NCBI GenBank assembly: GCA_016125425.1
Contig: WGLT01000018.1
Span: forward strand, 1-64,000
Origin: Alphaproteobacteria bacterium
Lineage (GTDB): Bacteria > Pseudomonadota > Alphaproteobacteria > Caulobacterales > Parvularculaceae
Length of the DNA stretch: 64,000 nt
Direction: 5' to 3'
This document shows, in pieces, positions 1-64,000 of the stretch. Both the position numbers and the translations under genes were made by a program. Below the pieces are notes generated by a model. The model saw only the letters and a list, made by a program, of their open reading frames with translations. It did no database searches and had not been told where the DNA came from. Each line of letters starts with the position of its first letter. The stretch's first letter is position 1.

Positions 1-40
1 CGGCGCGCCGGGGCAGGGCGGCCTTGCCCGGCGAGAAATC

Positions 41-66
41 GGCGCCGCCCCTTATGAGGGGGCGCC
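41..66 (-). terminator. possible terminator hairpin after the acidic membrane protein gene
   Basis: A GC-rich inverted repeat (GGCGCC plus CCC pairing with GGG plus GGCGCC, one bulged base, short TTATGA-type loop) lies about 25 bases past the stop codon of the minus-strand gene ending at 91. The minus-strand sequence after it is only weakly T-rich, so its role as a terminator is an inference. Confidence 0.3.
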
Positions 67-90
67 GTCTGATTCAAATTCCCAAACCAA

Positions 91-627
91 TCAAAGATTG
101 GGATGCTGCGGATCGCTTGCGCCGGAGTCTTTGTCGTCGGGCGACGGTTGATCGGAAGGCGTGACGTCGCCTGAATCCGCCGGCATGTCGACCGCGTCGG
201 TGTCGACCGGCGGCGCGTCTGCGCTATAGTCTTCGTCGGGCGTCGCATAAACGTCGCCGGTGCTGTCTTCGCTCGTATCAACCGCGTCGTCTGGCGTATC
301 CGTCGCGTCGTCGCCGACAGGCGGCGCCATATCAGCGGAATCGTCCGGCAGGGCGGCGGCCGCGTCGGCGTTCGGCGCGGCGCTGTCTGAATTTTCGCTG
401 TCCGGCGAGGACGTCTCGCCGGATTCCTCGTCCGCGCTGTCCGGCGCGGCGCTTTCCGCCGGCATGGCGTCGCCATTGTCTTCGCTCGCGCCGGAAGTCG
501 CGCTCTCATCCGTCGCCGCCGCGGGCGCCGCGGCGTCCGACTTGTCTTTTTGCATGTAGAAATAGGCTCCGCCCGCGGCCAGGACAGCCAGCACCGCCAC
601 AGCGACGCCTATGTTTCGCGCACTCAT
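91..627 (-). CDS. membrane-anchored acidic low-complexity protein, function unknown
   Basis: A 178-residue protein with one N-terminal hydrophobic segment (about residues 6-24, Ala/Val/Leu rich) ending in a Lys-rich stop-transfer, followed by about 150 residues made almost only of Asp, Glu, Ala, Ser, Pro, Thr and Gly. No catalytic motif or repeat is visible. The composition suggests a periplasmic, disordered, negatively charged tail held by an inner-membrane anchor. The ATG at 627 was chosen because GGAG lies 8 bases upstream; a TTG at 645 would add six residues. It lies downstream of the terC-like gene on the same strand, about 210 bases away. Tail composition alone can mimic coding bias in GC-rich DNA, but the clean anchor and hydrophilic tail argue for a real gene. 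Confidence 0.6.
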   Translation of the reverse strand: MSARNIGVAVAVLAVLAAGGAYFYMQKDKSDAAAPAAATDESATSGASEDNGDAMPAESAAPDSADEESGETSSPDSENSDSAAPNADAAAALPDDSADMAPPVGDDATDTPDDAVDTSEDSTGDVYATPDEDYSADAPPVDTDAVDMPADSGDVTPSDQPSPDDKDSGASDPQHPNL

Positions 628-838
628 CGCGCTTGCTCCGTTCAAATGATGGGCGCGCGCCGGCCGACGCGCGCCGCGGGCAGCCCCCGCATCCTTCAGG
701 ATTATGCCAAAGGCCCGAATTTACAAGGGGTTTCACAATTCGCAACAAAAGATGATCGCCGAAAATCCCTATAGGAATCATCCGCGAAGATGAAAGTTTG
801 TACAGGAACGACCTGTTTCTCCGAAAGCGGGCGCGCCT

Positions 839-1480
839 CTATGGAACGAGCCCGGCGAGGCTTGACTGAACGGCTGGTACTTCAATCACCTCGCGTCCGC
901 CTTGATAGATCATCTCCGCGGCGACGAGCACGATGATTCCCAGACCGATATAGGCGATCCAGCGATGTCTTTTCAAAAGCCTCGCGATCATCGCCGCGGC
1001 GAACCCCATGAGAAGCACGGAAAGGGTCAGCCCGAAAACCAGCACCGCCGGATGCTCGCGCGCGGCGCCGGCGACGGCGAGCACATTGTCAAGCGACATT
1101 GAAACGTCCGCCAGGATGATCTGGATGACAGCCTGAAACAGCGATTTCTCCCGCGCGGGCGCGCCCGCGCCGTCGCTGAGTTTCTCTTCGATCTGCGCCG
1201 CATGGATTTCCCGCCACAGTTTCCAGGCGACCCAGAGCAGGAGGATTCCGCCGGCGAGCACAAGTCCGACAACGTTCATCAGCTCCGCCGTCACGACGGA
1301 GAAGCCGATGCGCAGAACGGTTGCGGCGGCGATGCCTATGATGATGGCGCGTATGCGCTGGCGCGCAGGAAGACCGGCGGCGGCGAGGCCGATAACGACG
1401 GCGTTATCGCCGGCGAGCGTCAGGTCGATGATGACAACCTGAAAGAATGGATAGAGCCATTCGGCGCTCAAAGGGCCCAT
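839..1480 (-). CDS. TerC family integral membrane protein (YjbE type)
   Basis: A 213-residue hydrophobic protein with about six to seven membrane segments. It carries the two acidic family signatures, DLTLAGDNAVVIG near residue 20 and DVSMSLDNVLAVAG near residue 125, whose Asp/Asn residues sit in opposing membrane helices. Known TerC proteins are linked to tellurium resistance and, better supported, to metal (manganese) export or metalation of exported proteins. The length fits the short YjbE-type branch without CBS domains. It is monocistronic here. No manganese riboswitch could be recognised in the roughly 95 bases upstream. The substrate is not deducible from sequence. Confidence 0.85.
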   Translation of the reverse strand: MGPLSAEWLYPFFQVVIIDLTLAGDNAVVIGLAAAGLPARQRIRAIIIGIAAATVLRIGFSVVTAELMNVVGLVLAGGILLLWVAWKLWREIHAAQIEEKLSDGAGAPAREKSLFQAVIQIILADVSMSLDNVLAVAGAAREHPAVLVFGLTLSVLLMGFAAAMIARLLKRHRWIAYIGLGIIVLVAAEMIYQGGREVIEVPAVQSSLAGLVP

Positions 1481-1591
1481 GCGACAATCCCGACGGCGAT
1501 CACGCTGATATAGGGTGATTGCGGTCTTGCGCCACCCTGCGCTGGCTGCGACGGCCAGCAGATTGACGATCAGGCATTAACAAAGAATGGG

Positions 1592-1618
1592 GACGGGCGC
1601 TGCGGCGCAGCGCCCGTC
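1592..1618 (-). terminator. strong hairpin after the TPR protein gene
   Basis: A perfect 12-bp inverted repeat (GACGGGCGCTGC / GCAGCGCCCGTC) with a 3-base loop lies 22 bases past the stop codon of the TPR gene. On the minus strand it is followed by CCCCATTCTTTG, a weak U-tract. Position and stem strength make it the likely transcript end. Confidence 0.6.
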
Positions 1619-1640
1619 GGTTATGCGCCGGGAAGCCGGC

Positions 1641-3425
1641 CTAAAGCGAAGCAAGATCGACGGATTTCGGGTCGCCCGCCCAAGCGGCTTTGAACAATTT
1701 CTCGGCGTATTTGGCGCCTTGCCTGTCTTTCTGCGCGCGATAAGCCTGCGACAATCCGTAATAGGCCCACCCATTGTTCGGCGCTTCGGCGAGCGCTTCG
1801 ATGAACAACTGCTCGGCGCGCTCGGCGTCGCCCTGACGCAGGACCATCGCGGCGAGCGTCTGCTTGGCGGGATAATACCAATAGGGCGGTTCGGTGTAGG
1901 CGAGGCCTTCCTGCAAGGCCACGGCTTCCTCCATTGCGGCGACCGCGCTGGAAAGATCGCCTTCCGCCGCGGCGGCGCGCGCGGTTACGATTCTTTCTTC
2001 GATCCGCAGGATGTCACGCGCGGGGATCGACACGGCTTCGAGCGTTGAGAGATCTGCCTCCTTGATGATCCTGGCGACCGCGCGGGCTTCTGCGCGCGCC
2101 TTTTCGGGGGCGCCCGACCGCGCGAACGCCTCTCCGCGCGCATAGCGCCAGGCGGCTTCGAGGAAGGGCAGGTCGCGGCCGGGATCGGGCAGATCAAGTA
2201 TCGCCTGCGGTTCGGCGAATTGCGCCATGGCGAAATAGGGCGCCGCCTTGATCGGCTGGGCGAACGGCACCAAGCGCGCCATTTCAGCGGGCAGCTTCGC
2301 ATCGAGTTTCGCCGCCATGGCGAGCGCCGTCTTCGCATCGCCCGCCATCTGCGCCGATGTCATGAGAAAATGCACATTGTGCGGGTAATAGCCGAATTCA
2401 TAAATCGGGCTCGCCTTGTGTCCGGCGAGAAAAGCCTCATCCGCGGCGACGGCGGCCGCGTTTTGCGCGATCGACTGCTTGAACCGTCCGATCCGGTAAT
2501 AGGTGTGCGACGGCATGTGGATGAGGTGGCCGAGCCCCGGCGCGAGGGCCGGCAGTGTTTCGGCGAAGCGCGCGGCCCGATAGGGATTGTCGCTCGCCTC
2601 GGTCATGTGGATGTAGAGATGAATCGCAGCCGGGTCTTTGGGGCTGCGCGCCAGAACGGTTTCGAGCAGCTCCATCGTGCGCGCCGCGCGGCCTTTCGGC
2701 AGACGTCCGTCCGCTGTCCAGTAATCCCATGGCTGCGTGTCCATATTGGCTTCCGCAGCCAGTGTCAGGACGAAATCGTCATCCGGATAGGCATGCGTCA
2801 GCTTCTCCATTGCGTCCGCATACGCATTATCGAGCTTCGAGCGGTCAGAAAGCGGTTTTGCCTGATAGCGATAGCCGAGCGCGGCGATCAGCGCGCGCTC
2901 CCTCTCGCCCGCGCCGTCGCGCAGGGACAGCGCTTTTTTGATCGCGGCGAACGCCGGCGCGACGGCGTCGTCTTCCATCGGCGCGTTGATATTGGGGCCG
3001 TAGGCGATCGCCTCGCCCCAGTAACACATCGCGCATTCAGGGTCGGCGGCCTGCGCCATCCGGAAGTCCTCAATCGCCGCGCCGTGATTGAAATTCAGCA
3101 TGTCGGCGAGGCCGCGATTGAACCAGCCTTGCGCGTCCGCGCTCTTCGTCGAGATCTCGCGGCGAATATCGCCGACCGCCTCCGGAACGTCCGTGGCGGC
3201 GGGCGTCGCGGCCGGCGCTTCTTCGGCGTAGGCGCGCGCGATGGTGAGAAAATAGGCTTGCCGGCGCGCCATTGCGGCCGGATCGCCGCCGCACAAAGAC
3301 CGTGCGAATTCGATCGGATTGATGAAGGAGACGCCTTTCGCGCCCGAATGATCGCGGACGCCGAGTCCGACGCCGCCAAGCGCGAGCGCCGCGCCGGCGG
3401 CGGCGAGATACAGCCTGGTCTGCAT
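1641..3425 (-). CDS. exported tetratricopeptide-repeat protein, function unknown
   Basis: A 594-residue protein with an N-terminal hydrophobic export signal or anchor (about residues 4-24) and several TPR-like helical repeats. Recognisable repeats lie around residues 95-140 (WFNRGLADMLNFNHGAAIED, then AADPECAMCYWGEAIAYG) and at the C-terminus (AEQLFIEALAEAPNNGWAYY). This resembles a widespread family of uncharacterised bacterial TPR proteins. The start was placed at 3425 because AGGGGAAA precedes that ATG and a signal sequence follows directly; the frame stays open 165 bases further but that part looks non-coding. It is divergent from xseA with 170 bases between. Role probably in the periplasm or at the membrane; partners unknown. 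Confidence 0.75.
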   Translation of the reverse strand: MQTRLYLAAAGAALALGGVGLGVRDHSGAKGVSFINPIEFARSLCGGDPAAMARRQAYFLTIARAYAEEAPAATPAATDVPEAVGDIRREISTKSADAQGWFNRGLADMLNFNHGAAIEDFRMAQAADPECAMCYWGEAIAYGPNINAPMEDDAVAPAFAAIKKALSLRDGAGERERALIAALGYRYQAKPLSDRSKLDNAYADAMEKLTHAYPDDDFVLTLAAEANMDTQPWDYWTADGRLPKGRAARTMELLETVLARSPKDPAAIHLYIHMTEASDNPYRAARFAETLPALAPGLGHLIHMPSHTYYRIGRFKQSIAQNAAAVAADEAFLAGHKASPIYEFGYYPHNVHFLMTSAQMAGDAKTALAMAAKLDAKLPAEMARLVPFAQPIKAAPYFAMAQFAEPQAILDLPDPGRDLPFLEAAWRYARGEAFARSGAPEKARAEARAVARIIKEADLSTLEAVSIPARDILRIEERIVTARAAAAEGDLSSAVAAMEEAVALQEGLAYTEPPYWYYPAKQTLAAMVLRQGDAERAEQLFIEALAEAPNNGWAYYGLSQAYRAQKDRQGAKYAEKLFKAAWAGDPKSVDLASL

Positions 3426-3595
3426 GATTTTCCCCTTTGGCCTTGCGACGGCTCCGCGAAAGCCGCTGCGGATACAACGCCGTCGGTTCACATACAGATT
3501 TCGATAATGCGGAACGCGTCGGCCGCCGCGTTCGAAAGGATGGTCGCGCGTCGGCGCGCTTATCCCGCCATCCGAATTATGCTGTAACACAGCTT

Positions 3596-5014
3596 ATGAC
3601 GGAGTCAAATTTCGGCAATGTCCGCGAATACACAGTCAGCGAGCTCTCCGGCGCGATCAAGCGCTCGCTGGAGGAGGGCTTCGGATTCGTGCGCGTCAGG
3701 GGCGAGGTCGGGCGCGTCACGCGCGCCGGCTCCGGCCATGTCTATCTCGATCTGAAAGACGAGCGCGCGGTTCTGTCGTCGGTGATCTGGAAGGGCTCGG
3801 CGGCGCGGATCCGTTTCCAGCCTGAGCAGGGGATGGAGGTCGTCGCCACGGGCCGCCTCACGACCTTCCCCGGCCAGTCACGCTACCAGCTCGTCATCGA
3901 CTCGCTTGAACCCGCCGGCGTCGGCGCGCTGATGGCGCTATTCGAGGAGCGCAAGAAAAAGCTCGCCGCCGAAGGGCTTTTCGCGCCCGAACGCAAGAAA
4001 AAGCTCCCCTATATTCCGGAAGTCGTCGGCGTCGTCACTTCGCCTTCGGGCGCCGTCATTCGCGACATTCTGCATCGCCTGCGCGAGCGCTTTCCGCGCC
4101 ATGTGATCGTCTGGCCGACCCTCGTTCAGGGAAAGGGCGCGGAAATCCAGATCGCCGCGGCGATCGACGGCTTCAATGCGCTGCCCGAAGACGGATCTAT
4201 TCCGCGGCCGGATGTTCTCATCGTCGCGCGCGGCGGCGGGTCGCTGGAGGATCTGTGGTGCTTCAATGAGGAAATCGTCGCGCGTGCGGCCGCCGCAAGC
4301 CGTATTCCGCTGATTTCGGCAGTGGGGCATGAAACTGATACGACGCTGATCGATTATGTCGCCGATCTTCGCGCCCCGACGCCGACCGCGGCGGCGGAAT
4401 TCGCCGTGCCGGTGCGCGCCGAGCTTTTAAGCGAAGTCCTGAATAAGGAGCGGCGCATGGCGAGCGCCATTGCGCGCCTCGCGGAAGCGCGGCGGACCGG
4501 GCTTCTCGCCGCGATCCGCGGTCTCGGCCGCCCGGGCGATCTTCTCGGCCCCGCCGCGCAGCGACTCGACGCCGCCGCGGAGCGGTTCAAATTCGCGAGG
4601 GCGCGCTTTTTTGACGCGCGCCGGCGCGATCTTTCCGAAAAACGGCTTTCCCCGTCTTCTCTAAAACGTCTCTATACGGAGAAGGAGCGGGAGTGCGCGC
4701 GGCTCGCCGAGCGCCTGAAACCCGCCATGCTCCGGATCATCGAACGCGAGCGCGCGCGTCTCGGCGGCGCGGCGAAACTCCTTGGCGCGCTGTCCTATCA
4801 GAACGTGCTTGAGCGCGGCTTTGCGCTGGTGCGCGCCGAAAACGGCGCGCTCATTCGAAGCGCGGCCGCGGCGAAATCCGGCGCGCATGTCCGCTTGCGC
4901 TTCGCCGACGGGGAGCGCGGCGCGGTCATCGACGGCGAGGCCGCGCCGGCGGCGAAGCAATCCAAGCCCGCCGCAAAGAAGCCGGCGGCGAAACAGAAGA
5001 GCTTGTTTGATTGA
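3596..5014 (+). CDS. xseA: exodeoxyribonuclease VII large subunit
   Basis: A 472-residue protein (E. coli XseA is 456). The N-terminal OB-fold includes [16 protein letters not shown] and a [11 protein letters not shown] strand; the central catalytic domain contains [31 protein letters not shown] and [13 protein letters not shown]; a long charged helical region follows and the tail is Lys/Ala rich. With XseB the enzyme degrades single-stranded DNA to acid-insoluble oligonucleotides. No xseB lies in this window. The ATG at 3596 was chosen because the OB-fold begins about ten residues later; the open frame further upstream has no family similarity. It is followed by a DUF2093 gene, a common alphaproteobacterial arrangement. 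Confidence 0.95.
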
Positions 5015-5129
5015 AGGTCGGATTGCGCCCGGATCGGCGTCCCGGCGCGAGGACCGCGTCGGCGCCTCTTTTTGACCTCGCCCACCTTCGGCGCTACTTC
5101 TTGGCCCCGGAGCAGCCCATGATCGAGCC

Positions 5130-5342
5130 ATGAATATCCAGGAGTCCTTCGGCGACGGCGAGGCGGTCGTCGAATTCAAGGACGGCGAGTTCGTCATCGT
5201 CAAACCCGGCGGCTTCGTGCGCTGCGCGGTGACAGGCGTGCGCATTCCGTTGCGCGCGCTCAAATATTGGAGCGTCGACCGCCAGGAGGCTTACGCCGAC
5301 GCCGCCGCGGCGCTGAAGGGCATGGGGCTCGGCGGGGAGTGA
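5130..5342 (+). CDS. DUF2093 family small protein
   Basis: A 70-residue soluble protein matching the alphaproteobacterial DUF2093 family: a beta-rich core with FVIVKPGGFVRCAVTG and PLRALKYWSVDRQEAY. The family has no known function but is often found next to xseA, as here. Its stop codon is two bases before the ATG of the M23 peptidase gene, so the two are probably co-translated. The single Cys in the VRCAVTG segment is embedded in a turn reminiscent of a small binding fold; metal binding cannot be judged from one Cys. Confidence 0.85.
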   Translation: MNIQESFGDGEAVVEFKDGEFVIVKPGGFVRCAVTGVRIPLRALKYWSVDRQEAYADAAAALKGMGLGGE

Positions 5343-5344
5343 GC

Positions 5345-6361
5345 ATGAAACGCGTTCTGACAGCGCTCGCCGCCGCCTTTTGCTCCAGCGCGGCTGGCGC
5401 TTGCGCGCAGGAGCCCGAGCCGCCTGCGCCGCCGAAGATCGAAGCGCTGGCGCCGGCCCCCGATCCGAACGATCCCGCCGTCCTGAAACGGCGCGCCGAT
5501 TTCGCCGAGGCGATGCGGCAAGTCGACAAGCGTCAGCTTGTCTTCAACGCCTCTTCCGAAGACGTCTCGCTTGAGGGCGCGCTGACGCAGGGCGGTCTTG
5601 TATTCGGAAAGACGCTCGCCGGCGCGAAGGTGCGCCTCGACGGCGAAGACGTGATGGTCGGCGATGACGGACGGTTCGTCATCGGCTTCGGCCGCGACGC
5701 CGCGCCGTCCTCGCTGCTCGCCGTGACCTTGCCGGACGGAAAGATCGAGCGCGTCGCGCTCAAGATCGCCGCGCGCGACTTTCCCGTGCAGCGCATTGAC
5801 GGTCTCCCGGAATCCGAAGTCTCGAAATTCTCGAAAGCGGATCTCGAAAAGATCGCCGAAGACAAGAAGCTGAAAGACGCCGCGCGCGAAAGCTCCGAGA
5901 ACAAAGAGGACTGGCGGAGCGGTTTTGAAATGCCGGCGCGCGGCGTCATCAGCGGCGTTTACGGATCGCAGCGCATTTTGAACGGCCAACCGAAATCTCC
6001 CCATAGCGGGATTGATATCGCCGCCCCGACCGGCACGCCGATTCGCGCGCCGGCGGACGGCGTGGTCACGCTCGCCGAGCCCGATATGTATTTCGAGGGC
6101 GGCCTCGTTTTGATTGATCACGGCTTCTGGGTCGAAAGCGCGCTGATGCATATGTCGAAGGTCGAAGTGAAGGCGGGCGAGCGCGTGAAGAAGGGCCAAG
6201 AGATCGGCCGCATCGGCCAGACCGGGCGGGCGACCGGCCCGCACACCCATTGGAGCGTCAAATGGATGGGGATTCCTGTCGATCCGCAGCTGCTGGTGCA
6301 GGATGGGCCGGGCGCCGGAGCCCCCGTCGCGGCGGGAGCGGGCGAGAAAGGCGCTCAATAG
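5345..6361 (+). CDS. M23 family metallopeptidase, exported
   Basis: A 338-residue protein with an N-terminal signal peptide (about residues 1-22, ending AAGACAQ), a Pro-rich linker, a beta-rich middle region and a C-terminal LytM/M23 domain (about residues 200-320). The zinc motifs are visible: HSGID (H-x3-D), a further conserved His in ALMHMS, and GPHTHWSV (HxH). Active members are lysostaphin-like endopeptidases cutting peptidoglycan cross-links; degenerate members activate amidases, but the intact ligands here suggest activity. The Cys at the signal end has Ala rather than Leu at -3, so I call a cleaved signal peptide, not a lipoprotein. The ATG is two bases after the DUF2093 stop. Confidence 0.9.
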   Translation: MKRVLTALAAAFCSSAAGACAQEPEPPAPPKIEALAPAPDPNDPAVLKRRADFAEAMRQVDKRQLVFNASSEDVSLEGALTQGGLVFGKTLAGAKVRLDGEDVMVGDDGRFVIGFGRDAAPSSLLAVTLPDGKIERVALKIAARDFPVQRIDGLPESEVSKFSKADLEKIAEDKKLKDAARESSENKEDWRSGFEMPARGVISGVYGSQRILNGQPKSPHSGIDIAAPTGTPIRAPADGVVTLAEPDMYFEGGLVLIDHGFWVESALMHMSKVEVKAGERVKKGQEIGRIGQTGRATGPHTHWSVKWMGIPVDPQLLVQDGPGAGAPVAAGAGEKGAQ

Positions 6362-6376
6362 TTCCCCGCATATTTT

Positions 6377-6395
6377 GTAATTGACAATCATTTGC
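6377..6395. promoter_or_regulatory. candidate Fur box upstream of bfd-bfr
   Basis: The 19 bases GTAATTGACAATCATTTGC match the classical Fur consensus GATAATGATAATCATTATC at 13 of 19 positions, including an unbroken AATCATT core. They lie 62 bases upstream of bfd and overlap a TTGACA that could act as a -35 element. Iron-dependent control of bfd-bfr is well known in bacteria; use of this particular site is inferred. Confidence 0.5.
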
Positions 6396-6456
6396 ATCTA
6401 GGCCAAGGAATAGGCGTCCGGCCTGTGCGCCATCAACCTCGCCAGAGCGTCCGCCC

Positions 6457-6645
6457 ATGTATGTCTGCATCTGTAACGCCTTGAGGGATAAGGAGCTTTC
6501 CGAAGCCGCGCGGGGCGGGGCGCGCACCGTCGCCGACGCCTTCCGGCGCTGCGGCCGGCGCCCCCAATGCGGCAAATGCCTCCCGGATGTCGCCGACATC
6601 ATTGAAGAAGCCCGCGGCGACGCCCCCGCCATCGCCGCCGAATAG
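6457..6645 (+). CDS. bfd: bacterioferritin-associated ferredoxin
   Basis: A 62-residue BFD-type [2Fe-2S] protein. The four ligands are Cys4 and Cys6 (MYVCICNAL) and Cys38 and Cys41 (PQCGKC), with the family spacing C-x-C...C-x2-C; Cys32 is extra. Known Bfd docks on bacterioferritin and passes electrons to the core to release stored iron, and is induced under iron starvation. It lies 100 bases upstream of bfr on the same strand and downstream of a Fur-like site, a classical arrangement. Identity is clear from the motif and the neighbour. Confidence 0.92.
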   Translation: MYVCICNALRDKELSEAARGGARTVADAFRRCGRRPQCGKCLPDVADIIEEARGDAPAIAAE

Positions 6646-6745
6646 GCGCGCTTTCTCAACAGGCGCGAATCGTCCGCAAATTGAAATCTGACTCTGGCGC
6701 ATATGGTGCTAGGCTTGTCGCCGGACCTTAGGGGGAGACTTGCGC

Positions 6746-7225
6746 GTGAAGGGCGATCCGAAAGTCATCGAGCATCTGAACAAGGCTTTGAAGCTCGAGC
6801 TGACGACGGTCAATCAGTACTTTCTCCACGCCCGGATGTTCCGGAATTGGGGCTTTGAGCGCGCCGCCAAGAAGGAATATGACGAATCCATCGATGAAAT
6901 GAAGCATGCGGACGAGTTGATCGAGCGCATTCTCTTTCTCGAAGGTCTGCCCAATGTCCAGGATCTCGACAAGGTCTATATCGGCGAGACGTTGAAGGAA
7001 TGTCTCGAGCTCGACTTGAAGGCTGAAAAGCGCGCGCACCCGGTCTATTCCGAAGCAATCCAGCACTTCGAAAGCGTGCGCGACTATGTCAGCCGCGAAA
7101 TCCTCGTGCGCATACTGGAATCTGAGGAAGAGCATATCGACTATCTCGAAACGCAGCTTGAGCTGATCAAGAAAATCGGCGAGGCGCGCTACATGCAAAG
7201 TCAGATGAAAGGGGATGACGACTAG
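6746..7225 (+). CDS. bfr: bacterioferritin
   Basis: A ferritin-fold protein of 159 residues storing iron as a mineral core. Starting at the GTG at 6746 gives MKGDPKVIEHL, the standard family start, and places every key residue at the E. coli numbers: ferroxidase ligands Glu18, Tyr25, Glu51 and His54, and haem ligand Met52. The second half carries the remaining ligands (EEEHIDYLE). A TTG at 6740 is possible but only a few bases from the AGGGGGA ribosome site at 6730-6736, whereas the GTG has normal spacing. It pairs functionally with bfd just upstream. Subunits normally form a 24-mer with haem at dimer interfaces. Confidence 0.95.
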   Translation: MKGDPKVIEHLNKALKLELTTVNQYFLHARMFRNWGFERAAKKEYDESIDEMKHADELIERILFLEGLPNVQDLDKVYIGETLKECLELDLKAEKRAHPVYSEAIQHFESVRDYVSREILVRILESEEEHIDYLETQLELIKKIGEARYMQSQMKGDDD

Positions 7226-7228
7226 GCC

Positions 7229-7660
7229 ATGAAATATGAGATGACAGCGACCCTTATCGCCGGCGCGTTGTTGCTCTGCGCCGCCTGCTCGGGATCCAAA
7301 ACGCCTGAACCGACGCCGCCCGACGAAGCGGCGGCGCAGGAAGCCGCGCCGACAGGCGCCGTGGCGGCGGATGAAACGCCGGAAGCGCCGGCCATTCCCG
7401 CGGGCGAACGCGGCGGCATATGCGGCGGCATTGGCGGGGTGCAATGCGTCAATGATGACGATTATTGCGCTCTGGAATCAGGCGTCTGCGCGACGACGGC
7501 GGACGCCGCCGGCGTCTGCAAGGAGCGTCCGCAAGTCTGCACGCAAGACTACACGCCGGTCTGCGGCTGCGACGGCGAGACCTATTCCAACGCTTGCGTC
7601 GCCGCGTCCAAGGGCGTTTCCGTCGCCTATGGCGGAGAATGCACGGCGGCGCAGGAATAG
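7229..7660 (+). CDS. Kazal-domain lipoprotein (predicted protease inhibitor)
   Basis: A 143-residue exported protein. Residues 1-20 form a lipoprotein-like signal (ALLLCAAC) with Cys20 as probable lipidation site, although position -3 is Cys rather than Leu. A Pro/Ala/Glu-rich linker follows, then a Cys-rich region (residues 58-90) and a C-terminal Kazal domain with the diagnostic PVCGCDGETYSNAC core and a closing GGEC. Kazal domains block serine proteases through a substrate-like loop; bacterial ones are thought to protect the envelope from host, predator or self proteases. It begins three bases after bfr, so it may be co-transcribed, a link I cannot explain. The inhibited protease is unknown. 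Confidence 0.8.
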   Translation: MKYEMTATLIAGALLLCAACSGSKTPEPTPPDEAAAQEAAPTGAVAADETPEAPAIPAGERGGICGGIGGVQCVNDDDYCALESGVCATTADAAGVCKERPQVCTQDYTPVCGCDGETYSNACVAASKGVSVAYGGECTAAQE

Positions 7661-7802
7661 CGGGCGGTTCGCCGGTTCTGAAGCGTTCGCGGCCGGCTTA
7701 TCGAGGCCCGGCCTTGCGGCGGCCTCGGTCTGAGGCGTCGCTGCGAGGGCGCTGCGAGAAAAAGCCCTTCAAGGACGGGGCGCGGGGCCTTCGCTCCGTG
7801 AA

Positions 7803-8741
7803 CTATTCTTTCGGCCAGCGACGGTGCAGCCAGAGCCATTGCTCTGGCCGCGCCAGGATCTCCGCGCCGATCGCGTCATTGATCTCTCTCGTGATCTTTA
7901 CAACGTCTGCGGAAAAATCGCCCGTAGGCTCCGCATAGATCGGCTTTAGCGCGCGCACGCGGAAATGGGCGCCTTCAAGGCGTTCGACGCTCGCCGGCAC
8001 GATCGGCGCCTTGAAGCGCAAGGCGAGGCGCGCGGCGGTGGTGGCGGTCTTCGCCTCGCGCCCGAGAAACGGAACAGTGACGCCCGCGTTCTGCTTCTGG
8101 TCGACGAGCATGGCGAGCGACACCCCGTCGGCCATCATATCGAGCATGGCGCGCGCGCCCTGATTTCCCTTCGGCGCCTGCAATCGCGACATGATTTTCG
8201 AGCGCGACCTGACGATCAGTTCGTCGGTCAGCGGATTGTTCGCCGCGCGATAGAGGATCGCGAATTTGATCCCGCTATATTGAAGGAGAACGGCCATGAT
8301 CTCCCAGTTCGCGAAATGGCCGGAAACGAAAATCACCGGCCCGTTCCCGGCCGCCTCGAACACGTTCTCGGCGCCGATGACTTCGACGCGGCTGTCGGCG
8401 GCCGCAGGATCGAACGCGTCGAGATGGGCGAATTCGCCCGCGGTGCGGCCGAGATTGTCCCAGACTTTCATGATGACCGCGCGTCGGCGCTGTTCATCCC
8501 AGTCCGGAAATACGGCTTTGAGATTCTCGTCGGCGCGGCGCGTTTCCGGCAGAAACGGGCCGATCGAACGCGCGATAAAGCCGCCGATCGCGGAAGCGCG
8601 GTCCACGCCGACGGCGCGCGAGGCCGACAAAAGCCCGCACGCAATAAGATATTCGAGGCGATTCCCGATCGTCGTCTTGCGGCCGGAGCCCGTCTCGGGG
8701 CGCGGCGCGCCCGCGTCGTCGATCGCGCGCGCGTCAGCCAC
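7803..8741 (-). CDS. lpxL: lipid A biosynthesis lauroyl/myristoyl acyltransferase
   Basis: An LpxL/HtrB-family acyltransferase, about 312 residues, with an N-terminal membrane-anchor helix and the catalytic H-x4-E motif in SGHFANWE. Other family marks are NLGRTAGEF and QKQNAGVTVPFLG. It transfers a secondary acyl chain to Kdo2-lipid IVA at the inner membrane. I prefer the GTG at 8741: AGAGGGA lies 7 bases upstream and the gene then overlaps the lpxK stop by 8 bases. An ATG at 8759 and a TTG at 8774 are in frame but lack a ribosome site. It is last in the waaA-lpxK-lpxL run. The chain-length specificity (lpxL versus lpxM) cannot be read from sequence. Confidence 0.88.
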   Translation of the reverse strand: MADARAIDDAGAPRPETGSGRKTTIGNRLEYLIACGLLSASRAVGVDRASAIGGFIARSIGPFLPETRRADENLKAVFPDWDEQRRRAVIMKVWDNLGRTAGEFAHLDAFDPAAADSRVEVIGAENVFEAAGNGPVIFVSGHFANWEIMAVLLQYSGIKFAILYRAANNPLTDELIVRSRSKIMSRLQAPKGNQGARAMLDMMADGVSLAMLVDQKQNAGVTVPFLGREAKTATTAARLALRFKAPIVPASVERLEGAHFRVRALKPIYAEPTGDFSADVVKITREINDAIGAEILARPEQWLWLHRRWPKE

Positions 8742-9726
8742 GCGAAGGTCCCTCTTCATGGAATTGCGCGACAACGCGTTCGGCGATCAGGGCGAGCCTC
8801 GTTTCGTCATCCGCGACCATGCGGATGGGAAAAGTCTCAACGCCCCGGCGCATGTCTTCCGTCATGCGCGCGAAATCCTTCGTCGTCGTGAACAGGCGCG
8901 CGTTCTTGCCGGCGGCGATCGCTTTCAGCCGGCCGATTTCGGTTTCGGCGAAGCGATGATGATCCGGAAAGGCCGCGGCGCCGGCGAGCTCGGCGCCTTC
9001 GCGCTTGAGCATCGCAAAGAAACGCTCCGGGGCGCCAATGCCGCAAAAGGCGAAGATTCGCTCGCCCGCGACCTGGCGTTCCGGTTCCAGCCAGACGCGG
9101 AAATCAGCGCCTTCAACCGCGGGCGCGTCGGCGCTTCCGACGACCGCCGCGCAAAGATCGGCGCGCGCGCGCGCGGCCGCCGCCGGTTCGCGCAAAGGGC
9201 CGGCCGGAAAGACGCGGCCATTGCCGTAAGGATCGGCCGCGTCGATGAGAAGGATAGAGAGCGTTTTCTCAATCGTCGGATTTTGAAATCCGTCATCCAT
9301 GATGATCGCCTGCGCGCCGGCTTTCGCGGCGGCGACAGCGCCCGCCGGCCGGTCTTTCGAAACCCATGTCGGCGCGGCGCCGGCGAGCAGCAGCGCCTCG
9401 TCGCCGACCGCGCCTGCGTCATGCGCGCCGGGATCGACCCGCGCCGGGCCCTTGAGCGCGCCGCCATAGCCTCTGGTCAGGAAATGCGCTTCGATTCCCC
9501 GCGCGGCGAGGATGCGTTGAAGCATCAGCGCGAAGGGCGTTTTGCCGACGCCGCCAAGCGTCGCATTGCCGACGCAGAATAGGGGAGCAGGCGCGCTGGC
9601 CGGCCGCGTATGGGCGGCGCGCAAACGGCGCGCCGCGTCATAGACGACGGCGCCCGGCGTCAGGCTGAGAGCGACGGCGCGCCCTGCGAGCGAGCGGTCG
9701 CGCCAGAACCAGGGTTCTTTGATCAT
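8734..9726 (-). CDS. lpxK: tetraacyldisaccharide 4'-kinase
   Basis: A 330-residue LpxK phosphorylating the 4' position of the lipid A disaccharide at the inner membrane. The N-terminus has WFWRDRSLAGR and a membrane-associated helix; the P-loop reads TLGGVGKTPFAL (GGVGKTP where GGTGKTP is commoner). Downstream are TRGYGG, VGDEALLLA and MDDGFQN, all family signatures. Its ATG overlaps the waaA stop as ATGA, so the two are translationally coupled. LpxK acts before WaaA in the pathway and LpxL after it, matching the grouping. Confidence 0.95.
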   Translation of the reverse strand: MIKEPWFWRDRSLAGRAVALSLTPGAVVYDAARRLRAAHTRPASAPAPLFCVGNATLGGVGKTPFALMLQRILAARGIEAHFLTRGYGGALKGPARVDPGAHDAGAVGDEALLLAGAAPTWVSKDRPAGAVAAAKAGAQAIIMDDGFQNPTIEKTLSILLIDAADPYGNGRVFPAGPLREPAAAARARADLCAAVVGSADAPAVEGADFRVWLEPERQVAGERIFAFCGIGAPERFFAMLKREGAELAGAAAFPDHHRFAETEIGRLKAIAAGKNARLFTTTKDFARMTEDMRRGVETFPIRMVADDETRLALIAERVVAQFHEEGPSRG

Positions 9727-11039
9727 GCGGCGCGCGCGTCCGTCTGGAAGCGCCGGAGAAGAAACTCGCTGATCTCGACGAGCACCCGCTCGGCGCTCGC
9801 TTCAGCGGCCTTTTGCGCCGCGTTCGCCATCGCAAGCCGCGTCTTCTCATCGGCGATGAGGCGGCGCACCGCGGTCGCAAGCTCGCGATCATTGCGAACA
9901 AGCGCGCCGCCGCCTTTCGATCGCATTTCGGCGTAGGTCTCGCCGAAATTAAAAGTGTAGGGCCCGTGCAGAATGGCGCCGCCGAGCCGCGCCGGCTCAA
10001 GCGGATTGTGCCCGCCTTTCGGCGTCAGCCCGCCGCCGACAAAAGAGATTTCGCTCAGACGGTAGAAGACGCCGAGCTCGCCGAGCGTGTCGGCGATATA
10101 AACATCGGTTGCGGCGTCGATCGCTTCGCGCAGGGAGCGCTGGCGCGCGGACAGGCCGAAATCGGCTGCGAGGGCGCGCACTTCCGCGCCGCGATTGGGA
10201 TGACGCGGAGCGAGCAGGGTGAGAACGTCCGGAAAGAACCCCTTGAGAATCTTGTGGGCGGCGAATACCGCCTCCTCTTCGCCGGGATGCGTGCTCGCCG
10301 CGAGCCAGATCGGCCGCTCGCCGATTTCGGCGCGCAATGTTTCGATCGCGCCGGAAGGCGCGGGAAGAGGCGGCGCGGCGTTCTTCAGATTCCCGAAACA
10401 CATGACTTCGCGGCCCGACAGCGCCGAAAGTCGCTCCGCATTCTGACGATCCTGAGCGATGATCGCCTCGAACGCCGAAAGCACATAACGGATCGTTTTC
10501 GGCTTTCGCTTCCATTCCTCGAACGATTTCGGCGAAACGCGCCCATTGATGAGCGCCATGAACGGAATTCTCCGGCGCGCGCTCAAAATGAGATTGGGCC
10601 AGAATTCAGACTCGACGAAGAGCGCCGCATCCGGGCGCCAGTGATCGAGAAAGCCTTCGACGAAACGGGGATGATCGAGCGGGATATATTGGTGGAAGGC
10701 GCCCTCGGGTAGACGCTCGGCCATCAGTCTGGCGGAGGTCGTGGTTCCCGTCGTCACGAGAAAGCGCCAATCCGGGCGACGGGCGCGCAGCCTTTCGACC
10801 AGGGGCAGCACCGACAGCGATTCCCCGACGCTCGCGCCATGGATCCAGATGAGCTGACCCTCGGGGCGGGGGCGGCCCGGCACGCCGCGCCGCTCATTGA
10901 TCCGGTCCGGATCCTCCTTGCCGGCCTTGAGGCGGCGTTTCAGGGCGATTTCGGCGACCGGCCCCGCCGCTCGGCTCGCGACGCGGTAGAGCTTGAGGCC
11001 GAGGGGTTCGGCGGCTGTGGTTAGGGCGGTTTCGCTCAT
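9723..11039 (-). CDS. waaA: 3-deoxy-D-manno-octulosonic acid transferase
   Basis: A GT30-family Kdo transferase of about 438 residues adding Kdo to lipid IVA. Visible family marks are WIHGASVGE (acceptor-side catalytic Glu), TTGTTTSARL, FVESEFWPNL, CFGNLK and the C-terminal donor-site region GGGLTPKGGHNPLEPA. An N-terminal amphipathic helix serves as membrane association. The ATG at 11039 has AGGATG upstream at good spacing; the in-frame ATG at 11048 would place that site against the start codon. It heads the lpxK-lpxL cluster, and a DUF374 acyltransferase gene lies 71 bases upstream on the same strand. Confidence 0.94.
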   Translation of the reverse strand: MSETALTTAAEPLGLKLYRVASRAAGPVAEIALKRRLKAGKEDPDRINERRGVPGRPRPEGQLIWIHGASVGESLSVLPLVERLRARRPDWRFLVTTGTTTSARLMAERLPEGAFHQYIPLDHPRFVEGFLDHWRPDAALFVESEFWPNLILSARRRIPFMALINGRVSPKSFEEWKRKPKTIRYVLSAFEAIIAQDRQNAERLSALSGREVMCFGNLKNAAPPLPAPSGAIETLRAEIGERPIWLAASTHPGEEEAVFAAHKILKGFFPDVLTLLAPRHPNRGAEVRALAADFGLSARQRSLREAIDAATDVYIADTLGELGVFYRLSEISFVGGGLTPKGGHNPLEPARLGGAILHGPYTFNFGETYAEMRSKGGGALVRNDRELATAVRRLIADEKTRLAMANAAQKAAEASAERVLVEISEFLLRRFQTDARAA

Positions 11040-11110
11040 TGGCGTCATCCTAGAGCGCGTTTGCGAAAAGTGGAGGCCGGTTTTCGGAAAGAACGTGCGT
11101 CGAACAGCCT

Positions 11111-11845
11111 CTAGGCCCGCACGGACCCGTCCGGCGGCCGGCGCAGGGCGGCTTCGGCGCGCGCCCCGGCCTCGTCGAGGCGCTGTTCGAGTTCCCGACG
11201 CGCCGCTTCGGCGGCGCCGGCGTCCGCTTGGACGGGCACGCGCAAGGGCTCGGCGGCGGCGAAGGCGCCGCGCGAGAACGGCAAGGCGAGGAGAAACCGG
11301 TCCCAGCTATCGAGAAAACGGCCCCGCGTGACAGCGTAGGAAACGGGAAGGATCGGCGCGCCGGACAACTGGGCGAGCTTGATGACGCCGGGTTGAACCT
11401 TGCGCGCCGGCCCGCGCGGGCCGTCCGGCGTGACGCCGACGATTGCGCCGGCCTGAAGGGCGGCGATCATTTGCGCGATCGCGGGCGCGCCGCCTTTCTG
11501 TTTGAATTTCTTGCGGGGATCGGCCGTCGAACCGCGAATGAAGTCGATGTCGAAGCCTTTCACCGCGTCGGCGATGATTTCGCCGTCCCGATGGTGCGAA
11601 ATCAGCATGTAAACGCGCTTGGACGTCTCGCGGCGTAAGAGGGGACTCATCAACAGGCGCTGGTGCCAGAAAGCGAGAATGAAACCGTCCGGGGCTTCGA
11701 GAAGCGGATCAGCGAATTCGCGTCCGACAATGCGCCAGCGCGTCGTCGCGTCGACGAGCCGGATATAGGCCGCGATCGCGAAACTGGCGGCGCGCGCGGC
11801 GAGATCGCGCCGGGCGGCGGGTTGGGTGGGGCTCAACTCGACCAT
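11111..11845 (-). CDS. DUF374 family lysophospholipid-type acyltransferase
   Basis: A 244-residue acyltransferase of the DUF374 branch. It has a hydrophobic N-terminal segment (about residues 20-35), the family pair ILAFWHQRLL and ISHHRDGEIIA, and the substrate-loop signature TPDGPRGPARKV. In alphaproteobacteria this family commonly sits beside waaA and lpxK, and some members transfer very long or secondary chains to lipid A; that role is inferred from position. It is the first gene of the minus-strand lipid A run and is divergent from the MsbA-like exporter, which begins 88 bases away. The C-terminal third is Ala/Arg rich and probably helical. Confidence 0.82.
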   Translation of the reverse strand: MVELSPTQPAARRDLAARAASFAIAAYIRLVDATTRWRIVGREFADPLLEAPDGFILAFWHQRLLMSPLLRRETSKRVYMLISHHRDGEIIADAVKGFDIDFIRGSTADPRKKFKQKGGAPAIAQMIAALQAGAIVGVTPDGPRGPARKVQPGVIKLAQLSGAPILPVSYAVTRGRFLDSWDRFLLALPFSRGAFAAAEPLRVPVQADAGAAEAARRELEQRLDEAGARAEAALRRPPDGSVRA

Positions 11846-11932
11846 GGCTTGAGGTCTTTAGATTCCCGTTATTCGTCAACGCCTTGCATGCGTTGCGTCA
11901 GACCGCGATGATGCGTCCCGCTCCGGGGGGCT

Positions 11933-13738
11933 TTGACAGAGAAAGGCTTTTCATTGTCGCCGCGCGTCCTATCCGATCAGGCGTCGAGCGTAAAGCTGGC
12001 CGTCCGTCTTTGGCGCTCCTATCTCGGGCGCTATTGGCGCCGGCTCGCCTTCGCCCTTCTCGCCATGGGCGTTTACGCCGGATCGGCGAGCGCTATTCCT
12101 CTCGGCGTCGAATGGATCAACTCAGCCTTTGTCGGCGGCTCGACCCGCTTCGCGGCGAAAGCGCAGGATGTTCTCATCTGGGGGCCGGTCATCGTCGTGA
12201 CGCTCGGTCTCGTTAATGCGCTCGCGCAATATGCGCAGGCGCGCGCGAGCCAGGGCGCGGCGCTCTCGGCCTTGCGCGACTTGCAGAATGACATGTTCGC
12301 CAAGCTGATGACGCTCGATTTCGCGCAGATCCGGGCTGATGCGTCGGGCCAGACGATTTCGCGCTTCACGAACGATCCTTTGGTGTTGCGGGATGCGCTG
12401 ACGCGCGCAGCGACGGCGATCCGCGACGCGCTCACCCTCGTCGGGCTTTGCGCGATGATGATCTATTACGACTGGGTTCTGTTTTTGATCGTGCTCGCCG
12501 TTTATCCCGCGATCGGCTGGCCGATCATGAAGATCGGCAAACATTTGCGGAAAACGTCGGGCGCGGCGCAATCGCAGACGGGCGAGATCGCCTCGCTGAT
12601 CGGCGAGACGGCGCAGGGCGCGCGCATGGTCAAGGCGTATCAGCTCGAGGATTATGAGAATGCGCGCGCGCAGGCCGCGTTCGACAGGCGCTTGAAGCTG
12701 CAAAAGCGGCTCGCCTACACGCGCGCGATGAACGAGCCTTTCGTTTTCTTTGTCGGCTCCGTCGCGCTCGCGATCATCGTCGCCGCCGTCGCCTGGCGCA
12801 TTTCTTCGGGCGCGATGAACGGGCCGCAATTCGTCTCCTTCATCATCGCGCTTTTATTGTTGTCGCAGCCCGCGCGCGGGCTCGGCGCCGTCAACGCCGC
12901 CCTGCAGGAAGGCTTCGGCGCGCTCGACCGCATGTTCCACATTGTCGACATGGCGCCGACGATCGTCGACCGCCCGAACGCGCGGCCGCTCGCGATCAAG
13001 GACGGCGCGGTTTCGTTCCGCAATGTGCGTTTTTCCTATGCGCCGGAAGCGCCGGCGCTCAACGGATTCACGCTTGAGGCGCCGGCGCGCGCGACGGTCG
13101 CGCTGGTCGGGGAATCGGGCGCGGGCAAATCGACAGTGTTTCAGCTTCTCGCGCGTCTTTACGACATCGACGACGGCGAAATTCTCATCGACGGACGCAA
13201 TATCGCCGGCGCGACGATCGCATCCGTTCGCAGCGCAATGGCGTTCGTGGCGCAGGAGCCCGTGCTGTTCAACGACACGGTGCGCGCCAATATCGGCTTC
13301 GGCAGGCCGGGCGCGAGCGAGGACGAAATCGTCGCCGCGGCGAAAGCCGCCGCGATCGATGATTTCATCATGGCCTCGCCCAAAGGCTATGACATGATCG
13401 TCGGCGAGAACGGCGCCAATCTCTCGGGCGGCCAGCGCCAGCGCATCGCGCTGGCGCGCGCATTTCTGAAGGACGCGCCGATCCTGCTGCTGGACGAAGC
13501 AACGTCCGCGCTGGACGCTGAATCGGAGGCGAAAATCCAGACCGCGCTCGACCGTCTCACCAAGGGGCGCACGACGATTATCATCGCGCACCGCCTCTCG
13601 ACCGTACGCGCCGCCGACCTCATTGCGGTCATGGACAAGGGGCGCGTGATCGAGACCGGCACGCACGACCAATTGATGGCGCGCTCCGGCCAATATGCGC
13701 GGCTCGCCGCCCTGCAGCTGGAAGCGCCGGTTTCGTAA
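11933..13738 (+). CDS. ABC exporter, fused permease and ATPase (MsbA-like)
   Basis: A roughly 600-residue half-transporter: an N-terminal six-helix membrane domain (residues about 30-330) and a C-terminal ATPase with Walker A GESGAGKST, signature LSGGQRQRIALARA, Walker B ILLLDEATSALD and switch His in IIAHRLS. Such homodimers export lipids, peptides or drugs. Its place opposite the lipid A genes suggests lipid A or lipid flipping as in MsbA, which is inference. The start is uncertain: TTG at 11933 is close behind a G-run, while TTG at 11954 has AGAAAGG at 8 bases and may be the true start. No ATG is available before the first membrane helix. Confidence 0.88.
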   Translation: MTEKGFSLSPRVLSDQASSVKLAVRLWRSYLGRYWRRLAFALLAMGVYAGSASAIPLGVEWINSAFVGGSTRFAAKAQDVLIWGPVIVVTLGLVNALAQYAQARASQGAALSALRDLQNDMFAKLMTLDFAQIRADASGQTISRFTNDPLVLRDALTRAATAIRDALTLVGLCAMMIYYDWVLFLIVLAVYPAIGWPIMKIGKHLRKTSGAAQSQTGEIASLIGETAQGARMVKAYQLEDYENARAQAAFDRRLKLQKRLAYTRAMNEPFVFFVGSVALAIIVAAVAWRISSGAMNGPQFVSFIIALLLLSQPARGLGAVNAALQEGFGALDRMFHIVDMAPTIVDRPNARPLAIKDGAVSFRNVRFSYAPEAPALNGFTLEAPARATVALVGESGAGKSTVFQLLARLYDIDDGEILIDGRNIAGATIASVRSAMAFVAQEPVLFNDTVRANIGFGRPGASEDEIVAAAKAAAIDDFIMASPKGYDMIVGENGANLSGGQRQRIALARAFLKDAPILLLDEATSALDAESEAKIQTALDRLTKGRTTIIIAHRLSTVRAADLIAVMDKGRVIETGTHDQLMARSGQYARLAALQLEAPVS

Positions 13739-13873
13739 ACCGGTTAACAATCTGTATAGAGAAGAAGATCGGGTTAATACGTACGCAATCGCCCCGACTC
13801 GCATTTTCTCCTTCCGGCGTATAATTCTCATTCCTATGACGGCCGCGCGGGCAAGGACGGCGGGAGTCTCGAA

Positions 13874-14086
13874 ATGAACGGCGTTGCGTTATCGACGGTC
13901 GAAGCTTTTCTGGTTCTGGCGCTTGGCGCATGCTGGGGTTTTTTCGCCGGCCTCGCGGCGGCGCAATTGGCGGCGGACGGGAGGCGGCGCCGTCGCGCCG
14001 CGGAGAGAGCGGCGGCGATCGAGTCGGCGATGCGCGGCGCGGACGCCGATTTCTCGAAAGCGGCCGCCATCATGCGGTTGGTCTGA
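13874..14086 (+). CDS. small single-pass membrane protein, unknown
   Basis: A 70-residue protein with one Leu/Ala/Gly-rich membrane segment (about residues 5-33) followed by a basic stretch (DGRRRRRAAERAAA) and a short charged tail, so probably N-out with a cytoplasmic helix. A GGGAG ribosome site precedes the ATG. No family is recognised. It stands alone between the ABC exporter and a long non-coding stretch. The hydrophobic/basic layout supports a real gene, but the short length leaves doubt. Confidence 0.45.
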   Translation: MNGVALSTVEAFLVLALGACWGFFAGLAAAQLAADGRRRRRAAERAAAIESAMRGADADFSKAAAIMRLV

Positions 14087-14216
14087 AATCCCCTTTCCGA
14101 TCCTCGATCCGCGCGCCGGCAGGCGGCGCAGCGCGACTTTTTCTTTTGATATTTTATCCGTTCCCCAATGAGTTGTGCGGCGAAAGCCGAATGATTCCGG
14201 CGCAGTAGCCTTCAAA

Positions 14217-14234
14217 GTTCGATAGTTATCGAAC
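14217..14234. repeat. perfect 18-bp palindrome, possible operator (copy 1)
   Basis: GTTCGATAGTTATCGAAC reads the same on both strands. A further TTATCGAAC half-site follows at 14238-14246. Fourteen contiguous bases recur in reverse orientation near 41441. The symmetry and length are typical of a dimeric repressor site, yet no gene with a matching promoter was found beside it. Confidence 0.55.
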
Positions 14235-14421
14235 GACTTATCGAACGGCTTCCAGGGCGCCGTAAGATCGCCGCCATGAAGACCGGTTGCGACGCAAATG
14301 CTTTCATCGACAGCGGCCGCGCGACGCGCGCGCGGCGGGCGACTGCGCGCCCGTCATTTCGCCGCTCGCCTGTAAGAAAGCGCAATTTGAAAAAAGCCGG
14401 ATTGCGCAAAAACGGCCTGAA

Positions 14422-14440
14422 CCCCGCGGAAATGGCGGGG
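14422..14440 (-). terminator. probable terminator of the phosphatase gene
   Basis: CCCCGC and GCGGGG form a 6-bp stem with a 7-base loop, 37 bases past the phosphatase stop. The minus strand continues TTCAGGCCGTTTTTG, giving a delayed T-run. Plausible but not textbook. Confidence 0.45.
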
Positions 14441-14476
14441 CGATCAGATTCGGCCCTTTACGAAAAGCGCAATTCG

Positions 14477-15172
14477 CTATTCGCGGTTCAGGATTCGGTC
14501 GACCAGCAGATTGCCCCACCAGGTCGCGAGGAATGTCTTCTTCGTCGTCTCGGGGTCGTATTCGCGGTCGACCCAATCGAAAAACGCGTCTGCGGAGGAA
14601 AGGTCGAGGCCCTTTGCGGCGGCGTACGCCAGATAGTCGTCGAAAAACTTGTCGATGACGCCGGTTTTCCCGGCCCGCACATGGCCGTATCGGAAGGAGA
14701 GCTGGCCGATGGCGTCGTCAAGCGGTTTTCCTTCGCGCAGGAAAAGAAAGAGCGTCGACATCAATCCGGCGCGGTCTGCGCCCGATTTGCAGTGCATGAC
14801 CGCGGGATAGTCGATCTCTTCGAAGAGGCGGCGCGCGCCATAGAGAATTTCTTTCGACGGCGGCTCGCGCGAGAACACCTGAAAGGCGACCAGTCTGAGG
14901 CCGAGCTTCGCGCACGCTTCTTCTTCCAGAAGATATTGGCCGCTGGGGTTGTCGCCTCTCAGATTGACGATGGTGCGAACGCCGCGCGCTTTCCATCGCG
15001 CCAGCCGCGCCGGCGAGGGCTGATAGCTGCGCCAGAGTTTGCCGGCCGATACTTCATGCGTGTTGTCATAGAAGAGCCGCAACACGCCGTGGTCGCCGAG
15101 CATCAGCGCGCGCCAGGCGCGCCGCCTGCCGGCCGGCGTCTGAAATTCCTCGCGGGTGAAGGGTCTCGCCAT
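14477..15172 (-). CDS. tyrosine/dual-specificity type protein phosphatase
   Basis: A 231-residue protein with the cysteine-phosphatase P-loop HCKSGADRA (His127, Cys128, Arg134) and an upstream segment RGVRTIVNLRGDNPSGQYLL where the general-acid loop is expected. The fold resembles the bacterial tyrosine phosphatase/DSP-like family, whose members act on phosphoproteins or phosphoinositide-like small molecules; the substrate cannot be read. The tail is rich in aromatics and has no further domain. No signal peptide, so probably cytoplasmic. The gene lies 78 bases downstream of the DUF4170 gene on the same strand. Confidence 0.85.
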   Translation of the reverse strand: MARPFTREEFQTPAGRRRAWRALMLGDHGVLRLFYDNTHEVSAGKLWRSYQPSPARLARWKARGVRTIVNLRGDNPSGQYLLEEEACAKLGLRLVAFQVFSREPPSKEILYGARRLFEEIDYPAVMHCKSGADRAGLMSTLFLFLREGKPLDDAIGQLSFRYGHVRAGKTGVIDKFFDDYLAYAAAKGLDLSSADAFFDWVDREYDPETTKKTFLATWWGNLLVDRILNRE

Positions 15173-15250
15173 CGGCCTCGCGCGCGCCCGGAGCCTCGTC
15201 CGGAAGGGTGGACGCCTCTTTTCGGTCAGAACGCGCGGCCGGACAAGATG

Positions 15251-15481
15251 TCAGAACTTCCCGTCGTCATCCGGATCAAGCAGACGATGAAGATGAACGA
15301 TGAAATAGCGCATATGCGCGTTGTCGACGGTCTCCTGCGCCTTCGCGCGCCACGCCTTCTCGGCCTCGGCGTAGCTGCCGAAAACGCCGACGATGTCGAG
15401 AGCCGACAGATCGCGGAAGCGGACGTCTTCGAGATTTTCAAGCTCGCCGCCAAAGACGAGATGAAGCCTTTGCTTACTCAT
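15251..15481 (-). CDS. DUF4170 family protein
   Basis: A 76-residue soluble protein matching the alphaproteobacterial DUF4170 family from end to end: LHLVFGGELENLEDV at the start, VGVFGSYAEAEKAWRAKAQ in the middle, and the strongly conserved VDNAHMRYFIVHLHRLLDPD near the end. The family has no known biochemical role but usually sits with pmbA/tldD and lipid A genes, as here; pmbA ends 24 bases upstream on the same strand, so the two probably form one transcript. Confidence 0.85.
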   Translation of the reverse strand: MSKQRLHLVFGGELENLEDVRFRDLSALDIVGVFGSYAEAEKAWRAKAQETVDNAHMRYFIVHLHRLLDPDDDGKF

Positions 15482-15505
15482 TGCTTACTCCGATGGAATT
15501 TCCGC

Positions 15506-16849
15506 CTAGTCGCCCGCGATGGTCATTGCGCCGACAAGAAGCGTGGGCGCGTTTATAGCGCCGATGAATTCGAGATCGTTCGCTGCTGCGAGCGAAGCGT
15601 ACATATCGAGAAGATTCCCTGCGATCGTGATTTCGCTGACGGGATAGGCGATCCTGCCCTTCTCGAACCAGAAACCCGAACAGCCGACCGAATAATCGCC
15701 CGTGTTCGGATTAACTTGCGGGCCGAACATTTCCGCGACGAGCAGGCCGTCTCCCGCCTCCGCCATCAGCGTCTCGGGACTCGACTCGCCGGGTTCGAGA
15801 TAGAGATTGGTGGGCCCGGCGCCGGGCGGGCCGGAGACGCCGCGGCTCGCGCGGCCGTTCGTTTGAAGGCCGAGCTGGCGCGCCTGCGCCGAATTCATCA
15901 GCCAGTCGGTGAGAATCCCGTCGTCGATCAGCTTGATGCGCGCGCCGGCGACGCCTTCCCCGTCGAAGGGGCGCGAGCCGTGCCCGCGCCGGATCAGCGG
16001 ATCGTCGATGACGTTCATGCCCTTCGGAAAAATTTGCGCGCCTTTCTTGTCCTTGAGAAAACTGACGCCGCGGGCGATCGCCGCGCCGTTGACGGCGCTG
16101 GCGAGCGAAGCGAGCAGCGAAGCCGAAAGGCGCTTGTCGAAAATCACGGGCGCCGTGCGGCTTTTCAGCTTGCGCGGCGAAAGCCGCGCGACCGCGCGTT
16201 CGCCGGCGCGCGCGCCGATCGCCTTCGGTTCGCGCATGTCGACATAATGCGTCTTCGAATCGTAATCGTAATCGCGCTCCATGCCCTTGGCGTCCTGGGC
16301 GAGCACGCTCACCGAAACCGCGTGCCGCGCGCCGCCCGACGTTCCGAAAAAGCCCGCCGAGGTCGCGAACCATTTGCGGCCTTCGCCGTAGGAAGCGCCG
16401 GCGCCGGACGAATTGACGACGCCAGGGACGGCGAGGGCGGCGGCTTCGCATTCGCCCGCGCGCGCCTTCAGCGTTTCTGTCGACGGCTCCTCGAAGTCGC
16501 CGAGATCGAGATCGGGGAAGGGCGGCTGCGCGAGCCTGTCTTCGGGCGCAAGGCCGCACCAGGGATCTTCAGGGGCGGATTTGGCCATCGCCGCGCACCG
16601 TTCGACGAGTTCGTCGAGGGCCGGCCGCGAAAGATCGGTCGTCGAAACGCTCGCCTGTCGGCGTCCGACAAGAATGCGCAGGCCGAGATCCTGGCCTTCC
16701 GATCGTTCGATGTCTTCCAGCTTGCCGAGCCGCCAGGACACGCTCGACGACACGGCGTTGTAGATGAGGGCGTCGGCCGCATCCGCGCCCGCGCGGCGCG
16801 CGTCGGCGAGCAGGCCCGTCAGGATCGCTTCGGCTTCGCTGTCATTCAT
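15506..16849 (-). CDS. pmbA: TldD/PmbA family metalloprotease subunit
   Basis: A 447-residue protein of the TldD/TldE superfamily, PmbA (TldE) type. Signatures include ERSEGQDLGLRILVGRRQA, VIFDKRLSASLL and the C-terminal SVGCSGFWFEKGRIAYPVSE and EITIAGNLLDM. In the known TldD/E heterodimer, TldD supplies the zinc site and TldE the partner surface; together they cleave unfolded peptides, including microcin and RiPP leader regions. No tldD is in this window. It is followed by the DUF4170 gene and preceded at 37 bases by a glutathione S-transferase gene. TldD/E has processed RiPP precursors elsewhere; a link to the bufferin genes 28 kb away would be speculation. Confidence 0.93.
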   Translation of the reverse strand: MNDSEAEAILTGLLADARRAGADAADALIYNAVSSSVSWRLGKLEDIERSEGQDLGLRILVGRRQASVSTTDLSRPALDELVERCAAMAKSAPEDPWCGLAPEDRLAQPPFPDLDLGDFEEPSTETLKARAGECEAAALAVPGVVNSSGAGASYGEGRKWFATSAGFFGTSGGARHAVSVSVLAQDAKGMERDYDYDSKTHYVDMREPKAIGARAGERAVARLSPRKLKSRTAPVIFDKRLSASLLASLASAVNGAAIARGVSFLKDKKGAQIFPKGMNVIDDPLIRRGHGSRPFDGEGVAGARIKLIDDGILTDWLMNSAQARQLGLQTNGRASRGVSGPPGAGPTNLYLEPGESSPETLMAEAGDGLLVAEMFGPQVNPNTGDYSVGCSGFWFEKGRIAYPVSEITIAGNLLDMYASLAAANDLEFIGAINAPTLLVGAMTIAGD

Positions 16850-16886
16850 GCCGCGGGCATAGAGGCTCGCGCCGGGCCGCGCAACA

Positions 16887-17531
16887 CTAGCCGCGGCCGG
16901 CGACTTCTTCGGCGGCCGCCGCGCCCCATTCCTTCATTGGCTCGAGCGCGAACATCATGTCGCGATATTCGGCGGCCGGCGCGGGCAATTCGACGGGGCC
17001 ATAGGTCATGAATCGGGAGACGACCGGGGCGAACATGGCGTCCGCGATCGAAAACGAGCCGAAAAGGAACGGCCCGCCGGCGCCGAATTCGGCGCGGCTC
17101 GCCGTCCACAGATCGGCGATGCGGTCGATGTCGCGTTTCACCGCGGGCGGGCAAAGATGGCGCATGCCGGTTCTCGAAAAATTCATCGGCCAGAGCCGGC
17201 GCAGTTCGGCGAAGCCGGAATGCATTTCCGCCGCAAGCGAGCGCGCCCGGGCGCGGGCGCGCTTGTCGGCCGGCCAAAGCGACTTTTCCGGAAAGATTTC
17301 GGCGAGAAACTCAAGAATGGCGAGCGATTCCCAGATCGGAAAGCCGTCATGGACGAGACAGGGAACGAGCCCCGAAGGCGAAGCCTCGGCGAGGGCCTTG
17401 GCCGATGTCGGCCGGTCGAGCCGGACCATGACTTCGCGAAAGGAGACGCCGGCCATTTTCATCGCGAGCCACGGCCGCAACGACCAGGACGAAAGGTTCT
17501 TGTCGCCAATGAACAGCACGAACTCGCTCAT
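16887..17531 (-). CDS. glutathione S-transferase family protein
   Basis: A 214-residue GST with an N-terminal thioredoxin-like domain (FVLFIGDKNLSSWSLRPWLA, with the Ser near residue 12 as likely catalytic position; cis-Pro region SGLVPCLVHDG; glutathione-binding WESLAILEFLAE) and an all-helical C-terminal domain. Such enzymes conjugate glutathione or act as isomerases; the substrate is unknown. The ATG at 17531 was chosen because GGGGAGG lies 6 bases upstream and it overlaps the preceding amidotransferase stop as ATGA, showing translational coupling. A start 39 bases upstream would add a segment unlike the family. Confidence 0.9.
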   Translation of the reverse strand: MSEFVLFIGDKNLSSWSLRPWLAMKMAGVSFREVMVRLDRPTSAKALAEASPSGLVPCLVHDGFPIWESLAILEFLAEIFPEKSLWPADKRARARARSLAAEMHSGFAELRRLWPMNFSRTGMRHLCPPAVKRDIDRIADLWTASRAEFGAGGPFLFGSFSIADAMFAPVVSRFMTYGPVELPAPAAEYRDMMFALEPMKEWGAAAAEEVAGRG

Positions 17532-18247
17532 GAAAGCCTCCCCGACAGATGATAGAAATTGACGATCCATTCTGCGATCAGCCGGCGGTCGGTCGGCTTG
17601 GCGAGGCTTTCGAGCGCCGCCTCGACGGTTTCGGCCGGCATGCGGCCTTCGCGCGCGCGAAACAGCGCGGCCGAAAAGTCGGCGTCGAATTCGGGATGCA
17701 TCTGAAAAGAGATCGCCGGGCCCTGCGCATAGGCGAGCGCGCCGTAAGGCGTGAAGTCGGAGCCGGCGATCACGCGCGCGCCGAGGGGCGGCGCGACGAC
17801 CTGATCCTGATGCGAGACCACGCAGGACAAACGGCGCGCGGCGGGGCGCATCCAGTCTTCCTCGCGCCGGACTTCGTAATCATGCACGCCCGCCCCCCAG
17901 CCCTTGTCGGATTTGACGACATGGCCGCCAAAGGCTTTCGCCATCGCCTGATGGCCGAAACAGACGCCGACATTCGGCTTTCCCGCCGCCGCCATGTCAC
18001 GAATGAAGCCTTCGAGCGGGCCGAGCCATTCATGGTCTTCATAGACGCCATAGGGCGAGCCGGTGATGATCGCGCCGTCGATCGAAGAAACGGCAGGAAA
18101 GGGCGCGCCTTCGACGAGCGGATAGGTCTTGTAGCGGAATCCCGGCGCAAGCGGGGCGAGCATGCGCGCCATCATGTCCGGATAGAAGCCGAATCGTTTT
18201 TGCAGAAGGGGCGGCGGCGCGCCCGTCTCGATGATCGCGATCAGCAC
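17528..18247 (-). CDS. class I glutamine amidotransferase (GMP synthase-like, stand-alone)
   Basis: A 239-residue single-domain class I amidotransferase. The nucleophile elbow is GVCFGHQAM (Cys96), the oxyanion region is IITGSPYGVYEDHEW and the catalytic His-Glu pair lies in SFQMHPEFDADF. Stand-alone members include gamma-glutamyl hydrolases and amidotransferases of uncertain acceptor. It is coupled by ATGA overlap to the GST gene, so a role in gamma-glutamyl or glutathione-conjugate breakdown is attractive but inferred. No synthase domain is fused and no obvious acceptor enzyme is adjacent. Confidence 0.88.
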   Translation of the reverse strand: MLIAIIETGAPPPLLQKRFGFYPDMMARMLAPLAPGFRYKTYPLVEGAPFPAVSSIDGAIITGSPYGVYEDHEWLGPLEGFIRDMAAAGKPNVGVCFGHQAMAKAFGGHVVKSDKGWGAGVHDYEVRREEDWMRPAARRLSCVVSHQDQVVAPPLGARVIAGSDFTPYGALAYAQGPAISFQMHPEFDADFSAALFRAREGRMPAETVEAALESLAKPTDRRLIAEWIVNFYHLSGRLS

Positions 18248-18310
18248 GCAGCCCTCCCGATACGCGGACTGACCCTGTCATTGGCGGCGGGCGCCGGGCG
18301 CGTCAAGCGT

Positions 18311-18586
18311 CTATTCGGCCGGGCTTTTGGGCGCCGGGTGAGTCCGGTCGATCGTCGATCTGATGACGGGGGGGAAGCGGTGGTGGTGCTTGAGCAGCGA
18401 GGCGTCGATGTGCGGCCACTTGCGGCGGATCGTGCGCACCAGCGCCTGAACGGGAGTCATATAAGGGGCGAGCAGCGCAAGTCCGATCGTCAGAAGAATG
18501 AGGCCGACCGGGATCGGCGTCGGCGTCAGAATAGCGCCTGTGATCACCAGAAATCCGCCGAAAACCTTATGCATGAACGGCAGCAT
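18311..18586 (-). CDS. small membrane protein, PGPGW-like
   Basis: A 91-residue protein with two hydrophobic segments (FGGFLVITGAILTPTPIPVG and LILLTIGLALLAPYM) joined by a Pro-containing turn, then a basic, His-rich tail (KWPHIDASLLKHHHRFPP). The layout recalls the PGPGW family of small bacterial membrane proteins of unknown role; the exact PGPGW motif is replaced by PTPIPVG. The ATG at 18586 was chosen because GGAG precedes it and the hydrophobic core starts soon after; the frame upstream of it is Arg/Cys rich and unconvincing. It is 63 bases downstream of nothing on its strand and stands alone. Confidence 0.6.
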   Translation of the reverse strand: MLPFMHKVFGGFLVITGAILTPTPIPVGLILLTIGLALLAPYMTPVQALVRTIRRKWPHIDASLLKHHHRFPPVIRSTIDRTHPAPKSPAE

Positions 18587-18785
18587 GCCGAACGCTACTC
18601 CAAAGACCTGCTTACGCCTTGCGCGCCCGCAAATCCGCCGCCGCAAAGGTTGCGCTATGCAACACAGATAGGGGCTCGCGCGACCAGCGTAAAGGGAAAC
18701 TTCCAACGCAGGCTTAACTCTGCGGTTCACAAATTGTTAAGCCGCGCGCTAAGTCGGCGTGCGGAATGAGAAAGAGGGCGGCGCG

Positions 18786-20312
18786 ATGGCCTATCGATCC
18801 TTGCGGGATTTCATTGAGCGGCTGGAGGCGGCGGGCGAACTCGTTCGCGTCCGCGAGCCGGTTTCGACCGTTCTCGAAATGACGGAGATCCAGACGCGGC
18901 TCCTCGCCGAGGGCGGCCCGGCGGTGATTTTCGAGCAGCCCGTGACGGCCGACGGGCGGATTTCGCCGATCCCGGTGCTGGTTAATCTGTTCGGTACGGT
19001 CAAGCGCGTCGCCATGGGCGTCACGCTCGGGGGAGAAGAGCGCGCCGATGCGGCCGCCCTGCGCGCGGCCGGAGAAACGCTCGCCTTCCTGCGACAGCCC
19101 GAGCCGCCGGCCGGCCTGCGCGAGGCGATCGAACTTTTGCCTCTGGCGAAAACCGTGATGTCGATGAAGCCCGCCCGGGCGCACGCCGCGCCGTGTCAGG
19201 AGATCGTGCTCGAAGGCGACGACGTCGATCTCGGCGCGCTGCCGGTCCAGACCTGCTGGCCGGGCGAGCCCGCACCGCTCATCACCTGGCCTCTCGTCGT
19301 GACGCGCGGGCCGGGCGCGGCGAAAGAGGACGACTTCAATCTCGGCATCTACCGGATGCAGGTGATCGGAAAAAACAAAACGATCATGCGCTGGCTGAAG
19401 CATCGCGGCGGCGCGCAGCAGCATGCGCGCTGGGCGCGCGAACGGCGCGAGCCGCTGCCGGCCGCGGCCGTGATCGGCGCCGATCCGGGCGTCATCCTCG
19501 CCGCGGTGACGCCGACGCCCGACACCTTGTCGGAATATCTTTTCGCCGGACTGCTCCGTGGACGGAAGGCGGAGCTTGTCGATTGCAAGCGCGTGCCGCT
19601 GAAGGTTCCGGCCGAAGCCGAAATCGTGCTTGAGGGCCATGTTTCGCTCGACGAGTATGCGGATGAAGGTCCCTATGGCGACCATACGGGCTATTACAAC
19701 TCCGTCGAGCGTTTTCCGGTTTTCACTGTGTCGGCGATCACGATGCGCCGCAATCCGATTTATCTCTCCACATTCACCGGGCGCCCGCCGGACGAGCCGA
19801 GCGTTCTCGGCGAGGCGCTGAACGAGGTTTTCATCCCGCTCTTGCAGCAGCAGTTTCCGGAGATCGTCGATTTCTGGCTGCCGCCGGAAGGGTGCTCATA
19901 CAGAATCGCCGTTATCTCGATAAAGAAGGCTTATCCGGGGCACGCCAAACGCGTGATGATGGCGGCGTGGTCCTATCTTCGCCAGTTCATGTATACGAAG
20001 TGGATCATCGTCGTCGACGACGACATCAATGCGCGCGACTGGAAGGATGTGATGTGGGCGATTTCGACGCGTATGGATCCGGCGCGCGACATCACGGTCA
20101 TTGAAAACACCCCGATCGACTATCTCGATTTCGCCTCGCCGGAGAGCGGGCTCGGATCGAAGATCGGCCTCGATGCGACGAATAAATGGCCGCCCGAGAC
20201 CAAGCGCGACTGGGGGCGGAAGATTAGAATGTCCGAGGACGTCATAAAGCGCGTCGACGCGCTGTGGCCGTCGCTCGGCCTGCCGGGGAGCGGGAAGAGC
20301 ATTTGGAAGTAG
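18786..20312 (+). CDS. ubiD: UbiD family decarboxylase
   Basis: A 508-residue UbiD (E. coli UbiD is 497), a prenylated-FMN-dependent decarboxylase of 3-polyprenyl-4-hydroxybenzoate in ubiquinone synthesis. Recognisable parts are the N-terminal [20 protein letters not shown], the central [19 protein letters not shown] and HRGGAQQH, the active-site [13 protein letters not shown], and the C-terminal [19 protein letters not shown]. The prenyl-FMN synthase UbiX is not in this window. The ATG at 18786 follows GAGGGCGG; an ATG at 18759 would add nine residues. The gene is convergent with the branched-chain amino acid operon, with 177 bases between them in which no gene was seen. Confidence 0.93.
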
Positions 20313-20489
20313 AGCGTCAATGCAATTTTCATCTGTTGACGGAATGCTTTGATGTTTTTTGTGGTTTGGATGCGGGCGCAGCGAAACGGCGAGCGGCTCT
20401 TTTTATCTTCTCCGGTCCTTCGGCCTGCGGCCGCGCCGCGCCAAGCGGCGCAAAAGAACCGACCGGCGTCCGGAAAAACTCTGCGCGCC

Positions 20490-21536
20490 TTAGGCTTCAA
20501 GCGCTTTGCAGACCGTGTCGGCAAATCCGCTGCAAGATTGAGAACCGCCGATATCAGCGGTGCCTTCGCCGGCGGCGATCGCCCTTTCGACGGCGGTTTC
20601 AATCGCATCCGCCGCGTTTTCGGCCTTCAAAGCGTGCCGCATCAGCATGGCCGCGCAGAGAATGGCGCCCGCGGGATTGGCCTTGTTTTGCCCGGCAATA
20701 TCGGGGGCGGACCCATGGATCGGCTCATAAAGTCCGCCGCCGCTTGCTCCGAGCGAGGCCGACGGCGCAAGCCCGATCGAGCCAGCGATGACGGAGGCTT
20801 CGTCGCTCAAAATATCTCCGAACATGTTTTCGGTGACGATGACGTCGAAGCGCGCGGGCGCCTGGACAAGCTTCATCGCCATCGCGTCGACGAGCACATG
20901 TTCGAGCGCGATGTCCGGATATTCCGCTGCGTGCAATTCGCTGACCGCAGCGCGCCAAAGCCGCCCGGTCGCCAGCACATTCGCTTTGTCGACGGACGCG
21001 ACTTTGCCGCGGCGGCTGCGCGCCGCTTCGAAAGCGACGCGGGCGACGCGCTCGACTTCCTCGCGCGTATAAGCGCAAGAATCGCGCGCCGCCCGGACGC
21101 CCTCCTCCCTATCTCCGAAATAAACGCCGCCGATCAGTTCACGAACAATGAGAAGATCCGTTCCTTTCGCGATATCGTTTTTCAGCGGCGACAAATGCTC
21201 AAGACCCGGCGTCATCTTCACGGGACGCAAATTCGCAAAGACGCCAAGCTCTTTTCTGAGTTTCAAAAGTCCGGCTTCCGGCCGCGCCGGGCCGCGGTCC
21301 CATTTCGGTCCGCCGACCGCGCCGAGAAACACTGCGTCCGCTTCAAGACACGCGCGCCGCGTTTCGGCCGGAAAGGGATCGCCCGTACGATCGATTGCAA
21401 TTCCGCCGAAATCGCACTCGACGAACGACAGAGAGATACCGGACAGGGCGGCGGCGCGCTCCATCACGGCGCGGGCTGCCGCGCCGACTTCGGGGCCGAC
21501 TCCGTCGCCCGGCAGATAAGCAATCGTGAACGTCAC
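20490..21536 (-). CDS. leuB: 3-isopropylmalate dehydrogenase
   Basis: A 348-residue NAD-dependent beta-decarboxylating dehydrogenase completing the leucine branch up to 2-oxoisocaproate. Family marks: AYLPGDGVGPEV, the substrate-binding LLKLRKELGVFANLRPV, the catalytic-Lys region KVASVDKANVLATG, the metal-binding VTENMFGDILSDEASV, and the NAD-site GLYEPIHGSAPDIAG. It is last of the nine-gene ilv-leu operon; its ATG overlaps the leuD stop as ATGA. The stop lies 177 bases from the convergent ubiD stop. Confidence 0.97.
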   Translation of the reverse strand: MTFTIAYLPGDGVGPEVGAAARAVMERAAALSGISLSFVECDFGGIAIDRTGDPFPAETRRACLEADAVFLGAVGGPKWDRGPARPEAGLLKLRKELGVFANLRPVKMTPGLEHLSPLKNDIAKGTDLLIVRELIGGVYFGDREEGVRAARDSCAYTREEVERVARVAFEAARSRRGKVASVDKANVLATGRLWRAAVSELHAAEYPDIALEHVLVDAMAMKLVQAPARFDVIVTENMFGDILSDEASVIAGSIGLAPSASLGASGGGLYEPIHGSAPDIAGQNKANPAGAILCAAMLMRHALKAENAADAIETAVERAIAAGEGTADIGGSQSCSGFADTVCKALEA

Positions 21537-22114
21537 GCATGCGCCCTTTCATAAGCTTCGATGGCGGGCAATTGGTTGAGAAGATGACCGAGCGGATCGA
21601 CGCCGTCGAGCAGACACCGCCGCGCGAAAGCTTCGACTTCGAAGGTCGTTCCCGAGCCGTCCGAAAGCGTTACGGAAAGCGTTTCAAGGTCGATTGTCAC
21701 TTCCGCGCCGGGCGAAGCGAGCAGTTTTGCATGTGTCTTTTCGTCGACTGTGACAGGCAGCAACCCGTTTTTCAGCGCATTGCTTTTAAAGATATCGGCG
21801 ATGTCAGAAGAGATGACGGCCCGGAAGCCGAAGTCGACCAGCGCCCAGGGCGCATGCTCCCGGCTCGACCCGCAGCCGAAATTCGACCCGGCCACGAGAA
21901 TGCGATGCGTTTGAGGATCGACGCCGTTGAAAACCGAAGAGTTCTTCGGCCGTCCGTCCTCGTCGTAACGCCAGTCGTAGAAGACCACTTTGCCGAGCCC
22001 TTTCCGCGACGTCGTCGTCAGGAAGCGCGCCGGGATAATTTGATCGGTGTCTATGTTTTCCTGCGGCAGAACCATTGTGCGCGAGGTCAACGCCGAAAAC
22101 TTGTCAAGCGACAT
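21533..22114 (-). CDS. leuD: 3-isopropylmalate dehydratase small subunit
   Basis: A 193-residue LeuD, the swivel subunit that with LeuC isomerises 2-isopropylmalate to 3-isopropylmalate. It carries NIDTDQIIPARFL near the start and GSNFGCGSSREHAPWAL, the family signature, near residue 65. The start at 22114 was chosen because SLDKFSALTSRTMVLPQ aligns with known LeuD N-termini; it overlaps the end of leuC by 11 bases, and its stop overlaps leuB. The longer open frame upstream lies inside leuC and is not LeuD-like. Confidence 0.96.
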   Translation of the reverse strand: MSLDKFSALTSRTMVLPQENIDTDQIIPARFLTTTSRKGLGKVVFYDWRYDEDGRPKNSSVFNGVDPQTHRILVAGSNFGCGSSREHAPWALVDFGFRAVISSDIADIFKSNALKNGLLPVTVDEKTHAKLLASPGAEVTIDLETLSVTLSDGSGTTFEVEAFARRCLLDGVDPLGHLLNQLPAIEAYERAHA

Positions 22115-23531
22115 GGCGCGCCTCCTTCGCGGCGGAAAGATAGGGACGGGGATCTGTGATCTTGCCTTCGATCGCCGAAGCGGCGGCGGTCGCAGGACTC
22201 GCAAGAACGGTTCGAACGCCCTGTCCCTGACGTCCGACGAAATTACGGTTCGACGTCGATACGACAAGTTCGCCGGGCGCGCCTTTGTCGCCGTTCATGG
22301 CGATGCACATCGAACAGCCTGGTTCGCGCCATTCTGCCCCCGCCTCGATGAAGATACGATGGAGATTTTCCGCCTCCGCGGCCCGTTTGACGGCTTCCGA
22401 GCCCGGCACGACAAGCGCCGTGACGCCCTTGGCGATCTTGTGGCCGCGCATGACCTCCGCCGCTTCGCGCAGATCCGAAAGCCGCGAATTGGTGCAGCTC
22501 CCAATGAAAACCCGGTTGACCGCAATTTCAGAAAAAGGCTGGCCGGGATTGAAGCGCATATAGGCGGCGGCTTCCCGTTCCGAGTCCGTTTCCGGCGCGG
22601 GCGCGCGCGAATCGACAGGCGCGGCCGCGTCCGGCGAGACGCCATAAGTGATCATTGGTTTCAGATTGGTCGCATCGATCGTCACCTCGCGATCGAAGCT
22701 CGCGCCGTCGTCGGTCGGCAGGCGGCGCCATTCGGCGAGCGCGCGCTCCCAGTCGTCGTCCTTCGGAGCGAAGTCGCGGCCCTTGACCCATTCGAATGTT
22801 TTTTCGTCCGGCGCCGTCATGCCGAAGCGCGCGCCCGCTTCGATCGACATATTGCAGAGGGTCATTCGTCCTTCCATCGACAGTGCAGAGACGGCTTCGC
22901 CGGCGAATTCGACGGCATAGCCCTGTCCGCCGTCGGCGCCGATCTCGGCGATCATGGCGAGCGCCATGTCCTTCGCGCCGACGCCGTCCGGCGGCAGTCC
23001 TTTGAAAATAACCCGCATCGATTTCGGCTTGCGCTGCAACACGCATTGCGTCGCAAGCGCATGACCGACCTCCGTCGTGCCGATTCCAAAAGCGAGCGCG
23101 CCGAATGCGCCATGCGTCGATGTGTGGCTGTCGCCGCAAACGATGGTTTTTCCAGGCTGCGTCAAGCCCAGCTCAGGTCCGATCACGTGAACGATGCCGC
23201 GCCGCGGATCGCCGAGATTGAGAAGCTGGACGCCGTGCTTCTCGCAGTTGCGGATAAGCGTCCGCACCTGGGCTTCTGCGTCCTTGGTCGCATAGGGCGG
23301 ACGCCCCGAAGCATCCGCCTGAAGGGTCGGCGTCGAATGGTCGAGGGTTGCGAATGTAAGGTCCGGCCGTCGGACCTTGAGCCCTCTTTCGTCAAGCGCG
23401 GAAAAAGCCTGGGGCGACGTCACCTCATGAACGAGATGCAGGTCGATATAGAGAACCGCTGGAGCTTCCGGCGTTTCTTCGACGACAACGTGGCGCCGCC
23501 ACAGTTTATCAAACAGCGATTGCGGCCGCAC
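22104..23531 (-). CDS. leuC: 3-isopropylmalate dehydratase large subunit
   Basis: A 475-residue aconitase-superfamily protein (E. coli LeuC is 466). The three [4Fe-4S] ligands are visible: one Cys in VFIGSCTNSR and two in the PGCSMCIAMNGD motif. The N-terminal IDLHLVHEVTSPQAF and the substrate-binding VCGDSHTSTHGAFGALAFG are intact. It forms the catalytic heterodimer with LeuD, encoded directly downstream with an 11-base overlap. Its own start overlaps the end of ilvE by 23 bases, an unusually long coupling overlap; the family-like N-terminus QSLFDKLWRRHVV supports this start. Confidence 0.97.
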   Translation of the reverse strand: MRPQSLFDKLWRRHVVVEETPEAPAVLYIDLHLVHEVTSPQAFSALDERGLKVRRPDLTFATLDHSTPTLQADASGRPPYATKDAEAQVRTLIRNCEKHGVQLLNLGDPRRGIVHVIGPELGLTQPGKTIVCGDSHTSTHGAFGALAFGIGTTEVGHALATQCVLQRKPKSMRVIFKGLPPDGVGAKDMALAMIAEIGADGGQGYAVEFAGEAVSALSMEGRMTLCNMSIEAGARFGMTAPDEKTFEWVKGRDFAPKDDDWERALAEWRRLPTDDGASFDREVTIDATNLKPMITYGVSPDAAAPVDSRAPAPETDSEREAAAYMRFNPGQPFSEIAVNRVFIGSCTNSRLSDLREAAEVMRGHKIAKGVTALVVPGSEAVKRAAEAENLHRIFIEAGAEWREPGCSMCIAMNGDKGAPGELVVSTSNRNFVGRQGQGVRTVLASPATAAASAIEGKITDPRPYLSAAKEARHVA

Positions 23532-24474
23532 GATGCGCCTCCTTGGATTCCCCTACATAGCGAAGCCAGTTCCACCGGTCCGCCGTGACGCCGGTGAACA
23601 AGCCGAAGAAGCGCTCCTGCAACAACGCCGTGATCCGTCCTCTGCCATTTGCTTTGACGCGTCGTCCGTCAACGGAGCGCACGGGCGTGATTTCCGCCGC
23701 CGTGCCCGTGAAAAAGATTTCATCGGCGAGATACAGCGACTCGCGCGGCAGGGGCTGTTCGATAACTTCGAGCCCCTCGGCGCTCGCGAGTTTCATCACC
23801 GTGTCGCGCGTGACGCCCTGTAATATCGAGGCGGAAGCGGGCGGCGTGTAGATTTTTCCTTTTCGCACGAGAAACAGATTTTCGCCCGCGCCTTCGGAAA
23901 TGAGGCCATTGACATCAAGGCCGATCCCTTCGGCGTAACCGCGCGACTTCGCCTCACGTGAAATGAGAACGCCTGAAAGGTAATTGCCGCCGGCTTTCGC
24001 CGCCGCGGGGATGGTGCCCGGCGCGACGCGCCGCCAGCTCGATACGCACACGTCAACGCCGTTCATTCTGCCGTCTTCGCCAAGATAGGCGCCCCACGGA
24101 AAGCCTGCGACGGCGACCTGCACCTTGGCTTGCGACGAGGGCGCGACGCCGATCTCGCCATAACCGTAGAACGCGATCGGGCGGAGATAGGCGCACTTTA
24201 ACCCGTTCTCGCGGACGACCAGCGCGCAGGCCTCGACCAATGTGTCGAGGTCGTAAGGCAGCTCGCAGCCATAAATGGCCGCGGAGTCGAACAGACGCTC
24301 GATGTGATCGACGAGACGAAACGCCGCCGGGCCCGAGGGCGTGTCGTAAACGCGGATTCCTTCGAAAAACGACGTGCCGTAGTGCAGGGCGTGCGAAAGC
24401 ACGTGCACGGTCGCTTCGCGCCAGGGTCTAAGCGCGCCGTCCATCCAAATATACGCTGTTTCCTCGATCGCCAT
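23509..24474 (-). CDS. ilvE: branched-chain amino acid aminotransferase
   Basis: A 321-residue class IV PLP aminotransferase performing the last step of Ile, Val and Leu synthesis with glutamate as amino donor. Signatures are HALHYGTSFFEGIRVY near residue 27, the PLP-Lys segment AAKAGGNYLSGVL, EGAGENLFLVRKG and the cofactor-phosphate region FFTGTAAEITPV. The gene sits 9 bases after leuA and overlaps leuC by 23 bases. Placement in the middle of a leu run, rather than in the ilv part, is characteristic of this operon. Confidence 0.96.
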   Translation of the reverse strand: MAIEETAYIWMDGALRPWREATVHVLSHALHYGTSFFEGIRVYDTPSGPAAFRLVDHIERLFDSAAIYGCELPYDLDTLVEACALVVRENGLKCAYLRPIAFYGYGEIGVAPSSQAKVQVAVAGFPWGAYLGEDGRMNGVDVCVSSWRRVAPGTIPAAAKAGGNYLSGVLISREAKSRGYAEGIGLDVNGLISEGAGENLFLVRKGKIYTPPASASILQGVTRDTVMKLASAEGLEVIEQPLPRESLYLADEIFFTGTAAEITPVRSVDGRRVKANGRGRITALLQERFFGLFTGVTADRWNWLRYVGESKEAHRAAAIAV

Positions 24475-24483
24475 TTCATGCTC

Positions 24484-26034
24484 CTAGGCCGCGCCGGCGA
24501 GCGCCGAGGCGCCCCGCGCGAATTCGATGTGATTGAAAGCGGCGACAAGCGCCTCGCTCGCTGCGATGATGACATCCGGGTCTTCGCCGGCGCCGACGAA
24601 CACGCGGCCGTCAGCGGCGACGCGAACCTCTGCGCGGCATGAGCCGGAAGCGGACGCTACGTCGATATTGTCAAGCATCGCTGATACGCCGGTCGCAGAG
24701 CAAAGCGCGTTAAAGATCGCTTCGAAGGGCGCAGCCCCGACCCCGATCTCGCATACTCGTCCGCGCCGCGAATGTTGAAGCGTCAACCGCGCGAAAGGAT
24801 TCATCCGAGCTTCGGCGCTTGCGCGAATTTCGACGCGATTGAGCCGCCATCCGGCCTCGCCCGGGGTCTGTCCGCTGATCAAGGCGCAAAGGTCGCTGTC
24901 GGTCACCTCGCGTTGCTTGTCGGCAAGCTCCTTGAACGCGGTGAAAACAGATTCAAGGCGATCGGCCCCGAGCTCGATGCCGAGCGCGGCGGCGCGCGCC
25001 TTGAGAGCGTGCTTGCCGGAGTGCTTGCCGAGCACCAGCTCATTTGACGGCACGCCCACATCGCTCGGCGTCATGATTTCATAGGTTCGGCGGTCCTCGA
25101 GAACGCCGTGCTGGTGAATGCCCGCTTCATGCGCGAACGCGTTCCGTCCTACGATCGCCTTGTTGCGCGGCGGCGTCTGGCCTGTGAGTTCGCCGAGTAG
25201 CTTGCTCGCGGCGAAAAGTTCTTTCGTCGCAATCGCCGTGTCCGCGCGGAAATAGTCCTGCCGCGTTTTGAGCGCCATGATGACTTCTTCAAGCGCGCAA
25301 TTGCCTGCGCGCTCGCCGATTCCGTTGATCGTGCCTTCGATCTGATTGGCGCCTGCGCGGATGGCGGCGAGGCTATTCGCCGCCGCCATGCCGAGATCGT
25401 CGTGGCAATGCGCGGAAAAGATAACGCCTTCGGGGCGCCTCACGGACGCGATGAGGTCGCGGAACAGCTCGTAGATCTCCTCAGGCGAGGCATAGCCGAC
25501 GGTGTCCGGCACATTCAGAATATCGGCGCCCGCTTCGGCGGCGCATTCGAGCGCTTCTTTCAGAAAGGCGCGTTCGGTGCGAATGGCGTCCTCAGCCGAA
25601 AACTCCACTTCGTCAAAGCGCCCTTGGGCCGACGAAACGCTACGTTCAATCTCGCGCAGGACGCCGTCAGTGGACAATTTGAGTTTCGCTTCGCGGTGCG
25701 TGGGACTGGTGCCGAGGAAGATGTGCAGACGTCGGCGCCGTGCGGCCGTCAAGGCCTTCTCGGCGGCTTCGATGTCGCTTTCGATCGTCCGCGAGAGCGA
25801 ACAGATCGTCGGGGCCCGAACCTCTTCGGCGACGCGGGCGATCGCCTCCGCATCGCCGGGAGAAGCGGCTGCGAAACCTGCTTCAATGACATCAACGTTC
25901 AAACGTTCAAGCGCCTTCGCCATCGAGAGTTTGGCTTCGACGGACATTGAAAATCCCGGCGCCTGTTCGCCGTCGCGCAAGGTCGTGTCGAAGATGGCGA
26001 TGCGGCGCGGATATGTTTCAGCTGACTGCGCCAT
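24484..26034 (-). CDS. leuA: 2-isopropylmalate synthase
   Basis: A 516-residue LeuA1-type synthase joining acetyl-CoA and 2-oxoisovalerate. The TIM-barrel domain opens with FDTTLRDGEQAPGFSM, holds the metal-binding His pair in FSAHCHDDLGMAAANS and the IEGTINGIGERAGN segment; residues about 380-510 form the LeuA allosteric domain, so leucine feedback inhibition is expected. It overlaps the small-subunit gene ilvM by 17 bases, and ilvE follows after 9 bases. As the committed leucine enzyme it has both this expected feedback and the operon attenuator. Confidence 0.97.
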   Translation of the reverse strand: MAQSAETYPRRIAIFDTTLRDGEQAPGFSMSVEAKLSMAKALERLNVDVIEAGFAAASPGDAEAIARVAEEVRAPTICSLSRTIESDIEAAEKALTAARRRRLHIFLGTSPTHREAKLKLSTDGVLREIERSVSSAQGRFDEVEFSAEDAIRTERAFLKEALECAAEAGADILNVPDTVGYASPEEIYELFRDLIASVRRPEGVIFSAHCHDDLGMAAANSLAAIRAGANQIEGTINGIGERAGNCALEEVIMALKTRQDYFRADTAIATKELFAASKLLGELTGQTPPRNKAIVGRNAFAHEAGIHQHGVLEDRRTYEIMTPSDVGVPSNELVLGKHSGKHALKARAAALGIELGADRLESVFTAFKELADKQREVTDSDLCALISGQTPGEAGWRLNRVEIRASAEARMNPFARLTLQHSRRGRVCEIGVGAAPFEAIFNALCSATGVSAMLDNIDVASASGSCRAEVRVAADGRVFVGAGEDPDVIIAASEALVAAFNHIEFARGASALAGAA

Positions 26035-26293
26035 GTACGACCTCCCTGACCGGCGTTGGCGTTACGCGCGCCACATGGCGCACGCCTTCGATTCTCGCGA
26101 TTTGCCGCGATAGCAGATCGACGCAACGGTTCTCGTCGCGCGGCGCGACGCCGACCGTCATGTTCGAACGGTTGAGGTCGGAGCCCATGGTCATCGCCTT
26201 GACGTCAAAGCCGCGCGCTTCAATGACGCCGAGCAGCCTGCGAATTGCGCCTTCGACTGCGTCGAATTCAATCCTGATGCTGTCAATGTTCAT
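26018..26293 (-). CDS. ilvM: acetolactate synthase small subunit, short IlvM-like form
   Basis: A 91-residue single ACT domain: IRIEFDAVEGAIRRLLGVIE, then the GFDVKAMTMG strand and a C-terminal IEGVRHVARV strand. Typical alphaproteobacterial IlvH/IlvN subunits are about 160-180 residues with a second domain; this one has only the ACT half, like E. coli IlvM of AHAS II. In that enzyme the short subunit gives little valine inhibition, so control by attenuation may matter more here (inference). It overlaps ilvG by 11 bases and leuA by 17 bases, guaranteeing coupled translation. Confidence 0.88.
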   Translation of the reverse strand: MNIDSIRIEFDAVEGAIRRLLGVIEARGFDVKAMTMGSDLNRSNMTVGVAPRDENRCVDLLSRQIARIEGVRHVARVTPTPVREVVHGAVS

Positions 26294-27998
26294 GCGACTT
26301 CTCCATCATATCGGCGTTGGACTTGCCTGGCGGCACAAGCGGCCAGACATTTTCTTCTGGGTCGATCCTGACATGCATGAGGATCGGTCCGTCGGCGGCG
26401 AGCAGCCGCTCGATTGCTGAGTCGACTTCTTCGCGGCGTTCGACCGCAAAGGCTTCGATTCCGAAGGCGTTGGCGACGTCGACAAAGTCCGGATTGTCGG
26501 AAAGGTCGACTTCGGAATAATTCCCTTCGAAAAACAAATCCTGCCACTGGCGCACGAGGCCGAGCATGGAATTGTCAAGCAGGACGATTTTGACCGGAAT
26601 TCGATATCGGCGAAGCGTTGCGAGCTCCTGCACGTTCATCATGAAAGAGCCGTCTCCTGATACGGCGACGACCGTGGCGTCAGGATCGGCGAGCTTGGCG
26701 CCGATCGCGGCCGGCAGGCCGAATCCCATCGCGCCGAGGCCTCCGCTCGTCAGATGCGCTTCAGGTCGCGAGAATCGGCAATGCTGCGCGACCCACATTT
26801 GATGTTGGCCGACATCGCACGCCGCAACGAATGAGTCGCCGGCGCGTTCAGAGAGGGTTTTAAGCAGGGCCGGCGCGTAAACGCCGCCGCCCGGCGCGTT
26901 ATAGCGTTGCGCATATGTGGATTTCAGCGTTTCGACGCGCGCCCTCCATTCGCTGATGTCGCCAGCTTCGATGTTGAGCGCGGAAAGAGCCAGGCCGATT
27001 TCGCTGCAGACCGGCGCGTTGGCCGTCCTCAGCTTGTCGATTTCAGCCGCATCCGGATCGATGTGAACGACCTTCGCCTCCGGCGCAAATCCCGCCAGGT
27101 TTCCGGTTGCGCGATCATCAAAGCGCGCGCCGATCACAATCAGAAGGTCGGATTCCTGCACGGCCATATTGGCGGCGCGATGGCCGTGCATGCCGAGCAT
27201 GCCGATGAAATCCGGATGATCGCTGGGCAGCGCGCCCAGGCCCTGCAAGGTCGCGACCGCGGGGATGCGCGCCTTGTCGGCGACGGCGCGGAACGTCTCC
27301 GTCGCGCCGGATCGGGCGACGCCGCCGCCGATATAAAAGAGAGGTCTGCGAGCGGCGGCGATCAACGCCTCCGCCGCTCGCAGCGCCGGGGCTTCCGGCT
27401 CTCGGGGGGACCTTTGAGGGCGGACAGGCGCGGAATAGCCGTCGACGCGCGCCTGCTGGACGTCTTTTGGAAGATCGACAAGAACGGGCCCCATACGCCC
27501 GCTTTCGGCGATCTCGAACGCTTCGGCGAGGCGCGCCGGGATGTCGCGCGCGTCGCGAATGATCATCGAATATTTTACGATCGGCAGAGTGAGCCCGAAG
27601 ATGTCGACTTCCTGAAAGGCGTCTGTGCCCATGAAACTTTGCGCGACCTGGCCGGTGATCGCGACAAGCGGCGTTGAATCCATGAAGGCGTTTGCAATGC
27701 CGGTGACGAGATTGGTCGCGCCCGGCCCCGATGTCGCAAGACAGACGCCGGCGCGCCGCGTCACGCGCCCGTAGGCGTCGGCGGCGAGAGCGGCCGCTTG
27801 TTCATGCCGAACGAGCACATGTTTTAAATTCGAACGTGACAGCGCGTCATAGACAGACATGATGGCGCCGCCCGGATAGCCGAACAGATGCGTGACGCCG
27901 AGCGCCTCCAGCGTTTCGACGACAAGCGCCGCGCCGGTTCTTTCCGCCGGAACCGGTTGTCGCTGTTCGTTAATGGCTGTCGCGGCGCCCGCACTCAT
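26283..27998 (-). CDS. ilvG: acetolactate synthase large subunit
   Basis: A 571-residue thiamine-diphosphate enzyme making acetolactate and acetohydroxybutyrate. The catalytic Glu lies in VRHEQAAALAADAYGRVT, the FAD-binding middle domain is present (IGARFDDRATGNLAGF), and the diphosphate/Mg motif is SGDGSFMMNVQELATL ending in LLDNSMLGLVRQWQ. It pairs with the short ilvM overlapping its end, so I use the AHAS II symbol; ilvB or ilvI would also be acceptable. The gap from ilvC is 14 bases. Confidence 0.96.
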   Translation of the reverse strand: MSAGAATAINEQRQPVPAERTGAALVVETLEALGVTHLFGYPGGAIMSVYDALSRSNLKHVLVRHEQAAALAADAYGRVTRRAGVCLATSGPGATNLVTGIANAFMDSTPLVAITGQVAQSFMGTDAFQEVDIFGLTLPIVKYSMIIRDARDIPARLAEAFEIAESGRMGPVLVDLPKDVQQARVDGYSAPVRPQRSPREPEAPALRAAEALIAAARRPLFYIGGGVARSGATETFRAVADKARIPAVATLQGLGALPSDHPDFIGMLGMHGHRAANMAVQESDLLIVIGARFDDRATGNLAGFAPEAKVVHIDPDAAEIDKLRTANAPVCSEIGLALSALNIEAGDISEWRARVETLKSTYAQRYNAPGGGVYAPALLKTLSERAGDSFVAACDVGQHQMWVAQHCRFSRPEAHLTSGGLGAMGFGLPAAIGAKLADPDATVVAVSGDGSFMMNVQELATLRRYRIPVKIVLLDNSMLGLVRQWQDLFFEGNYSEVDLSDNPDFVDVANAFGIEAFAVERREEVDSAIERLLAADGPILMHVRIDPEENVWPLVPPGKSNADMMEKSHEH

Positions 27999-28012
27999 CG
28001 CTTTGTTCCCGT

Positions 28013-29023
28013 CTACTCCGCCGTCGCATTGGCGCCCGGCTGCAGCCAGGCCATGCGTTCGCGCAGCTTGCGTCCCGTCTCCTCGATCGGATGATTGAGA
28101 TCGGCTTCGAGAAGCTTGGCGTAGCGTGGTTTGCCTGCCTGGTTTTCGAGTATCCAGTCCCGGGCGAACGCGCCTGTCTGAATATCTTTCAGCACGTCAC
28201 GCATGCGCGCGCGGGTTTCTTCATTGACGACGCGCGGACCGGAAATGAGGTCGCCGTATTTCGCGGTCTCCGACACGAATTCATGCATTTTTGCGAGGCC
28301 GCCTTCGTAGAGAAGGTCGACGATGAGCTTCAGCTCATGCATGCACTCGTAATAGGCGATCTCCGGCCGGTAGCCGGCTTCGACCAGCGTTTCAAAGCCG
28401 GCGAGCACGAGCTCGGTCGCCCCGCCGCACAGCACCGCCTGTTCGCCGAACAAATCTGTTTCCGTTTCTTCTCGGAAGGTCGTCTCGATTGCGCCTGCCG
28501 CCGTCCCGCCGATGAGATGGGCGTAGGCGAGGGCGCGGTCTTTCGCCTTCCCCGTCGCATCCTGGTGCACGGCGAAGAGGCAGGGCACGCCGCGCCCCTT
28601 TTCATATTCGCGGCGCACGAGATCGCCCGGACCCTTCGGCGCAACCATGATGACGTCGACGTTTTTCGGCGCGCGCACGCGGCCGTAGTGAACCGTAAAG
28701 CCATGCGCAAATAACAGCGCGTCGCCCTGATCGAGGCCGGGCGCGATTTCCTCCTCGAAGATTTTCTCGTGCGTCATGTCGGGCGTCAGGATCGCAATCA
28801 GACGCGCCGCGCGCGCCGCTTCGCGCACGCTTGCGACCTCGAAGCCGTCATCGGCGGCGCGCTTGGCGCTTTCGCCGTCCGGGCGCAGGCCGACGATTAC
28901 TTCGCAGCCGGAGCTTTTAAGATTGCGCGCATGCGCGCGCCCCTGGCTGCCATAGCCGATCACCGCCACCGGCGCAGCGCGGACAGCTTCGGGATTGGCG
29001 TCTTCCTGCGTATAAATTTTCAT
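28013..29023 (-). CDS. ilvC: ketol-acid reductoisomerase
   Basis: A 336-residue class I (short) KARI converting acetolactate to dihydroxyisovalerate with NADPH and Mg. The Rossmann loop is [19 protein letters not shown], and the knotted C-terminal domain contains the acidic metal ligands ([12 protein letters not shown] and [10 protein letters not shown]). GLRPDGES after the second strand is the region deciding cofactor preference. It starts three bases after the ilvD stop and precedes ilvG by 14 bases. Confidence 0.97.
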
Positions 29024-29026
29024 TGT

Positions 29027-30694
29027 CTACTCCGTGATCAAGGTGACGGCGCCTTTGGACGCCGATGAAACGAGACGCGCGTATTTGTCGAAGACGCCGC
29101 CCATGCGGTTCGGGGCTTTCGGCCGAAAGGCCGACCGGCGCGACTCCCAGTCGACATCGGCGTCGATGCGGCGCGCTTCGGCGTCGATGACGATGATGTC
29201 TCCGTCCTTGAGAAGCCCTATGGGGCCGCCCGCGGCCGCTTCCGGCGCGACATGGCCAATGACAAATCCATGGCTTGCGCCGGAGAAGCGGCCGTCCGTA
29301 ATCAAAGCGACCTTGCCCGCAAGCCCTTGACCGGCGAGCGCGGCCGTGACGCCGAGCATTTCGCGCATGCCGGGCCCGCCTTTCGGGCCTTCATAGCGAA
29401 TGACGACGACTTCGCCCGGCTTGATGTCGCGACGCGAGACCGCGTCGAAGGCGGCTTCTTCGCTGTCGAAGACGCGCGCTTGGCCCTTAAAGACGCCTTC
29501 GCCATGGCCGGACGTCTTGAGCACCGATCCTTCGGGCGCGACGTCGCCGTAAAGAACCCGCAGGCCGCCTGTCGCCTTGACGGGATCTGCGGCGGATCGA
29601 ATGACGGTCTGGCCGGGCTCTTCTTTGGCGGATTTGAATTCTTCGAACAGGGATTTGCCGGAAACGGTCGGCGCATCTTCGAGCGCGCCCGTTTCCGCCA
29701 GTCTCTGTCCGAACAGGCGCACGCCGCCTGCGGCGTAGAGGTCTCTGGCGAGAAAGCGTCCGCCCGGCTTCAAATCCGCGAGCACAGGCGTCGTTCGCGA
29801 CAAGTCGTCGAAGATGTCGATGGAGAAAGGAACGCCCGCTTCCGCAGCGATCGCCGCCAGATGCAGAACGGCGTTTGTCGAGCCTCCGCTGGCGACGACC
29901 GCCATCGCCGCGTTGCGGAGCGAAGCCGGCGTCACGAAACGCCGAGCAGTCGTTCCTTCCTTGGCGAGTTTCGCCGCGAGACGCCCGCAGCGTTCGCCTT
30001 CGCGCAGCTTCGCCGGGTCGACGGCCGGCGGATCGCCCGCGCCGATCGGCGCCAGCCCCAGAAAGGCAAGGGCCATCGCCATCGTATTCGCGGTGAACTG
30101 TCCGCCGCAGGCGCCGGCGCCGGGGCAGGCGGCGCGTTCGACTTCATCGAGATCTCGATCAGATATCGAGCCGGCGGCGTGCGCGCCGACCGCTTCGAAT
30201 ACATCTTGAATCGAGACGTCATGCCCGCGGCAATGGCCCGGCATGATCGTTCCGCCATAGAAAACGAGGCCCGGAATATCCATGCGCGCGAGCGCCATGG
30301 CCGCTGCGGGAATCGTCTTGTCGCAACCGACGATAATGACGGCGGCGTCGAGGGCGTGTCCGCGAACCGCGAGTTCGATTGAATCCGCGATCACTTCGCG
30401 TGAGATCAGCGAGGCGCGCATCCCCTCCGCGCCCATGGTGATCCCGTCGGAAACGACAATCGTATTGAAATCGATCGGAGTCGCCCCGGCGGCCCGCAGC
30501 CCTTCGCGAACGGGCTCGGCGAGCTTCGCCAGATGAACATTGCAGGGGGTGACCGTCGTCCAGGTATTGACGACCGCGACGAGCGGCTGATCGAAGTCCT
30601 TGTCGGTCAGCCCGACGGCGCGCAGCATCGCGCGCGCTGGCGCGCGACTGGGGCCTTTCACAAGGGCGTCTGATCTTTTTCTTCCGTCCGTCAT
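29027..30694 (-). CDS. ilvD: dihydroxy-acid dehydratase
   Basis: A 555-residue IlvD dehydrating dihydroxyisovalerate and dihydroxymethylvalerate. Cluster and metal residues are visible in [19 protein letters not shown] and [16 protein letters not shown]; the C-terminal [16 protein letters not shown] is also typical. The first gene after the attenuator: the ATG at 30694 lies about 32 bases after the terminator T-run. This start matches family N-termini ([15 protein letters not shown]); the frame is open further upstream through the terminator hairpin, which cannot be coding when the operon is controlled as proposed. ilvC follows after three bases. Confidence 0.97.
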
Positions 30695-30725
30695 CCGTTC
30701 GCCTTCCGAACGGACCGCCAAACGC

Positions 30726-30755
30726 AAAAAACCCGCTTCCCTTTCGGGAGCGGGG
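30726..30755 (-). terminator. intrinsic terminator of the ilv-leu attenuator
   Basis: On the minus strand a GC-rich stem (CCCCGCTCCC pairing with GGGAAGCGGG, one mismatch/bulge) closed by a GAAA loop is followed at once by six T residues (30731 down to 30726). It stands between the leader peptide stop and ilvD, inside the leader and not at an operon end, which defines it as an attenuator. Confidence 0.9.
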
Positions 30756-30820
30756 CTCTGGAGGTCCGTGCTTTTCTTTAGTCTAGCGCACGCGCTCCAT
30801 GGCCGCTCCCGGGTAGGAGC
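30745..30820 (-). promoter_or_regulatory. antiterminator/anti-antiterminator pairing of the ilv-leu leader
   Basis: Three mutually exclusive pairings can be read on the minus strand. Segment 1 GCTCC (30816-30820) pairs with GGAGC (30805-30809) in segment 2. Segment 2 CGGGAGCGG (30803-30811) is a perfect 9-base complement of segment 3 CCGCTCCCG (30745-30753), the 5' arm of the terminator. Segment 1 lies directly after the Leu/Val/Ile codons, so a ribosome stalled there would cover it, free segment 2 and block the terminator. Confidence 0.85.
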
Positions 30821-30920
30821 TAATAAGGAGTACGAGGCTAAGGAGGAGGCCGGACAGGCATGCGAAATCTGCGGCGAAAGCCGCAACTCCGTTCAACCCT
30901 GTCTCAGCTGCGAGCAGCAT
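30783..30920 (-). CDS. ivbL: ilv-leu operon leader peptide
   Basis: A 45-residue open frame upstream of ilvD with the run Leu-Leu-Leu-Ser-Leu-Val-Leu-Leu-Ile (codons at 30822-30848), i.e. eight branched-chain codons out of nine, all three amino acids represented. A GGGG stretch lies about 7 bases upstream of the ATG. The stop codon is 27 bases before the terminator stem. The peptide has no expected function of its own; translation speed through the run would sense Leu-, Val- and Ile-tRNA charging. The frame is open further upstream, so the start is the least certain part. The symbol is borrowed from enterobacterial ilv leaders by analogy; homology is not claimed. Confidence 0.8.
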
Positions 30921-31159
30921 GTGTCGGCCCCATTTCGCCGTTCCTGACGGCGCGTTGGAGGCATACACCACGAGGCAGTTAAAAAACAAGCCAAAAAAGT
31001 CGTATCGCCCAAGTTTTTCGAGCTTTGCGCCAAGGCGTAGCAGAATCATCTCTACACGGCAGAACCTGCTCGCCCCGGCGGGCTGCGGGTCGTAGCGCGC
31101 AAGCGAGACAGGCGACGCGTTCCGCGCGGCCGGAAGAAATCGGCGTTGATCTTGGGTGA

Positions 31160-31234
31160 TGGTGGGCGCGACTGGGATCGAACCAGTGACCCCTACGGTG
31201 TGAACGTAGTGCTCTCCCGCTGAGCTACGCGCCC
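31160..31234 (-). tRNA. tRNA-Val (anticodon CAC)
   Basis: The minus strand folds as a complete tRNA: acceptor stem GGGCGCG/CGCGCCC, D-arm GCTC/GAGC, anticodon stem CTACG/CGTAG around the loop TTCACAC (anticodon CAC, reading GTG), a five-base variable loop and T-arm ACTGG/CCAGT with TTCGATC. The discriminator A is followed by a genomically encoded CCA (31160-31162), included in these coordinates; the body alone is 72 bases. Confidence 0.96.
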
Positions 31235-31252
31235 GGACCGGCCGGGAGGAAA

Positions 31253-31280
31253 GTCATAGCGGCGCGCGGCGCGCGGTCAA
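31253..31280 (-). promoter_or_regulatory. probable sigma-70 type promoter of tRNA-Val
   Basis: On the minus strand TTGACC (31275-31280) and TATGAC (31253-31258) are separated by 16 bases, and the -10 element ends 18 bases before the tRNA 5' end. Match to the consensus is 5 of 6 and 4 of 6. The GC-rich spacer resembles a stringent-type discriminator region, though that cannot be tested here. Confidence 0.5.
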
Positions 31281-31309
31281 GCGCCGCGGCGGCGCGGGAG
31301 AAAAGGTCC

Positions 31310-32611
31310 CTAGCGCGCGGCGGCGTCGCCGGCGGCGCTCTCCTGCGGCAATTGACGCACGCGGCGCGGCAGCAGGCGGGAGCCCGGTATGAGGAGAAGC
31401 GCGCGCACGCCCCGTCCCGGCTCTGAATCCAGTTTGAAGGCGATGTCATGCGCGGCGGCGATCGCGCGCACCAGCGGGATGCCGAGACCCATCCCTTCCC
31501 TCGAGCGCTTGAGCGACATGTCGGGCTGCGCGAATGGCTGAGCGAGCGCGGCGAGCTTCTCTGCGTCGATGCCGGGCCCGGTGTCTTCTATAAGAAGACC
31601 AAGACCTCCGGATGTCATCGTGGCGGCGAGCGTGATCCGCACGCCCGGAGGAGAAAACTTGATGGCGTTGTCGAGAAGCTTCGCGAGGGCGCGCGCCAGC
31701 AGGACGCGATCGCAGCGCAGCTCGGCCTCGCCGTCCTCCAGAATAACCTGAATGTCGGCGCCGGCGAGAGAAGCGACTTTCTGAACAATCGAACACGCTT
31801 CTGAGACGATTTCGCCGACCGTGCAGTCGACTTCGTTGATCGTAATCGGCCCCGAGCGCGCGTCCGAGGCGAGAAGCATGTCTGACACCGAACTCAACAG
31901 GCGCTTGCCGCCGTCCACGATGTATTCCGCATATTCGGCGTGAAGATGGTCCTGCTCGCGTTCGAATTGCTCGGCGAGAATTTGTCCGAACCCGATGATA
32001 GCATTGAGGGGCGTTCTGAGCTCATGGCTCATCACGGACATCAGGCAATCCTTGAAACGCGCTCCGGCCTCGGCCTGATCGCGCGCTATCCGCAGAGCCT
32101 GTTGATCGCGGCTCGCCCTTAAAACGAACAGGACCGACTGGCCGAACAGGGTCCAGTTGATCGGCTTTGCGAGGAAAGACGTCGCGCCGGCGGCGAAGGC
32201 CGCGTCAACGGCGCTCGCGTGATCGCTCGCCGTTATCACGATCACGGGCACATCCTTGAGCTTGTCGGTTTTGCGGATGAGACGCGTCAGTTCGAACCCG
32301 TTCATTTCCGGCATGTCGAGATCGGAGATTACGAGATCGACATTGCGCCGAATAAGGAGCGTGAAGGCTTCGGCGCCGTTTGCTGCGACAACGGGTTCAT
32401 AGCCGGTTTCGCGGAGTTTCGCCGCGGCCAGCTCGCGCATGATCGGGTCATCCTCGACTAGGAGGATGCGCGCGGAATGCAAAGGTGTCGCGTTGACCGG
32501 CGTCACGGGACTGTCGCCACTTTCTCCCCAGGCGAACACACTATTGGCGGTTAATATTAAGAACTTGTTTACGTCGCCCTTTTCAAGCAATTCGAAATCA
32601 GTTCGCGACAC
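31310..32611 (-). CDS. response regulator-histidine kinase hybrid (REC-HisKA-HATPase)
   Basis: A 433-residue soluble kinase with an N-terminal receiver (residues 47-160; phospho-acceptor Asp97 in [12 protein letters not shown], Lys in FLAKPIN), a dimerisation/phosphotransfer helix (His196 in [15 protein letters not shown]) and an ATP-binding domain ([25 protein letters not shown]). No membrane segment, so it must receive its signal from another phosphodonor through the receiver. It is divergent from the BarA-like kinase with only 42 bases between, suggesting one phosphorelay. The GTG start at 32611 lacks a clear ribosome site and the first 45 residues are not domain-like; a later start is possible. 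Confidence 0.85.
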
Positions 32612-32653
32612 AATATAGGGGCTTCAAAGCAAAGGATAATCGGACTTTTTCTT

Positions 32654-35422
32654 GTGAAGCTGCTCGATAAGTCTCTCCGCAGCCGGCTGACGACGCTCGT
32701 GATCGCGGCGATTTTCGGCGCCGTGGCGATTGTGACGGCTTCGTCGATGTGGCGGGAGATCGTCCAGTACGGAGCAAGCAAGGTCGCGGAATTGAACGGC
32801 GCAGCCAGCGTCTTCGCGTCGGCGATCGCCCAAGACGTTCGCGCCGGCGACAAAGCCGCCGCGCTTGACGCGCTGAGCGCCATGGCGAAAGTCCCGACGG
32901 TCAAATATGTTCGCGTCGAGGCGGCCGACGGTTCGGAGTTCATCGAACGCGGCGCGTCCGCGTCTTTCGCGAGCGACAGGACGGCGCTCTCCATGACGCC
33001 GACCATGCGGGCGCTCTCCATGCTGACGTCGAAAGTGGCGGTCGCGAAAGCGCCCATCGTCGACGACGGCGAGACCATTGGCTGGATCTGGCTTGAAGCT
33101 GACACCTCTTCGCTCTCCGAGCGGATCGCGCGTTTGATGTGGGACGCGCTGGTCGCGGCTTTGTGGGCGGCCGGCATCGGTCTGCTCATCGCGCTCAGAA
33201 TGCAACGCGCCGTGACGCGGCCCATCCTCGCGCTCTCTGACACCATGGCGGAAGTCCGCCGGACCGGCGATTTCGGCCTGCGCGCCGCGCGCGAAAGCAA
33301 TGACGAAATCGGCTTGCTCGTCGATTCGTTCAACGACATGCTCAACGAAATTCAGGAGCGTGACGCGCAGCTCATCGCGCATCAGAGAAATCTGAAGAAG
33401 ACGGTCGAGCAACGCACGCGTCAATTGAATCAGGCCAAGGAGGACGCAGAAGCGGCCAATCTGGCGAAGTCGGAGTTTCTGGCCACGATGAGCCATGAAA
33501 TCCGCACGCCCATGAACGGCATGCTGGTCATGGCGGAGCTTCTGAGCGCGGCGGATCTCAACCCGCGACAGAAGCGGTATGCCGACGTGGTCGTCAAATC
33601 GGGACAAAGCCTTCTCGCCATTATCAACGACATTCTCGACCTGTCCAAAATCGAAGCCGGTCGGCTCGAACTGGAATTGATTCCGGTCAGCCCTGTCGGA
33701 ATCATCAACGACGTCGTGGGCCTCTTCTGGGAGCGCGCCTCGAGCAAGGGCGTCGATTTGGCGGCGTATGTCGGTCCGGGCGTGCCCGAGAAAATCGAAG
33801 GCGATCCGGTGCGCCTCAATCAGATCCTTTCCAATCTCGTTAATAACGCTTTGAAATTCACAGAAAAAGGCGAAGTCGTCGTCTCGGCGAAGCGGGTTCG
33901 CACGCGCGATCAGTCCTGCGTCATAGAATTTTCGGTCTCCGATACGGGCGTCGGCATTCCAAAGGACAAGCAGGCGGCGATTTTCGAGGCTTTCAGCCAG
34001 GCGGACCAGACGACGACGCGCAAGTTCGGCGGCACAGGTCTCGGACTTGCGATCTGCCGCAGGCTGGTCGAAAGAATGAACGGAACGATCAGCGTCAAGA
34101 GCATTGAGGGCAGGGGATCGCGCTTTCAGTTCAGCTTCCCGTCCCGCGTGATCGAGCCGCCGCGCGCCGGGCCGGAAGCCGCGCGCGGCAAGAATGCGAT
34201 CATCGCTGTCGCTGGCGCAGCGACGGCGAAAATGCTGGCCCGCTATCTGGAGGAGGCCGGGGTATCGACGCAGATCGTCGGACAGGGCAGCGCGATCGTA
34301 TCCTATGTTGCGTATACGGATATCATCTTCGCGGCGCCCGAGTTTCTGGACGCGTTTCACAAGGCGGTCGCCGGCGATCCCGACCAGTGGATACCGACGC
34401 GCATCTGCGTTTCCGAGCTTGGCGACGCCGCTTCGGACAGGCTGCTTGAGTCCGGCGTTGCAGAGGATCTGCTCATCAAGCCGTTGTCGCGAGACGACGT
34501 GATGAGTCAGATCGAGCGCATTCTGGAGGGGCGTTTGCGGCGCGGCGCGGCGGCGCGCGCGAGCGGCGGTTCGAAGTCCTCGACGCTGCCTTCCTTCTTC
34601 GGCGCGCGCGTGCTCGCCGCTGACGACAGCCCAGTCAATCGCGAGGTGGTGCGCGAAGCGCTGTTGCGTCTCGACATGCAGGCGACCCTTGTCGAAGACG
34701 GGGCGAGCGCCGTCGAGGCGGCGAAGACCGGCCAATTCGATCTCATCCTCATGGATTGCTCCATGCCGGGTATGGACGGTTTCGAGGCGACGCGCGCGAT
34801 CCGCGCTTTCGAAGCCGAGACAGGCGCGCCGCCGATTCCGATCCTGGCGCTCACAGCGCATGTCGCCGGCGCGTATGACGAATGGGCGAAGGCCGGCATG
34901 AACGACTATCTGACCAAACCATTCACGCTTGACGCGCTGGCGGGCGCCATCGCCGCGCATCTGCCCGCGCGGGCGCGGCCGGCTCCCGCAGCGCCGCAAG
35001 CGACGAAGTCTCCGCCGGATCGAGCGCCTGAGAAGGGCGATACGCCGCCAACGGATGTTTTCGATCGAACGGTCCTCGACAGTCTGACCGCAATGCAGTC
35101 GAGCGGAGGAGACTTAACCGTGCGCGCGCTCGATCTTTTTGCGGAGCATTCAAAGCCCGCCGCAATGCGCCTTGCGAAGGCGGCGCGGTCCTGCGATGAC
35201 GCGAAGGAGTTAAAGTCTTCCGCGCACGCCCTCAAATCAATGAGCCTCAATGTCGGCGCGCGCCGGCTCGCAGAAGCGGCGAGCGCGATAGAACAGGAGG
35301 CCGCCGGCGCTTGCGACGCCGCGCGAATCCGCGCGCTCATGGGAAGAATTCGCGACGAATTCGCCGCCGCGCATGAGGCGCTTCCGGCGATACGATCATC
35401 TTATGCGCGGGACGCCGCATAG
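32654..35422 (+). CDS. hybrid sensor histidine kinase (BarA-like, HAMP-HisKA-HATPase-REC-HPt)
   Basis: A 922-residue tripartite kinase: membrane helix 1 (about residues 11-31), a periplasmic sensor of about 125 residues, helix 2 (about 163-182), HAMP, coiled coil, HisKA with His281 ([12 protein letters not shown]), HATPase ([28 protein letters not shown]), a degenerate receiver-like domain (about 515-625) without a normal phospho-acceptor, a true receiver (Asp near residue 700 in [13 protein letters not shown]) and a C-terminal HPt domain (His near 857 in [14 protein letters not shown]). This can run a full four-step relay. The partner is probably the divergent receiver-kinase; no DNA-binding regulator is adjacent. 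The start is a GTG. Confidence 0.92.
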
Positions 35423-35444
35423 AAAGTCCGTATAAGGAACAATA

Positions 35445-36101
35445 TCAGTGGAATCGAATCGAGACGCGCGCGCATCCGATGATGCGCGGGTCGCCGTCGA
35501 TCATGATTGTTTTGTGCGAAGGATCGCTTGAATAAGGCTCGAGCCGCGCCGGCGCGTCGCGCCAGCGCCGCAACAGCGGAAAACTCATCGGCGCGGCGAG
35601 ACAAAAGGTGCCGTCCACGGGACGCCGGTCCGCATAGTCGATGACGACCAGCGTGTCTTTCGGAAAGGCGAGATTGACGGCGGCGTCGTTGACGAAGAGC
35701 GCGAACACGCGGTGCGAGCCGACGGTCACGGGAATATAATCTTCGGCGACCGAATGGGGGTCGACGGCCGGATCGTCGAGCAGCCGGGCGGCGTCTGAAA
35801 AGCTGATGACGGGCGTGTGGTGGAGCGGCCGGCGCAGATAGGCCGCGCCGGGACTCTTGTCGCGTTCGACGCTCGAGCGGGCGCCTTCTGCGAGCCATTC
35901 GAGCGGCGTCGCGAGCGCTTCGGCGACCTTGGCCAGCATAAGCCGACGCGGGTCGTGGACGCCGCTCTCCCAGTTGGCGACGGACGGCTGGCTGACGCCG
36001 ATGCGCGCGGCGAGGTCGGCCTGGTTCAGCCCCGCCGCCTTCCTTGCGGCGCGAATGCGTTCGCCGATCGTGGCGAAGCCGGTGGTGTCGAAATCATTCA
36101 T
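35445..36101 (-). CDS. XRE-family regulator with a degenerate LexA/S24-like domain
   Basis: A 218-residue protein. Residues about 10-67 form a Cro/C1-type helix-turn-helix (IGERIRAARKAAGLNQADLA, then GVSQPSVANWESG). Residues about 120-215 follow the LexA/S24 beta-fold (DYIPVTVGSHRVFALFVND, FPKDTLVVIDYADRRPVDG). In active members the nucleophile sits in a DSM segment; here the aligned residues read NDAAVN, without Ser, and no Ala-Gly cleavage site is obvious in the linker. It is therefore probably a non-cleaved transcription factor responding to a ligand or partner. The upstream 217 bases are unusually AT-rich for the window. No phage genes are nearby. Confidence 0.8.
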   Translation of the reverse strand: MNDFDTTGFATIGERIRAARKAAGLNQADLAARIGVSQPSVANWESGVHDPRRLMLAKVAEALATPLEWLAEGARSSVERDKSPGAAYLRRPLHHTPVISFSDAARLLDDPAVDPHSVAEDYIPVTVGSHRVFALFVNDAAVNLAFPKDTLVVIDYADRRPVDGTFCLAAPMSFPLLRRWRDAPARLEPYSSDPSHKTIMIDGDPRIIGCARVSIRFH

Positions 36102-36318
36102 AACGTATCCCGCGAAATATAAGTGTAACTAATAAATTCACCGCGTGCGCCGCGCAAGCTTTGTGCGCCGCAGTATAAATACAAGCAATTATGGGGGTTT
36201 CCGGTAAACTGCATGGTTTTATTTTTTCGCGTCTGCTCTTGAAAAAATCAGTCAACCTTATATTCTTTGCGTGAAGAGCCTGCTGACACCGAGGCTGACA
36301 CAGAGATTGAGGTCGTTG

Positions 36319-36519
36319 ATGTCGGATCTTTGCACGCGCGATGGGGCGTCGCGGCTGGCGGCGCAAATCAAGGAGTTCTGGAGGAAACGCGGCTTCGACG
36401 TGGACGTTGAAACCCGCGACGAAGGTTTTGTCTCGACGATGCGCTCGGCGCGCACCGATCTTCGAAGCGACATGGTCAACGGCATGCCGCGCCGGATGCG
36501 GCCGATCGAGGCGAACTAG
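36319..36519 (+). CDS. small conserved-looking protein, unknown
   Basis: A 66-residue basic protein: RLAAQIKEFWRKRGFDVDVE followed by STMRSARTDLRSDMVNGMPR. The combination of an EFWRKRGF helix and a C-terminal RSDMVNGMP is a pattern I recognise from short alphaproteobacterial proteins of unknown function. TTGAGG lies 6 bases upstream of the ATG at 36319; a GTG at 36271 would add 16 residues. It ends three bases before the convergent gph stop. The AT-rich region upstream, shared with the XRE gene, may hold both promoters. Confidence 0.6.
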   Translation: MSDLCTRDGASRLAAQIKEFWRKRGFDVDVETRDEGFVSTMRSARTDLRSDMVNGMPRRMRPIEAN

Positions 36520-36521
36520 AC

Positions 36522-37193
36522 TCAATCGAGCGCATCATAGACGAGCGCCGGCAGCGACCGGTACTCGTCGAAACTCGCATAGGCCTCGCCCATCAGGAGG
36601 CGGGGCCCGTACCCGAAACTGGCGACGAGACAAGGCAAACCGGCGGCTTCGGCGGCCTTGATGTCGATGTCGCTGTCCCCGATGAACACGCCCTCGCGCG
36701 CGCCGGCGAGCTCCAGGCAGCGTCTCACCGGCTTGGGGTCCGGCTTGGCCTTGTCCGTCGTGTCCATGCCGACGACGGCTTCGAACAGGCTTTCGATCCG
36801 CAGCGCCTGAAGCAGGAGCCGGGAGGGCTCTTCGCGCTTATTGGTGCAGATCGCCACTTTCGCGCCGTCTTCTTTCAGCCGCCCGATCGCCTCAATCGCG
36901 TCGGGAAACGGCCGTGAATGTTCGGCGATATTCGCATAGTAATGTTCGAGAAAGAGCTGGAGATGGCGGTCCATGGCGTCGTCGTCCGGCTGTCGGCCAT
37001 GGGCTTCAAAGCCGCGCCGGAGCATGGCGCGCGCGCCGTGTCCGACGAGATGACGAACCTCGGCGAGCGGGATCGGCTCGAGCCCTTCGCGCAGGAGGAC
37101 GTGGTTCATGGCGGCCGCGAGATCGCCCGCGGTGTCTATCAGCGTGCCGTCGAGATCGAAAATCACAGCGACGCCTTTGAGATTATCGCGCAT
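36522..37193 (-). CDS. gph: phosphoglycolate phosphatase, HAD family
   Basis: A 223-residue HAD phosphatase with motif I FDLDGTLIDTAGD, a helical cap (LVGHGARAMLRRGF), motif II ICTNKREEPS, motif III Lys in TDKAKPDPKPV and motif IV FIGDSDIDIKAAEAAG. Cap sequence and length match Gph, which removes phosphate from 2-phosphoglycolate formed in DNA repair. It is divergent from glmU, 118 bases away. Substrate assignment within HAD phosphatases is by similarity only. Confidence 0.9.
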   Translation of the reverse strand: MRDNLKGVAVIFDLDGTLIDTAGDLAAAMNHVLLREGLEPIPLAEVRHLVGHGARAMLRRGFEAHGRQPDDDAMDRHLQLFLEHYYANIAEHSRPFPDAIEAIGRLKEDGAKVAICTNKREEPSRLLLQALRIESLFEAVVGMDTTDKAKPDPKPVRRCLELAGAREGVFIGDSDIDIKAAEAAGLPCLVASFGYGPRLLMGEAYASFDEYRSLPALVYDALD

Positions 37194-37311
37194 TTACTTC
37201 TCCGCCCTTTCAAGACAACAAGACGCGCGGGGCGCGCCGCGGCGCGAATCCGCTTATCCGCCCGTCTAACCCTGCGGGACGCTGTTGGCGAGCGCTAAGG
37301 GAAAAAGAACT

Positions 37312-38661
37312 ATGGACAATACTGCGATCGCGGCGGTGATTCTGGCGGCCGGCCAGGGCGTCAGGATGAAATCGGACCTCCCGAAAGTGCTCCACCCCGT
37401 CGGGGCCAAGCCGATGCTCGCTCACGTGATCGACGCGGCGGCCGCGCTCGATCCCCGACGGCTTGCGATCGTCGTCGGCGATCAGGCGCCGCAAGTGCGC
37501 GAAGCGGCGACGGCGCTGCGTCCGGACGCGCAGATCGCCGTCCAGGCCCCGCCGCGCGGCACGGGCGACGCGGTCGCCAAAGCGACGCCGGCGCTCGAAG
37601 GCTTCGACGGCGTCGTTCTCATTCTCTACGCCGATACGCCGCTGATCGAACCGCAGACCTTGCGCGGACTCGTCAAAGCCGCGCATGGGCGCGCGGGCGC
37701 CGTGCTCGGCTTTCGCGCCGCCGATCCCGGCGGCTACGGGCGGCTCGTGCTCGACAAGGCGGGCGGCCTTGAGCGCATCGTCGAAGCCAAGGACGCTTCT
37801 CCGCAAGAACTCGCGATTGATCTCTGCAATTCCGGCGTGATGGCGGTCGAGGCGGCGTTTCTGCGTTCGGCGTTGCCGCGGCTCGCGCCGAACAACGCCA
37901 AGAACGAATATTATCTGACCGACATTATCGCTATGGCGCGCGGCGAAGGACAGGGCTTCGCCGTCGCGTTCGGCGATGAAGACGAAGTGCTCGGCGTCAA
38001 TTCGCGTATCGAACTCTCCGCCGCCGAACAGATCTTTCAGGAACGGCGCCGCATTCTCGCCATGGCCGACGGCGCGACGCTCATTGATCCGTCGACGGTC
38101 TATTTCTCCCATGACACGCAGATCGGCCGCGACGTCGTCGTCGAGCCGAATGTCTGGTTCGGGCCAGGCGTTTCGATCGCCGACGGCGCGCGCATCCGGG
38201 CGTTTTCGCATCTCGAAGGCGCGCGCGTCGGGCCGGGCGCGCAGGTCGGGCCTTTCGCAAGGCTGCGGCCGGGCGCCGAGCTTCAGACAGGCGCGCGCGT
38301 CGGCAATTTCGTCGAGGTCAAGGCCGCGACGATCGGCGAAGGCGCCAAGGTCAATCATCTCGCCTATATAGGCGACGCCGGCGTCGGCGCCCGCGCCAAT
38401 ATCGGAGCCGGCGCGATCACCTGCAATTATGACGGTTTCGGAAAGCATCGAACGGAAATCGGCGCTGACGCGTTTATCGGCTCGAACGCCGCGCTCGTCG
38501 CGCCGGTCAGCATCGGCAAAGGCGCCTATGTCGGCTCCGGCTCGGTCGTCACGCGCAATGTCGAAGACGACGCGCTCGCCGTCGCGCGCGGCCGTCAAAA
38601 AGACATTCCCGGCTGGGCCGCGCGCTTCCGAAAGGCGCATGAGGGGAAGAGGCAGGAGTGA
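37312..38661 (+). CDS. glmU: bifunctional UDP-GlcNAc pyrophosphorylase / glucosamine-1-phosphate acetyltransferase
   Basis: A 449-residue GlmU making UDP-GlcNAc for peptidoglycan and lipid A. The N-terminal uridyltransferase has VILAAGQGVRMKSDLPKVLH and YADTPLI; the C-terminal half is a left-handed beta helix (hexapeptide repeats such as VGPGAQVGPFARLRPGAEL) with the acetyltransferase active-site region NHLAYIGDAGVG and NYDGFGKHRTEIG. The ATG at 37312 follows AAGGGAAAAAGA. rpiA follows after 10 bases, so the two are likely one transcript. Confidence 0.97.
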   Translation: MDNTAIAAVILAAGQGVRMKSDLPKVLHPVGAKPMLAHVIDAAAALDPRRLAIVVGDQAPQVREAATALRPDAQIAVQAPPRGTGDAVAKATPALEGFDGVVLILYADTPLIEPQTLRGLVKAAHGRAGAVLGFRAADPGGYGRLVLDKAGGLERIVEAKDASPQELAIDLCNSGVMAVEAAFLRSALPRLAPNNAKNEYYLTDIIAMARGEGQGFAVAFGDEDEVLGVNSRIELSAAEQIFQERRRILAMADGATLIDPSTVYFSHDTQIGRDVVVEPNVWFGPGVSIADGARIRAFSHLEGARVGPGAQVGPFARLRPGAELQTGARVGNFVEVKAATIGEGAKVNHLAYIGDAGVGARANIGAGAITCNYDGFGKHRTEIGADAFIGSNAALVAPVSIGKGAYVGSGSVVTRNVEDDALAVARGRQKDIPGWAARFRKAHEGKRQE

Positions 38662-38671
38662 ACGGAAAGAA

Positions 38672-39370
38672 ATGACCCCGGATGATTGCAAGCGCCGCGC
38701 CGCCGAAGAAGCGATCGAACTGGTTCGCGACGGCATGACTTTGGGGCTTGGCACCGGCTCGACCGCGGCGCATTTCATAAAACTTCTCGGCGAGCGGATG
38801 CGCGCCGGCCTGCGCGTGCGCGGCGTTCCGACCTCCGAGGATACGCGCCGGCGCGCGGCGGAAGCGGGCGTGCCGCTGATCGACGCGGATGAAACGACGG
38901 TGATCGATCTCGCCGTCGACGGAACCGACGAAACTGATTCGCGGCTCAATCTCATCAAAGGCGGCGGCGGGGCGCTCCTGCGCGAGAAGATTGTCGCCGC
39001 CGCGGCGCGGCGCTTCGTCGTGATCGCCGACGCCTCGAAGAAAGTGGCCGCGCTCGGCGCGTTTCCGCTCCCCGTCGAAATCGACCGCTTCGCCTTCGGC
39101 CTGACCGTGCGGCGAATCCGCGAGACGCTCGCCGCGGCGGGGCTCAAAGCCGAGGTCAGCCTGAGAAAAGGCCGCGACGGCGCGGCGTTCTTGTCCGACG
39201 GCGGGAATTTCATCCTTGATTGCCGCGCCGGGCTTATCGCCGAGCCGGCCGCGCTCGATTCGGCTTTGCATGCGATTCCAGGCGTTGTTGAAACCGGCCT
39301 TTTCATCGGACTCGCCGATCTTGTGATCCTCGCCGGCCCGGACGGGGTCGAGACGCTGACATCACGATAA
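38672..39370 (+). CDS. rpiA: ribose-5-phosphate isomerase A
   Basis: A 232-residue RpiA interconverting ribose 5-phosphate and ribulose 5-phosphate. Signatures: LGLGTGSTAAHFIKLL near residue 27, VDGTDETDSRLNLIKGGGGALLRE (key residues in VDGTDE and KGGGGAL), and FILDCRAG. It starts 10 bases after glmU with GGAAAG upstream. The ATG at 38672 gives a normal-length protein; the open frame extending back into glmU is ignored. Confidence 0.96.
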   Translation: MTPDDCKRRAAEEAIELVRDGMTLGLGTGSTAAHFIKLLGERMRAGLRVRGVPTSEDTRRRAAEAGVPLIDADETTVIDLAVDGTDETDSRLNLIKGGGGALLREKIVAAAARRFVVIADASKKVAALGAFPLPVEIDRFAFGLTVRRIRETLAAAGLKAEVSLRKGRDGAAFLSDGGNFILDCRAGLIAEPAALDSALHAIPGVVETGLFIGLADLVILAGPDGVETLTSR

Positions 39371-39426
39371 TGCGCGCCGGCGAAGACGCCTTGGCGTCCA
39401 AGTCGTCCGGGCGCTAGGCTGGCGGC

Positions 39427-39960
39427 ATGTCGACGGACGACCATCCAGCGCCCGCCTCGCGATATGAGGAGCTCAAACGCGCCATCAGCGATTACGGCGA
39501 GGCGGCGTTTCAGAATCTGCTGCGCGCGCGCGCGCTCGGCGAGGCGGTGATCGCCGGCTTTCCCGCCTATATGGGCTGCGACAGCGCCTGCGTGTCGGGC
39601 GTGCCGCCTGAAGGCGCGTTCGACCCGCGCCGCGACTATGGCGAGGAAGCGTTCAGTTTTCACGGGCGGCAAGTGATTGCACTCGAACCGGTGCGTTTCG
39701 GCGTGTCGCTCATTGTCGGCAATGTCGAGGACAAGGGCGCGCTCTGGCTGAGAACCGCCGTTTCGGCGGAGGTCGCCGGCGAGGCGTTCGACGTATTTGT
39801 CGGCGCGCAGCCGATGATCCGCACGCCGCTCGAATTCGCCGGCGCGCTCGACCCGATCCATGAGGCGATCTATCGCGAATTCCTCAATGCTTTCCAGATC
39901 GAAGTCATGGAGTTCCAGGATGTTCGCTTTCGTACCGGAATCGGATTTCTCCCGAGCTGA
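39427..39960 (+). CDS. hypothetical protein between rpiA and gor
   Basis: A 177-residue soluble, acidic protein that I do not recognise. It has an N-terminal helix (ASRYEELKRAISDYGEAAF), a Cys-containing segment (YMGCDSACVSGVPPEG) and a mixed alpha/beta remainder including VRFGVSLIVGNVEDKGALWL and a C-terminal EFQDVRFRTGIGFLP. No signal peptide or metal motif beyond two Cys. It lies 57 bases after rpiA and 42 bases before gor on the same strand, and coding bias agrees with its neighbours, so it is probably real and co-transcribed. Confidence 0.65.
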   Translation: MSTDDHPAPASRYEELKRAISDYGEAAFQNLLRARALGEAVIAGFPAYMGCDSACVSGVPPEGAFDPRRDYGEEAFSFHGRQVIALEPVRFGVSLIVGNVEDKGALWLRTAVSAEVAGEAFDVFVGAQPMIRTPLEFAGALDPIHEAIYREFLNAFQIEVMEFQDVRFRTGIGFLPS

Positions 39961-40002
39961 GTCGCTCCGATCGCGTAACGCCGCTGTATGAAAGGCCGCT
40001 CC

Positions 40003-41376
40003 ATGCCGAGCTATGACTACGACCTGTTCACCATCGGCGCCGGCTCCGGCGGCGTGCGCGCCTCGCGGCTCGCGGCGATGTATGGCGCGCGCGTCGGCGT
40101 CGCGGAGGAATATCGCGTCGGCGGCACATGCGTCATCCGCGGCTGCGTGCCGAAAAAGCTCCTCGTCTACGCATCCGAGTTCGGCCACGCCTTCGAAGAG
40201 GCGAAGGGCTATGGCTGGACGGCGGGCGAGGTCGAATTCGACTGGCCGCGGCTTATCGCCAATAAGGACGATGAGATCGACCGCCTCAACGGCATCTATA
40301 TCCGCAATCTGAAAAACGCCGGCGCGGATATCTTCGACACGCGCGCCGTGCTGAAGGACGCGCACACCGTTCATCTCGTAAAGGAAGGACGCGACGTCAC
40401 CGCCGATAAAATCCTGATCGCGACCGGCGGCGCGCCATGGGTCGATGAGACCGTGCCCGGCGGCTCGCTCGCGATCACGTCGAACGAAGCCTTCCATCTC
40501 GAAAAGCTGCCGAGGCATGTGGTGATCGCCGGCGGCGGCTATATCGCGGTCGAGTTCGCCTGCATCTTCCGGGGGCTCGGCTGCGAGGTCTGCCTTGTTT
40601 ATCGCGGCGAAGACATTCTCCGCTATTTCGATCGCGATATTTCGGTTGCGGTTCATCGCGGTCTGCAGCGGCTCGGCGTGCGCGTCATTACGCAGGCGGT
40701 CTTTGAGAAGATCGAAGCGCTCGACGGCGATAACAAGCGCGTGCGTTTGTCGACAGGCGTATCGATCGATTGCGATCTCGTTTTCTGGGCGGTGGGACGA
40801 AAGCCGGCGACCCGCGGCATGGGGCTCGAAGAGGCGGGCGTCGAATTGACCGACAAAGGCGCGATCAAGGTGAATGAGTGGTCGCAGAGCTCCGTCGAGA
40901 ATATTTACGCGGTGGGCGACGTCACCGACCGCGTCAATCTGACGCCCGTCGCCATCCGCGAAGGCGCGGCCTTCGCCGAGACCGTCTTCAACAACAAGCC
41001 GACGAAGATGGATTACGCCCTGATTCCGAGCGCCGTTTTCTCGCAGCCGCCTGTCGGCTCTGTCGGCCTTCCCGAACATGAGGCGCGGCGCGCCTTCAAA
41101 CATATCGACATCTACAAGACGGATTTCCGCCCGATGAAGAACACGCTCTCGGGCAGCGAACACCGGACGATGATGAAGCTTGTCGTCGACGCGGATACGG
41201 ACAGGGTTCTCGGCTGCCATATTGTCGGCGAAGGCGCGCCCGAAATGATCCAGTGTCTCGCCATCGCGCTGAGGGCCGGCGCGACGAAGCGCGATTTCGA
41301 CGAAACATGCGCGCTGCATCCGACCTCCGCGGAGGAGCTCGTCACCATGCGCGAGAAATTCGTTCCGAAAATGTGA
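40003..41376 (+). CDS. gor: glutathione-disulfide reductase
   Basis: A 457-residue pyridine-nucleotide disulfide reductase. FAD motif FTIGAGSGGVRASRLAA, redox Cys pair in GGTCVIRGCVPKK, NADPH-binding VIAGGGYIAVEFACIF, FAD motif YAVGDVTDRVNLTPVAI, and the C-terminal catalytic His in CALHPTSAEELVT. These match glutathione rather than lipoamide or mercuric reductases. It regenerates GSH from GSSG with NADPH. The ATG at 40003 has AAAGG at 8 bases; an ATG at 39988 would add five residues. Confidence 0.94.
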   Translation: MPSYDYDLFTIGAGSGGVRASRLAAMYGARVGVAEEYRVGGTCVIRGCVPKKLLVYASEFGHAFEEAKGYGWTAGEVEFDWPRLIANKDDEIDRLNGIYIRNLKNAGADIFDTRAVLKDAHTVHLVKEGRDVTADKILIATGGAPWVDETVPGGSLAITSNEAFHLEKLPRHVVIAGGGYIAVEFACIFRGLGCEVCLVYRGEDILRYFDRDISVAVHRGLQRLGVRVITQAVFEKIEALDGDNKRVRLSTGVSIDCDLVFWAVGRKPATRGMGLEEAGVELTDKGAIKVNEWSQSSVENIYAVGDVTDRVNLTPVAIREGAAFAETVFNNKPTKMDYALIPSAVFSQPPVGSVGLPEHEARRAFKHIDIYKTDFRPMKNTLSGSEHRTMMKLVVDADTDRVLGCHIVGEGAPEMIQCLAIALRAGATKRDFDETCALHPTSAEELVTMREKFVPKM

Positions 41377-41440
41377 CGGCGCGGTCTGCATGGCGTCCTT
41401 TCAATTCACGCTGATCGAAAGGTAAGAGCGCGCCTGCGCC

Positions 41441-41458
41441 GGTTGATAACTATCGAAC
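41441..41458. repeat. 18-bp near-palindrome, possible operator (copy 2)
   Basis: GGTTGATAACTATCGAAC shares the unbroken 14-mer GATAACTATCGAAC with the reverse complement of the palindrome at 14217-14234. It lies between the convergent ends of gor and dapD, 65 bases past the gor stop. A small GC hairpin (CCCC/GGGG followed by CTTT) comes directly after and could end gor transcription. Confidence 0.5.
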
Positions 41459-41531
41459 CCCCTGATTGGGGCTTTCGCGCAATTGGCGTCGCCTGAAAGG
41501 CGAGCCGCCTTTGTTCATGCGGGCCGATCGG

Positions 41532-41549
41532 GCGCAAAAAAATTTGCGC
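41532..41549. repeat. 7-bp inverted repeat around an A-run between gor and dapD
   Basis: GCGCAAA and TTTGCGC flank four A residues, in a stretch that repeats TTGCG-like words several times before the dapD stop. It could fold in RNA of either strand and may be part of the dapD transcript end, but no T-run follows it on the minus strand. Function unclear. Confidence 0.35.
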
Positions 41550-41603
41550 AAGCGGTCAGTTTCAACTTATCTGCGCGGAAATTTGCGACAATGTTTTCGC
41601 AAT

Positions 41604-42437
41604 TCAATCCCGCAAGAGCTCGTTCACGGAGGTTTTTGCGCGCGTCTTTTCATCGACGCGCTTGACGATGACTGCGCAATAAAGGCTGGGTCCGCCCTTC
41701 GCCGAGGGCAGGGCGCCTGGAACGACGACGGAATAGGGCGGCACCTCGCCATATGTGATTTCGCCCGTCGCACGGTCGACGATTTTGGTCGACTGGCCGA
41801 GATAAACGCCCATGGAAATGACAGAGCCTTCGCGCACGATGACGCCTTCGGCGACTTCCGAACGCGCGCCGATGAAACAATTGTCTTCGATGATCACGGG
41901 CGCGGCTTGCAAAGGCTCCAAAACGCCGCCGATGCCGACGCCGCCCGAGATGTGGCAGTTTCTGCCGATCTGCGCGCAGGAGCCGACAGTCGCCCAGGTG
42001 TCGACCATCGTCCCCTCGTCGACATAGGCGCCGATATTCACAAAGCTCGGCATCAATACGACTTTCGGGCCGATATAGGCGCCGCGCCGGACGGTCGCCG
42101 GCGGCACGACGCGAAAACCGCCGCGCGTGAAATCCTCCGCGCCGAGACTGATGAATTTCGAGGGCGCCTTGTCCCACCAGAAGCCCGCGCCGGGCCCGCC
42201 GGCGATCACATGGTTCGGATATAGGCGGAAGGACAGCAGCACGGCCTTTTTCAGCCATTGATGCACGCGCCAGTCCCGATCGCCCTTTTTCTCCGCGATG
42301 CGCGCCTTGCCGGAATCGAGCAGCGCGATCGCCTCGTTGACCGCGTCGCGCACGCCGTTCTTTGTCGTCGGGCCGATATTCTCCCGGTTGTCCCAGGCGT
42401 CGTCGATTACAAGGGCGAGGTCCTTATGGCTGGTCAT
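41604..42437 (-). CDS. dapD: 2,3,4,5-tetrahydropyridine-2,6-dicarboxylate N-succinyltransferase
   Basis: A 277-residue hexapeptide-repeat acyltransferase of the succinylase branch of lysine/diaminopimelate synthesis. N-terminal helical domain, then a left-handed beta helix with repeats such as [40 protein letters not shown] and the extended loop [15 protein letters not shown], all typical of DapD. Its start overlaps the stop of the nucleotidase gene as ATGA. lysC, the pathway entry enzyme, lies at the far end of this window and is not linked. Confidence 0.96.
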
Positions 42438-43171
42438 GCCTGTTCCTTAGCGTGTTGCGCGAACCCGGCTGCGGTTTCGCATCCCCTCAAAAATCCGGCG
42501 AGATCGTCCGTAATGTGATGAACGTAGTCGTAAGCCTCCCCGGGCCTGGCGGGACGCTTTTCATCCGGCTCATCGGCGATCCAGTCGGCCTGCGACGCGA
42601 CAAGCACGGTTGTCATTCCGAGCTCGAAGGCTTCTTTCAAATTATGTGCGATGTCCTCGAACATGGCGGCCCGCGACGGCGCGACCGCGTGGGCGGCGAG
42701 GAAGCGCTCGTAAGTTACGCGATGGGGCTTGGGCGTCCAGCCCGCTTCTTTGATGTCGAACACCTCGTCGAAGCAATGCGACAGGCCCAGCCGGCCCAAC
42801 ACATTCGCGGCGTGTTTGGCCGATCCGTTGGTGAAGACGAATTTGCGTCCGGGCAGGGCCTCGATCGCCGCGCAAAGCTCCGGCGCCGGGGCCACCGGCG
42901 TCAGATCGATGTCGTGGACGAAGGCCATGAAACGCTCGGGGCAGACATCGTGCTCGCGCATGAGGCCCGCCATGGTCGTGCCGTAGCGCACATAATAGTC
43001 CTTTTGCAGGCGGCGCGCCTCGTCGGGCCCGAGGCCCAGCTCCTCGCGGATGAAGGCCGCCATGCGCGAATCGATCTCGCGGAAGAGATTGCATGTCGCC
43101 GGGTAGAGCGTGTTGTCGAGGTCGAACACCCAGGCGTCGACATGGCGCAGATCGGGGCGGGGAGGCGTCAT
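42434..43171 (-). CDS. pyrimidine 5'-nucleotidase, HAD family
   Basis: A 245-residue HAD protein of the Sdt1/PPM1-like pyrimidine nucleotidase group: motif [17 protein letters not shown], motif [13 protein letters not shown], Lys in [13 protein letters not shown] and motif [27 protein letters not shown] in the cap is typical of this group, which dephosphorylates UMP/CMP or damaged pyrimidine nucleotides. Its coupling to dapD by ATGA overlap is conserved in alphaproteobacteria and useful for identification, though no metabolic link is known to me. Confidence 0.88.
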
Positions 43172-43326
43172 CGAAAAGGTCCTGTCGGGGCGGGGGCCCC
43201 ATCGGCGGCTCGTTTTGAGGCCAAAGAGCAGATATAGTGCCCGCGGGCTAGGGAGGCGTTCAACTCATTGATCCTTGTCTGCCGCGCGCGCGGATCTCCG
43301 CGCCCATCCGCCGCGCCTAGGCGTTT

Positions 43327-43352
43327 GTAACTTCTGCGCGCGCCCGCGCGAA
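43327..43352 (+). promoter_or_regulatory. ECF-type promoter 1 (autoregulation of the sigma factor)
   Basis: GTAAC (43327-43331) and CGAA (43349-43352) are separated by exactly 17 bases, 20 bases before the sigma factor start codon. The same two elements with the same spacing occur before both bufferin precursor genes, so the sigma factor probably reads its own gene. Confidence 0.8.
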
Positions 43353-43371
43353 TACCGAACAGGAAGACCCC

Positions 43372-43908
43372 GTGAGGCCCGACGAAGAGCTGCTCAGGAC
43401 GTTGATGATTAACGGACTCGAAGGCGATTCGCCGTCCTATGAGGCGCTTTTGCGCGCGCTCGCGCCTGTTCTGCGCGCTTATTTCGGCCGCCGTCTCGCG
43501 AGCGCGGCGCAGGATGCGGACGACCTCGTGCAGGAATCCTTGCTCGCCATTCACACGCGCCGGTCGACCTATGATCGGGAAAGGCCGTTCCTGCCCTGGG
43601 TCTATGCGATCGCGCGCTACAAGCTGGTCGACTATTTCCGCCGTCGCGGCGCGGCCGCGCCCGCCGAGGCGCTCGACGAACGCCATGCCGCCGCGGGGTT
43701 CGAGGAAGCCGTCGCCGCGCGCATGGATGTCGCCAGGCTGCTCGACAGCCTGCCGGCCAAACAACGCGCCGCGATCGAGGCGATGAAGCTCCGGGGCGAA
43801 AGCGTTGCGGATGCGACGCTCTCGACCGGGCTTTCGGCGGCGCATGTGAAGGTCTCGGTTCATCGCGGCCTCAAATCGCTCGCCGCGCGTTTTCGCAAGG
43901 ACGGGTGA
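43372..43908 (+). CDS. sigF: ECF sigma factor, SigF type (NrsF-linked)
   Basis: A 178-residue ECF sigma factor: region 2 with DADDLVQESLLAIHTRRSTYD and WVYAIARYKLVDYFRR, a short linker, and region 4 (LPAKQRAAIEAMKLRGESV, AHVKVSVHRGLKSLAARF). It begins with GTG after AGGAAG. The adjacent anti-sigma of the NrsF/DUF1109 type and the target operons (MNIO enzymes, DUF2282, DUF2063, DoxX) are those of Caulobacter SigF, which responds to metal stress such as chromate and cadmium. The stop is directly followed by the nrsF ATG. The GTAAC-N17-CGAA motif upstream and at both target operons is the evidence for its regulon. Confidence 0.9.
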   Translation: MRPDEELLRTLMINGLEGDSPSYEALLRALAPVLRAYFGRRLASAAQDADDLVQESLLAIHTRRSTYDRERPFLPWVYAIARYKLVDYFRRRGAAAPAEALDERHAAAGFEEAVAARMDVARLLDSLPAKQRAAIEAMKLRGESVADATLSTGLSAAHVKVSVHRGLKSLAARFRKDG

Positions 43909-44550
43909 ATGGACACCGATCTTCTTATCCGCAAGCTTGCGAGCGATCTGAAGCCGGTTCCGCGCCGGTCGATGGCGGCGCGGCTCTGCATCGGCGCGGC
44001 CGCGGGCGCGAGCCTTGCCCTGGCCGGCGTCGCTCTTGTTCTGGGGTTGCGCCCCGATCTTGCGCGCGCCGTATTCGGCTTCACGTTCTGGATGAAATTG
44101 ATTTATGTCGCCTCGCTCGGCGCCGGCGGGCTGCTGGCCAGCGTTCATCTCGCGCGCCCCGAGGCGCGGCCGACCAGCCGATTCTGGCTGCTCGTCGTTC
44201 CAGTCTTCGTCCTCGCCGACATCGCGGCTTGGCAGTTTTATTTCACCGCGTCGTCGCTCTGGCCGAAGCTCATCCTTGGCGACAGCGCGCGCGTCTGTTC
44301 GACCTATATTTTCTTGATTTCGATCCCGGTCTTTGCGGGCTTGCTGGTCGCCTTCCGCCGCTTCGCGCCGACGCGGCTGCGGGCGGCCGGGGCGGCGGCC
44401 GGTCTCGCGGCGGGGGGAATCGCGGCGAGCGTCTATAGCCTCCATTGCCCGGAAGTCGGGGCGGCCTTCGTGCTCATCTGGTATTCGCTGGGGATTCTCG
44501 CCGCCGCGCTCGCAGGCGCTGTCCTCGGCCCCTTTGTGTTGCGCTGGTAA
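43909..44550 (+). CDS. nrsF: NrsF-type membrane anti-sigma factor (DUF1109)
   Basis: A 213-residue protein with a short cytoplasmic N-terminus (DTDLLIRKLASDLKPVPRRS, the expected sigma-binding part) and six predicted membrane helices. Two Cys at residues 130 (ARVCSTYIF) and 180 (SLHCPEVGAAF) face the positions of the two conserved Cys known to matter for metal sensing in Caulobacter NrsF; a third, Cys27, is N-terminal. It starts immediately after the sigma stop, so equimolar coupled translation is expected. Inferred action: holds SigF at the membrane until metal stress alters the Cys pair. Confidence 0.9.
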   Translation: MDTDLLIRKLASDLKPVPRRSMAARLCIGAAAGASLALAGVALVLGLRPDLARAVFGFTFWMKLIYVASLGAGGLLASVHLARPEARPTSRFWLLVVPVFVLADIAAWQFYFTASSLWPKLILGDSARVCSTYIFLISIPVFAGLLVAFRRFAPTRLRAAGAAAGLAAGGIAASVYSLHCPEVGAAFVLIWYSLGILAAALAGAVLGPFVLRW

Positions 44551-44565
44551 CAACCGCGTGAGCGC

Positions 44566-44591
44566 GTAACCGCCCGCGCCGCCGCAGCGAA
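44566..44591 (+). promoter_or_regulatory. ECF-type promoter 2 (bufA2 operon)
   Basis: GTAAC (44566-44570), 17 bases, CGAA (44588-44591), lying 47 bases before the bufA2 ATG and just past the nrsF stop. The -35 element is extended to CGCGTAACCG, shared with promoter 3. Confidence 0.85.
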
Positions 44592-44638
44592 AAACGACTC
44601 GCCAATCCGGCTCAACCATCAGGGTGGAGGATATCCGC

Positions 44639-44929
44639 ATGATTACGCTGAAGACCGGCGCGACGCTCGCGTCCGCCGTCGCCATCTACGCTCTTGCGTC
44701 CGCGGCCAGCGCCGCGCCGGCGCCCGCCGGCTCGACCGGCGGCGCGCTCGGCGCCGCGGACACGGTCCATTGTTATGGAATCAATTCCTGCAAGGGCCAG
44801 GCGGACTGCAAGACGACTGCGAATGACTGCAAAGGCCAGAATTCGTGCAAAGGTCGCGGCTTCAAGGCGACGAAAGCCAGCCAATGTTTTGAAAGAGGCG
44901 GCGTTATCGGCGATTTGTCGGCGAGCTAG
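44639..44929 (+). CDS. bufA2: bufferin precursor, BufA2 family
   Basis: A 96-residue secreted Cys-rich peptide. Residues 1-26 form a signal peptide (ALASAASAA before the mature part), then a Gly/Ala linker and a core with six Cys at 45, 51, 57, 64, 70 and 83 ([32 protein letters not shown]). This is the BufA2 pattern of bufferin-type metallophores: ribosomal peptides whose Cys are converted by the partner MNIO enzyme into heterocycles that bind copper or other metals in the periplasm. GGAGG stands 8 bases upstream of the ATG. The modifying enzyme and partner follow after a strong hairpin. The metal bound here is not deducible. Confidence 0.88.
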
Positions 44930-44936
44930 CCGAAAT

Positions 44937-44974
44937 CGGCCGCCCCGGCCGACCTAAGTCGGCCGGGGCGGCCG
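44937..44974. repeat. perfect 17-bp hairpin between bufA2 and bufB
   Basis: A 17-base arm (44937-44953, ending CCGGCCGAC) is perfectly complementary to 44958-44974 with a CTAA loop. It starts 8 bases after the bufA2 stop and ends 19 bases before bufB. No T-run follows, so it is not a standard terminator; it fits a 3'-end stabiliser or partial terminator giving much precursor and little enzyme. Confidence 0.85.
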
Positions 44975-44993
44975 CCAGGCGGAGGCGCTGGCG

Positions 44994-45830
44994 ATGGAAA
45001 CGCTCAATTCGTTCGACGGTTTCGGGCTCGGCCTCAGGACGGTCCATTTCAACGACTACCTGACACGCGAAATTCCGGTCGATTTCGTCGAGATCATCTC
45101 CGAAAATTTCATGATCGAGGGCGGTCGGCCCTTGCGCGTGCTCGATGCGGTGCGCGAGCGCCACGCCGTCGTCATGCACGGCGTTTCGATGTCGCTCGGC
45201 TCGGCGGGCGGTCTCGATCCGGATTATCTGGCGCGCCTCAAGGCGCTCGCCGAACGCGCTCGTCCCTTGTGGATATCAGACCATCTGTGCTGGACCGGCG
45301 TTGATGGGTTCAATTCGCACGATCTCCTGCCTCTGCCTTACACGGAAGAGGCGCTCGATGTCGTATGCGCGAATATCCGTTTCGCGCAGGATTTTCTGGA
45401 GCGCCCGATTCTTGTTGAAAACCCGTCGAGCTATGTCGCATTTTCGCAAAGCGTCATGACGGAGTGGGAGTTTCTTCGCGCTCTGTGCGAGCGCACGGGA
45501 TGTTATCTCCTTCTCGACGTTAACAATATATATGTGAGCGCGGTCAATCACGGGTTCGATCCTTCCGACTATATCGACGGCGCGCCTCTGGATCGCGTGC
45601 GCCAGATTCATCTCGCCGGACACAGCGTCAATGGCGATCTGCTGATCGACACGCATGATCACGACGTGCCGGAGCCCGTGTGGCGGCTTTATGAAACGGT
45701 GCGCCGCCGCATTCCGGAAGCGGCGGCGATGATTGAGCGCGACGACAATATTCCTCCGCTCGGTGATCTTCTCGGCGAACTCGATATTGCGCGCGCGCAC
45801 ACGCCGCGAAACAGGGAGGCGGCGGCGTGA
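44994..45830 (+). CDS. bufB: bufferin-modifying MNIO enzyme BufB (DUF692), cluster 1
   Basis: A 278-residue DUF692 protein, a multinuclear non-haem iron oxidase with a TIM barrel. Candidate iron ligands are spread as in the family: EIISENFM, VMHGVSMSLG, ISDHLCW, ILVENPSSY, LLDVNNIYVSAVN, IHLAGHS and THDHDVPEPVW, with IERDDNIPP near the end. It is expected to oxidise Cys of BufA2 into thiooxazole-type rings in the cytoplasm before export. GGAGG lies 8 bases before its ATG. Its stop overlaps the GTG of bufC as GTGA, so enzyme and partner are made together. Confidence 0.92.
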   Translation: METLNSFDGFGLGLRTVHFNDYLTREIPVDFVEIISENFMIEGGRPLRVLDAVRERHAVVMHGVSMSLGSAGGLDPDYLARLKALAERARPLWISDHLCWTGVDGFNSHDLLPLPYTEEALDVVCANIRFAQDFLERPILVENPSSYVAFSQSVMTEWEFLRALCERTGCYLLLDVNNIYVSAVNHGFDPSDYIDGAPLDRVRQIHLAGHSVNGDLLIDTHDHDVPEPVWRLYETVRRRIPEAAAMIERDDNIPPLGDLLGELDIARAHTPRNREAAA

Positions 45831-46597
45831 CGCTGGTCGCGCTTCAGCGCGCATTCGTCGCCGCCTTGCGCGATGGCGAGCGGCGCGCCCCCGCTTTTAT
45901 TCAAGGCGACGCGTCGACGAAATTCGGCGTTTACCACAACGCCTATCGCGCGCGGCTGCGCGACGCCCTACGGGAGAATTTCGAAAAAACCTGGGAATGG
46001 CTCGGCGACAGTCGCTTCGACGAAGCGATCTCGCGCTATATCGCGGCCTGCCCGCCGTCGAGCTGGACGCTCGCGGATTTCGGCGACCGATTTGCGGCGC
46101 TGCTTGACGGACTTTATCCCGCCGATCCGGAAGTCGGCGAACTCGCCTGGCTCGAATGGGAAATGCACCGCGCCTTTATCGGCGCGGACGCCGCGCCGGC
46201 GCGCGCTGAGACGCTCGGCGATATCAACTGGGAGAATGCGCGGCTGCGCTTTGTTCCGACCTTGCGGCTTCGCCCCGTTTCGACGAACGCCGGGGCGATC
46301 TGGTCGGCGCTGGCCGCAGGCGAGACGCCGCCCGCGGCTGAGGCCTTGCCGGCGTCGGCCGCTTTGTGCGTGTGGCGGCGTGATCTTCGGCCGAGCTTCA
46401 GGACGATCGATGCGCGCGAATTTATGGCGCTCCGAACCGCGCTTTCCGGCGTGTCTTTCGGGGATCTCTGTAAACTGATGTCGGCGGGACGCGAGGATCA
46501 TCAAACCGTCGTAGAAATAGGCTCGACTGTCGCACGTTGGCTCGCCGATGAGATGATCACGGAAATTTCAGCGCAAGCTGACGAATTTCCCGGCTGA
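45827..46597 (+). CDS. bufC: bufferin partner protein BufC (DUF2063), cluster 1
   Basis: A 256-residue protein of the DUF2063 type: an N-terminal helical domain (LQRAFVAALRDGERRAPAFI, VYHNAYRARLRDALRENF, WEWLGDSRFDEAISRYIA) and a C-terminal part proposed to bind the RiPP precursor leader. Older names call the N-domain a putative DNA-binding domain; in MNIO systems it acts as the precursor-recognition partner of BufB. It starts with GTG overlapping the bufB stop. The second promoter-driven operon begins 3 bases after its stop codon, so there is almost no spacer. Confidence 0.87.
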   Translation: MTLVALQRAFVAALRDGERRAPAFIQGDASTKFGVYHNAYRARLRDALRENFEKTWEWLGDSRFDEAISRYIAACPPSSWTLADFGDRFAALLDGLYPADPEVGELAWLEWEMHRAFIGADAAPARAETLGDINWENARLRFVPTLRLRPVSTNAGAIWSALAAGETPPAAEALPASAALCVWRRDLRPSFRTIDAREFMALRTALSGVSFGDLCKLMSAGREDHQTVVEIGSTVARWLADEMITEISAQADEFPG

Positions 46598-46600
46598 CGC

Positions 46601-46626
46601 GTAACCGTTTGTCTTTTCCTCGCGAA
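46601..46626 (+). promoter_or_regulatory. ECF-type promoter 3 (bufA1 operon)
   Basis: GTAAC (46601-46605), 17 bases, CGAA (46623-46626), 47 bases before the bufA1 ATG. Extended -35 CGCGTAACCG is identical to promoter 2. The spacer is T-rich here and C-rich there, so the conservation is confined to the elements. Confidence 0.85.
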
Positions 46627-46673
46627 TTCCTGATCGCCAGTTCGGCGCAACAAATAACGATGGAGAACTATCG

Positions 46674-46970
46674 ATGAAAACAGTCACGACGCGTATCGTT
46701 CTTGGGTCTGCCGCCGCTTGCGCGCTGACAGCGATTGCTGCGAGCGCGCCCGCGCACGCCGCCGACAAGATGGAGAAATGTTATGGCGTCGCGCTCGCCG
46801 GCCAGAATGACTGCAAAGCGGGCCCCGGCACGTCTTGTCAGGGTACGTCGACGGTCGATTATCAGGGCAATAGCTGGAAACTGGTGCCGGCGGGAACTTG
46901 TGAAAAAATCTCCCTGCCCGGCGACCGCCATGGGAGCCTGACGCCGCTCGACCGCGATCCGGGCAAGTGA
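46674..46970 (+). CDS. bufA1: bufferin precursor, BufA1 family (DUF2282)
   Basis: A 98-residue secreted peptide of the DUF2282/BufA1 type. A signal peptide (about residues 1-29, ASAPAHA) precedes [37 protein letters not shown] and KLVPAGTC; mature Cys are 36, 47, 55 and 76, the four-Cys pattern of copper-binding bufferin 1. The C-terminal dozen residues are polar. A GGAGAA ribosome site precedes the ATG. Unlike bufA2, it is joined directly to its bufB (stop and start overlap), with no hairpin between. Confidence 0.92.
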
Positions 46971-47845
46971 TGAGCGCGCTCGGCCAAAATTCGGCTCTTG
47001 CGCGCGCCGCAGGGGTCGGCCTGAAGCCGCAGCATTACGCGGCGGCGCTCGCTGGCGGGCATGGTCTCGGCTTCTTTGAAGTCCACGCCGAGAATTTCAT
47101 GAGCGCCGGCGGGCCGCCGCATCGCTGGCTGTCGGCGGTCCGGGCCGAGCACTATCTATCCGTACACGGCGTATGCCTTTCGGTCGGCGGGCGCGACGAT
47201 CTCGATGAAGCCCATCTTGCGCGTCTCGCCGAACTCGTGCGTCGCTATGAGCCGGCGCTCGTTTCCGAACACCTCGCATGGAGCGCTGATGGCGGCGTCT
47301 TCTTCAACGATCTCCTGCCGCCGCCGTTGACGCAAGCATCGCTCGCGCGCGCTTGCCGGCATGTCGATCAGATTCAATCGGCGCTTGGCCGCACGATCCT
47401 CATAGAAAACCCGTCTATTTATCTCCCCGGCACTCGCGGCGATATTCCAGAGCCGGAATTTCTGAACGAGCTTGCGCGGCGCACCGGCTGCGGCGTTCTT
47501 CTTGACATAAACAATGTCTTTGTAAGCGCTGAGAATGCGGGGTTCGATGCGAGCGCCTATCTCGACGCGATCGATCCCGCGAATGTCGGCGAAATTCATC
47601 TCGCCGGGCACGCAATCGACAACTTCGAAGGCGTGTCGATCCGTGTCGACAATCACGGCTCTGCGATGTGCGACGAAGTCGTGGCGCTGTACGAACGGTT
47701 TATCGCGCGCGCCGGCCCGCGCCCGACGCTGATCGAATGGGACCATGATACGCCGGCGTTTGACGTGCTGCTTGATGAAACGAGGCGTGCAAAAGTCGCC
47801 ATGATGCGCGCATTGTTCGAAGAGAGCGTCGCCGATGTCGCCTGA
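46970..47845 (+). CDS. bufB: bufferin-modifying MNIO enzyme BufB (DUF692), cluster 2
   Basis: A 291-residue DUF692 oxidase, second copy. Ligand segments: EVHAENFMS, SVHGVCLSVGG, VSEHLAWS, ILIENPSIYL, LLDINNVFVSAEN, IHLAGHA, RVDNHGSAM and IEWDHDTPAF. It is clearly diverged from copy 1 (THDHD is replaced by VDNHG) and is presumably matched to BufA1. The ATG at 46970 overlaps the bufA1 stop by one base (TGATG); a GTG three bases earlier is also possible. Its end overlaps bufC by 11 bases. Confidence 0.92.
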   Translation: MSALGQNSALARAAGVGLKPQHYAAALAGGHGLGFFEVHAENFMSAGGPPHRWLSAVRAEHYLSVHGVCLSVGGRDDLDEAHLARLAELVRRYEPALVSEHLAWSADGGVFFNDLLPPPLTQASLARACRHVDQIQSALGRTILIENPSIYLPGTRGDIPEPEFLNELARRTGCGVLLDINNVFVSAENAGFDASAYLDAIDPANVGEIHLAGHAIDNFEGVSIRVDNHGSAMCDEVVALYERFIARAGPRPTLIEWDHDTPAFDVLLDETRRAKVAMMRALFEESVADVA

Positions 47846-48620
47846 CGCACATTTTGATGAAGAGATTTATAGCAGGCTTGGCGCTGCGATCCTCGCGCGC
47901 GAGCCGGCGCGCAGGCTTGAGGGCGAAGAAGGCGATTCTTTGCGCGTCGCCGCGGGTGTTGCCGTTTATCGCAATAACGTACGCGCAGCTTTCCTAGGCG
48001 TTCTCGAAGACGCTTTTCCCGCAACCCGACGGCTCGTCGGGGCGGAATTCTTCCGCTTCGCCGCGCATGAATATTTTCACGCGAGGCGGCCATCCTCGCC
48101 GCTCGTTGCGCGTTATGGCGACGCCTTTCCGGATTTTCTCGAAAGTTTCGAGCCGGCGCGAAGTCTTCCCTATCTGCCGGATGTCGCGCGGATCGAAATC
48201 GCCTGGCTTTCCTCCTATCATGCGGCGGAAGCGCAAAGTCTTGAGACGGAGGAGATTGTCGCGCGCGCAAGCGTCGATCCCGACCGCGCGCGATTTCGTT
48301 TGCACCCGTCTGCGCAATTCTTTTCCTCGCGGTTTCCGGCGCATTCGATCTGGATCTATAATCGCGAGGAAAGGCAGGATAGGCTTGACCTTCCCGAGAC
48401 GGGCGAACAGGGCGTCTTCATTCGTCCGGACGCGGCCGTGCTTTCTTACCGGTTAGCCCCTGCGCCATTCGCGGCGCTGAAAAATCTCGCCGCCTCCCGC
48501 CCGCTGGGCGATGCGTTAAGCGCGGGGCTTGCGGCGCAGCCCGACGCCGCGCCCGCCGACATCCTGTCCGAACTGCTCTCTCTGCCCATCGTCATCGGCG
48601 TTCAAACGCCCGAATCCTAG
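47835..48620 (+). CDS. bufC: bufferin partner protein BufC (DUF2063), cluster 2
   Basis: A 261-residue DUF2063 protein. The N-terminal domain shows VYRNNVRAAFLGVLEDAFPA, RRLVGAEFFRFAAHEYFHAR and YGDAFPDFLESF, closer to the family consensus than copy 1; the C-terminal half (ARIEIAWLSSYHAAEAQSLE and onward) is the variable precursor-contact part. It overlaps the end of bufB by 11 bases and precedes doxX by 9 bases. It would present BufA1 to the cluster 2 BufB. Confidence 0.9.
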   Translation: MSPDAHFDEEIYSRLGAAILAREPARRLEGEEGDSLRVAAGVAVYRNNVRAAFLGVLEDAFPATRRLVGAEFFRFAAHEYFHARRPSSPLVARYGDAFPDFLESFEPARSLPYLPDVARIEIAWLSSYHAAEAQSLETEEIVARASVDPDRARFRLHPSAQFFSSRFPAHSIWIYNREERQDRLDLPETGEQGVFIRPDAAVLSYRLAPAPFAALKNLAASRPLGDALSAGLAAQPDAAPADILSELLSLPIVIGVQTPES

Positions 48621-48629
48621 GAGAAGTTC

Positions 48630-49121
48630 ATGCGCGCGCTTTATGCGTCTTTCGCACGTCTTTGCGACGCCATTCCTTACGCGCTTCTCGCGCTCGTCTG
48701 CCGCGTCGCTGCGGCCGTTCCCTTCTGGCGGTCCGGTCAGGCCAAGCTCGACGGCGCTGATTTTCTCGGCGTCAAATTCGAGCTGTTTCATTTAAAGGCG
48801 TCGCAGGCCTATCTCTTCGCTGAGGAGTTTCATTTCCCCGAGACGATTGCGCCGGCTGCGGCGCAACTCGCCGCCATCGGCGAGAACATATTAAGCCCGC
48901 TACTGATCATAGGGCTCTTCGGCCGCGCCTCGGCGCTCGGCCTTCTCGTCATGACCGCGGTCATCCAGTTTTATGTCTATCCGTCGGAGCTTTTGAATCC
49001 CAACGGGAACTGGTCGGAGCATCTTTTGTGGGCGGCGCCGCTTCTCGTCGTTCTCGGGCGCGGGCCGGGCGGGCTTTCCGCCGACGCATGGGCGCGGACG
49101 TTCTTCAGCGGGCGCCGCTAG
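48630..49121 (+). CDS. DoxX family membrane protein of the bufferin operon
   Basis: A 163-residue protein with four predicted membrane helices, DoxX type: VPFWRSGQAKLDGADFLG after helix 1, then GENILSPLLIIGLFGRASAL and TAVIQFYVYPSELLNPN. AGGAGAAG stands 6 bases before the ATG. DoxX proteins often close MNIO/DUF2063 operons; a role in quinone- or thiol-linked redox at the membrane has been suggested for the family but not shown. It is the last gene of the sigF regulon here, and a hairpin with a T-rich tail directly follows. Confidence 0.88.
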   Translation: MRALYASFARLCDAIPYALLALVCRVAAAVPFWRSGQAKLDGADFLGVKFELFHLKASQAYLFAEEFHFPETIAPAAAQLAAIGENILSPLLIIGLFGRASALGLLVMTAVIQFYVYPSELLNPNGNWSEHLLWAAPLLVVLGRGPGGLSADAWARTFFSGRR

Positions 49122-49146
49122 GGCGTCTCGCCTGGTTTTATTTTTT
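49122..49146 (+). terminator. probable terminator of the bufferin/doxX operon
   Basis: A short GGCG/CGCC stem with a TCT loop starts at the doxX stop and is followed by TGG and then TTTTATTTTTT. The stem is only 4-5 bp, but the 10-of-11 T tail is convincing. It overlaps the end of the convergent DUF1036 gene. Confidence 0.5.
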
Positions 49147-50190
49147 CGACGCCGTCGGCGCAGTTTTGCCGTCCTGCGCGATTGGCGGCGCGACGAACAT
49201 GTTCGGCATGAAATCAAAAGTCGTCGACACAGCGCCTCCTATGTCGACGCGTTTGAAAACGGCAGTATCGAGATCCTGATCGGCGCAGCTTTCGGAGTTG
49301 GAGACGTCGAATTTGACGGCGTTGATGCAGAAGGATTTGTCGCCGCCGGCGAGCCGGCGCTCGCCGCGGCCGTCCTCCATCGCCGCATAGACGTAATAAT
49401 GATCCTTGGTGAGTTGGCCTTTGATGATCTTGTCGCACTGGCCGGGCGCGAGGCGCCACCAGCCCTTGGAATCGTAACCGTCCTTGTCTGAAGGGATTGC
49501 GATCGCGCTCCAGATCGGGGCTTCGGTCTTGTTGCAGTAGAAGAAGCCGAGCTTTGCTTCGCGCGCATTCGCGTCCTGAATCAGGGAATCGATCAGGTCG
49601 TCGTCGATCGTCGCCGATTCAGGCAGGCCCTTTTCCTTGCGGTATTGCAGAATGAGATGCTGGGTGTCGCGGCCGAGCTGCCCGTCAATCGCCGTCACCT
49701 TTTTGCCGACGTCGTAGAGAAGCCGCTGCACGCCCGCGACCTCGGCGCTGTAGACGGTGAAATTCGCGGCCTCGACGAGATCGGTCTGCCAGTTGCCGCC
49801 GGCCGCCGCCGTCACGTCGACGCCGAAGAAATTGCGCTGGCGGGCGGGATCGTCGCGGCAGACTTCCTGATTGCGCAAATTGAAAAAGCCCGTGGGCTCG
49901 ACGCAGAGCGGCGTGTCGCCCGACCAGGTGCGCAGGGGCCCGCGATGGCCGGGGATCGCTTCGGCGTAAACGAAATAACGTCCCGGATTGGTTTGTTCGG
50001 TCAGGACCACCTTGCACTGGCCGGGACGCAGCCGCCACCAGCCGCGGGTCGTCAGCCGGTCGCCGTCGACATAGCCGATCGCCGCTTCGAGCACATAGCT
50101 CGACTTGTTGCAGAAACTGTATTTCGCCTCGGCGCCTGTCGCAGCAAGGGAAAACAGGGCCGCGACGGCGATAAGAAGAACAGAACGCAT
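49138..50190 (-). CDS. exported protein with two DUF1036 domains
   Basis: A 350-residue secreted protein: signal peptide (about residues 1-22), DUF1036 domain 1 (YSFCNKSSYVLEAAIGYVDG, GWWRLRPGQCKVVL, YFVYAEA), a helical linker resembling a peptidoglycan-binding-like segment (GVQRLLYDVGKKVTAIDGQL, IDDDLIDSLIQDAN), and DUF1036 domain 2 (FFYCNKTEAPIWSAIAIPSD, GWWRLAPGQCDKII, YYVYAA). Paired Cys in each copy suggest disulfides. The linker, between LYDVGKKVTAIDG and LIQDAN, looks like the SPOR-unrelated DnaJ-type periodicity seen in peptidoglycan-binding helices, so cell-wall association is possible. Function of DUF1036 is unknown. The gene is convergent with the bufferin operon. Confidence 0.85.
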   Translation of the reverse strand: MRSVLLIAVAALFSLAATGAEAKYSFCNKSSYVLEAAIGYVDGDRLTTRGWWRLRPGQCKVVLTEQTNPGRYFVYAEAIPGHRGPLRTWSGDTPLCVEPTGFFNLRNQEVCRDDPARQRNFFGVDVTAAAGGNWQTDLVEAANFTVYSAEVAGVQRLLYDVGKKVTAIDGQLGRDTQHLILQYRKEKGLPESATIDDDLIDSLIQDANAREAKLGFFYCNKTEAPIWSAIAIPSDKDGYDSKGWWRLAPGQCDKIIKGQLTKDHYYVYAAMEDGRGERRLAGGDKSFCINAVKFDVSNSESCADQDLDTAVFKRVDIGGAVSTTFDFMPNMFVAPPIAQDGKTAPTASKK

Positions 50191-50358
50191 GTGTCCGCCC
50201 GTTGGGGGATCGGCCGCGTCGCGCCCCCAGCGCCATCGGCCTTTCAGATCCGCTTACGCCTTGCGCGCTCGAAGCAAGCCCTGTCGGTTCGCGTCGAAAG
50301 CGCTATAGGTCGGGCGGTAATTCAGCCGAAACCGGCCGCGGGATCAAGCATCAGGGTG

Positions 50359-52584
50359 ATGGACGGAACTGACGACAGCCTCAGACGCGCCGCGGAGACC
50401 GCCGAAGCCGCGCCGGCGCGCGTCAAGGTTTTGTTTCCGCTGCCGCTTTTTCAGGCGTTCGATTACATCGCTCCGCCGGGAATGACGCTGGCGCCGGGCG
50501 ATTTCGTGATCGCGCCGTTCGGCCCGCGCGACGCGCTCGGCGTCGTCTGGCGCGGCGAGGCGGGCGAGGATGTCGATCCGGCGAAGTTGAAGACGATCGC
50601 CGAAAAGCTCGAGGCGCCGCCGCTCTCGCCCGAGATGATCGGCTTTATCGACTGGGTCGCCGCCTACACGATGTTTCCGCTGGGCTCGGTTTTGCGTCTC
50701 TCCATGCGCTCGGGCGACGCGCTGCGCCCGCCCCAGGGGCTGATCGGATATCGTCTGACGGGCGAGAAGCCGGCGCGCGTCACAAAGGCGCGCCAGGCCG
50801 TGCTCGACGCGGCGAAGGCGGCGGGCGCGCCGCTGACCGCGAAGGAGCTGGCCATGCGGGCCGGCGTCGGCGAAGGCGTCGTGCGCGCGCTCGCCGAGGC
50901 CGGCGCGCTGTCGGGCGAGCGGATTGACCCGGACCCGCCATTCGGCGCGCCCGATCCGGACCTGCCTCCCAAGCCGCTTTCGCCGGCCCAGCGGCGCGCC
51001 GCCGATTCCCTCATTGCGATGGTTGAAAAGGGCCCGCCGGGTCCCGTGCTGCTCGACGGCGTTACGGGCTCCGGCAAGACGGAGGTCTATCTCGAGGCGG
51101 CCGCCGCCGCGCTCAGGAAGGATCCGACGGCGCAGGTTCTCATTCTCATTCCCGAAATCGCGCTGACGCTGCCTTTCCTGAAACGCATTGAAGAGCGCTT
51201 CGGCGCCGAACCGGCGGCCTGGCACTCAGACGTCTCTTCGGCGGGGAGGCGGCGCGTTTTCCGGCGCGTGCTCGACGGGTCGGCCCGGCTCGTCGTCGGC
51301 GCGCGTTCGGCGCTTTTTCTTCCGTACAGGAATCTTCAGCTCATCGTGGTCGATGAAGAGCACGAGCCTGCCTACAAGCAGGAAGACGGCGTTATCTATC
51401 AGGGCCGCGATATGGCGGTCGCGCGCGCGAGCCTCGCGAAAATTCCGATCATTCTCGCTTCCGCGACGCCGTCGCTTGAGACGGTCGTCAATGTCGATCA
51501 GGGACGCTACGGCATTGAAAGCCTGCCGGCGCGCTTCGGCGAAGCAAAAATGCCCGAGGTCCGGCTTGTCGACATGAGACGCGATCCGCCCGAAGCGGGC
51601 CGCTGGCTCTCGCCGCCTGTCGTCGAAGGCGTGGATCAGGCCCTCGCGGCGAAGGGACAGGCGCTCTTGTTTCTTAACCGGCGCGGCTATGCGCCGTTGA
51701 CGATCTGCCGCCGCTGCGGGCACCGCATGAAGGCGCCGCATTCTGACACCTGGCTCGTCGAGCACCGTTTCGAGAACAAGCTCGTCTGTCACCACACCGG
51801 CTTTTCCATGCCGAAACCGCAAGCCTGCCCCGCATGCAACGCCGTCGGGGCGCTCGCCGCGTGCGGGCCGGGCGTGGAGCGCGTCGCCGAGGAGACGGCC
51901 GAACGCTGGCCGAATGCGCGCCGCGCGGTGCTCTCGTCCGACACGGTGCAGAGCCCTTCCGAAATGCGCGCCATCCTCGACGCGATGCGGAATGGCGAAA
52001 TCGACATCCTCATTGCAACGCAGATAGTGGCGAAAGGCCATCATTTTCCGGGGCTCACATTCGTCGGCGTCGTCGACGCCGATATGGGGCTTGCGGGCGG
52101 GGATTTGCGCGCGGCCGAACGCACCTTTCAGCTTTTAAGCCAGGTCGCCGGGCGGGCCGGGCGAGAGGCGAAGACGGGGCGCGTTCTCTTGCAGACCTAT
52201 CAGCCGGACGCGCCGGTCCTGCAGGCGCTCGCCGGCGGGGCGCGCGACGAGTTTCTCGCCGCCGAAGCGCAGGGCCGGCTTGAGCTTGGATTCCCGCCTT
52301 ATGGCCGTCTCGCCGCGGTCATTTTGCGCGCGCGCGATGAGAAGCTGTTGCGCGAATGCGCGCGCGCGCATTGCGAAGCCGCGCCGGAGGCGCCGGGCGT
52401 CGACCTCTGGGGCCCCGCGCCCGCGCCGCTCTATCGGCTGCGCGGCGAGACCCGGATTCGCTTTTTGTTGAAGACCCGCCGTAATGTCGACATTCAGGGC
52501 TATCTCGCCGCGTGGCTCAGCCGCGTGAAACTGCCGGCCGCCGTGCGCCGGGTCGTCGACATTGATCCGTATACTTTCTTATGA
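50359..52584 (+). CDS. priA: primosomal protein N' (replication restart helicase PriA)
   Basis: A 741-residue PriA. The N-terminal DNA-binding domain (VKVLFPLPLFQAFDYIAPPG), Walker A (LDGVTGSGKTEVYL), helicase motif II VDEEHEPAYKQ and C-terminal helicase parts (QIVAKGHHFPGLTFVGVVDA, QVAGRAGREAKTG) are complete. The zinc region is reduced: CRRCGH and CPACNA are present, but the usual CP-x-C pair reads APHSD and the CHxCG pair reads CHHTG, leaving five of eight ligands. The ATG at 50359 was chosen by alignment with the family N-terminus; the frame runs open over 700 bases upstream, antisense to the DUF1036 gene. comF follows with ATGA overlap. Confidence 0.94.
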   Translation: MDGTDDSLRRAAETAEAAPARVKVLFPLPLFQAFDYIAPPGMTLAPGDFVIAPFGPRDALGVVWRGEAGEDVDPAKLKTIAEKLEAPPLSPEMIGFIDWVAAYTMFPLGSVLRLSMRSGDALRPPQGLIGYRLTGEKPARVTKARQAVLDAAKAAGAPLTAKELAMRAGVGEGVVRALAEAGALSGERIDPDPPFGAPDPDLPPKPLSPAQRRAADSLIAMVEKGPPGPVLLDGVTGSGKTEVYLEAAAAALRKDPTAQVLILIPEIALTLPFLKRIEERFGAEPAAWHSDVSSAGRRRVFRRVLDGSARLVVGARSALFLPYRNLQLIVVDEEHEPAYKQEDGVIYQGRDMAVARASLAKIPIILASATPSLETVVNVDQGRYGIESLPARFGEAKMPEVRLVDMRRDPPEAGRWLSPPVVEGVDQALAAKGQALLFLNRRGYAPLTICRRCGHRMKAPHSDTWLVEHRFENKLVCHHTGFSMPKPQACPACNAVGALAACGPGVERVAEETAERWPNARRAVLSSDTVQSPSEMRAILDAMRNGEIDILIATQIVAKGHHFPGLTFVGVVDADMGLAGGDLRAAERTFQLLSQVAGRAGREAKTGRVLLQTYQPDAPVLQALAGGARDEFLAAEAQGRLELGFPPYGRLAAVILRARDEKLLRECARAHCEAAPEAPGVDLWGPAPAPLYRLRGETRIRFLLKTRRNVDIQGYLAAWLSRVKLPAAVRRVVDIDPYTFL

Positions 52585-53348
52585 AAAGTCTGGACAGGGC
52601 GGGGAAGGCTGTCGGGGCGTGGGGATCGCGCGCCCTCGATCTCATCCTTCCCCCCACATGTCCGATCACCGGCGAACGGGTCGAAAGGCCGGGACTGCTG
52701 TCAGCCGCCGGATGGTCCAAAATCCGTTTCATTGAGGATCCGGTTTGCGCGCATTGCGGCGCGCCGTTCGCGTATGATCAAGGCGAGGGCGCCGAGTGCG
52801 CCGCCTGCATCGCCGCGCCGCCCGCTTTCGACCGGGCGCGCGCGTCGGTCGTTTATGACGACGCGAGTCACCGGCTGATTGTCGGTTTCAAGCATTCCGA
52901 CAGAACGGAGCTTGCGCCGTTGTTCGCCGGCTGGCTGAAACGCGCCGGCGCGGCCTTGTTCCGCGAAGGAACGATCCTCATCCCGACGCCGCTGCACAGG
53001 CGCCGGCTGATCGCGCGCCGGTTCAACCAGGCGGCGATCCTGGCGCAGCGCCTCGCGGAGGAAACGGGCGCGCGGCTTTTGCTCGACGGACTCGTTCGAA
53101 CGCGCGCGACCCCGCCGCAGAAGAGCCTTTCGGCTGACGCCCGCCGGCGCAATGTCGCTGGCGCGTTCGCGGTTCGGGAAGACCGCAAGGCCGAAATCCT
53201 CGGCGGGCGCATTATCCTGATAGACGATGTGATGACGACCGGGGCGACCTTGTCGGCCGCGGCGCGCGCCCTGAAGCGGGCCGGCGCGGCCGAAGTCGAC
53301 GCGCTCGTTCTCGCCCGCGCGATGAAGGACGGCGTCGACGCATTTTGA
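52581..53348 (+). CDS. comF: ComF family phosphoribosyltransferase-like protein
   Basis: A 255-residue ComF. An N-terminal zinc-ribbon-like part (CPITGERV, CAHCGAPF, CAACIAAP) is followed by the conserved KHSDRTELAPLFAGWL and a phosphoribosyltransferase fold with PTPLHRRRLIARRFNQA and the PRPP loop IILIDDVMTTGATLS. ComF proteins aid single-strand DNA handling in transformation; in non-competent bacteria they probably serve replication or repair, which fits the ATGA coupling to priA. No catalytic phosphoribosyl activity is established for the family. Confidence 0.92.
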   Translation: MKSLDRAGKAVGAWGSRALDLILPPTCPITGERVERPGLLSAAGWSKIRFIEDPVCAHCGAPFAYDQGEGAECAACIAAPPAFDRARASVVYDDASHRLIVGFKHSDRTELAPLFAGWLKRAGAALFREGTILIPTPLHRRRLIARRFNQAAILAQRLAEETGARLLLDGLVRTRATPPQKSLSADARRRNVAGAFAVREDRKAEILGGRIILIDDVMTTGATLSAAARALKRAGAAEVDALVLARAMKDGVDAF

Positions 53349-53417
53349 CGCCGGTTGAGGAAGATCATTGCAACCTGCGCGACCCGCGCCATATTCGGCG
53401 TCGGAGGAATGAAATTG

Positions 53418-53678
53418 ATGCGGCCTGTAACGGTCTACACGCGCCCCTTGTGCGGCTACTGCGCGCGCGCTCTTGCGCTCCTTGAAAAGAAGGGCGCGCA
53501 GATCACCGAGATTTGCGCCGCTTTCGATGAGGAAAAGCGCAAGGAGATGATCCAGCGCTCGGGCGGGCGCATCACCTACCCGCAGATTTTTATCGGCGAC
53601 AGGCATATCGGCGGCTGCGACGAGCTGGTCGCGCTGGAGCGCGAGGGAAAGCTGGACGATTATCTGAATGCCGCATGA
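53418..53678 (+). CDS. grxC: glutaredoxin 3
   Basis: An 86-residue class I glutaredoxin with active site CGYC (VYTRPLCGYCARALALLEKK), where CPYC is commoner, plus the cis-Pro/GSH-binding TYPQIFIGDRHIGGCDEL. It reduces protein disulfides and GSH mixed disulfides using glutathione kept reduced by Gor, also encoded in this window. GGAGGA (53403-53408) lies 9 bases before the ATG at 53418 but is flush against the in-frame ATG at 53409, so 53418 was chosen. Its end overlaps the next gene by 11 bases. Confidence 0.94.
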   Translation: MRPVTVYTRPLCGYCARALALLEKKGAQITEICAAFDEEKRKEMIQRSGGRITYPQIFIGDRHIGGCDELVALEREGKLDDYLNAA

Positions 53679-54510
53679 ACCGTTCCTCGCCGCCGCCGTG
53701 CAGCTTCGCTCCGGCATAGACCGGACGCGTAATGTCGAGGCCGCGCGCGCGCTCATAGCGCAGGCCGCCGCGAAAGGCGCGCAACTCATCGTCACGCCCG
53801 AGATGACCAATGTCGTCGATCGCGATGCGTCGCGCCTCTTCTCCCATCTGCCTGAAGAAAAGGATCTGGCCGAGATTGCGTCTTTCGCCGCCGCCGCGCG
53901 CAGCCACGGCGTCTGGCTGCTTATTGGGTCGATGGCGGTGCGCGTCGGCGAAAGACGCGCGGCGAACCGGAGCTATCTTTTCTCGCCGAGCGGCGAGATC
54001 GCGGCGACCTACGACAAGATTCACATGTTCGACGTCGATTTGCCTAATGGAGAAAGCTGGAAGGAATCTAACGTCTATCGTCCGGGCGGCGAATCCGTCC
54101 TCGTCGAAACGCCGCTTGCAAAGCTCGGTCTCACGATTTGCTATGACGTGCGGTTTCCGCATTTGTACCGCAACCTCGCCCGGGCCGGCGCGGAGGTCAT
54201 CGCCGTTCCCGCGGCCTTCACCAAGCAGACCGGCGAGGCGCATTGGAAAACGCTCTTGACGGCGCGGGCGATCGAGACCGGCTCCTTCGTTCTGGCGGCG
54301 GCGCAGGGCGGGGTCCATGAGGACGGCCGCGCGACCTATGGCCATTCGCTCATTGTCGGCCCTTGGGGCGAGATTCTTGCAGAAGCTCCGGACGCAGAGC
54401 CGCAAGCGGTTCTGGCTGAAATTAACCCTTCGCGTTCCCGCGAGGCGCGAGCGCGCATCCCCAATCTCGCTCTTGAAGTTGCGACGAAAGTTCACACAAT
54501 AACGCCATGA
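53668..54510 (+). CDS. carbon-nitrogen hydrolase (Nit1/Nit2-like amidase)
   Basis: A 280-residue nitrilase-superfamily enzyme with the full triad: Glu in IVTPEMTN, Lys in YDKIHMFDVDLP and Cys in LTICYDVRFPHLYRNLA. DKIHMFDVDLPNG and the DVRFP-LYR segment are typical of the Nit group, which removes the faulty deaminated glutathione made by side reactions. Coupling to grxC (11-base overlap) and to a DUF1178 gene (ATGA) is conserved in alphaproteobacteria and supports a glutathione-related repair role, which remains inferred here. Confidence 0.92.
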   Translation: MPHEPFLAAAVQLRSGIDRTRNVEAARALIAQAAAKGAQLIVTPEMTNVVDRDASRLFSHLPEEKDLAEIASFAAAARSHGVWLLIGSMAVRVGERRAANRSYLFSPSGEIAATYDKIHMFDVDLPNGESWKESNVYRPGGESVLVETPLAKLGLTICYDVRFPHLYRNLARAGAEVIAVPAAFTKQTGEAHWKTLLTARAIETGSFVLAAAQGGVHEDGRATYGHSLIVGPWGEILAEAPDAEPQAVLAEINPSRSREARARIPNLALEVATKVHTITP

Positions 54511-54980
54511 TGAAATACAAGCTGCGCTGCGAGCGCGATCACGAATTCGAAGGCTGGTTCCGCAGCAGCGCCGATTTCGACGCCCAGGCCGAGAGCGGCG
54601 ATCTTGAATGCCCGATTTGCGGCTCGACGGACGTGCACAAGGCGATCATGGCGCCGAATGTCGCGCGCAGCGGCGGCGACAGCCGCGAGGCGCGGCTTGG
54701 CGAGGTCCGCAAATCGATTATGGAGGCGGCCGCCCGCGCGCGCGATTATGTCGAAAAGCATTTTGAACATGTCGGCGAGCGCTTCCCGGAAGAGGCGCGC
54801 AAGATCCATTACGGCGAGGCCGAGCCGCGCGGCATTTACGGCGAAGCCACCGGCGAGCAGGTCAAGGCGCTCGTGGAAGAGGGCGTGAAGATCGCCCCGA
54901 TGCCGGGCGTCGCTCCTCGCGAGAAAATCGCCGGCGCGCCGAAGCCGAAAGGCAAGTCCGGCAAAAAGGCGCTGAACTAG
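54507..54980 (+). CDS. DUF1178 family protein
   Basis: A 157-residue protein with an N-terminal zinc-ribbon look (YKLRCERDHEFEGWFRSSAD, then LECPICGSTDVHKAIMAP), a helical middle (ARARDYVEKHFEHVGERFPE) and the conserved ARKIHYGEAEPRGIYGEAT. The tail is Lys/Pro rich. The family is uncharacterised and common in alpha- and betaproteobacteria. Its start overlaps the nitrilase stop as ATGA, placing it in the comF-grxC-nit unit. Zinc binding through the Cys/His set is likely but not proven. Confidence 0.9.
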   Translation: MMKYKLRCERDHEFEGWFRSSADFDAQAESGDLECPICGSTDVHKAIMAPNVARSGGDSREARLGEVRKSIMEAAARARDYVEKHFEHVGERFPEEARKIHYGEAEPRGIYGEATGEQVKALVEEGVKIAPMPGVAPREKIAGAPKPKGKSGKKALN

Positions 54981-55016
54981 CCCCCGGCCGAGACCTCCGC
55001 GCGCGGAGCGTCACGC

Positions 55017-56798
55017 TTGCTGGCCGTTGCGGTTCGGCCTAACACCCCGAAGATGGCTGAGCTCATCGACCGGCTGCGCGCCCTGCCCTTTTTCGAGGCG
55101 CTGGACGACTCGACGACGAAAGAAATCGCCGATCGGGGCTTATGGTTTTCGCTCGCCGGCGGATGGGAGCTCTTTGCGCAGGGCGGCAATTCGCAAACCC
55201 TGTTCTTTTTGCTTTCGGGCCGGCTCATCGTCGTGCGCTCGGGCGCGGCGGGTGAGACGGTGCTCGGCTATGTCCGTTCGGGCGAGCCGGTCGGCGAGAT
55301 GTCGCTGCTGTCCGGCGAACCGCATTCGGCTTCCGTCTACGCCTTGCGCGACAGCGAAATGCTGGCGCTGCCCCGCGCCGACTACGAAGAAATTCTCGAA
55401 AAGAGCCCGGACCTCGCGGTCGCCCTCGCGCGAGCGGTGCTCGGCCGCGCCCGCCATCCGACGGCGAGTTTTCAGCAGACCGCGCCGCGCGTCTTCGCCC
55501 TGATCGGCACCTCACCCGCTATCGACATCGACGCGCGCGCCAAACTTCTGGCGCGCGAAGCCTCACGTTATGGGGTCAAAGTGCGCGCGATCACGGAGGC
55601 TGAGGAAGAGACGTGTTATGTCGGTTTCGAGCAGCTTGAATCCGGACTCGATATCGTCCTGCTCGCCGCCAAGGTCGGCTACTCCTCCTGGTATCAATTC
55701 GTGCTGCGCCACGCCGACCGGTTTTTCGTTCTGGCGCGCCGCGACGCGCGACCGCCGCGGCCCTTTCCGTTAAGTCCGGCGGAGTCTTCGCCGGCGCGCC
55801 GGTTTCGCCTCGTCGATCTCATCGTCGTCGAGGAAGGTCTGAAGACGACGCCGGTCGCCGAATGGGCGCGCGCCGTGGAAGCGAACCGCATATTCCATTG
55901 GCGCAGCGACGCCTCGCTCGGCGCGCTCGCGCGCGTTGTCGCGGGAAAGTCGGTCGGACTCGTTCTCTCAGGCGGGGGAGCGCGCGCCTACGCTCATCTC
56001 GGCGTCATCCGCGCCATGCGCGAACGCGGCGTTCCGATCGATTTCATCGGCGGGGCCTCGATGGGGGCCGTGGTCGGCGCCTGCTATGCGATGGGTTGGA
56101 GCGACGCCGAGATCGAATCGCGGATTCGAGACGGGTTTGTGGCGTCCAATCCGCTCGGCGACCACGTTCTCCCAGTCGTCGCGCTGACGCGGGGCGGGCT
56201 CGTCGAAGAGCGCCTGCGCCGGCACTTCGGCGACGCTTTGATCGAAGATCTTCAGACCCCGTTTTTTTGCGTGTCGTCCGATCTCGTGTCCGGCGGAGCG
56301 CGCGTCGACACATTGGGCGTTTTGCGTCATTCGCTGCGCGCCTCTGTTTCGCTGCCGGGAATTTTGCCGCCGGTCGTCGACGGTCAATCCCTTCTTGTGG
56401 ACGGCGCCGTCGTCGACAACTTTCCGACCGACTATATGCGGCAGGTTCATCGCGGTCTGACGATCGGCGTCGACGTCGCGGCCCGCGGCACCATTCGCGC
56501 ATCGGATTTCGCCGATCCGCCGAATTTCTTTCAGTGGATCGTCAGGAACGGGTTTCGCTCGCCGCCGCCGATCGTTGCGCTTCTGATGCGCGCGGCGACA
56601 GCGCGCGAGGAGAAGATGGAGCACGCCCACCCCGCCGACATATTGATCACGCCGACGATCGAAGGCGTTGATCTGCGCGACTGGAAGCGGTTTGAGCCGG
56701 CCGTCGCCGCCGGATATGCTGCGGCGAGAGCCGCGCTCGAAGAACGCTGGGACGCCCTCGCTCCCATCGTCGAGGCGGCGAAGGGAGAGGACGGATGA
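55017..56798 (+). CDS. patatin-like phospholipase with N-terminal cyclic-nucleotide-binding domain
   Basis: A roughly 590-residue protein: a cNMP-binding-like domain (residues 15-140, GEPVGEMSLLSGEPHSASV), a linker domain (about 150-300), and a patatin lipase (about 310-560) with the oxyanion loop LVLSGGGARAYAHLGV, nucleophile GGASMGAVVG and catalytic Asp in LLVDGAVVDNFP. The domain order resembles the bacterial NTE/RssA-like group, intracellular lysophospholipases. In the cNMP domain the phosphate cassette keeps GEMSLLSGEPHSAS, with the Arg of active cassettes replaced by His, so nucleotide binding is doubtful. The start is uncertain: TTG at 55017 has GGAG at 8 bases; ATG at 55053 has no site. 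Confidence 0.9.
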   Translation: MLAVAVRPNTPKMAELIDRLRALPFFEALDDSTTKEIADRGLWFSLAGGWELFAQGGNSQTLFFLLSGRLIVVRSGAAGETVLGYVRSGEPVGEMSLLSGEPHSASVYALRDSEMLALPRADYEEILEKSPDLAVALARAVLGRARHPTASFQQTAPRVFALIGTSPAIDIDARAKLLAREASRYGVKVRAITEAEEETCYVGFEQLESGLDIVLLAAKVGYSSWYQFVLRHADRFFVLARRDARPPRPFPLSPAESSPARRFRLVDLIVVEEGLKTTPVAEWARAVEANRIFHWRSDASLGALARVVAGKSVGLVLSGGGARAYAHLGVIRAMRERGVPIDFIGGASMGAVVGACYAMGWSDAEIESRIRDGFVASNPLGDHVLPVVALTRGGLVEERLRRHFGDALIEDLQTPFFCVSSDLVSGGARVDTLGVLRHSLRASVSLPGILPPVVDGQSLLVDGAVVDNFPTDYMRQVHRGLTIGVDVAARGTIRASDFADPPNFFQWIVRNGFRSPPPIVALLMRAATAREEKMEHAHPADILITPTIEGVDLRDWKRFEPAVAAGYAAARAALEERWDALAPIVEAAKGEDG

Positions 56799-57931
56799 AG
56801 AGAGCCGCGCTCGCGCTCGCATTCGTTTTCGCCGGGCTCGTCATAGCGCAGTTTGCGTTCCGCAACTGGCCTGTGAAACAGCCGGCGCCGTCGGCCGGCG
56901 ACATTGCGCTGCGCGAATTGGGCGCGCCCGCCGGCGCCGATCTCATCGGCGTCGAGCCGCATTTGACGGCGCACGATTACGCCAGCGCCGCAGCATTGCG
57001 CGACAAGCTCCGCTTCTATTTGACGGCGGCTGAGACGCGCGGCTGGCTGACGGATAGATCGGTCGTCGTCTTTCCCGAACACATAGGCACCTGGCTCGTC
57101 GCCGCGGACGCCCCGGCGGCTGTTTATGCGGCGAGGACGACAGACGGCGCCATGGCGGCGCTGGCGCTCGGCGACCCGGTTGATTTTGCAAGGGATTTGT
57201 TGCGGTCGCGCGAGCGCGACCGCGCCGCCGCGGCGATCTTCCGCATGCGCTCCAAAGCGATGGCGAGAGATTACAACGAAGTGTTCGGCGCGCTCGCCCG
57301 GGAGTTTCGCGTGACCGTCGTCGCCGGATCGATCGTCCTCGAAGCGCCGGGCGTCGCCAATGGCCGCGTTTATGCGGGCGAGGGACCGCTCTATGGGGTA
57401 AGCGCGGTCTTCGGTCCGGACGGCCGCGCCGCCCCGAATCTGGTCTTCAAGGCCAATCCGATTCCCTCCGAATCCGGATTCTCCGCGCCCGGCGAGGAGC
57501 CGCCCGCCGCCTTCGAAACGCCCGCCGGCCGACTCGGCGTTCTGATCTGCGCGGACTCGTGGGATCCCGGTCTCTACCGCGCGCTCAAAGAGGAGAATAT
57601 CGATATTCTCGCGGTTCCCGCTTTTCTTCAGCCCGACGGGGTATGGCTCAAGCCATGGCGCGGCTATGTCACGACCCAGCCCGAGGATGTCGACGCCGCC
57701 GACGAGGGGCGCATAAGCGAACGCGACGCTTGGCTGAAATATGCGATGGCGGGTCGCCTCGCGGCGTCAGGCGCGCGGACCGGGCTGACAGTCTTCCTGC
57801 GCGGCGATTTGTGGAGTCTCGGCGCGGATGGCCACGCGATCGCGCGCCGCGACGGAGAGACGACCGTCTTCGATGACGGCGATGGCGGCGCCGTCGTCGC
57901 GCTGTGGCTGACTGATCGCGCGGCGCCGTGA
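56795..57931 (+). CDS. membrane-anchored carbon-nitrogen hydrolase
   Basis: A 378-residue protein with an N-terminal membrane helix (residues 4-22) and a nitrilase-fold domain outside it. Triad candidates are Glu in VVFPEHIGTWL, Lys in LVFKANPIPSE and Cys in GVLICADSWDPGLYRALKEE. The 100-residue insertion between the Glu and Lys is longer than in cytoplasmic nitrilases. It starts with ATGA overlap on the patatin-lipase gene, so the two are made together; a two-step lipid or acyl-amide degradation is conceivable, and Lnt-like acyl transfer is not supported since the multi-helix part is absent. Substrate unknown. Confidence 0.82.
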   Translation: MKRAALALAFVFAGLVIAQFAFRNWPVKQPAPSAGDIALRELGAPAGADLIGVEPHLTAHDYASAAALRDKLRFYLTAAETRGWLTDRSVVVFPEHIGTWLVAADAPAAVYAARTTDGAMAALALGDPVDFARDLLRSRERDRAAAAIFRMRSKAMARDYNEVFGALAREFRVTVVAGSIVLEAPGVANGRVYAGEGPLYGVSAVFGPDGRAAPNLVFKANPIPSESGFSAPGEEPPAAFETPAGRLGVLICADSWDPGLYRALKEENIDILAVPAFLQPDGVWLKPWRGYVTTQPEDVDAADEGRISERDAWLKYAMAGRLAASGARTGLTVFLRGDLWSLGADGHAIARRDGETTVFDDGDGGAVVALWLTDRAAP

Positions 57932-57968
57932 AGACAGGCCCTTCCGCGCAGACCGTCCGACAACGGGA

Positions 57969-58913
57969 TCAGTGACGGCTGACGCGGATTGAGCTGATCC
58001 TGTCGCTCCAGTCGCCCGCCATGCTGTATTTGGCGAGGTCTTCAATTTCTTTCGGACCGACGATCTTAATGGACGGACCTTTGAATCCGGCGTCATTGTA
58101 GGCGGTGATCTCCCATCCGTCCGGCACGCACAAGGACGTGATCCGGTCGCCCATTTTGGCGTTGTAGACCTTGATCTTATGCAGGTTGCTCGCCGACGAC
58201 TTCAGGGTCAGAGGCCGACCGCGGAAATGCGCGTTCTCGAAAAAGGTCGGCGCATAACAAAAGAGGGCGGATGGGTGTTCGATCTTGCGGGCGGCCGCGC
58301 TCGCCACTGCGAGAGAAATCGTAGCGGCTGCGCCCTCCCATTTGCCGTCGATCTTTTGGCCGGCTGACTTTCCCCATTTTGATACGAATTTCCGTACGTC
58401 CTGGTCCGTCCATTTCGCGAGGGAGACGCCGGTCAACGCTTTGATGGCCGGGTCCGCGAAATTCACGGCCTCCAGACTTTTAGTGATGACCTTCGTCACT
58501 CCGCCGCGTTTGATCGAAAATTTGAAATCGGCCAGTTTGCCGTCCGGCGCGATCTCAAAGTGATAGCTATACTGATCGTCAGGTCGGTTGCTCAGGATAT
58601 GAGACAGTCGCGGATCGACGCTGGGGCGGGCGTAGCTCACGCCGGCGTAGTTGCCGTTATCGAGGCGTTTCAGCTTTACCGCCTTAACCCAGAACTGGTG
58701 ATGGTCGAGCGACACGCAGATGTCGTTGCTGTCGGCCTTCCACGGATGGTGGACGGCGAGCCGGGCGGCGTCGCCGACATGTTCATGCTTGCTTGTCGGG
58801 CAAGAAAAGGCGAGCGCCGATCCGGTCGGAACAACGGCTGCCGTGAATGTGGCCGCTAGAGATGCGCTGGCGGTGCGAACGAAGGGATTTGACGACATCT
58901 TTGCGCAATTCAC
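57969..58913 (-). CDS. secreted protein with C-terminal beta/gamma-crystallin-like domain
   Basis: A 314-residue exported protein: signal peptide (about residues 10-36, ending SALAFSC), an unassigned N-terminal domain with SLDHHQFWVKAVKLKRLDNG and FEIAPDGKLADFKFSIKRGG, and a C-terminal domain (about 225-314) with two Greek-key halves: FFENAHFRGRPLTL ... GDRITSLCVPDGWEITAYND and AGFKGPSIKIVG ... WSDRISSIRV. The paired DRITS/DRISS ends are near the crystallin calcium-binding consensus, with Gly or Ser in place of its first acidic residue. It probably acts outside the cytoplasm as a stable coat or Ca-bound protein. GTG start with GGGAG at 7 bases; MSSN six codons later is possible. It is separate from the VPLPA gene upstream. 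Confidence 0.75.
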   Translation of the reverse strand: MNCAKMSSNPFVRTASASLAATFTAAVVPTGSALAFSCPTSKHEHVGDAARLAVHHPWKADSNDICVSLDHHQFWVKAVKLKRLDNGNYAGVSYARPSVDPRLSHILSNRPDDQYSYHFEIAPDGKLADFKFSIKRGGVTKVITKSLEAVNFADPAIKALTGVSLAKWTDQDVRKFVSKWGKSAGQKIDGKWEGAAATISLAVASAAARKIEHPSALFCYAPTFFENAHFRGRPLTLKSSASNLHKIKVYNAKMGDRITSLCVPDGWEITAYNDAGFKGPSIKIVGPKEIEDLAKYSMAGDWSDRISSIRVSRH

Positions 58914-58985
58914 ATCTGGACTCCCGGAAGGTTGGGGCGACGTCGGTCCTCGGCGCGCCGACTGATCGCGCCGCTTCGGTCATTT

Positions 58986-59759
58986 TCATGCGTGAACAGT
59001 CCGCGTTGCGGGCTTGCTTTTCGAACGATCGCGCCTGCGCATAAGACCGGCGAGCGCGCCAAGACCGCCGATCATCAGCGGAGCGGCCGCCGGCAGCGGC
59101 GTTTCGTATCCCTGGAAGCTCGCTTGTATATAGGCGATATTCTGCGCATACGAATTATTTGGAGTAAAATCCGTGTGTTGGCCGGTGATTTCCGAATAGA
59201 GGAAGTCCGTGAAAATGTCGCCGATATCGAGATGACCGCCGGTGAAAGCGATCGTCTTGCCGTTGTCGGATATCGAATAGGATCCGAAAATGTCGGTCTC
59301 TATCGCGCCGTCGGTCGTGTCGCCCCAGACCGCATCGACGTTCGGATCGTCATAGAAAACCAGGTCCAGCGGGTCGTCGCTCTGCTGCTCGGCGTAGCCA
59401 GCGATGTGCAGCGTGAAGCCCGTGATCACGTAGTGCGTGTCGTTGGAAAACAGGGTCTGCGTCGCCAGCGTCGGGTCGGCCGGATAGCCCGCGCCATAGG
59501 TCAGGATTTCATCGGGCTCGTCCGCCGTGAGGGAAGTCGGCGTGATGCCCGGATTATAAAATCCAAGAACGAAGGCGCCGTTATACGGCGAGGCGGGGTC
59601 GCTCGGATCGTTATAGGTCTGGAATTCGAGCGGTTCGGTCGGCCCCACGCCGGGAACGCGCAGAAATGACGGCGCCATGACCACTGTCGCGTGAGAGGGC
59701 GCCGCGGCGGCGAGCGCGCCCGCAAACACCCCAGAGAAAACAAGACTGCGGATCCTCAT
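58986..59759 (-). CDS. VPLPA-CTERM (PEP-CTERM type) sorted secreted protein
   Basis: A 257-residue protein with an N-terminal signal peptide (MRIRSLVFSGVFAGALAAAA, cleaved after SHA), an acidic beta-rich body with many Asp, Thr and Gly, and a C-terminal sorting signal: TPLPAAAPLM, a hydrophobic segment GGLGALAGLM and the basic end RRRDRSKSK. VPLPA/PEP-CTERM tails are recognised by exosortase-type transpeptidases and mark surface or matrix proteins. No exosortase or EPS gene lies in this window. GGGAGAG lies 5 bases upstream of the ATG at 59759, which excludes the longer open frame. Confidence 0.85.
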   Translation of the reverse strand: MRIRSLVFSGVFAGALAAAAPSHATVVMAPSFLRVPGVGPTEPLEFQTYNDPSDPASPYNGAFVLGFYNPGITPTSLTADEPDEILTYGAGYPADPTLATQTLFSNDTHYVITGFTLHIAGYAEQQSDDPLDLVFYDDPNVDAVWGDTTDGAIETDIFGSYSISDNGKTIAFTGGHLDIGDIFTDFLYSEITGQHTDFTPNNSYAQNIAYIQASFQGYETPLPAAAPLMIGGLGALAGLMRRRDRSKSKPATRTVHA

Positions 59760-59952
59760 ATGACTCTCCCTATCCAGGGCCGGCCGCGGCCCGTCCCCGG
59801 ATCGTCGTCGCGGGAGAGCGAAAAAGGCCCGATGAAAAGCCGACTTCTGTCTGAGAAAAAGCTGAAATTCCGCCCGGATGGCCGCGATTTTCGGCGGATT
59901 TCGCGCCCGCCTCATTCTGTCAATCGGCGGACCCCTGGCCTATAGTCCCGGC

Positions 59953-61842
59953 ATGAGGGAAAAGGGGGAATTGGGGCGCGGCGCGTTCGCCGTCGGCGGC
60001 GTCGCGGCGGAGCCGACGCTGAACCGTCTGCGGGCGGGCGCAAGCAGCGTCTCCGTCGAACCGAAGGTGATGGACCTTCTTGTCGTCCTCGCCAGCGAGC
60101 CGGGAACGGTTTTCACGCGCGCGAGCCTGATCGATGCGGTATGGGGCGTGAGCTTCGGCGGGGACGAAAGCCTGACGCGCGCGGTGTCCAGTCTTCGCCG
60201 TGCTTTCGGTGAGCTTGCGCCGGGCGCGCCGTTTCTCGAGACCATTCCGAAACGCGGCTACCGTCTCGTGGCGCGCGTGGAAACCGGCGCGGACGCTGTT
60301 GCGCCGAATTCGGGACCGATCGGCGCCGCCCGCCGCCGGCCTCGCGCGCCTTCCATACGCCGCATCGCCTATTACAGCGCCGCCGCAGCCGCGGCCGGTC
60401 TCGCATTTGTTCTGATCGCTGTCCGGTCGCTGACCTCCCACGCGGTCCGTTACGACGAAGTCGCGGTCGGCGAAATCGCGCCGATCGCAGGCGATCCGCG
60501 GTCGGAGAAAGCGGCGGCGGCTTTGCGCGCGAGCCTGCTGAGAGAATTGTCGCTCGGGGGCGTTGTGTCCGTTTCGGCCTCGAATGCGCGTGACGCGGGG
60601 ATCACGCTTGTCGGCGCGTTCGCGCCATCCGGGGCGGGAAGCGCGGTCAATATTCGCGCTGAAGACGCCGTCACCGGTCAGGTTTTGTGGTCCAGGCAAT
60701 TCGAGCTTGGCGACCGTCCGCAGCGCGAAGTCCGCCATTATGTGCCGTGGAGAATCGCCGACGTCGTCTCCTGCGGCCTCGCCGGAAACCGCACGATCGA
60801 ACCGCTGAAAGACCCGAAGCTGGTCGGATTCTTCATGAAAGGATGCGACGGCTTTCGGACCGGCGGAGGCTTTGAGCCGCTGCTCGAATTTACGCGCAAG
60901 GCGCTTGTCTACGCGCCCGAAAGCCTCACCGCTCAGGTCCGCAATGCGATCGCCGCCGCATGGACGGCCGGGGGCGCGCAGTCGGCGGCGGACCGCGAGG
61001 ACCTGCTGAACGTAGCGCGACGGCGCGCCGAGGCGCTCGTCAAGAGTCATCCAGAATTGGGTCAGGCCTATTACGCGCATGGCGTCGCTGATTGGATCGC
61101 CATGGACTGGATCTCGGCCGAAGAGAATTTGCGGAAAGCCTTAAAGCTCGATCCGGCTTATCCGTACACATATAACGCCTTGTCGAATGTGGTGCGCCGC
61201 ACAGGCCGGATAAGGGAGGCGGTTGATCTGGAGCGTCGCGCCATCGTCGCCGACCATTTTTCGCTCGTGCAGCCGATGACTCTCGCTTTATTGCTGGCGG
61301 ATCAGGGAGATCTCCCGGGCGCGAGATCGCAAGCGCAATCGATCACGATGATTGATGCGCGCATGGCGTGCGATACGAATTTCCAAATCGATTTCTGGTG
61401 GGGAGACGAAAGCGCCGCGCTTGCGGATCTCGCGAGCGAGTGCGTTCGCTCCCAATATGCGCCGAGGCAGCTTGCCTGCTACAAGGCGTTTCTCGAGGCG
61501 AAGCGTTCGAAAACCGGCCGCCGCGACGCGCTGGATCGGTGCGCCGGCGTCGACGGATTCAATGCGATCCGGTTTGCGGTCGCGCTCGGATTTGTCGATG
61601 ACTCGATGCGCATGGCGCTCGCGCGGGACATCAAACGCTACGAAACGCCGGGGATGTTTTACGCCGGGATGAAGCCGTTTCGGCGAGATGCGCGCTTCAT
61701 GAAAGTCGCGGCGCGCTACGGCCTGACGGCGGCCTGGCTTCAATCGGACACATGGCCCGATTTCTGCGGCGAAGAGGAGCTTCCCTATGATTGTCGCGAA
61801 GCGGCGCAGGCCGCGCAGAAAGCAGTCATGGCCGCGAATTAA
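59953..61842 (+). CDS. membrane winged-helix (CadC-like) regulator with TPR domain
   Basis: A 629-residue protein: an OmpR/CadC-type winged helix (residues about 8-105; VEPKVMDLLVVLASEPGTVF, FTRASLIDAVWG, LTRAVSSLRRAFGE, ETIPKRGYRLVA), a membrane helix (about 132-152), a periplasmic mixed region (VSVSASNARDAGITLVGAFA) and C-terminal TPR repeats (about 370-480). This order is that of CadC-like or ToxR-like membrane regulators with TPR sensors. A periplasmic signal would act directly on DNA. It is divergent from the VPLPA-CTERM and crystallin genes, which are natural candidate targets. The start at 59953 follows family N-termini; the frame is open 75 bases earlier. Confidence 0.85.
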   Translation: MREKGELGRGAFAVGGVAAEPTLNRLRAGASSVSVEPKVMDLLVVLASEPGTVFTRASLIDAVWGVSFGGDESLTRAVSSLRRAFGELAPGAPFLETIPKRGYRLVARVETGADAVAPNSGPIGAARRRPRAPSIRRIAYYSAAAAAAGLAFVLIAVRSLTSHAVRYDEVAVGEIAPIAGDPRSEKAAAALRASLLRELSLGGVVSVSASNARDAGITLVGAFAPSGAGSAVNIRAEDAVTGQVLWSRQFELGDRPQREVRHYVPWRIADVVSCGLAGNRTIEPLKDPKLVGFFMKGCDGFRTGGGFEPLLEFTRKALVYAPESLTAQVRNAIAAAWTAGGAQSAADREDLLNVARRRAEALVKSHPELGQAYYAHGVADWIAMDWISAEENLRKALKLDPAYPYTYNALSNVVRRTGRIREAVDLERRAIVADHFSLVQPMTLALLLADQGDLPGARSQAQSITMIDARMACDTNFQIDFWWGDESAALADLASECVRSQYAPRQLACYKAFLEAKRSKTGRRDALDRCAGVDGFNAIRFAVALGFVDDSMRMALARDIKRYETPGMFYAGMKPFRRDARFMKVAARYGLTAAWLQSDTWPDFCGEEELPYDCREAAQAAQKAVMAAN

Positions 61843-61845
61843 CCG

Positions 61846-62613
61846 CTAAATCTCTTTCGCCGCCGTCACCATATAATTGACGTCGATGTCATCGCTGATC
61901 CGCCAGACGTCGAGCAGCGGCTGATAGGAGACGCCGGCTTTTCCCGTCACGGTCATGCCGGCCGGACGCAACCAGGCGGCGATCTCCTCCGGCCTGACGA
62001 ATTTGCGCGGATCATGCGTGCCGCGCGGCAGCCAGCCGAGCACATATTCGGCGCCGACCTTGGCGAAGGCAAGGGCCTTCAGCGTACGGTTGATCGTGGC
62101 GACGACCATGAGCCCTCCGGGTTTGACGAGCGCCGCCGATGTTTCCAGGAAAAGCCTCTGATCGGCCGCATGTTCGACCGCTTCGAGGTTCAAGACGATG
62201 TCGAAGGCGGGCTCGCCGGCGTCGAGCAGGGATTCAACGCTCGTTGCGCGGTAGTCGATCGCAAGGTTCATCTCTTTCGCATGCAGGGCGGCCGTTTTCA
62301 CATTCCGCTCCGAGGCGTCGACGCCCGTCACTTCGGCGCCGAGGCGGCGCATCGGCTCGGCGACGAGACCCCCGCCGCAACCGACATCGAGCAGGCGCAG
62401 CCCCTCCAGCGGCCGCCTGGCCCGCCGGTCGCGGGCGAAATGCGCGCAAGCCGCATCGCGAATATAGGCGAGGCGGGCAGGGTTAAATTTGTGCAACGGC
62501 TTGAATTTCCCGAACGGATCCCACCATTCGGCGGCGATCTTGGAGAATTTCTCGACCTCAGCCGGGTCGATCGTTGCGGCTGTCGTCGGCGCGTCCGCTT
62601 CGGCGAGGCTCAT
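61846..62613 (-). CDS. ubiG: 3-demethylubiquinone-9 / polyprenyl-hydroxyphenol O-methyltransferase
   Basis: A 255-residue SAM-dependent methyltransferase of ubiquinone synthesis, acting on both O-methylation steps. The family N-terminus [20 protein letters not shown] is followed by SAM motif [21 protein letters not shown] and LNLEAVEHA, then [16 protein letters not shown] near the end. Its last codons come three bases after the convergent winged-helix gene. It is divergent from lysC, the normal alphaproteobacterial arrangement, with 125 bases between. Confidence 0.96.
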
Positions 62614-62738
62614 CGCCGGCTCCTTGCTTGCGAATTCATGGGCCCGCTTTTAGAGATACGCCTCGCTTGCTCCGTGACAAGTCGGCGCCCCGTTCAATTT
62701 GCGACGAGCCGGAAGCAGAGATTGGTCGAGAGGCGCTG

Positions 62739-63998
62739 ATGGCGCGCATTGTCATGAAATTCGGCGGCACTTCCGTCGCCGACATCGCCCGCATCCGCAA
62801 TGCGGCGCGATTCGTTCGTCGTGAAGCGGAGGCGGGGCACAGCGTCATCGTCGTCGTCTCGGCGATGGCGGGCGAGACCAACCGCCTTGTCGCCTTGTGC
62901 GACGAAGCCGGCCGTCCCGCCCCGGCGCTCGACGCGCGCGGGGTCGAATACGACGCCGTGGTCTCCTCAGGCGAGCAGGTCACGTCGGGTCTGCTCGCGC
63001 TGGTGATGCAAAATCAAGGCTTTCGCGCGAGATCATGGCAGGGTTGGCAGATTCCGCTTGAGACGGACCTGGCTCATGGCAAGGCGCGGATCGCCGACAT
63101 CAAGGCGGAGGCCCTCACCGAGGCGATCGACGCCGGCGAAATCGCCGTCGTCGCGGGCTTTCAGGGAATCGCACCGGACGGGCGCGTTGCGACGCTCGGT
63201 CGCGGCGGGTCCGACACCACAGCCGTCGCGCTCGCGGCGGCGGTCGGCGCGGAGCGGTGCGATATATATACGGATGTCGACGGCGTTTATACGACCGACC
63301 CCAGAATCCACAAACTGGCGCGCCGAATCGACAAAATCTCCTTCGAAGAAATGCTGGAGATGGCCTCCGTCGGCGCGAAAGTTCTGCAGACCCGTTCCGT
63401 CGAGCTGGCGATGGCCTATAAAGTGCGCGTGAGAGTGCTGTCGAGCTTTGACGCGCCCGATGCGCCCGGTCCCGGCACGCTCATTTGCGATGAGGAAGAG
63501 ATTGTGGAGAAGAAGATCGTCAGCGGGATCACGCCGTCGCATGACGAGGCGAAGATCAGCCTGCTCGCCGTTCAGGACGAACCCGGGCGCGCCGCCCGCA
63601 TCTTCACCCTGCTCGCCGACGCCAACATCAATGTCGATATGATCGTGCAGAGCCCGTCGCGCGCGCCGGGAAGGGCGAACATCTCTTTCACCATTCCCGA
63701 AGCTGATCTTGACCGGGCAGTCACGCTCCTCAATGACGCCAAGGAAAGCCTTGGCTTTTCCATGCTTCAGAGCGATCGCAATGTCGTCAAGGTGTCGGTC
63801 ATCGGCGTCGGCATGAAGAGCCATGCGGGCGTCGCCGCGACAATGTTCAAGACGCTCGCCGAGCGCGGCATCAACATTCAGAACATTTCGACATCCGAGA
63901 TCAAGATCAGCGTTCTGATCGACGCCCAATATACGGAGCTCGCGGTGCGCGCGCTTCATCAGGCCTATGGCCTCGACCGGATTTCTGGCGCTGCGTAA
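62739..63998 (+). CDS. lysC: aspartate kinase
   Basis: A 419-residue monofunctional aspartokinase starting the aspartate family pathway (Lys, Thr, Met, diaminopimelate). Kinase signatures: MKFGGTSVADIARIRNAA at the start, VSSGEQVTSGLLA, and RGGSDTTAVALAAAV followed by YTDVDGVYTTDPR. The C-terminal 150 residues hold two ACT domains (for example FTLLADANINVDMIVQSPS and FKTLAERGINIQNISTSEIK), where lysine and threonine normally inhibit. The stop TAA lies two bases from the window end, so the gene is complete. The ATG at 62739 gives the normal N-terminus; no lysine riboswitch was recognised upstream. Confidence 0.97.
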   Translation: MARIVMKFGGTSVADIARIRNAARFVRREAEAGHSVIVVVSAMAGETNRLVALCDEAGRPAPALDARGVEYDAVVSSGEQVTSGLLALVMQNQGFRARSWQGWQIPLETDLAHGKARIADIKAEALTEAIDAGEIAVVAGFQGIAPDGRVATLGRGGSDTTAVALAAAVGAERCDIYTDVDGVYTTDPRIHKLARRIDKISFEEMLEMASVGAKVLQTRSVELAMAYKVRVRVLSSFDAPDAPGPGTLICDEEEIVEKKIVSGITPSHDEAKISLLAVQDEPGRAARIFTLLADANINVDMIVQSPSRAPGRANISFTIPEADLDRAVTLLNDAKESLGFSMLQSDRNVVKVSVIGVGMKSHAGVAATMFKTLAERGINIQNISTSEIKISVLIDAQYTELAVRALHQAYGLDRISGAA

Positions 63999-64000
63999 CG

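Follow-up and report, generated by a model that had tools for sequence, protein, structure and literature searches.

A probable SigF bufferin regulon packaged as one 6-kb island at a conserved gene junction

How do a sigma factor, its anti-sigma factor and two bufferin operons of different type come to stand in one row on one strand, and do they make up a single regulon? The question is raised by a window of 64,000 nucleotides, the whole stretch of DNA analysed here, from an alphaproteobacterium of the Parvularculaceae (contig WGLT01000018.1), for which an initial annotation had proposed one metal-stress SigF switch for two bufferin operons. Our answer, held with considerable confidence, is that the locus is a SigF (ECF16) bufferin regulon, complete yet physically compact, that was inserted as one island and that would work as a metal switch. 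The gene content, promoter motifs, conserved residues, island boundaries and hairpin described below are read directly from the DNA, and the compact locus, the motifs and the gene content sustain the proposal; its regulon logic is not new, the same having been shown in Caulobacter (PMC3511200 and PMC8224329, both in part).

Gene content and position of the island

The features of the locus and its flanks are, in order:

42434-43171, minus strand: left flank, by its sequence a putative gene of HAD-hydrolase type, then a putative dapD (ORF list, flank comparison)
43172-49137, no strand: the island, 5,966 bp of additional DNA separating the HAD-hydrolase and DUF1036 genes, which adjoin each other in relatives
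43327-43352, plus strand: SigF-type promoter motif GTAAC-N17-CGAA of sigF-nrsF (profile score 23.4)
43372-43908, plus strand: sigF, ECF sigma factor with GTG start (Sigma70_r2/r4 matches)
43909-44550, plus strand: nrsF, membrane anti-sigma factor (PF06532, 3.4e-66)
44566-44591, plus strand: SigF-type promoter motif of bufA2BC (profile score 20.6)
44639-44929, plus strand: bufA2, six-Cys (Cys-Lys type) bufferin precursor (NF050166, 97.7 bits, cut-off 60)
44938-44973, plus strand: perfect 16-bp hairpin with 4-nt loop between bufA2 and bufB2 (folding)
44994-45830, plus strand: bufB2, MNIO maturase (MNIO_BufB NF050167 above cut-off; Asp251)
45827-46597, plus strand: bufC2, DUF2063 partner protein (family match)
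46601-46626, plus strand: SigF-type promoter motif of bufA1BC-doxX, directly behind bufC2 (profile score 19.6)
46674-46970, plus strand: bufA1, four-Cys DUF2282 bufferin precursor (PF10048, 6.6e-27; four Cys in the mature peptide)
46970-47845, plus strand: bufB1, MNIO maturase overlapping the bufA1 stop (NF050167 above cut-off; His259 at the signature site)
47835-48620, plus strand: bufC1, DUF2063 partner protein (family match)
48630-49121, plus strand: doxX-family membrane protein (family match)
49117-49136, plus strand: at the end of the island, a terminator-like hairpin with a run of T (pattern scan)
49138-50190, minus strand: right flank, DUF1036 gene (family match, congener comparison)

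The tandem order sigF-nrsF, bufA2BC, bufA1BC-doxX on one strand (43327-49121), as first annotated, is borne out by the family matches. The ECF sigma factor stands with an NrsF anti-sigma factor that has the two conserved Cys of SigF/NrsF (ECF16) pairs, Cys130 and Cys180 being the positional counterparts of Cys131 and Cys181 in the Caulobacter NrsF (PMC3511200, in part); NrsF lies above the Pfam cut-off, but under the narrower NCBIfam equivalog model it reaches 157.7 bits where the cut-off is 300. The first operon has the composition of a Buf2 cluster, i.e., a precursor that matches the BufA2 model, with a Sec-like signal peptide (judged by eye) and six Cys in the mature peptide, and next to it an MNIO BufB with the conserved residues and a DUF2063 partner. 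The second has that of a Buf1 cluster, i.e., a four-Cys DUF2282 precursor, MNIO, DUF2063 and DoxX. The two MNIO_BufB proteins of the window score 367 and 348 bits at an NF050167 cut-off of 310 bits, and both keep 19 conserved His/Asp/Glu/Asn positions in the alignment. The Oxidored_molyb (YedY/MsrP) family, a SigF target in Caulobacter, has no match in the 96.9% complete genome, and the word 'self-contained', chosen initially for this regulon, is apt.

When the flanks are followed in relatives, the HAD-hydrolase-type and DUF1036 genes are separated by 25-81 nt in the six congeners inspected (the flanking regions were fetched for six of the seven with a DUF1036 match), and fragments of the two genes are adjacent, with no island between them, in at least 48 of the 61 other family genomes, a count restricted to the 48 for which both fragments are listed together on a contig. 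The 6 kb, packaged as one island, form an insertion at a conserved gene junction, which goes beyond what could be seen initially from the sequence alone. It is very unlikely that the family inherited the island at this site from its common ancestor and that the other members lost it: buf1 operons are present in several family genomes and missing in others, so that losses may occur, but the junction is island-free in the genomes just counted, buf1 lies on a different contig from the junction in G001 and G008, and a single gain is simpler than many losses. In two congeners, G008 and G002, nrsF adjoins buf1 in another context, and part of the inserted island may for this reason be native and moved. 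No mechanism of insertion is visible, since GC is unremarkable (0.59-0.67 for the island genes and 0.64 for the window, with no foreign composition) and a comparison of the two ends turned up no repeat longer than chance would give (the longest direct match has 7 nt, and shuffled sequences average 7.2). The hairpin at the island end is weak evidence alone, as 10 terminator-like patterns occur in the region and 8.7 are expected by chance.

With this genome counted, one of the 62 genomes of the family and five of the 398 of the order have a BufA2 above the NF050166 cut-off, and these numbers may be low because NF050166 has no match in the C. vibrioides control genome, where the survey authors describe Buf2. 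In the BufB tree, the 15 other MNIO matches of the family all fall on the Buf1 side, and BufB1 of the window groups with them there; the more distant BufB rows of this tree were kept only in part. We infer from these sequence comparisons that the buf2 part of the island was acquired from outside the family. When SigF and NrsF were placed singly, in trees that exclude re-fetched or short rows, no resolved position was obtained. The joint tree puts them with sphingomonads, with support of only 81/73 and a long-branch warning, and topology tests gave p-AU 0.048 for grouping with G008 alone and p-AU 0.08 for grouping with G008 and G003, so that the placement of sigF-nrsF with sphingomonads is tentative. 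Since none of the 22 Buf2 regions in a class-wide sample has an NrsF match, a SigF-linked buf2 is a minority arrangement; Buf2 operons can, as here, stand directly beside SigF/NrsF.

The shared promoter motif and the proposed switch

The motif GTAAC-N17-CGAA occurs, as had been claimed, with the same spacing before sigF, bufA2 and bufA1 (exact matches at 43327, 44566 and 46601), and its end is followed by the start codon after 19 nt for sigF, 47 nt for bufA2 and 47 nt for bufA1. A genome-wide search, set beforehand as a check, gave four exact sites in 2.87 Mb, three in the island and the fourth inside an ORF, against 22 for the reversed pattern as control. The loose pattern (N15-19) is not significant in the 64 kb alone, with three matches against 0.85 expected and 7 of 100 shuffles reaching three; the chance origin that this would allow was rejected by the genome-wide rarity of the motif and its occurrence in relatives. 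By the criterion GTAACC-N16-CGAA, the bufA2 and bufA1 sites match exactly and the sigF site has T for the sixth base C.

In relatives, where the count covers precursor matches that score above 70 bits and have 200 or more bases of upstream sequence (73 bufA2, 19 bufA1), the motif stands before bufA2 in 13 of the 14 loci that have NrsF and in 5 of the 59 that lack it (p 1.3e-9); for bufA1 the corresponding counts are 11 of 12 and 3 of 7 (p 0.04). Upstream of bufA2 the spacing is specific: among the 73 loci, N17 occurs 18 times, N16 three times, and N12-15 and N18-22 never. A genome scan with one mismatch showed no enrichment that would mark further regulon members (85 matches, including the three of the island, against 132 in the reversed control). 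With a profile built on 43 promoters taken from relatives, the highest score among the 82 other pieces is 17.6 against 19.6-23.4 for the island, and this value is close to 18.0, the lowest among the training promoters. Since exact matches served for the training, sites with one mismatch score low by construction; some such sites elsewhere in the genome may be further SigF targets.

Consider now how the switch would operate, with the signal, the sigma dependence, the chemistry and the role of copper carried over from the work on Caulobacter, where Cu induces the two buf operons under SigF control and a sigF::Tn5 mutant is sensitive to Cu (PMC8224329, in part). Metal stress, most likely periplasmic copper, would inactivate the membrane-bound NrsF via its two Cys, and the released SigF would bind GTAAC-N17-CGAA and transcribe bufA2BC and bufA1BC-doxX as well as its own operon. 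Each Sec-targeted precursor would be modified at its Cys by a BufB/BufC pair, probably to thiooxazoles, and the modified bufferins would be exported and chelate copper in the periplasm. The inducing signal may vary, since S. meliloti RpoE7, of the same sigma group, is not activated by H2O2, CdCl2 or chromate (PMC6180224, in part). One contiguous piece of 6 kb would hold the whole bufferin pathway from signal to product, in movable and testable form.

The intercistronic hairpin and the two enzyme pairs

The gap between bufA2 and bufB2 folds at -54.1 kcal/mol (z -6.3), and its hairpin, which the initial annotation did not mention, is a single copy, unique within the window. A strong hairpin is found in 49 of 65 Buf2 precursor-enzyme gaps, against 3-13 of 65 in controls (6 of 71 gaps, under 30 nt, were left out), and in 15 of 23 bufA2-bufB2 gaps of a second sample, where 3 of the 23 pairs have long gaps spanning a second precursor. 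The position of the hairpin is constant across diverse Buf2 loci and the stem sequences differ. Judged by sequence, the buf2 hairpin probably keeps the precursor in excess over the enzyme; in buf1 the genes overlap instead. Alternatively, and this we consider possible if somewhat improbable, the hairpin is a terminator-like or REP-like element with no role in bufferin stoichiometry. Its form varies, with at least five T in the next ten bases for only 23 of the 65, and some buf1 gaps of at least 30 nt fold well too (4 of 7 in the family); its recurrence at one place with different stems in both samples, and the uniqueness of the copy in the window, argue against such an element. With a role in stoichiometry preferred, the recurrent hairpin is a concrete and testable element for balancing a small peptide against its iron enzyme. 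More tentative, and in our estimate falling just short of an even chance, is the wider proposition that the whole SigF regulon is a transferable one-unit cassette and that Buf2 operons generally carry a conserved RNA hairpin that sets the peptide-to-enzyme ratio.

The initial annotation had also inferred two chemically distinct metal-binding peptides with separate modifying enzymes. The six-Cys and four-Cys mature peptides stand, and so does the BufB/BufC pair of each operon; 'chemically distinct' is weak, since, as the bufferin authors argue, Buf1 and Buf2 would be modified in a similar way (PMC12452194, in part), and strict pairing is weak, since 11 of 23 chosen genomes have both precursors and a single MNIO. 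At the signature site BufB2 has Asp251, as in 49 of 54 rows of the Buf2 clade (alignment columns), while BufB1 has His259 in a clade with mostly Thr or Gly (19 of 24) and Asp in 2, which hints at dedicated enzyme specificity. The hint is weakened because in the one-MNIO genomes the single enzyme must serve both precursors or leave one unmodified.

It may instead be that the two pairs are redundant, BufB2/BufC2 or either pair modifying both precursors, with bufB1C1 kept by history; we regard this as a serious alternative, though not the one we would choose. In the 11 genomes, bufA1 and bufA2 lie in one locus with a single MNIO of the Buf2 clade, these shared enzymes retain Asp251, FonB variants at the matching site are still active (PMC13097082, in part), and the argued similarity of the modifications points the same way. 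Redundancy is opposed by the contrast between Asp251, the residue of the Cys-Lys enzymes, and His259, as well as by FonBC, a related pair, which did not accept those tested substrates in which a charged residue follows Cys (PMC13097082, in part). Between dedicated specificity, as hinted at, and redundancy, a natural comparison is offered by two enzyme pairs with two precursors here and one MNIO with both precursors in sphingomonads. A link of 'DCK' in BufA1 to the buf2 linkage, seen by eye, was dropped when several one-enzyme genomes were found to have 'DCA'.

Comparison with known systems

The MNIO survey describes Buf1 and Buf2 clusters with the same precursor families, BufB/BufC partners and DoxX (PMC12452194, in part). 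In this 2025 survey, sigma/NrsF genes are given for Buf1 and not for Buf2 clusters, whereas in the island they stand directly before the Buf2 operon. SigF/NrsF is found beside a Buf2 operon also in sphingomonads and Asticcacaulis.

The exact gene order of the island occurs in none of 80 related loci. Loci of Sphingobium, Novosphingobium and Sphingomonas (L057, L059, L065, L068, L081, L166, L167), chromosomal and on large plasmids, share sigF-nrsF followed by bufA2BC, with the motif between them in those scored, but their bufA1-doxX is divergent and without bufB1C1. Plasmid pASTEX01 of Asticcacaulis excentricus (L168) resembles the island in that a single locus unites both complete operons, buf1 and buf2, with sigF and nrsF, but the two operons diverge there, and bufC2 is followed by sigF and two nrsF genes.

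The SigF/NrsF regulon of C. crescentus/vibrioides (CC3252-3257, CC2907-2905, CC2748) has the same kind of sigma/anti-sigma pair. Its SigF drives two buf operons from GTAACC-N16-CGAA promoters, which is the GTAAC-N17-CGAA of the island with C as the first spacer base, and the two-operon logic, with one operon ending in doxX, is common to both (PMC3511200 and PMC8224329, in part). Both Caulobacter precursors are entered as DUF2282 by Kohler et al., and the naming of one as Buf2 rests on PMC12452194 (in part). Caulobacter has its second buf operon and MsrPQ at loci of their own, whereas in the island both buf operons are contiguous with sigF-nrsF: the control scheme was already known, and what is new here is the packaging of the whole set in one island.

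Genes and promoter motif of the island

Gene calls with Pfam or NCBIfam profile matches assign all nine genes of the island at family level, and they bear out the initial annotation, which had read sigF-nrsF, bufA2BC and bufA1BC-doxX on one strand.

43327, 44566 and 46601, + strand: GTAAC-N17-CGAA sites (motif scan)
43372-43908, + strand: sigF (gene call, Pfam or NCBIfam family match)
43909-44550, + strand: nrsF (gene call, Pfam NrsF match)
44639-44929, + strand: bufA2 (gene call, over curated NCBIfam cut-off)
44994-45830, + strand: bufB2 (gene call, over bufferin-maturase cut-off)
45827-46597, + strand: bufC2 (gene call, family match)
46674-46970, + strand: bufA1 (gene call, family match)
46970-47845, + strand: bufB1 (gene call, over bufferin-maturase cut-off)
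47835-48620, + strand: bufC1 (gene call, family match)
48630-49121, + strand: doxX (gene call, family match)

In the profile search, BufA2 exceeds the curated cut-off and both BufBs exceed that for bufferin maturases, while NrsF matches the Pfam NrsF family at 3.4e-66, yet stays below the cut-off of the narrower NCBIfam equivalog. It has Cys at 130 and 180; the two Cys described as important in Caulobacter NrsF are at the adjacent positions 131 and 181 (PMC3511200). The mature precursors have six (BufA2) and four (BufA1) Cys, as had been claimed. The two central Cys of BufA1 (46674-46970) stand in 'NDCK' and 'TSCQ', and those of three congeners in 'NDCA' and 'TSCE'.

Across the 2.87-Mb genome, the motif search proposed in the initial annotation finds exact GTAAC-N17-CGAA at 4 sites, compared with 22 matches of the reversed control pattern. 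The island has three of the 4, and the remaining one is within an ORF. A loose version has no significance within the 64-kb window alone. For 73 bufA2 genes of relatives, sufficient upstream sequence was available, and the motif precedes 18 of them: it is present in 13 of the 14 loci that also have NrsF and in 5 of the 59 that lack it; for bufA1 the corresponding fractions are 11/12 and 3/7. The spacer before these 73 bufA2 genes is N17 in 18 cases and N16 in three, and N12-15 and N18-22 do not occur. The motif corresponds to the promoter mapped in Caulobacter, GTAACC-N16-CGAA (PMC3511200), and resembles S. meliloti RpoE7 promoters (PMC6180224).

Because Kohler et al. report that sigF is hardly autoregulated, the site before the window sigF may be of less importance. 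Since a one-mismatch scan of the genome gives no surplus over control, and the YedY/MsrP family, a further SigF target in Caulobacter, has no match in this genome, the SigF regulon is probably the island alone. Copper, rather than Cd or chromate, would be the likeliest natural signal, since in Caulobacter Cu raises the SigF-controlled clusters and sigF::Tn5 is Cu-sensitive (PMC8224329).

Origin of the two halves

Between the HAD-type and DUF1036 genes the window has 5,966 bases. The same genes adjoin, with gaps of 25-81 nt, in all six congeners examined (tblastn, six of eight congeners). In a DNA search of 62 genomes, fragments of both lie on one contig, 19-932 nt apart, in at least 48 of the 61 other family genomes, with the remaining 13 left out of the count; once unaligned gene ends are allowed for, -41 to 157 nt are left between them. 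The congeners G008 and G002 have nrsF-bufA1BC-doxX and no buf2. Buf1 and the junction are on different contigs in G001 and G008, and the G002 contig shows neither flanking gene. Locus L042 of G002 has two nrsF about 7 kb apart (10218-11383 and 17552-18190), one with its sigF and the other beside buf1.

BufA2 is above cut-off in 1 of 62 family, 5 of 398 order and 21 of 385 class genomes, each count including the window's own; five other family genomes have a weak match under cut-off. In the BufB tree all 15 other family MNIO matches are on the Buf1 side, the window BufB1 among them, and BufB2 is placed within the Buf2 clade with no close relative. From these placements and the rarity of BufA2 it follows, as far as sequence can tell, that the buf1 half is of a kind local to the family, in which the buf2 half looks like a newcomer. 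The window SigF and NrsF lean toward sphingomonad pairs, without firm support.

The bufA2-bufB2 hairpin and the two enzyme pairs

44938-44973, + strand: perfect 16-bp GC-rich stem between bufA2 and bufB2 (folding)

The 64-nt gap with this stem folds at -54.1 kcal/mol (z -6.3). Among relatives, z is -2 or lower in the bufA2-bufB gap in 49 of 65, against 13/65 upstream of bufA2, 3/65 within bufB and 4/65 within bufA2; in a class-wide sample the gap reaches this level in 15/23 and bufB in 0/23. Since the stem sequences vary, the hairpin seems to be kept as structure, not as sequence. A T-rich tail follows in just 23/65, and we infer an element that would reduce enzyme expression relative to precursor. 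The window's buf1 operon leaves no room for a hairpin, since bufA1 and bufB1 overlap. Family buf1 gaps are shorter than 30 nt in 7 of 14; four of the other seven reach a folding z of at most -2, so that the hairpin may not be limited to Buf2. The passages of PMC12452194 consulted mention no hairpin, stem-loop or terminator, and a full-text literature search found no paper on this hairpin; the original bufferin paper is outside its coverage, so the hairpin may have been reported before.

Both BufBs align to the MNIO structures 3bww, 8hci and MbnB, and 19/19 conserved positions (His, Asp, Glu or Asn) are shared by the two. At a selectivity site described in PMC13097082, BufB2 has Asp251, as in 49/54 Buf2-clade rows. 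The corresponding residue of BufB1 is His259; in the Buf1 clade this position is Thr or Gly in 19/24 and Asp in 2. The difference hints at separate substrate preferences, a hint weakened by FonB variants at that site, which are reported as still active (PMC13097082). Exactly one MNIO was found in 14 of 23 chosen genomes; of these 14, 11 have both precursor genes at the locus, and in two others bufA1 is present with bufA2 not detected. Those with both precursors are of the sphingomonad group (L057, L059, L065, L066, L068, L069, L071, L074, L081, L095, L105). In such genomes, several of which are drafts or metagenome bins, one pair would handle both precursors, or one precursor would be left unmodified. 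Dedicated specificity of the separate modifying enzymes noted initially is hinted at by Asp251 and His259, but strict BufB/BufC pairing is weakened by one MNIO with both precursors in 11/23 genomes.

Comparison with known loci

Among the 80 closest BufB2 loci in the matches listed, 17 have NrsF, which in 8 is directly ahead of bufA2 or bufB2, with the motif between in 8/8. None of these 80 listed loci has the window's gene order; one of them, L134, has two complete co-directional buf operons and no sigF. In L056 and L061, bufB2C2 follows nrsF and the motif, with bufA2 not detected in between; a bufA2 that has a motif of its own is present at another place on the L056 contig. In several marine Gammaproteobacteria (L084, L086, L088, L089 and others) the open frame at the bufA2 position has 12-13 Cys, in agreement with the 12-Cys class in PMC12452194. 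In the class-wide sample, NrsF was not found in any of 22 Buf2 regions, two loci (L292, L295) have a buf1-buf2 tandem and one (L287) a mixed order.

In the part of the survey by Antoine et al. consulted (PMC12452194), sigma/NrsF genes are reported for Buf1, not Buf2, clusters; this pattern holds for most Buf2 loci compared here, but not for the SigF-linked group. Two sphingomonad plasmids have sigF-nrsF-bufA2BC as here, but with bufA1-doxX beside it and divergent. Like the window, the Asticcacaulis plasmid pASTEX01 combines sigF-nrsF with a complete operon of each type, buf1 and buf2; in this locus (L168, L138) two nrsF stand in succession behind sigF. The initial observation is sound overall and the underlying biology already known, and what sets the locus apart is its compact island, its SigF-linked Buf2 operon and its bufA2-bufB2 hairpin.
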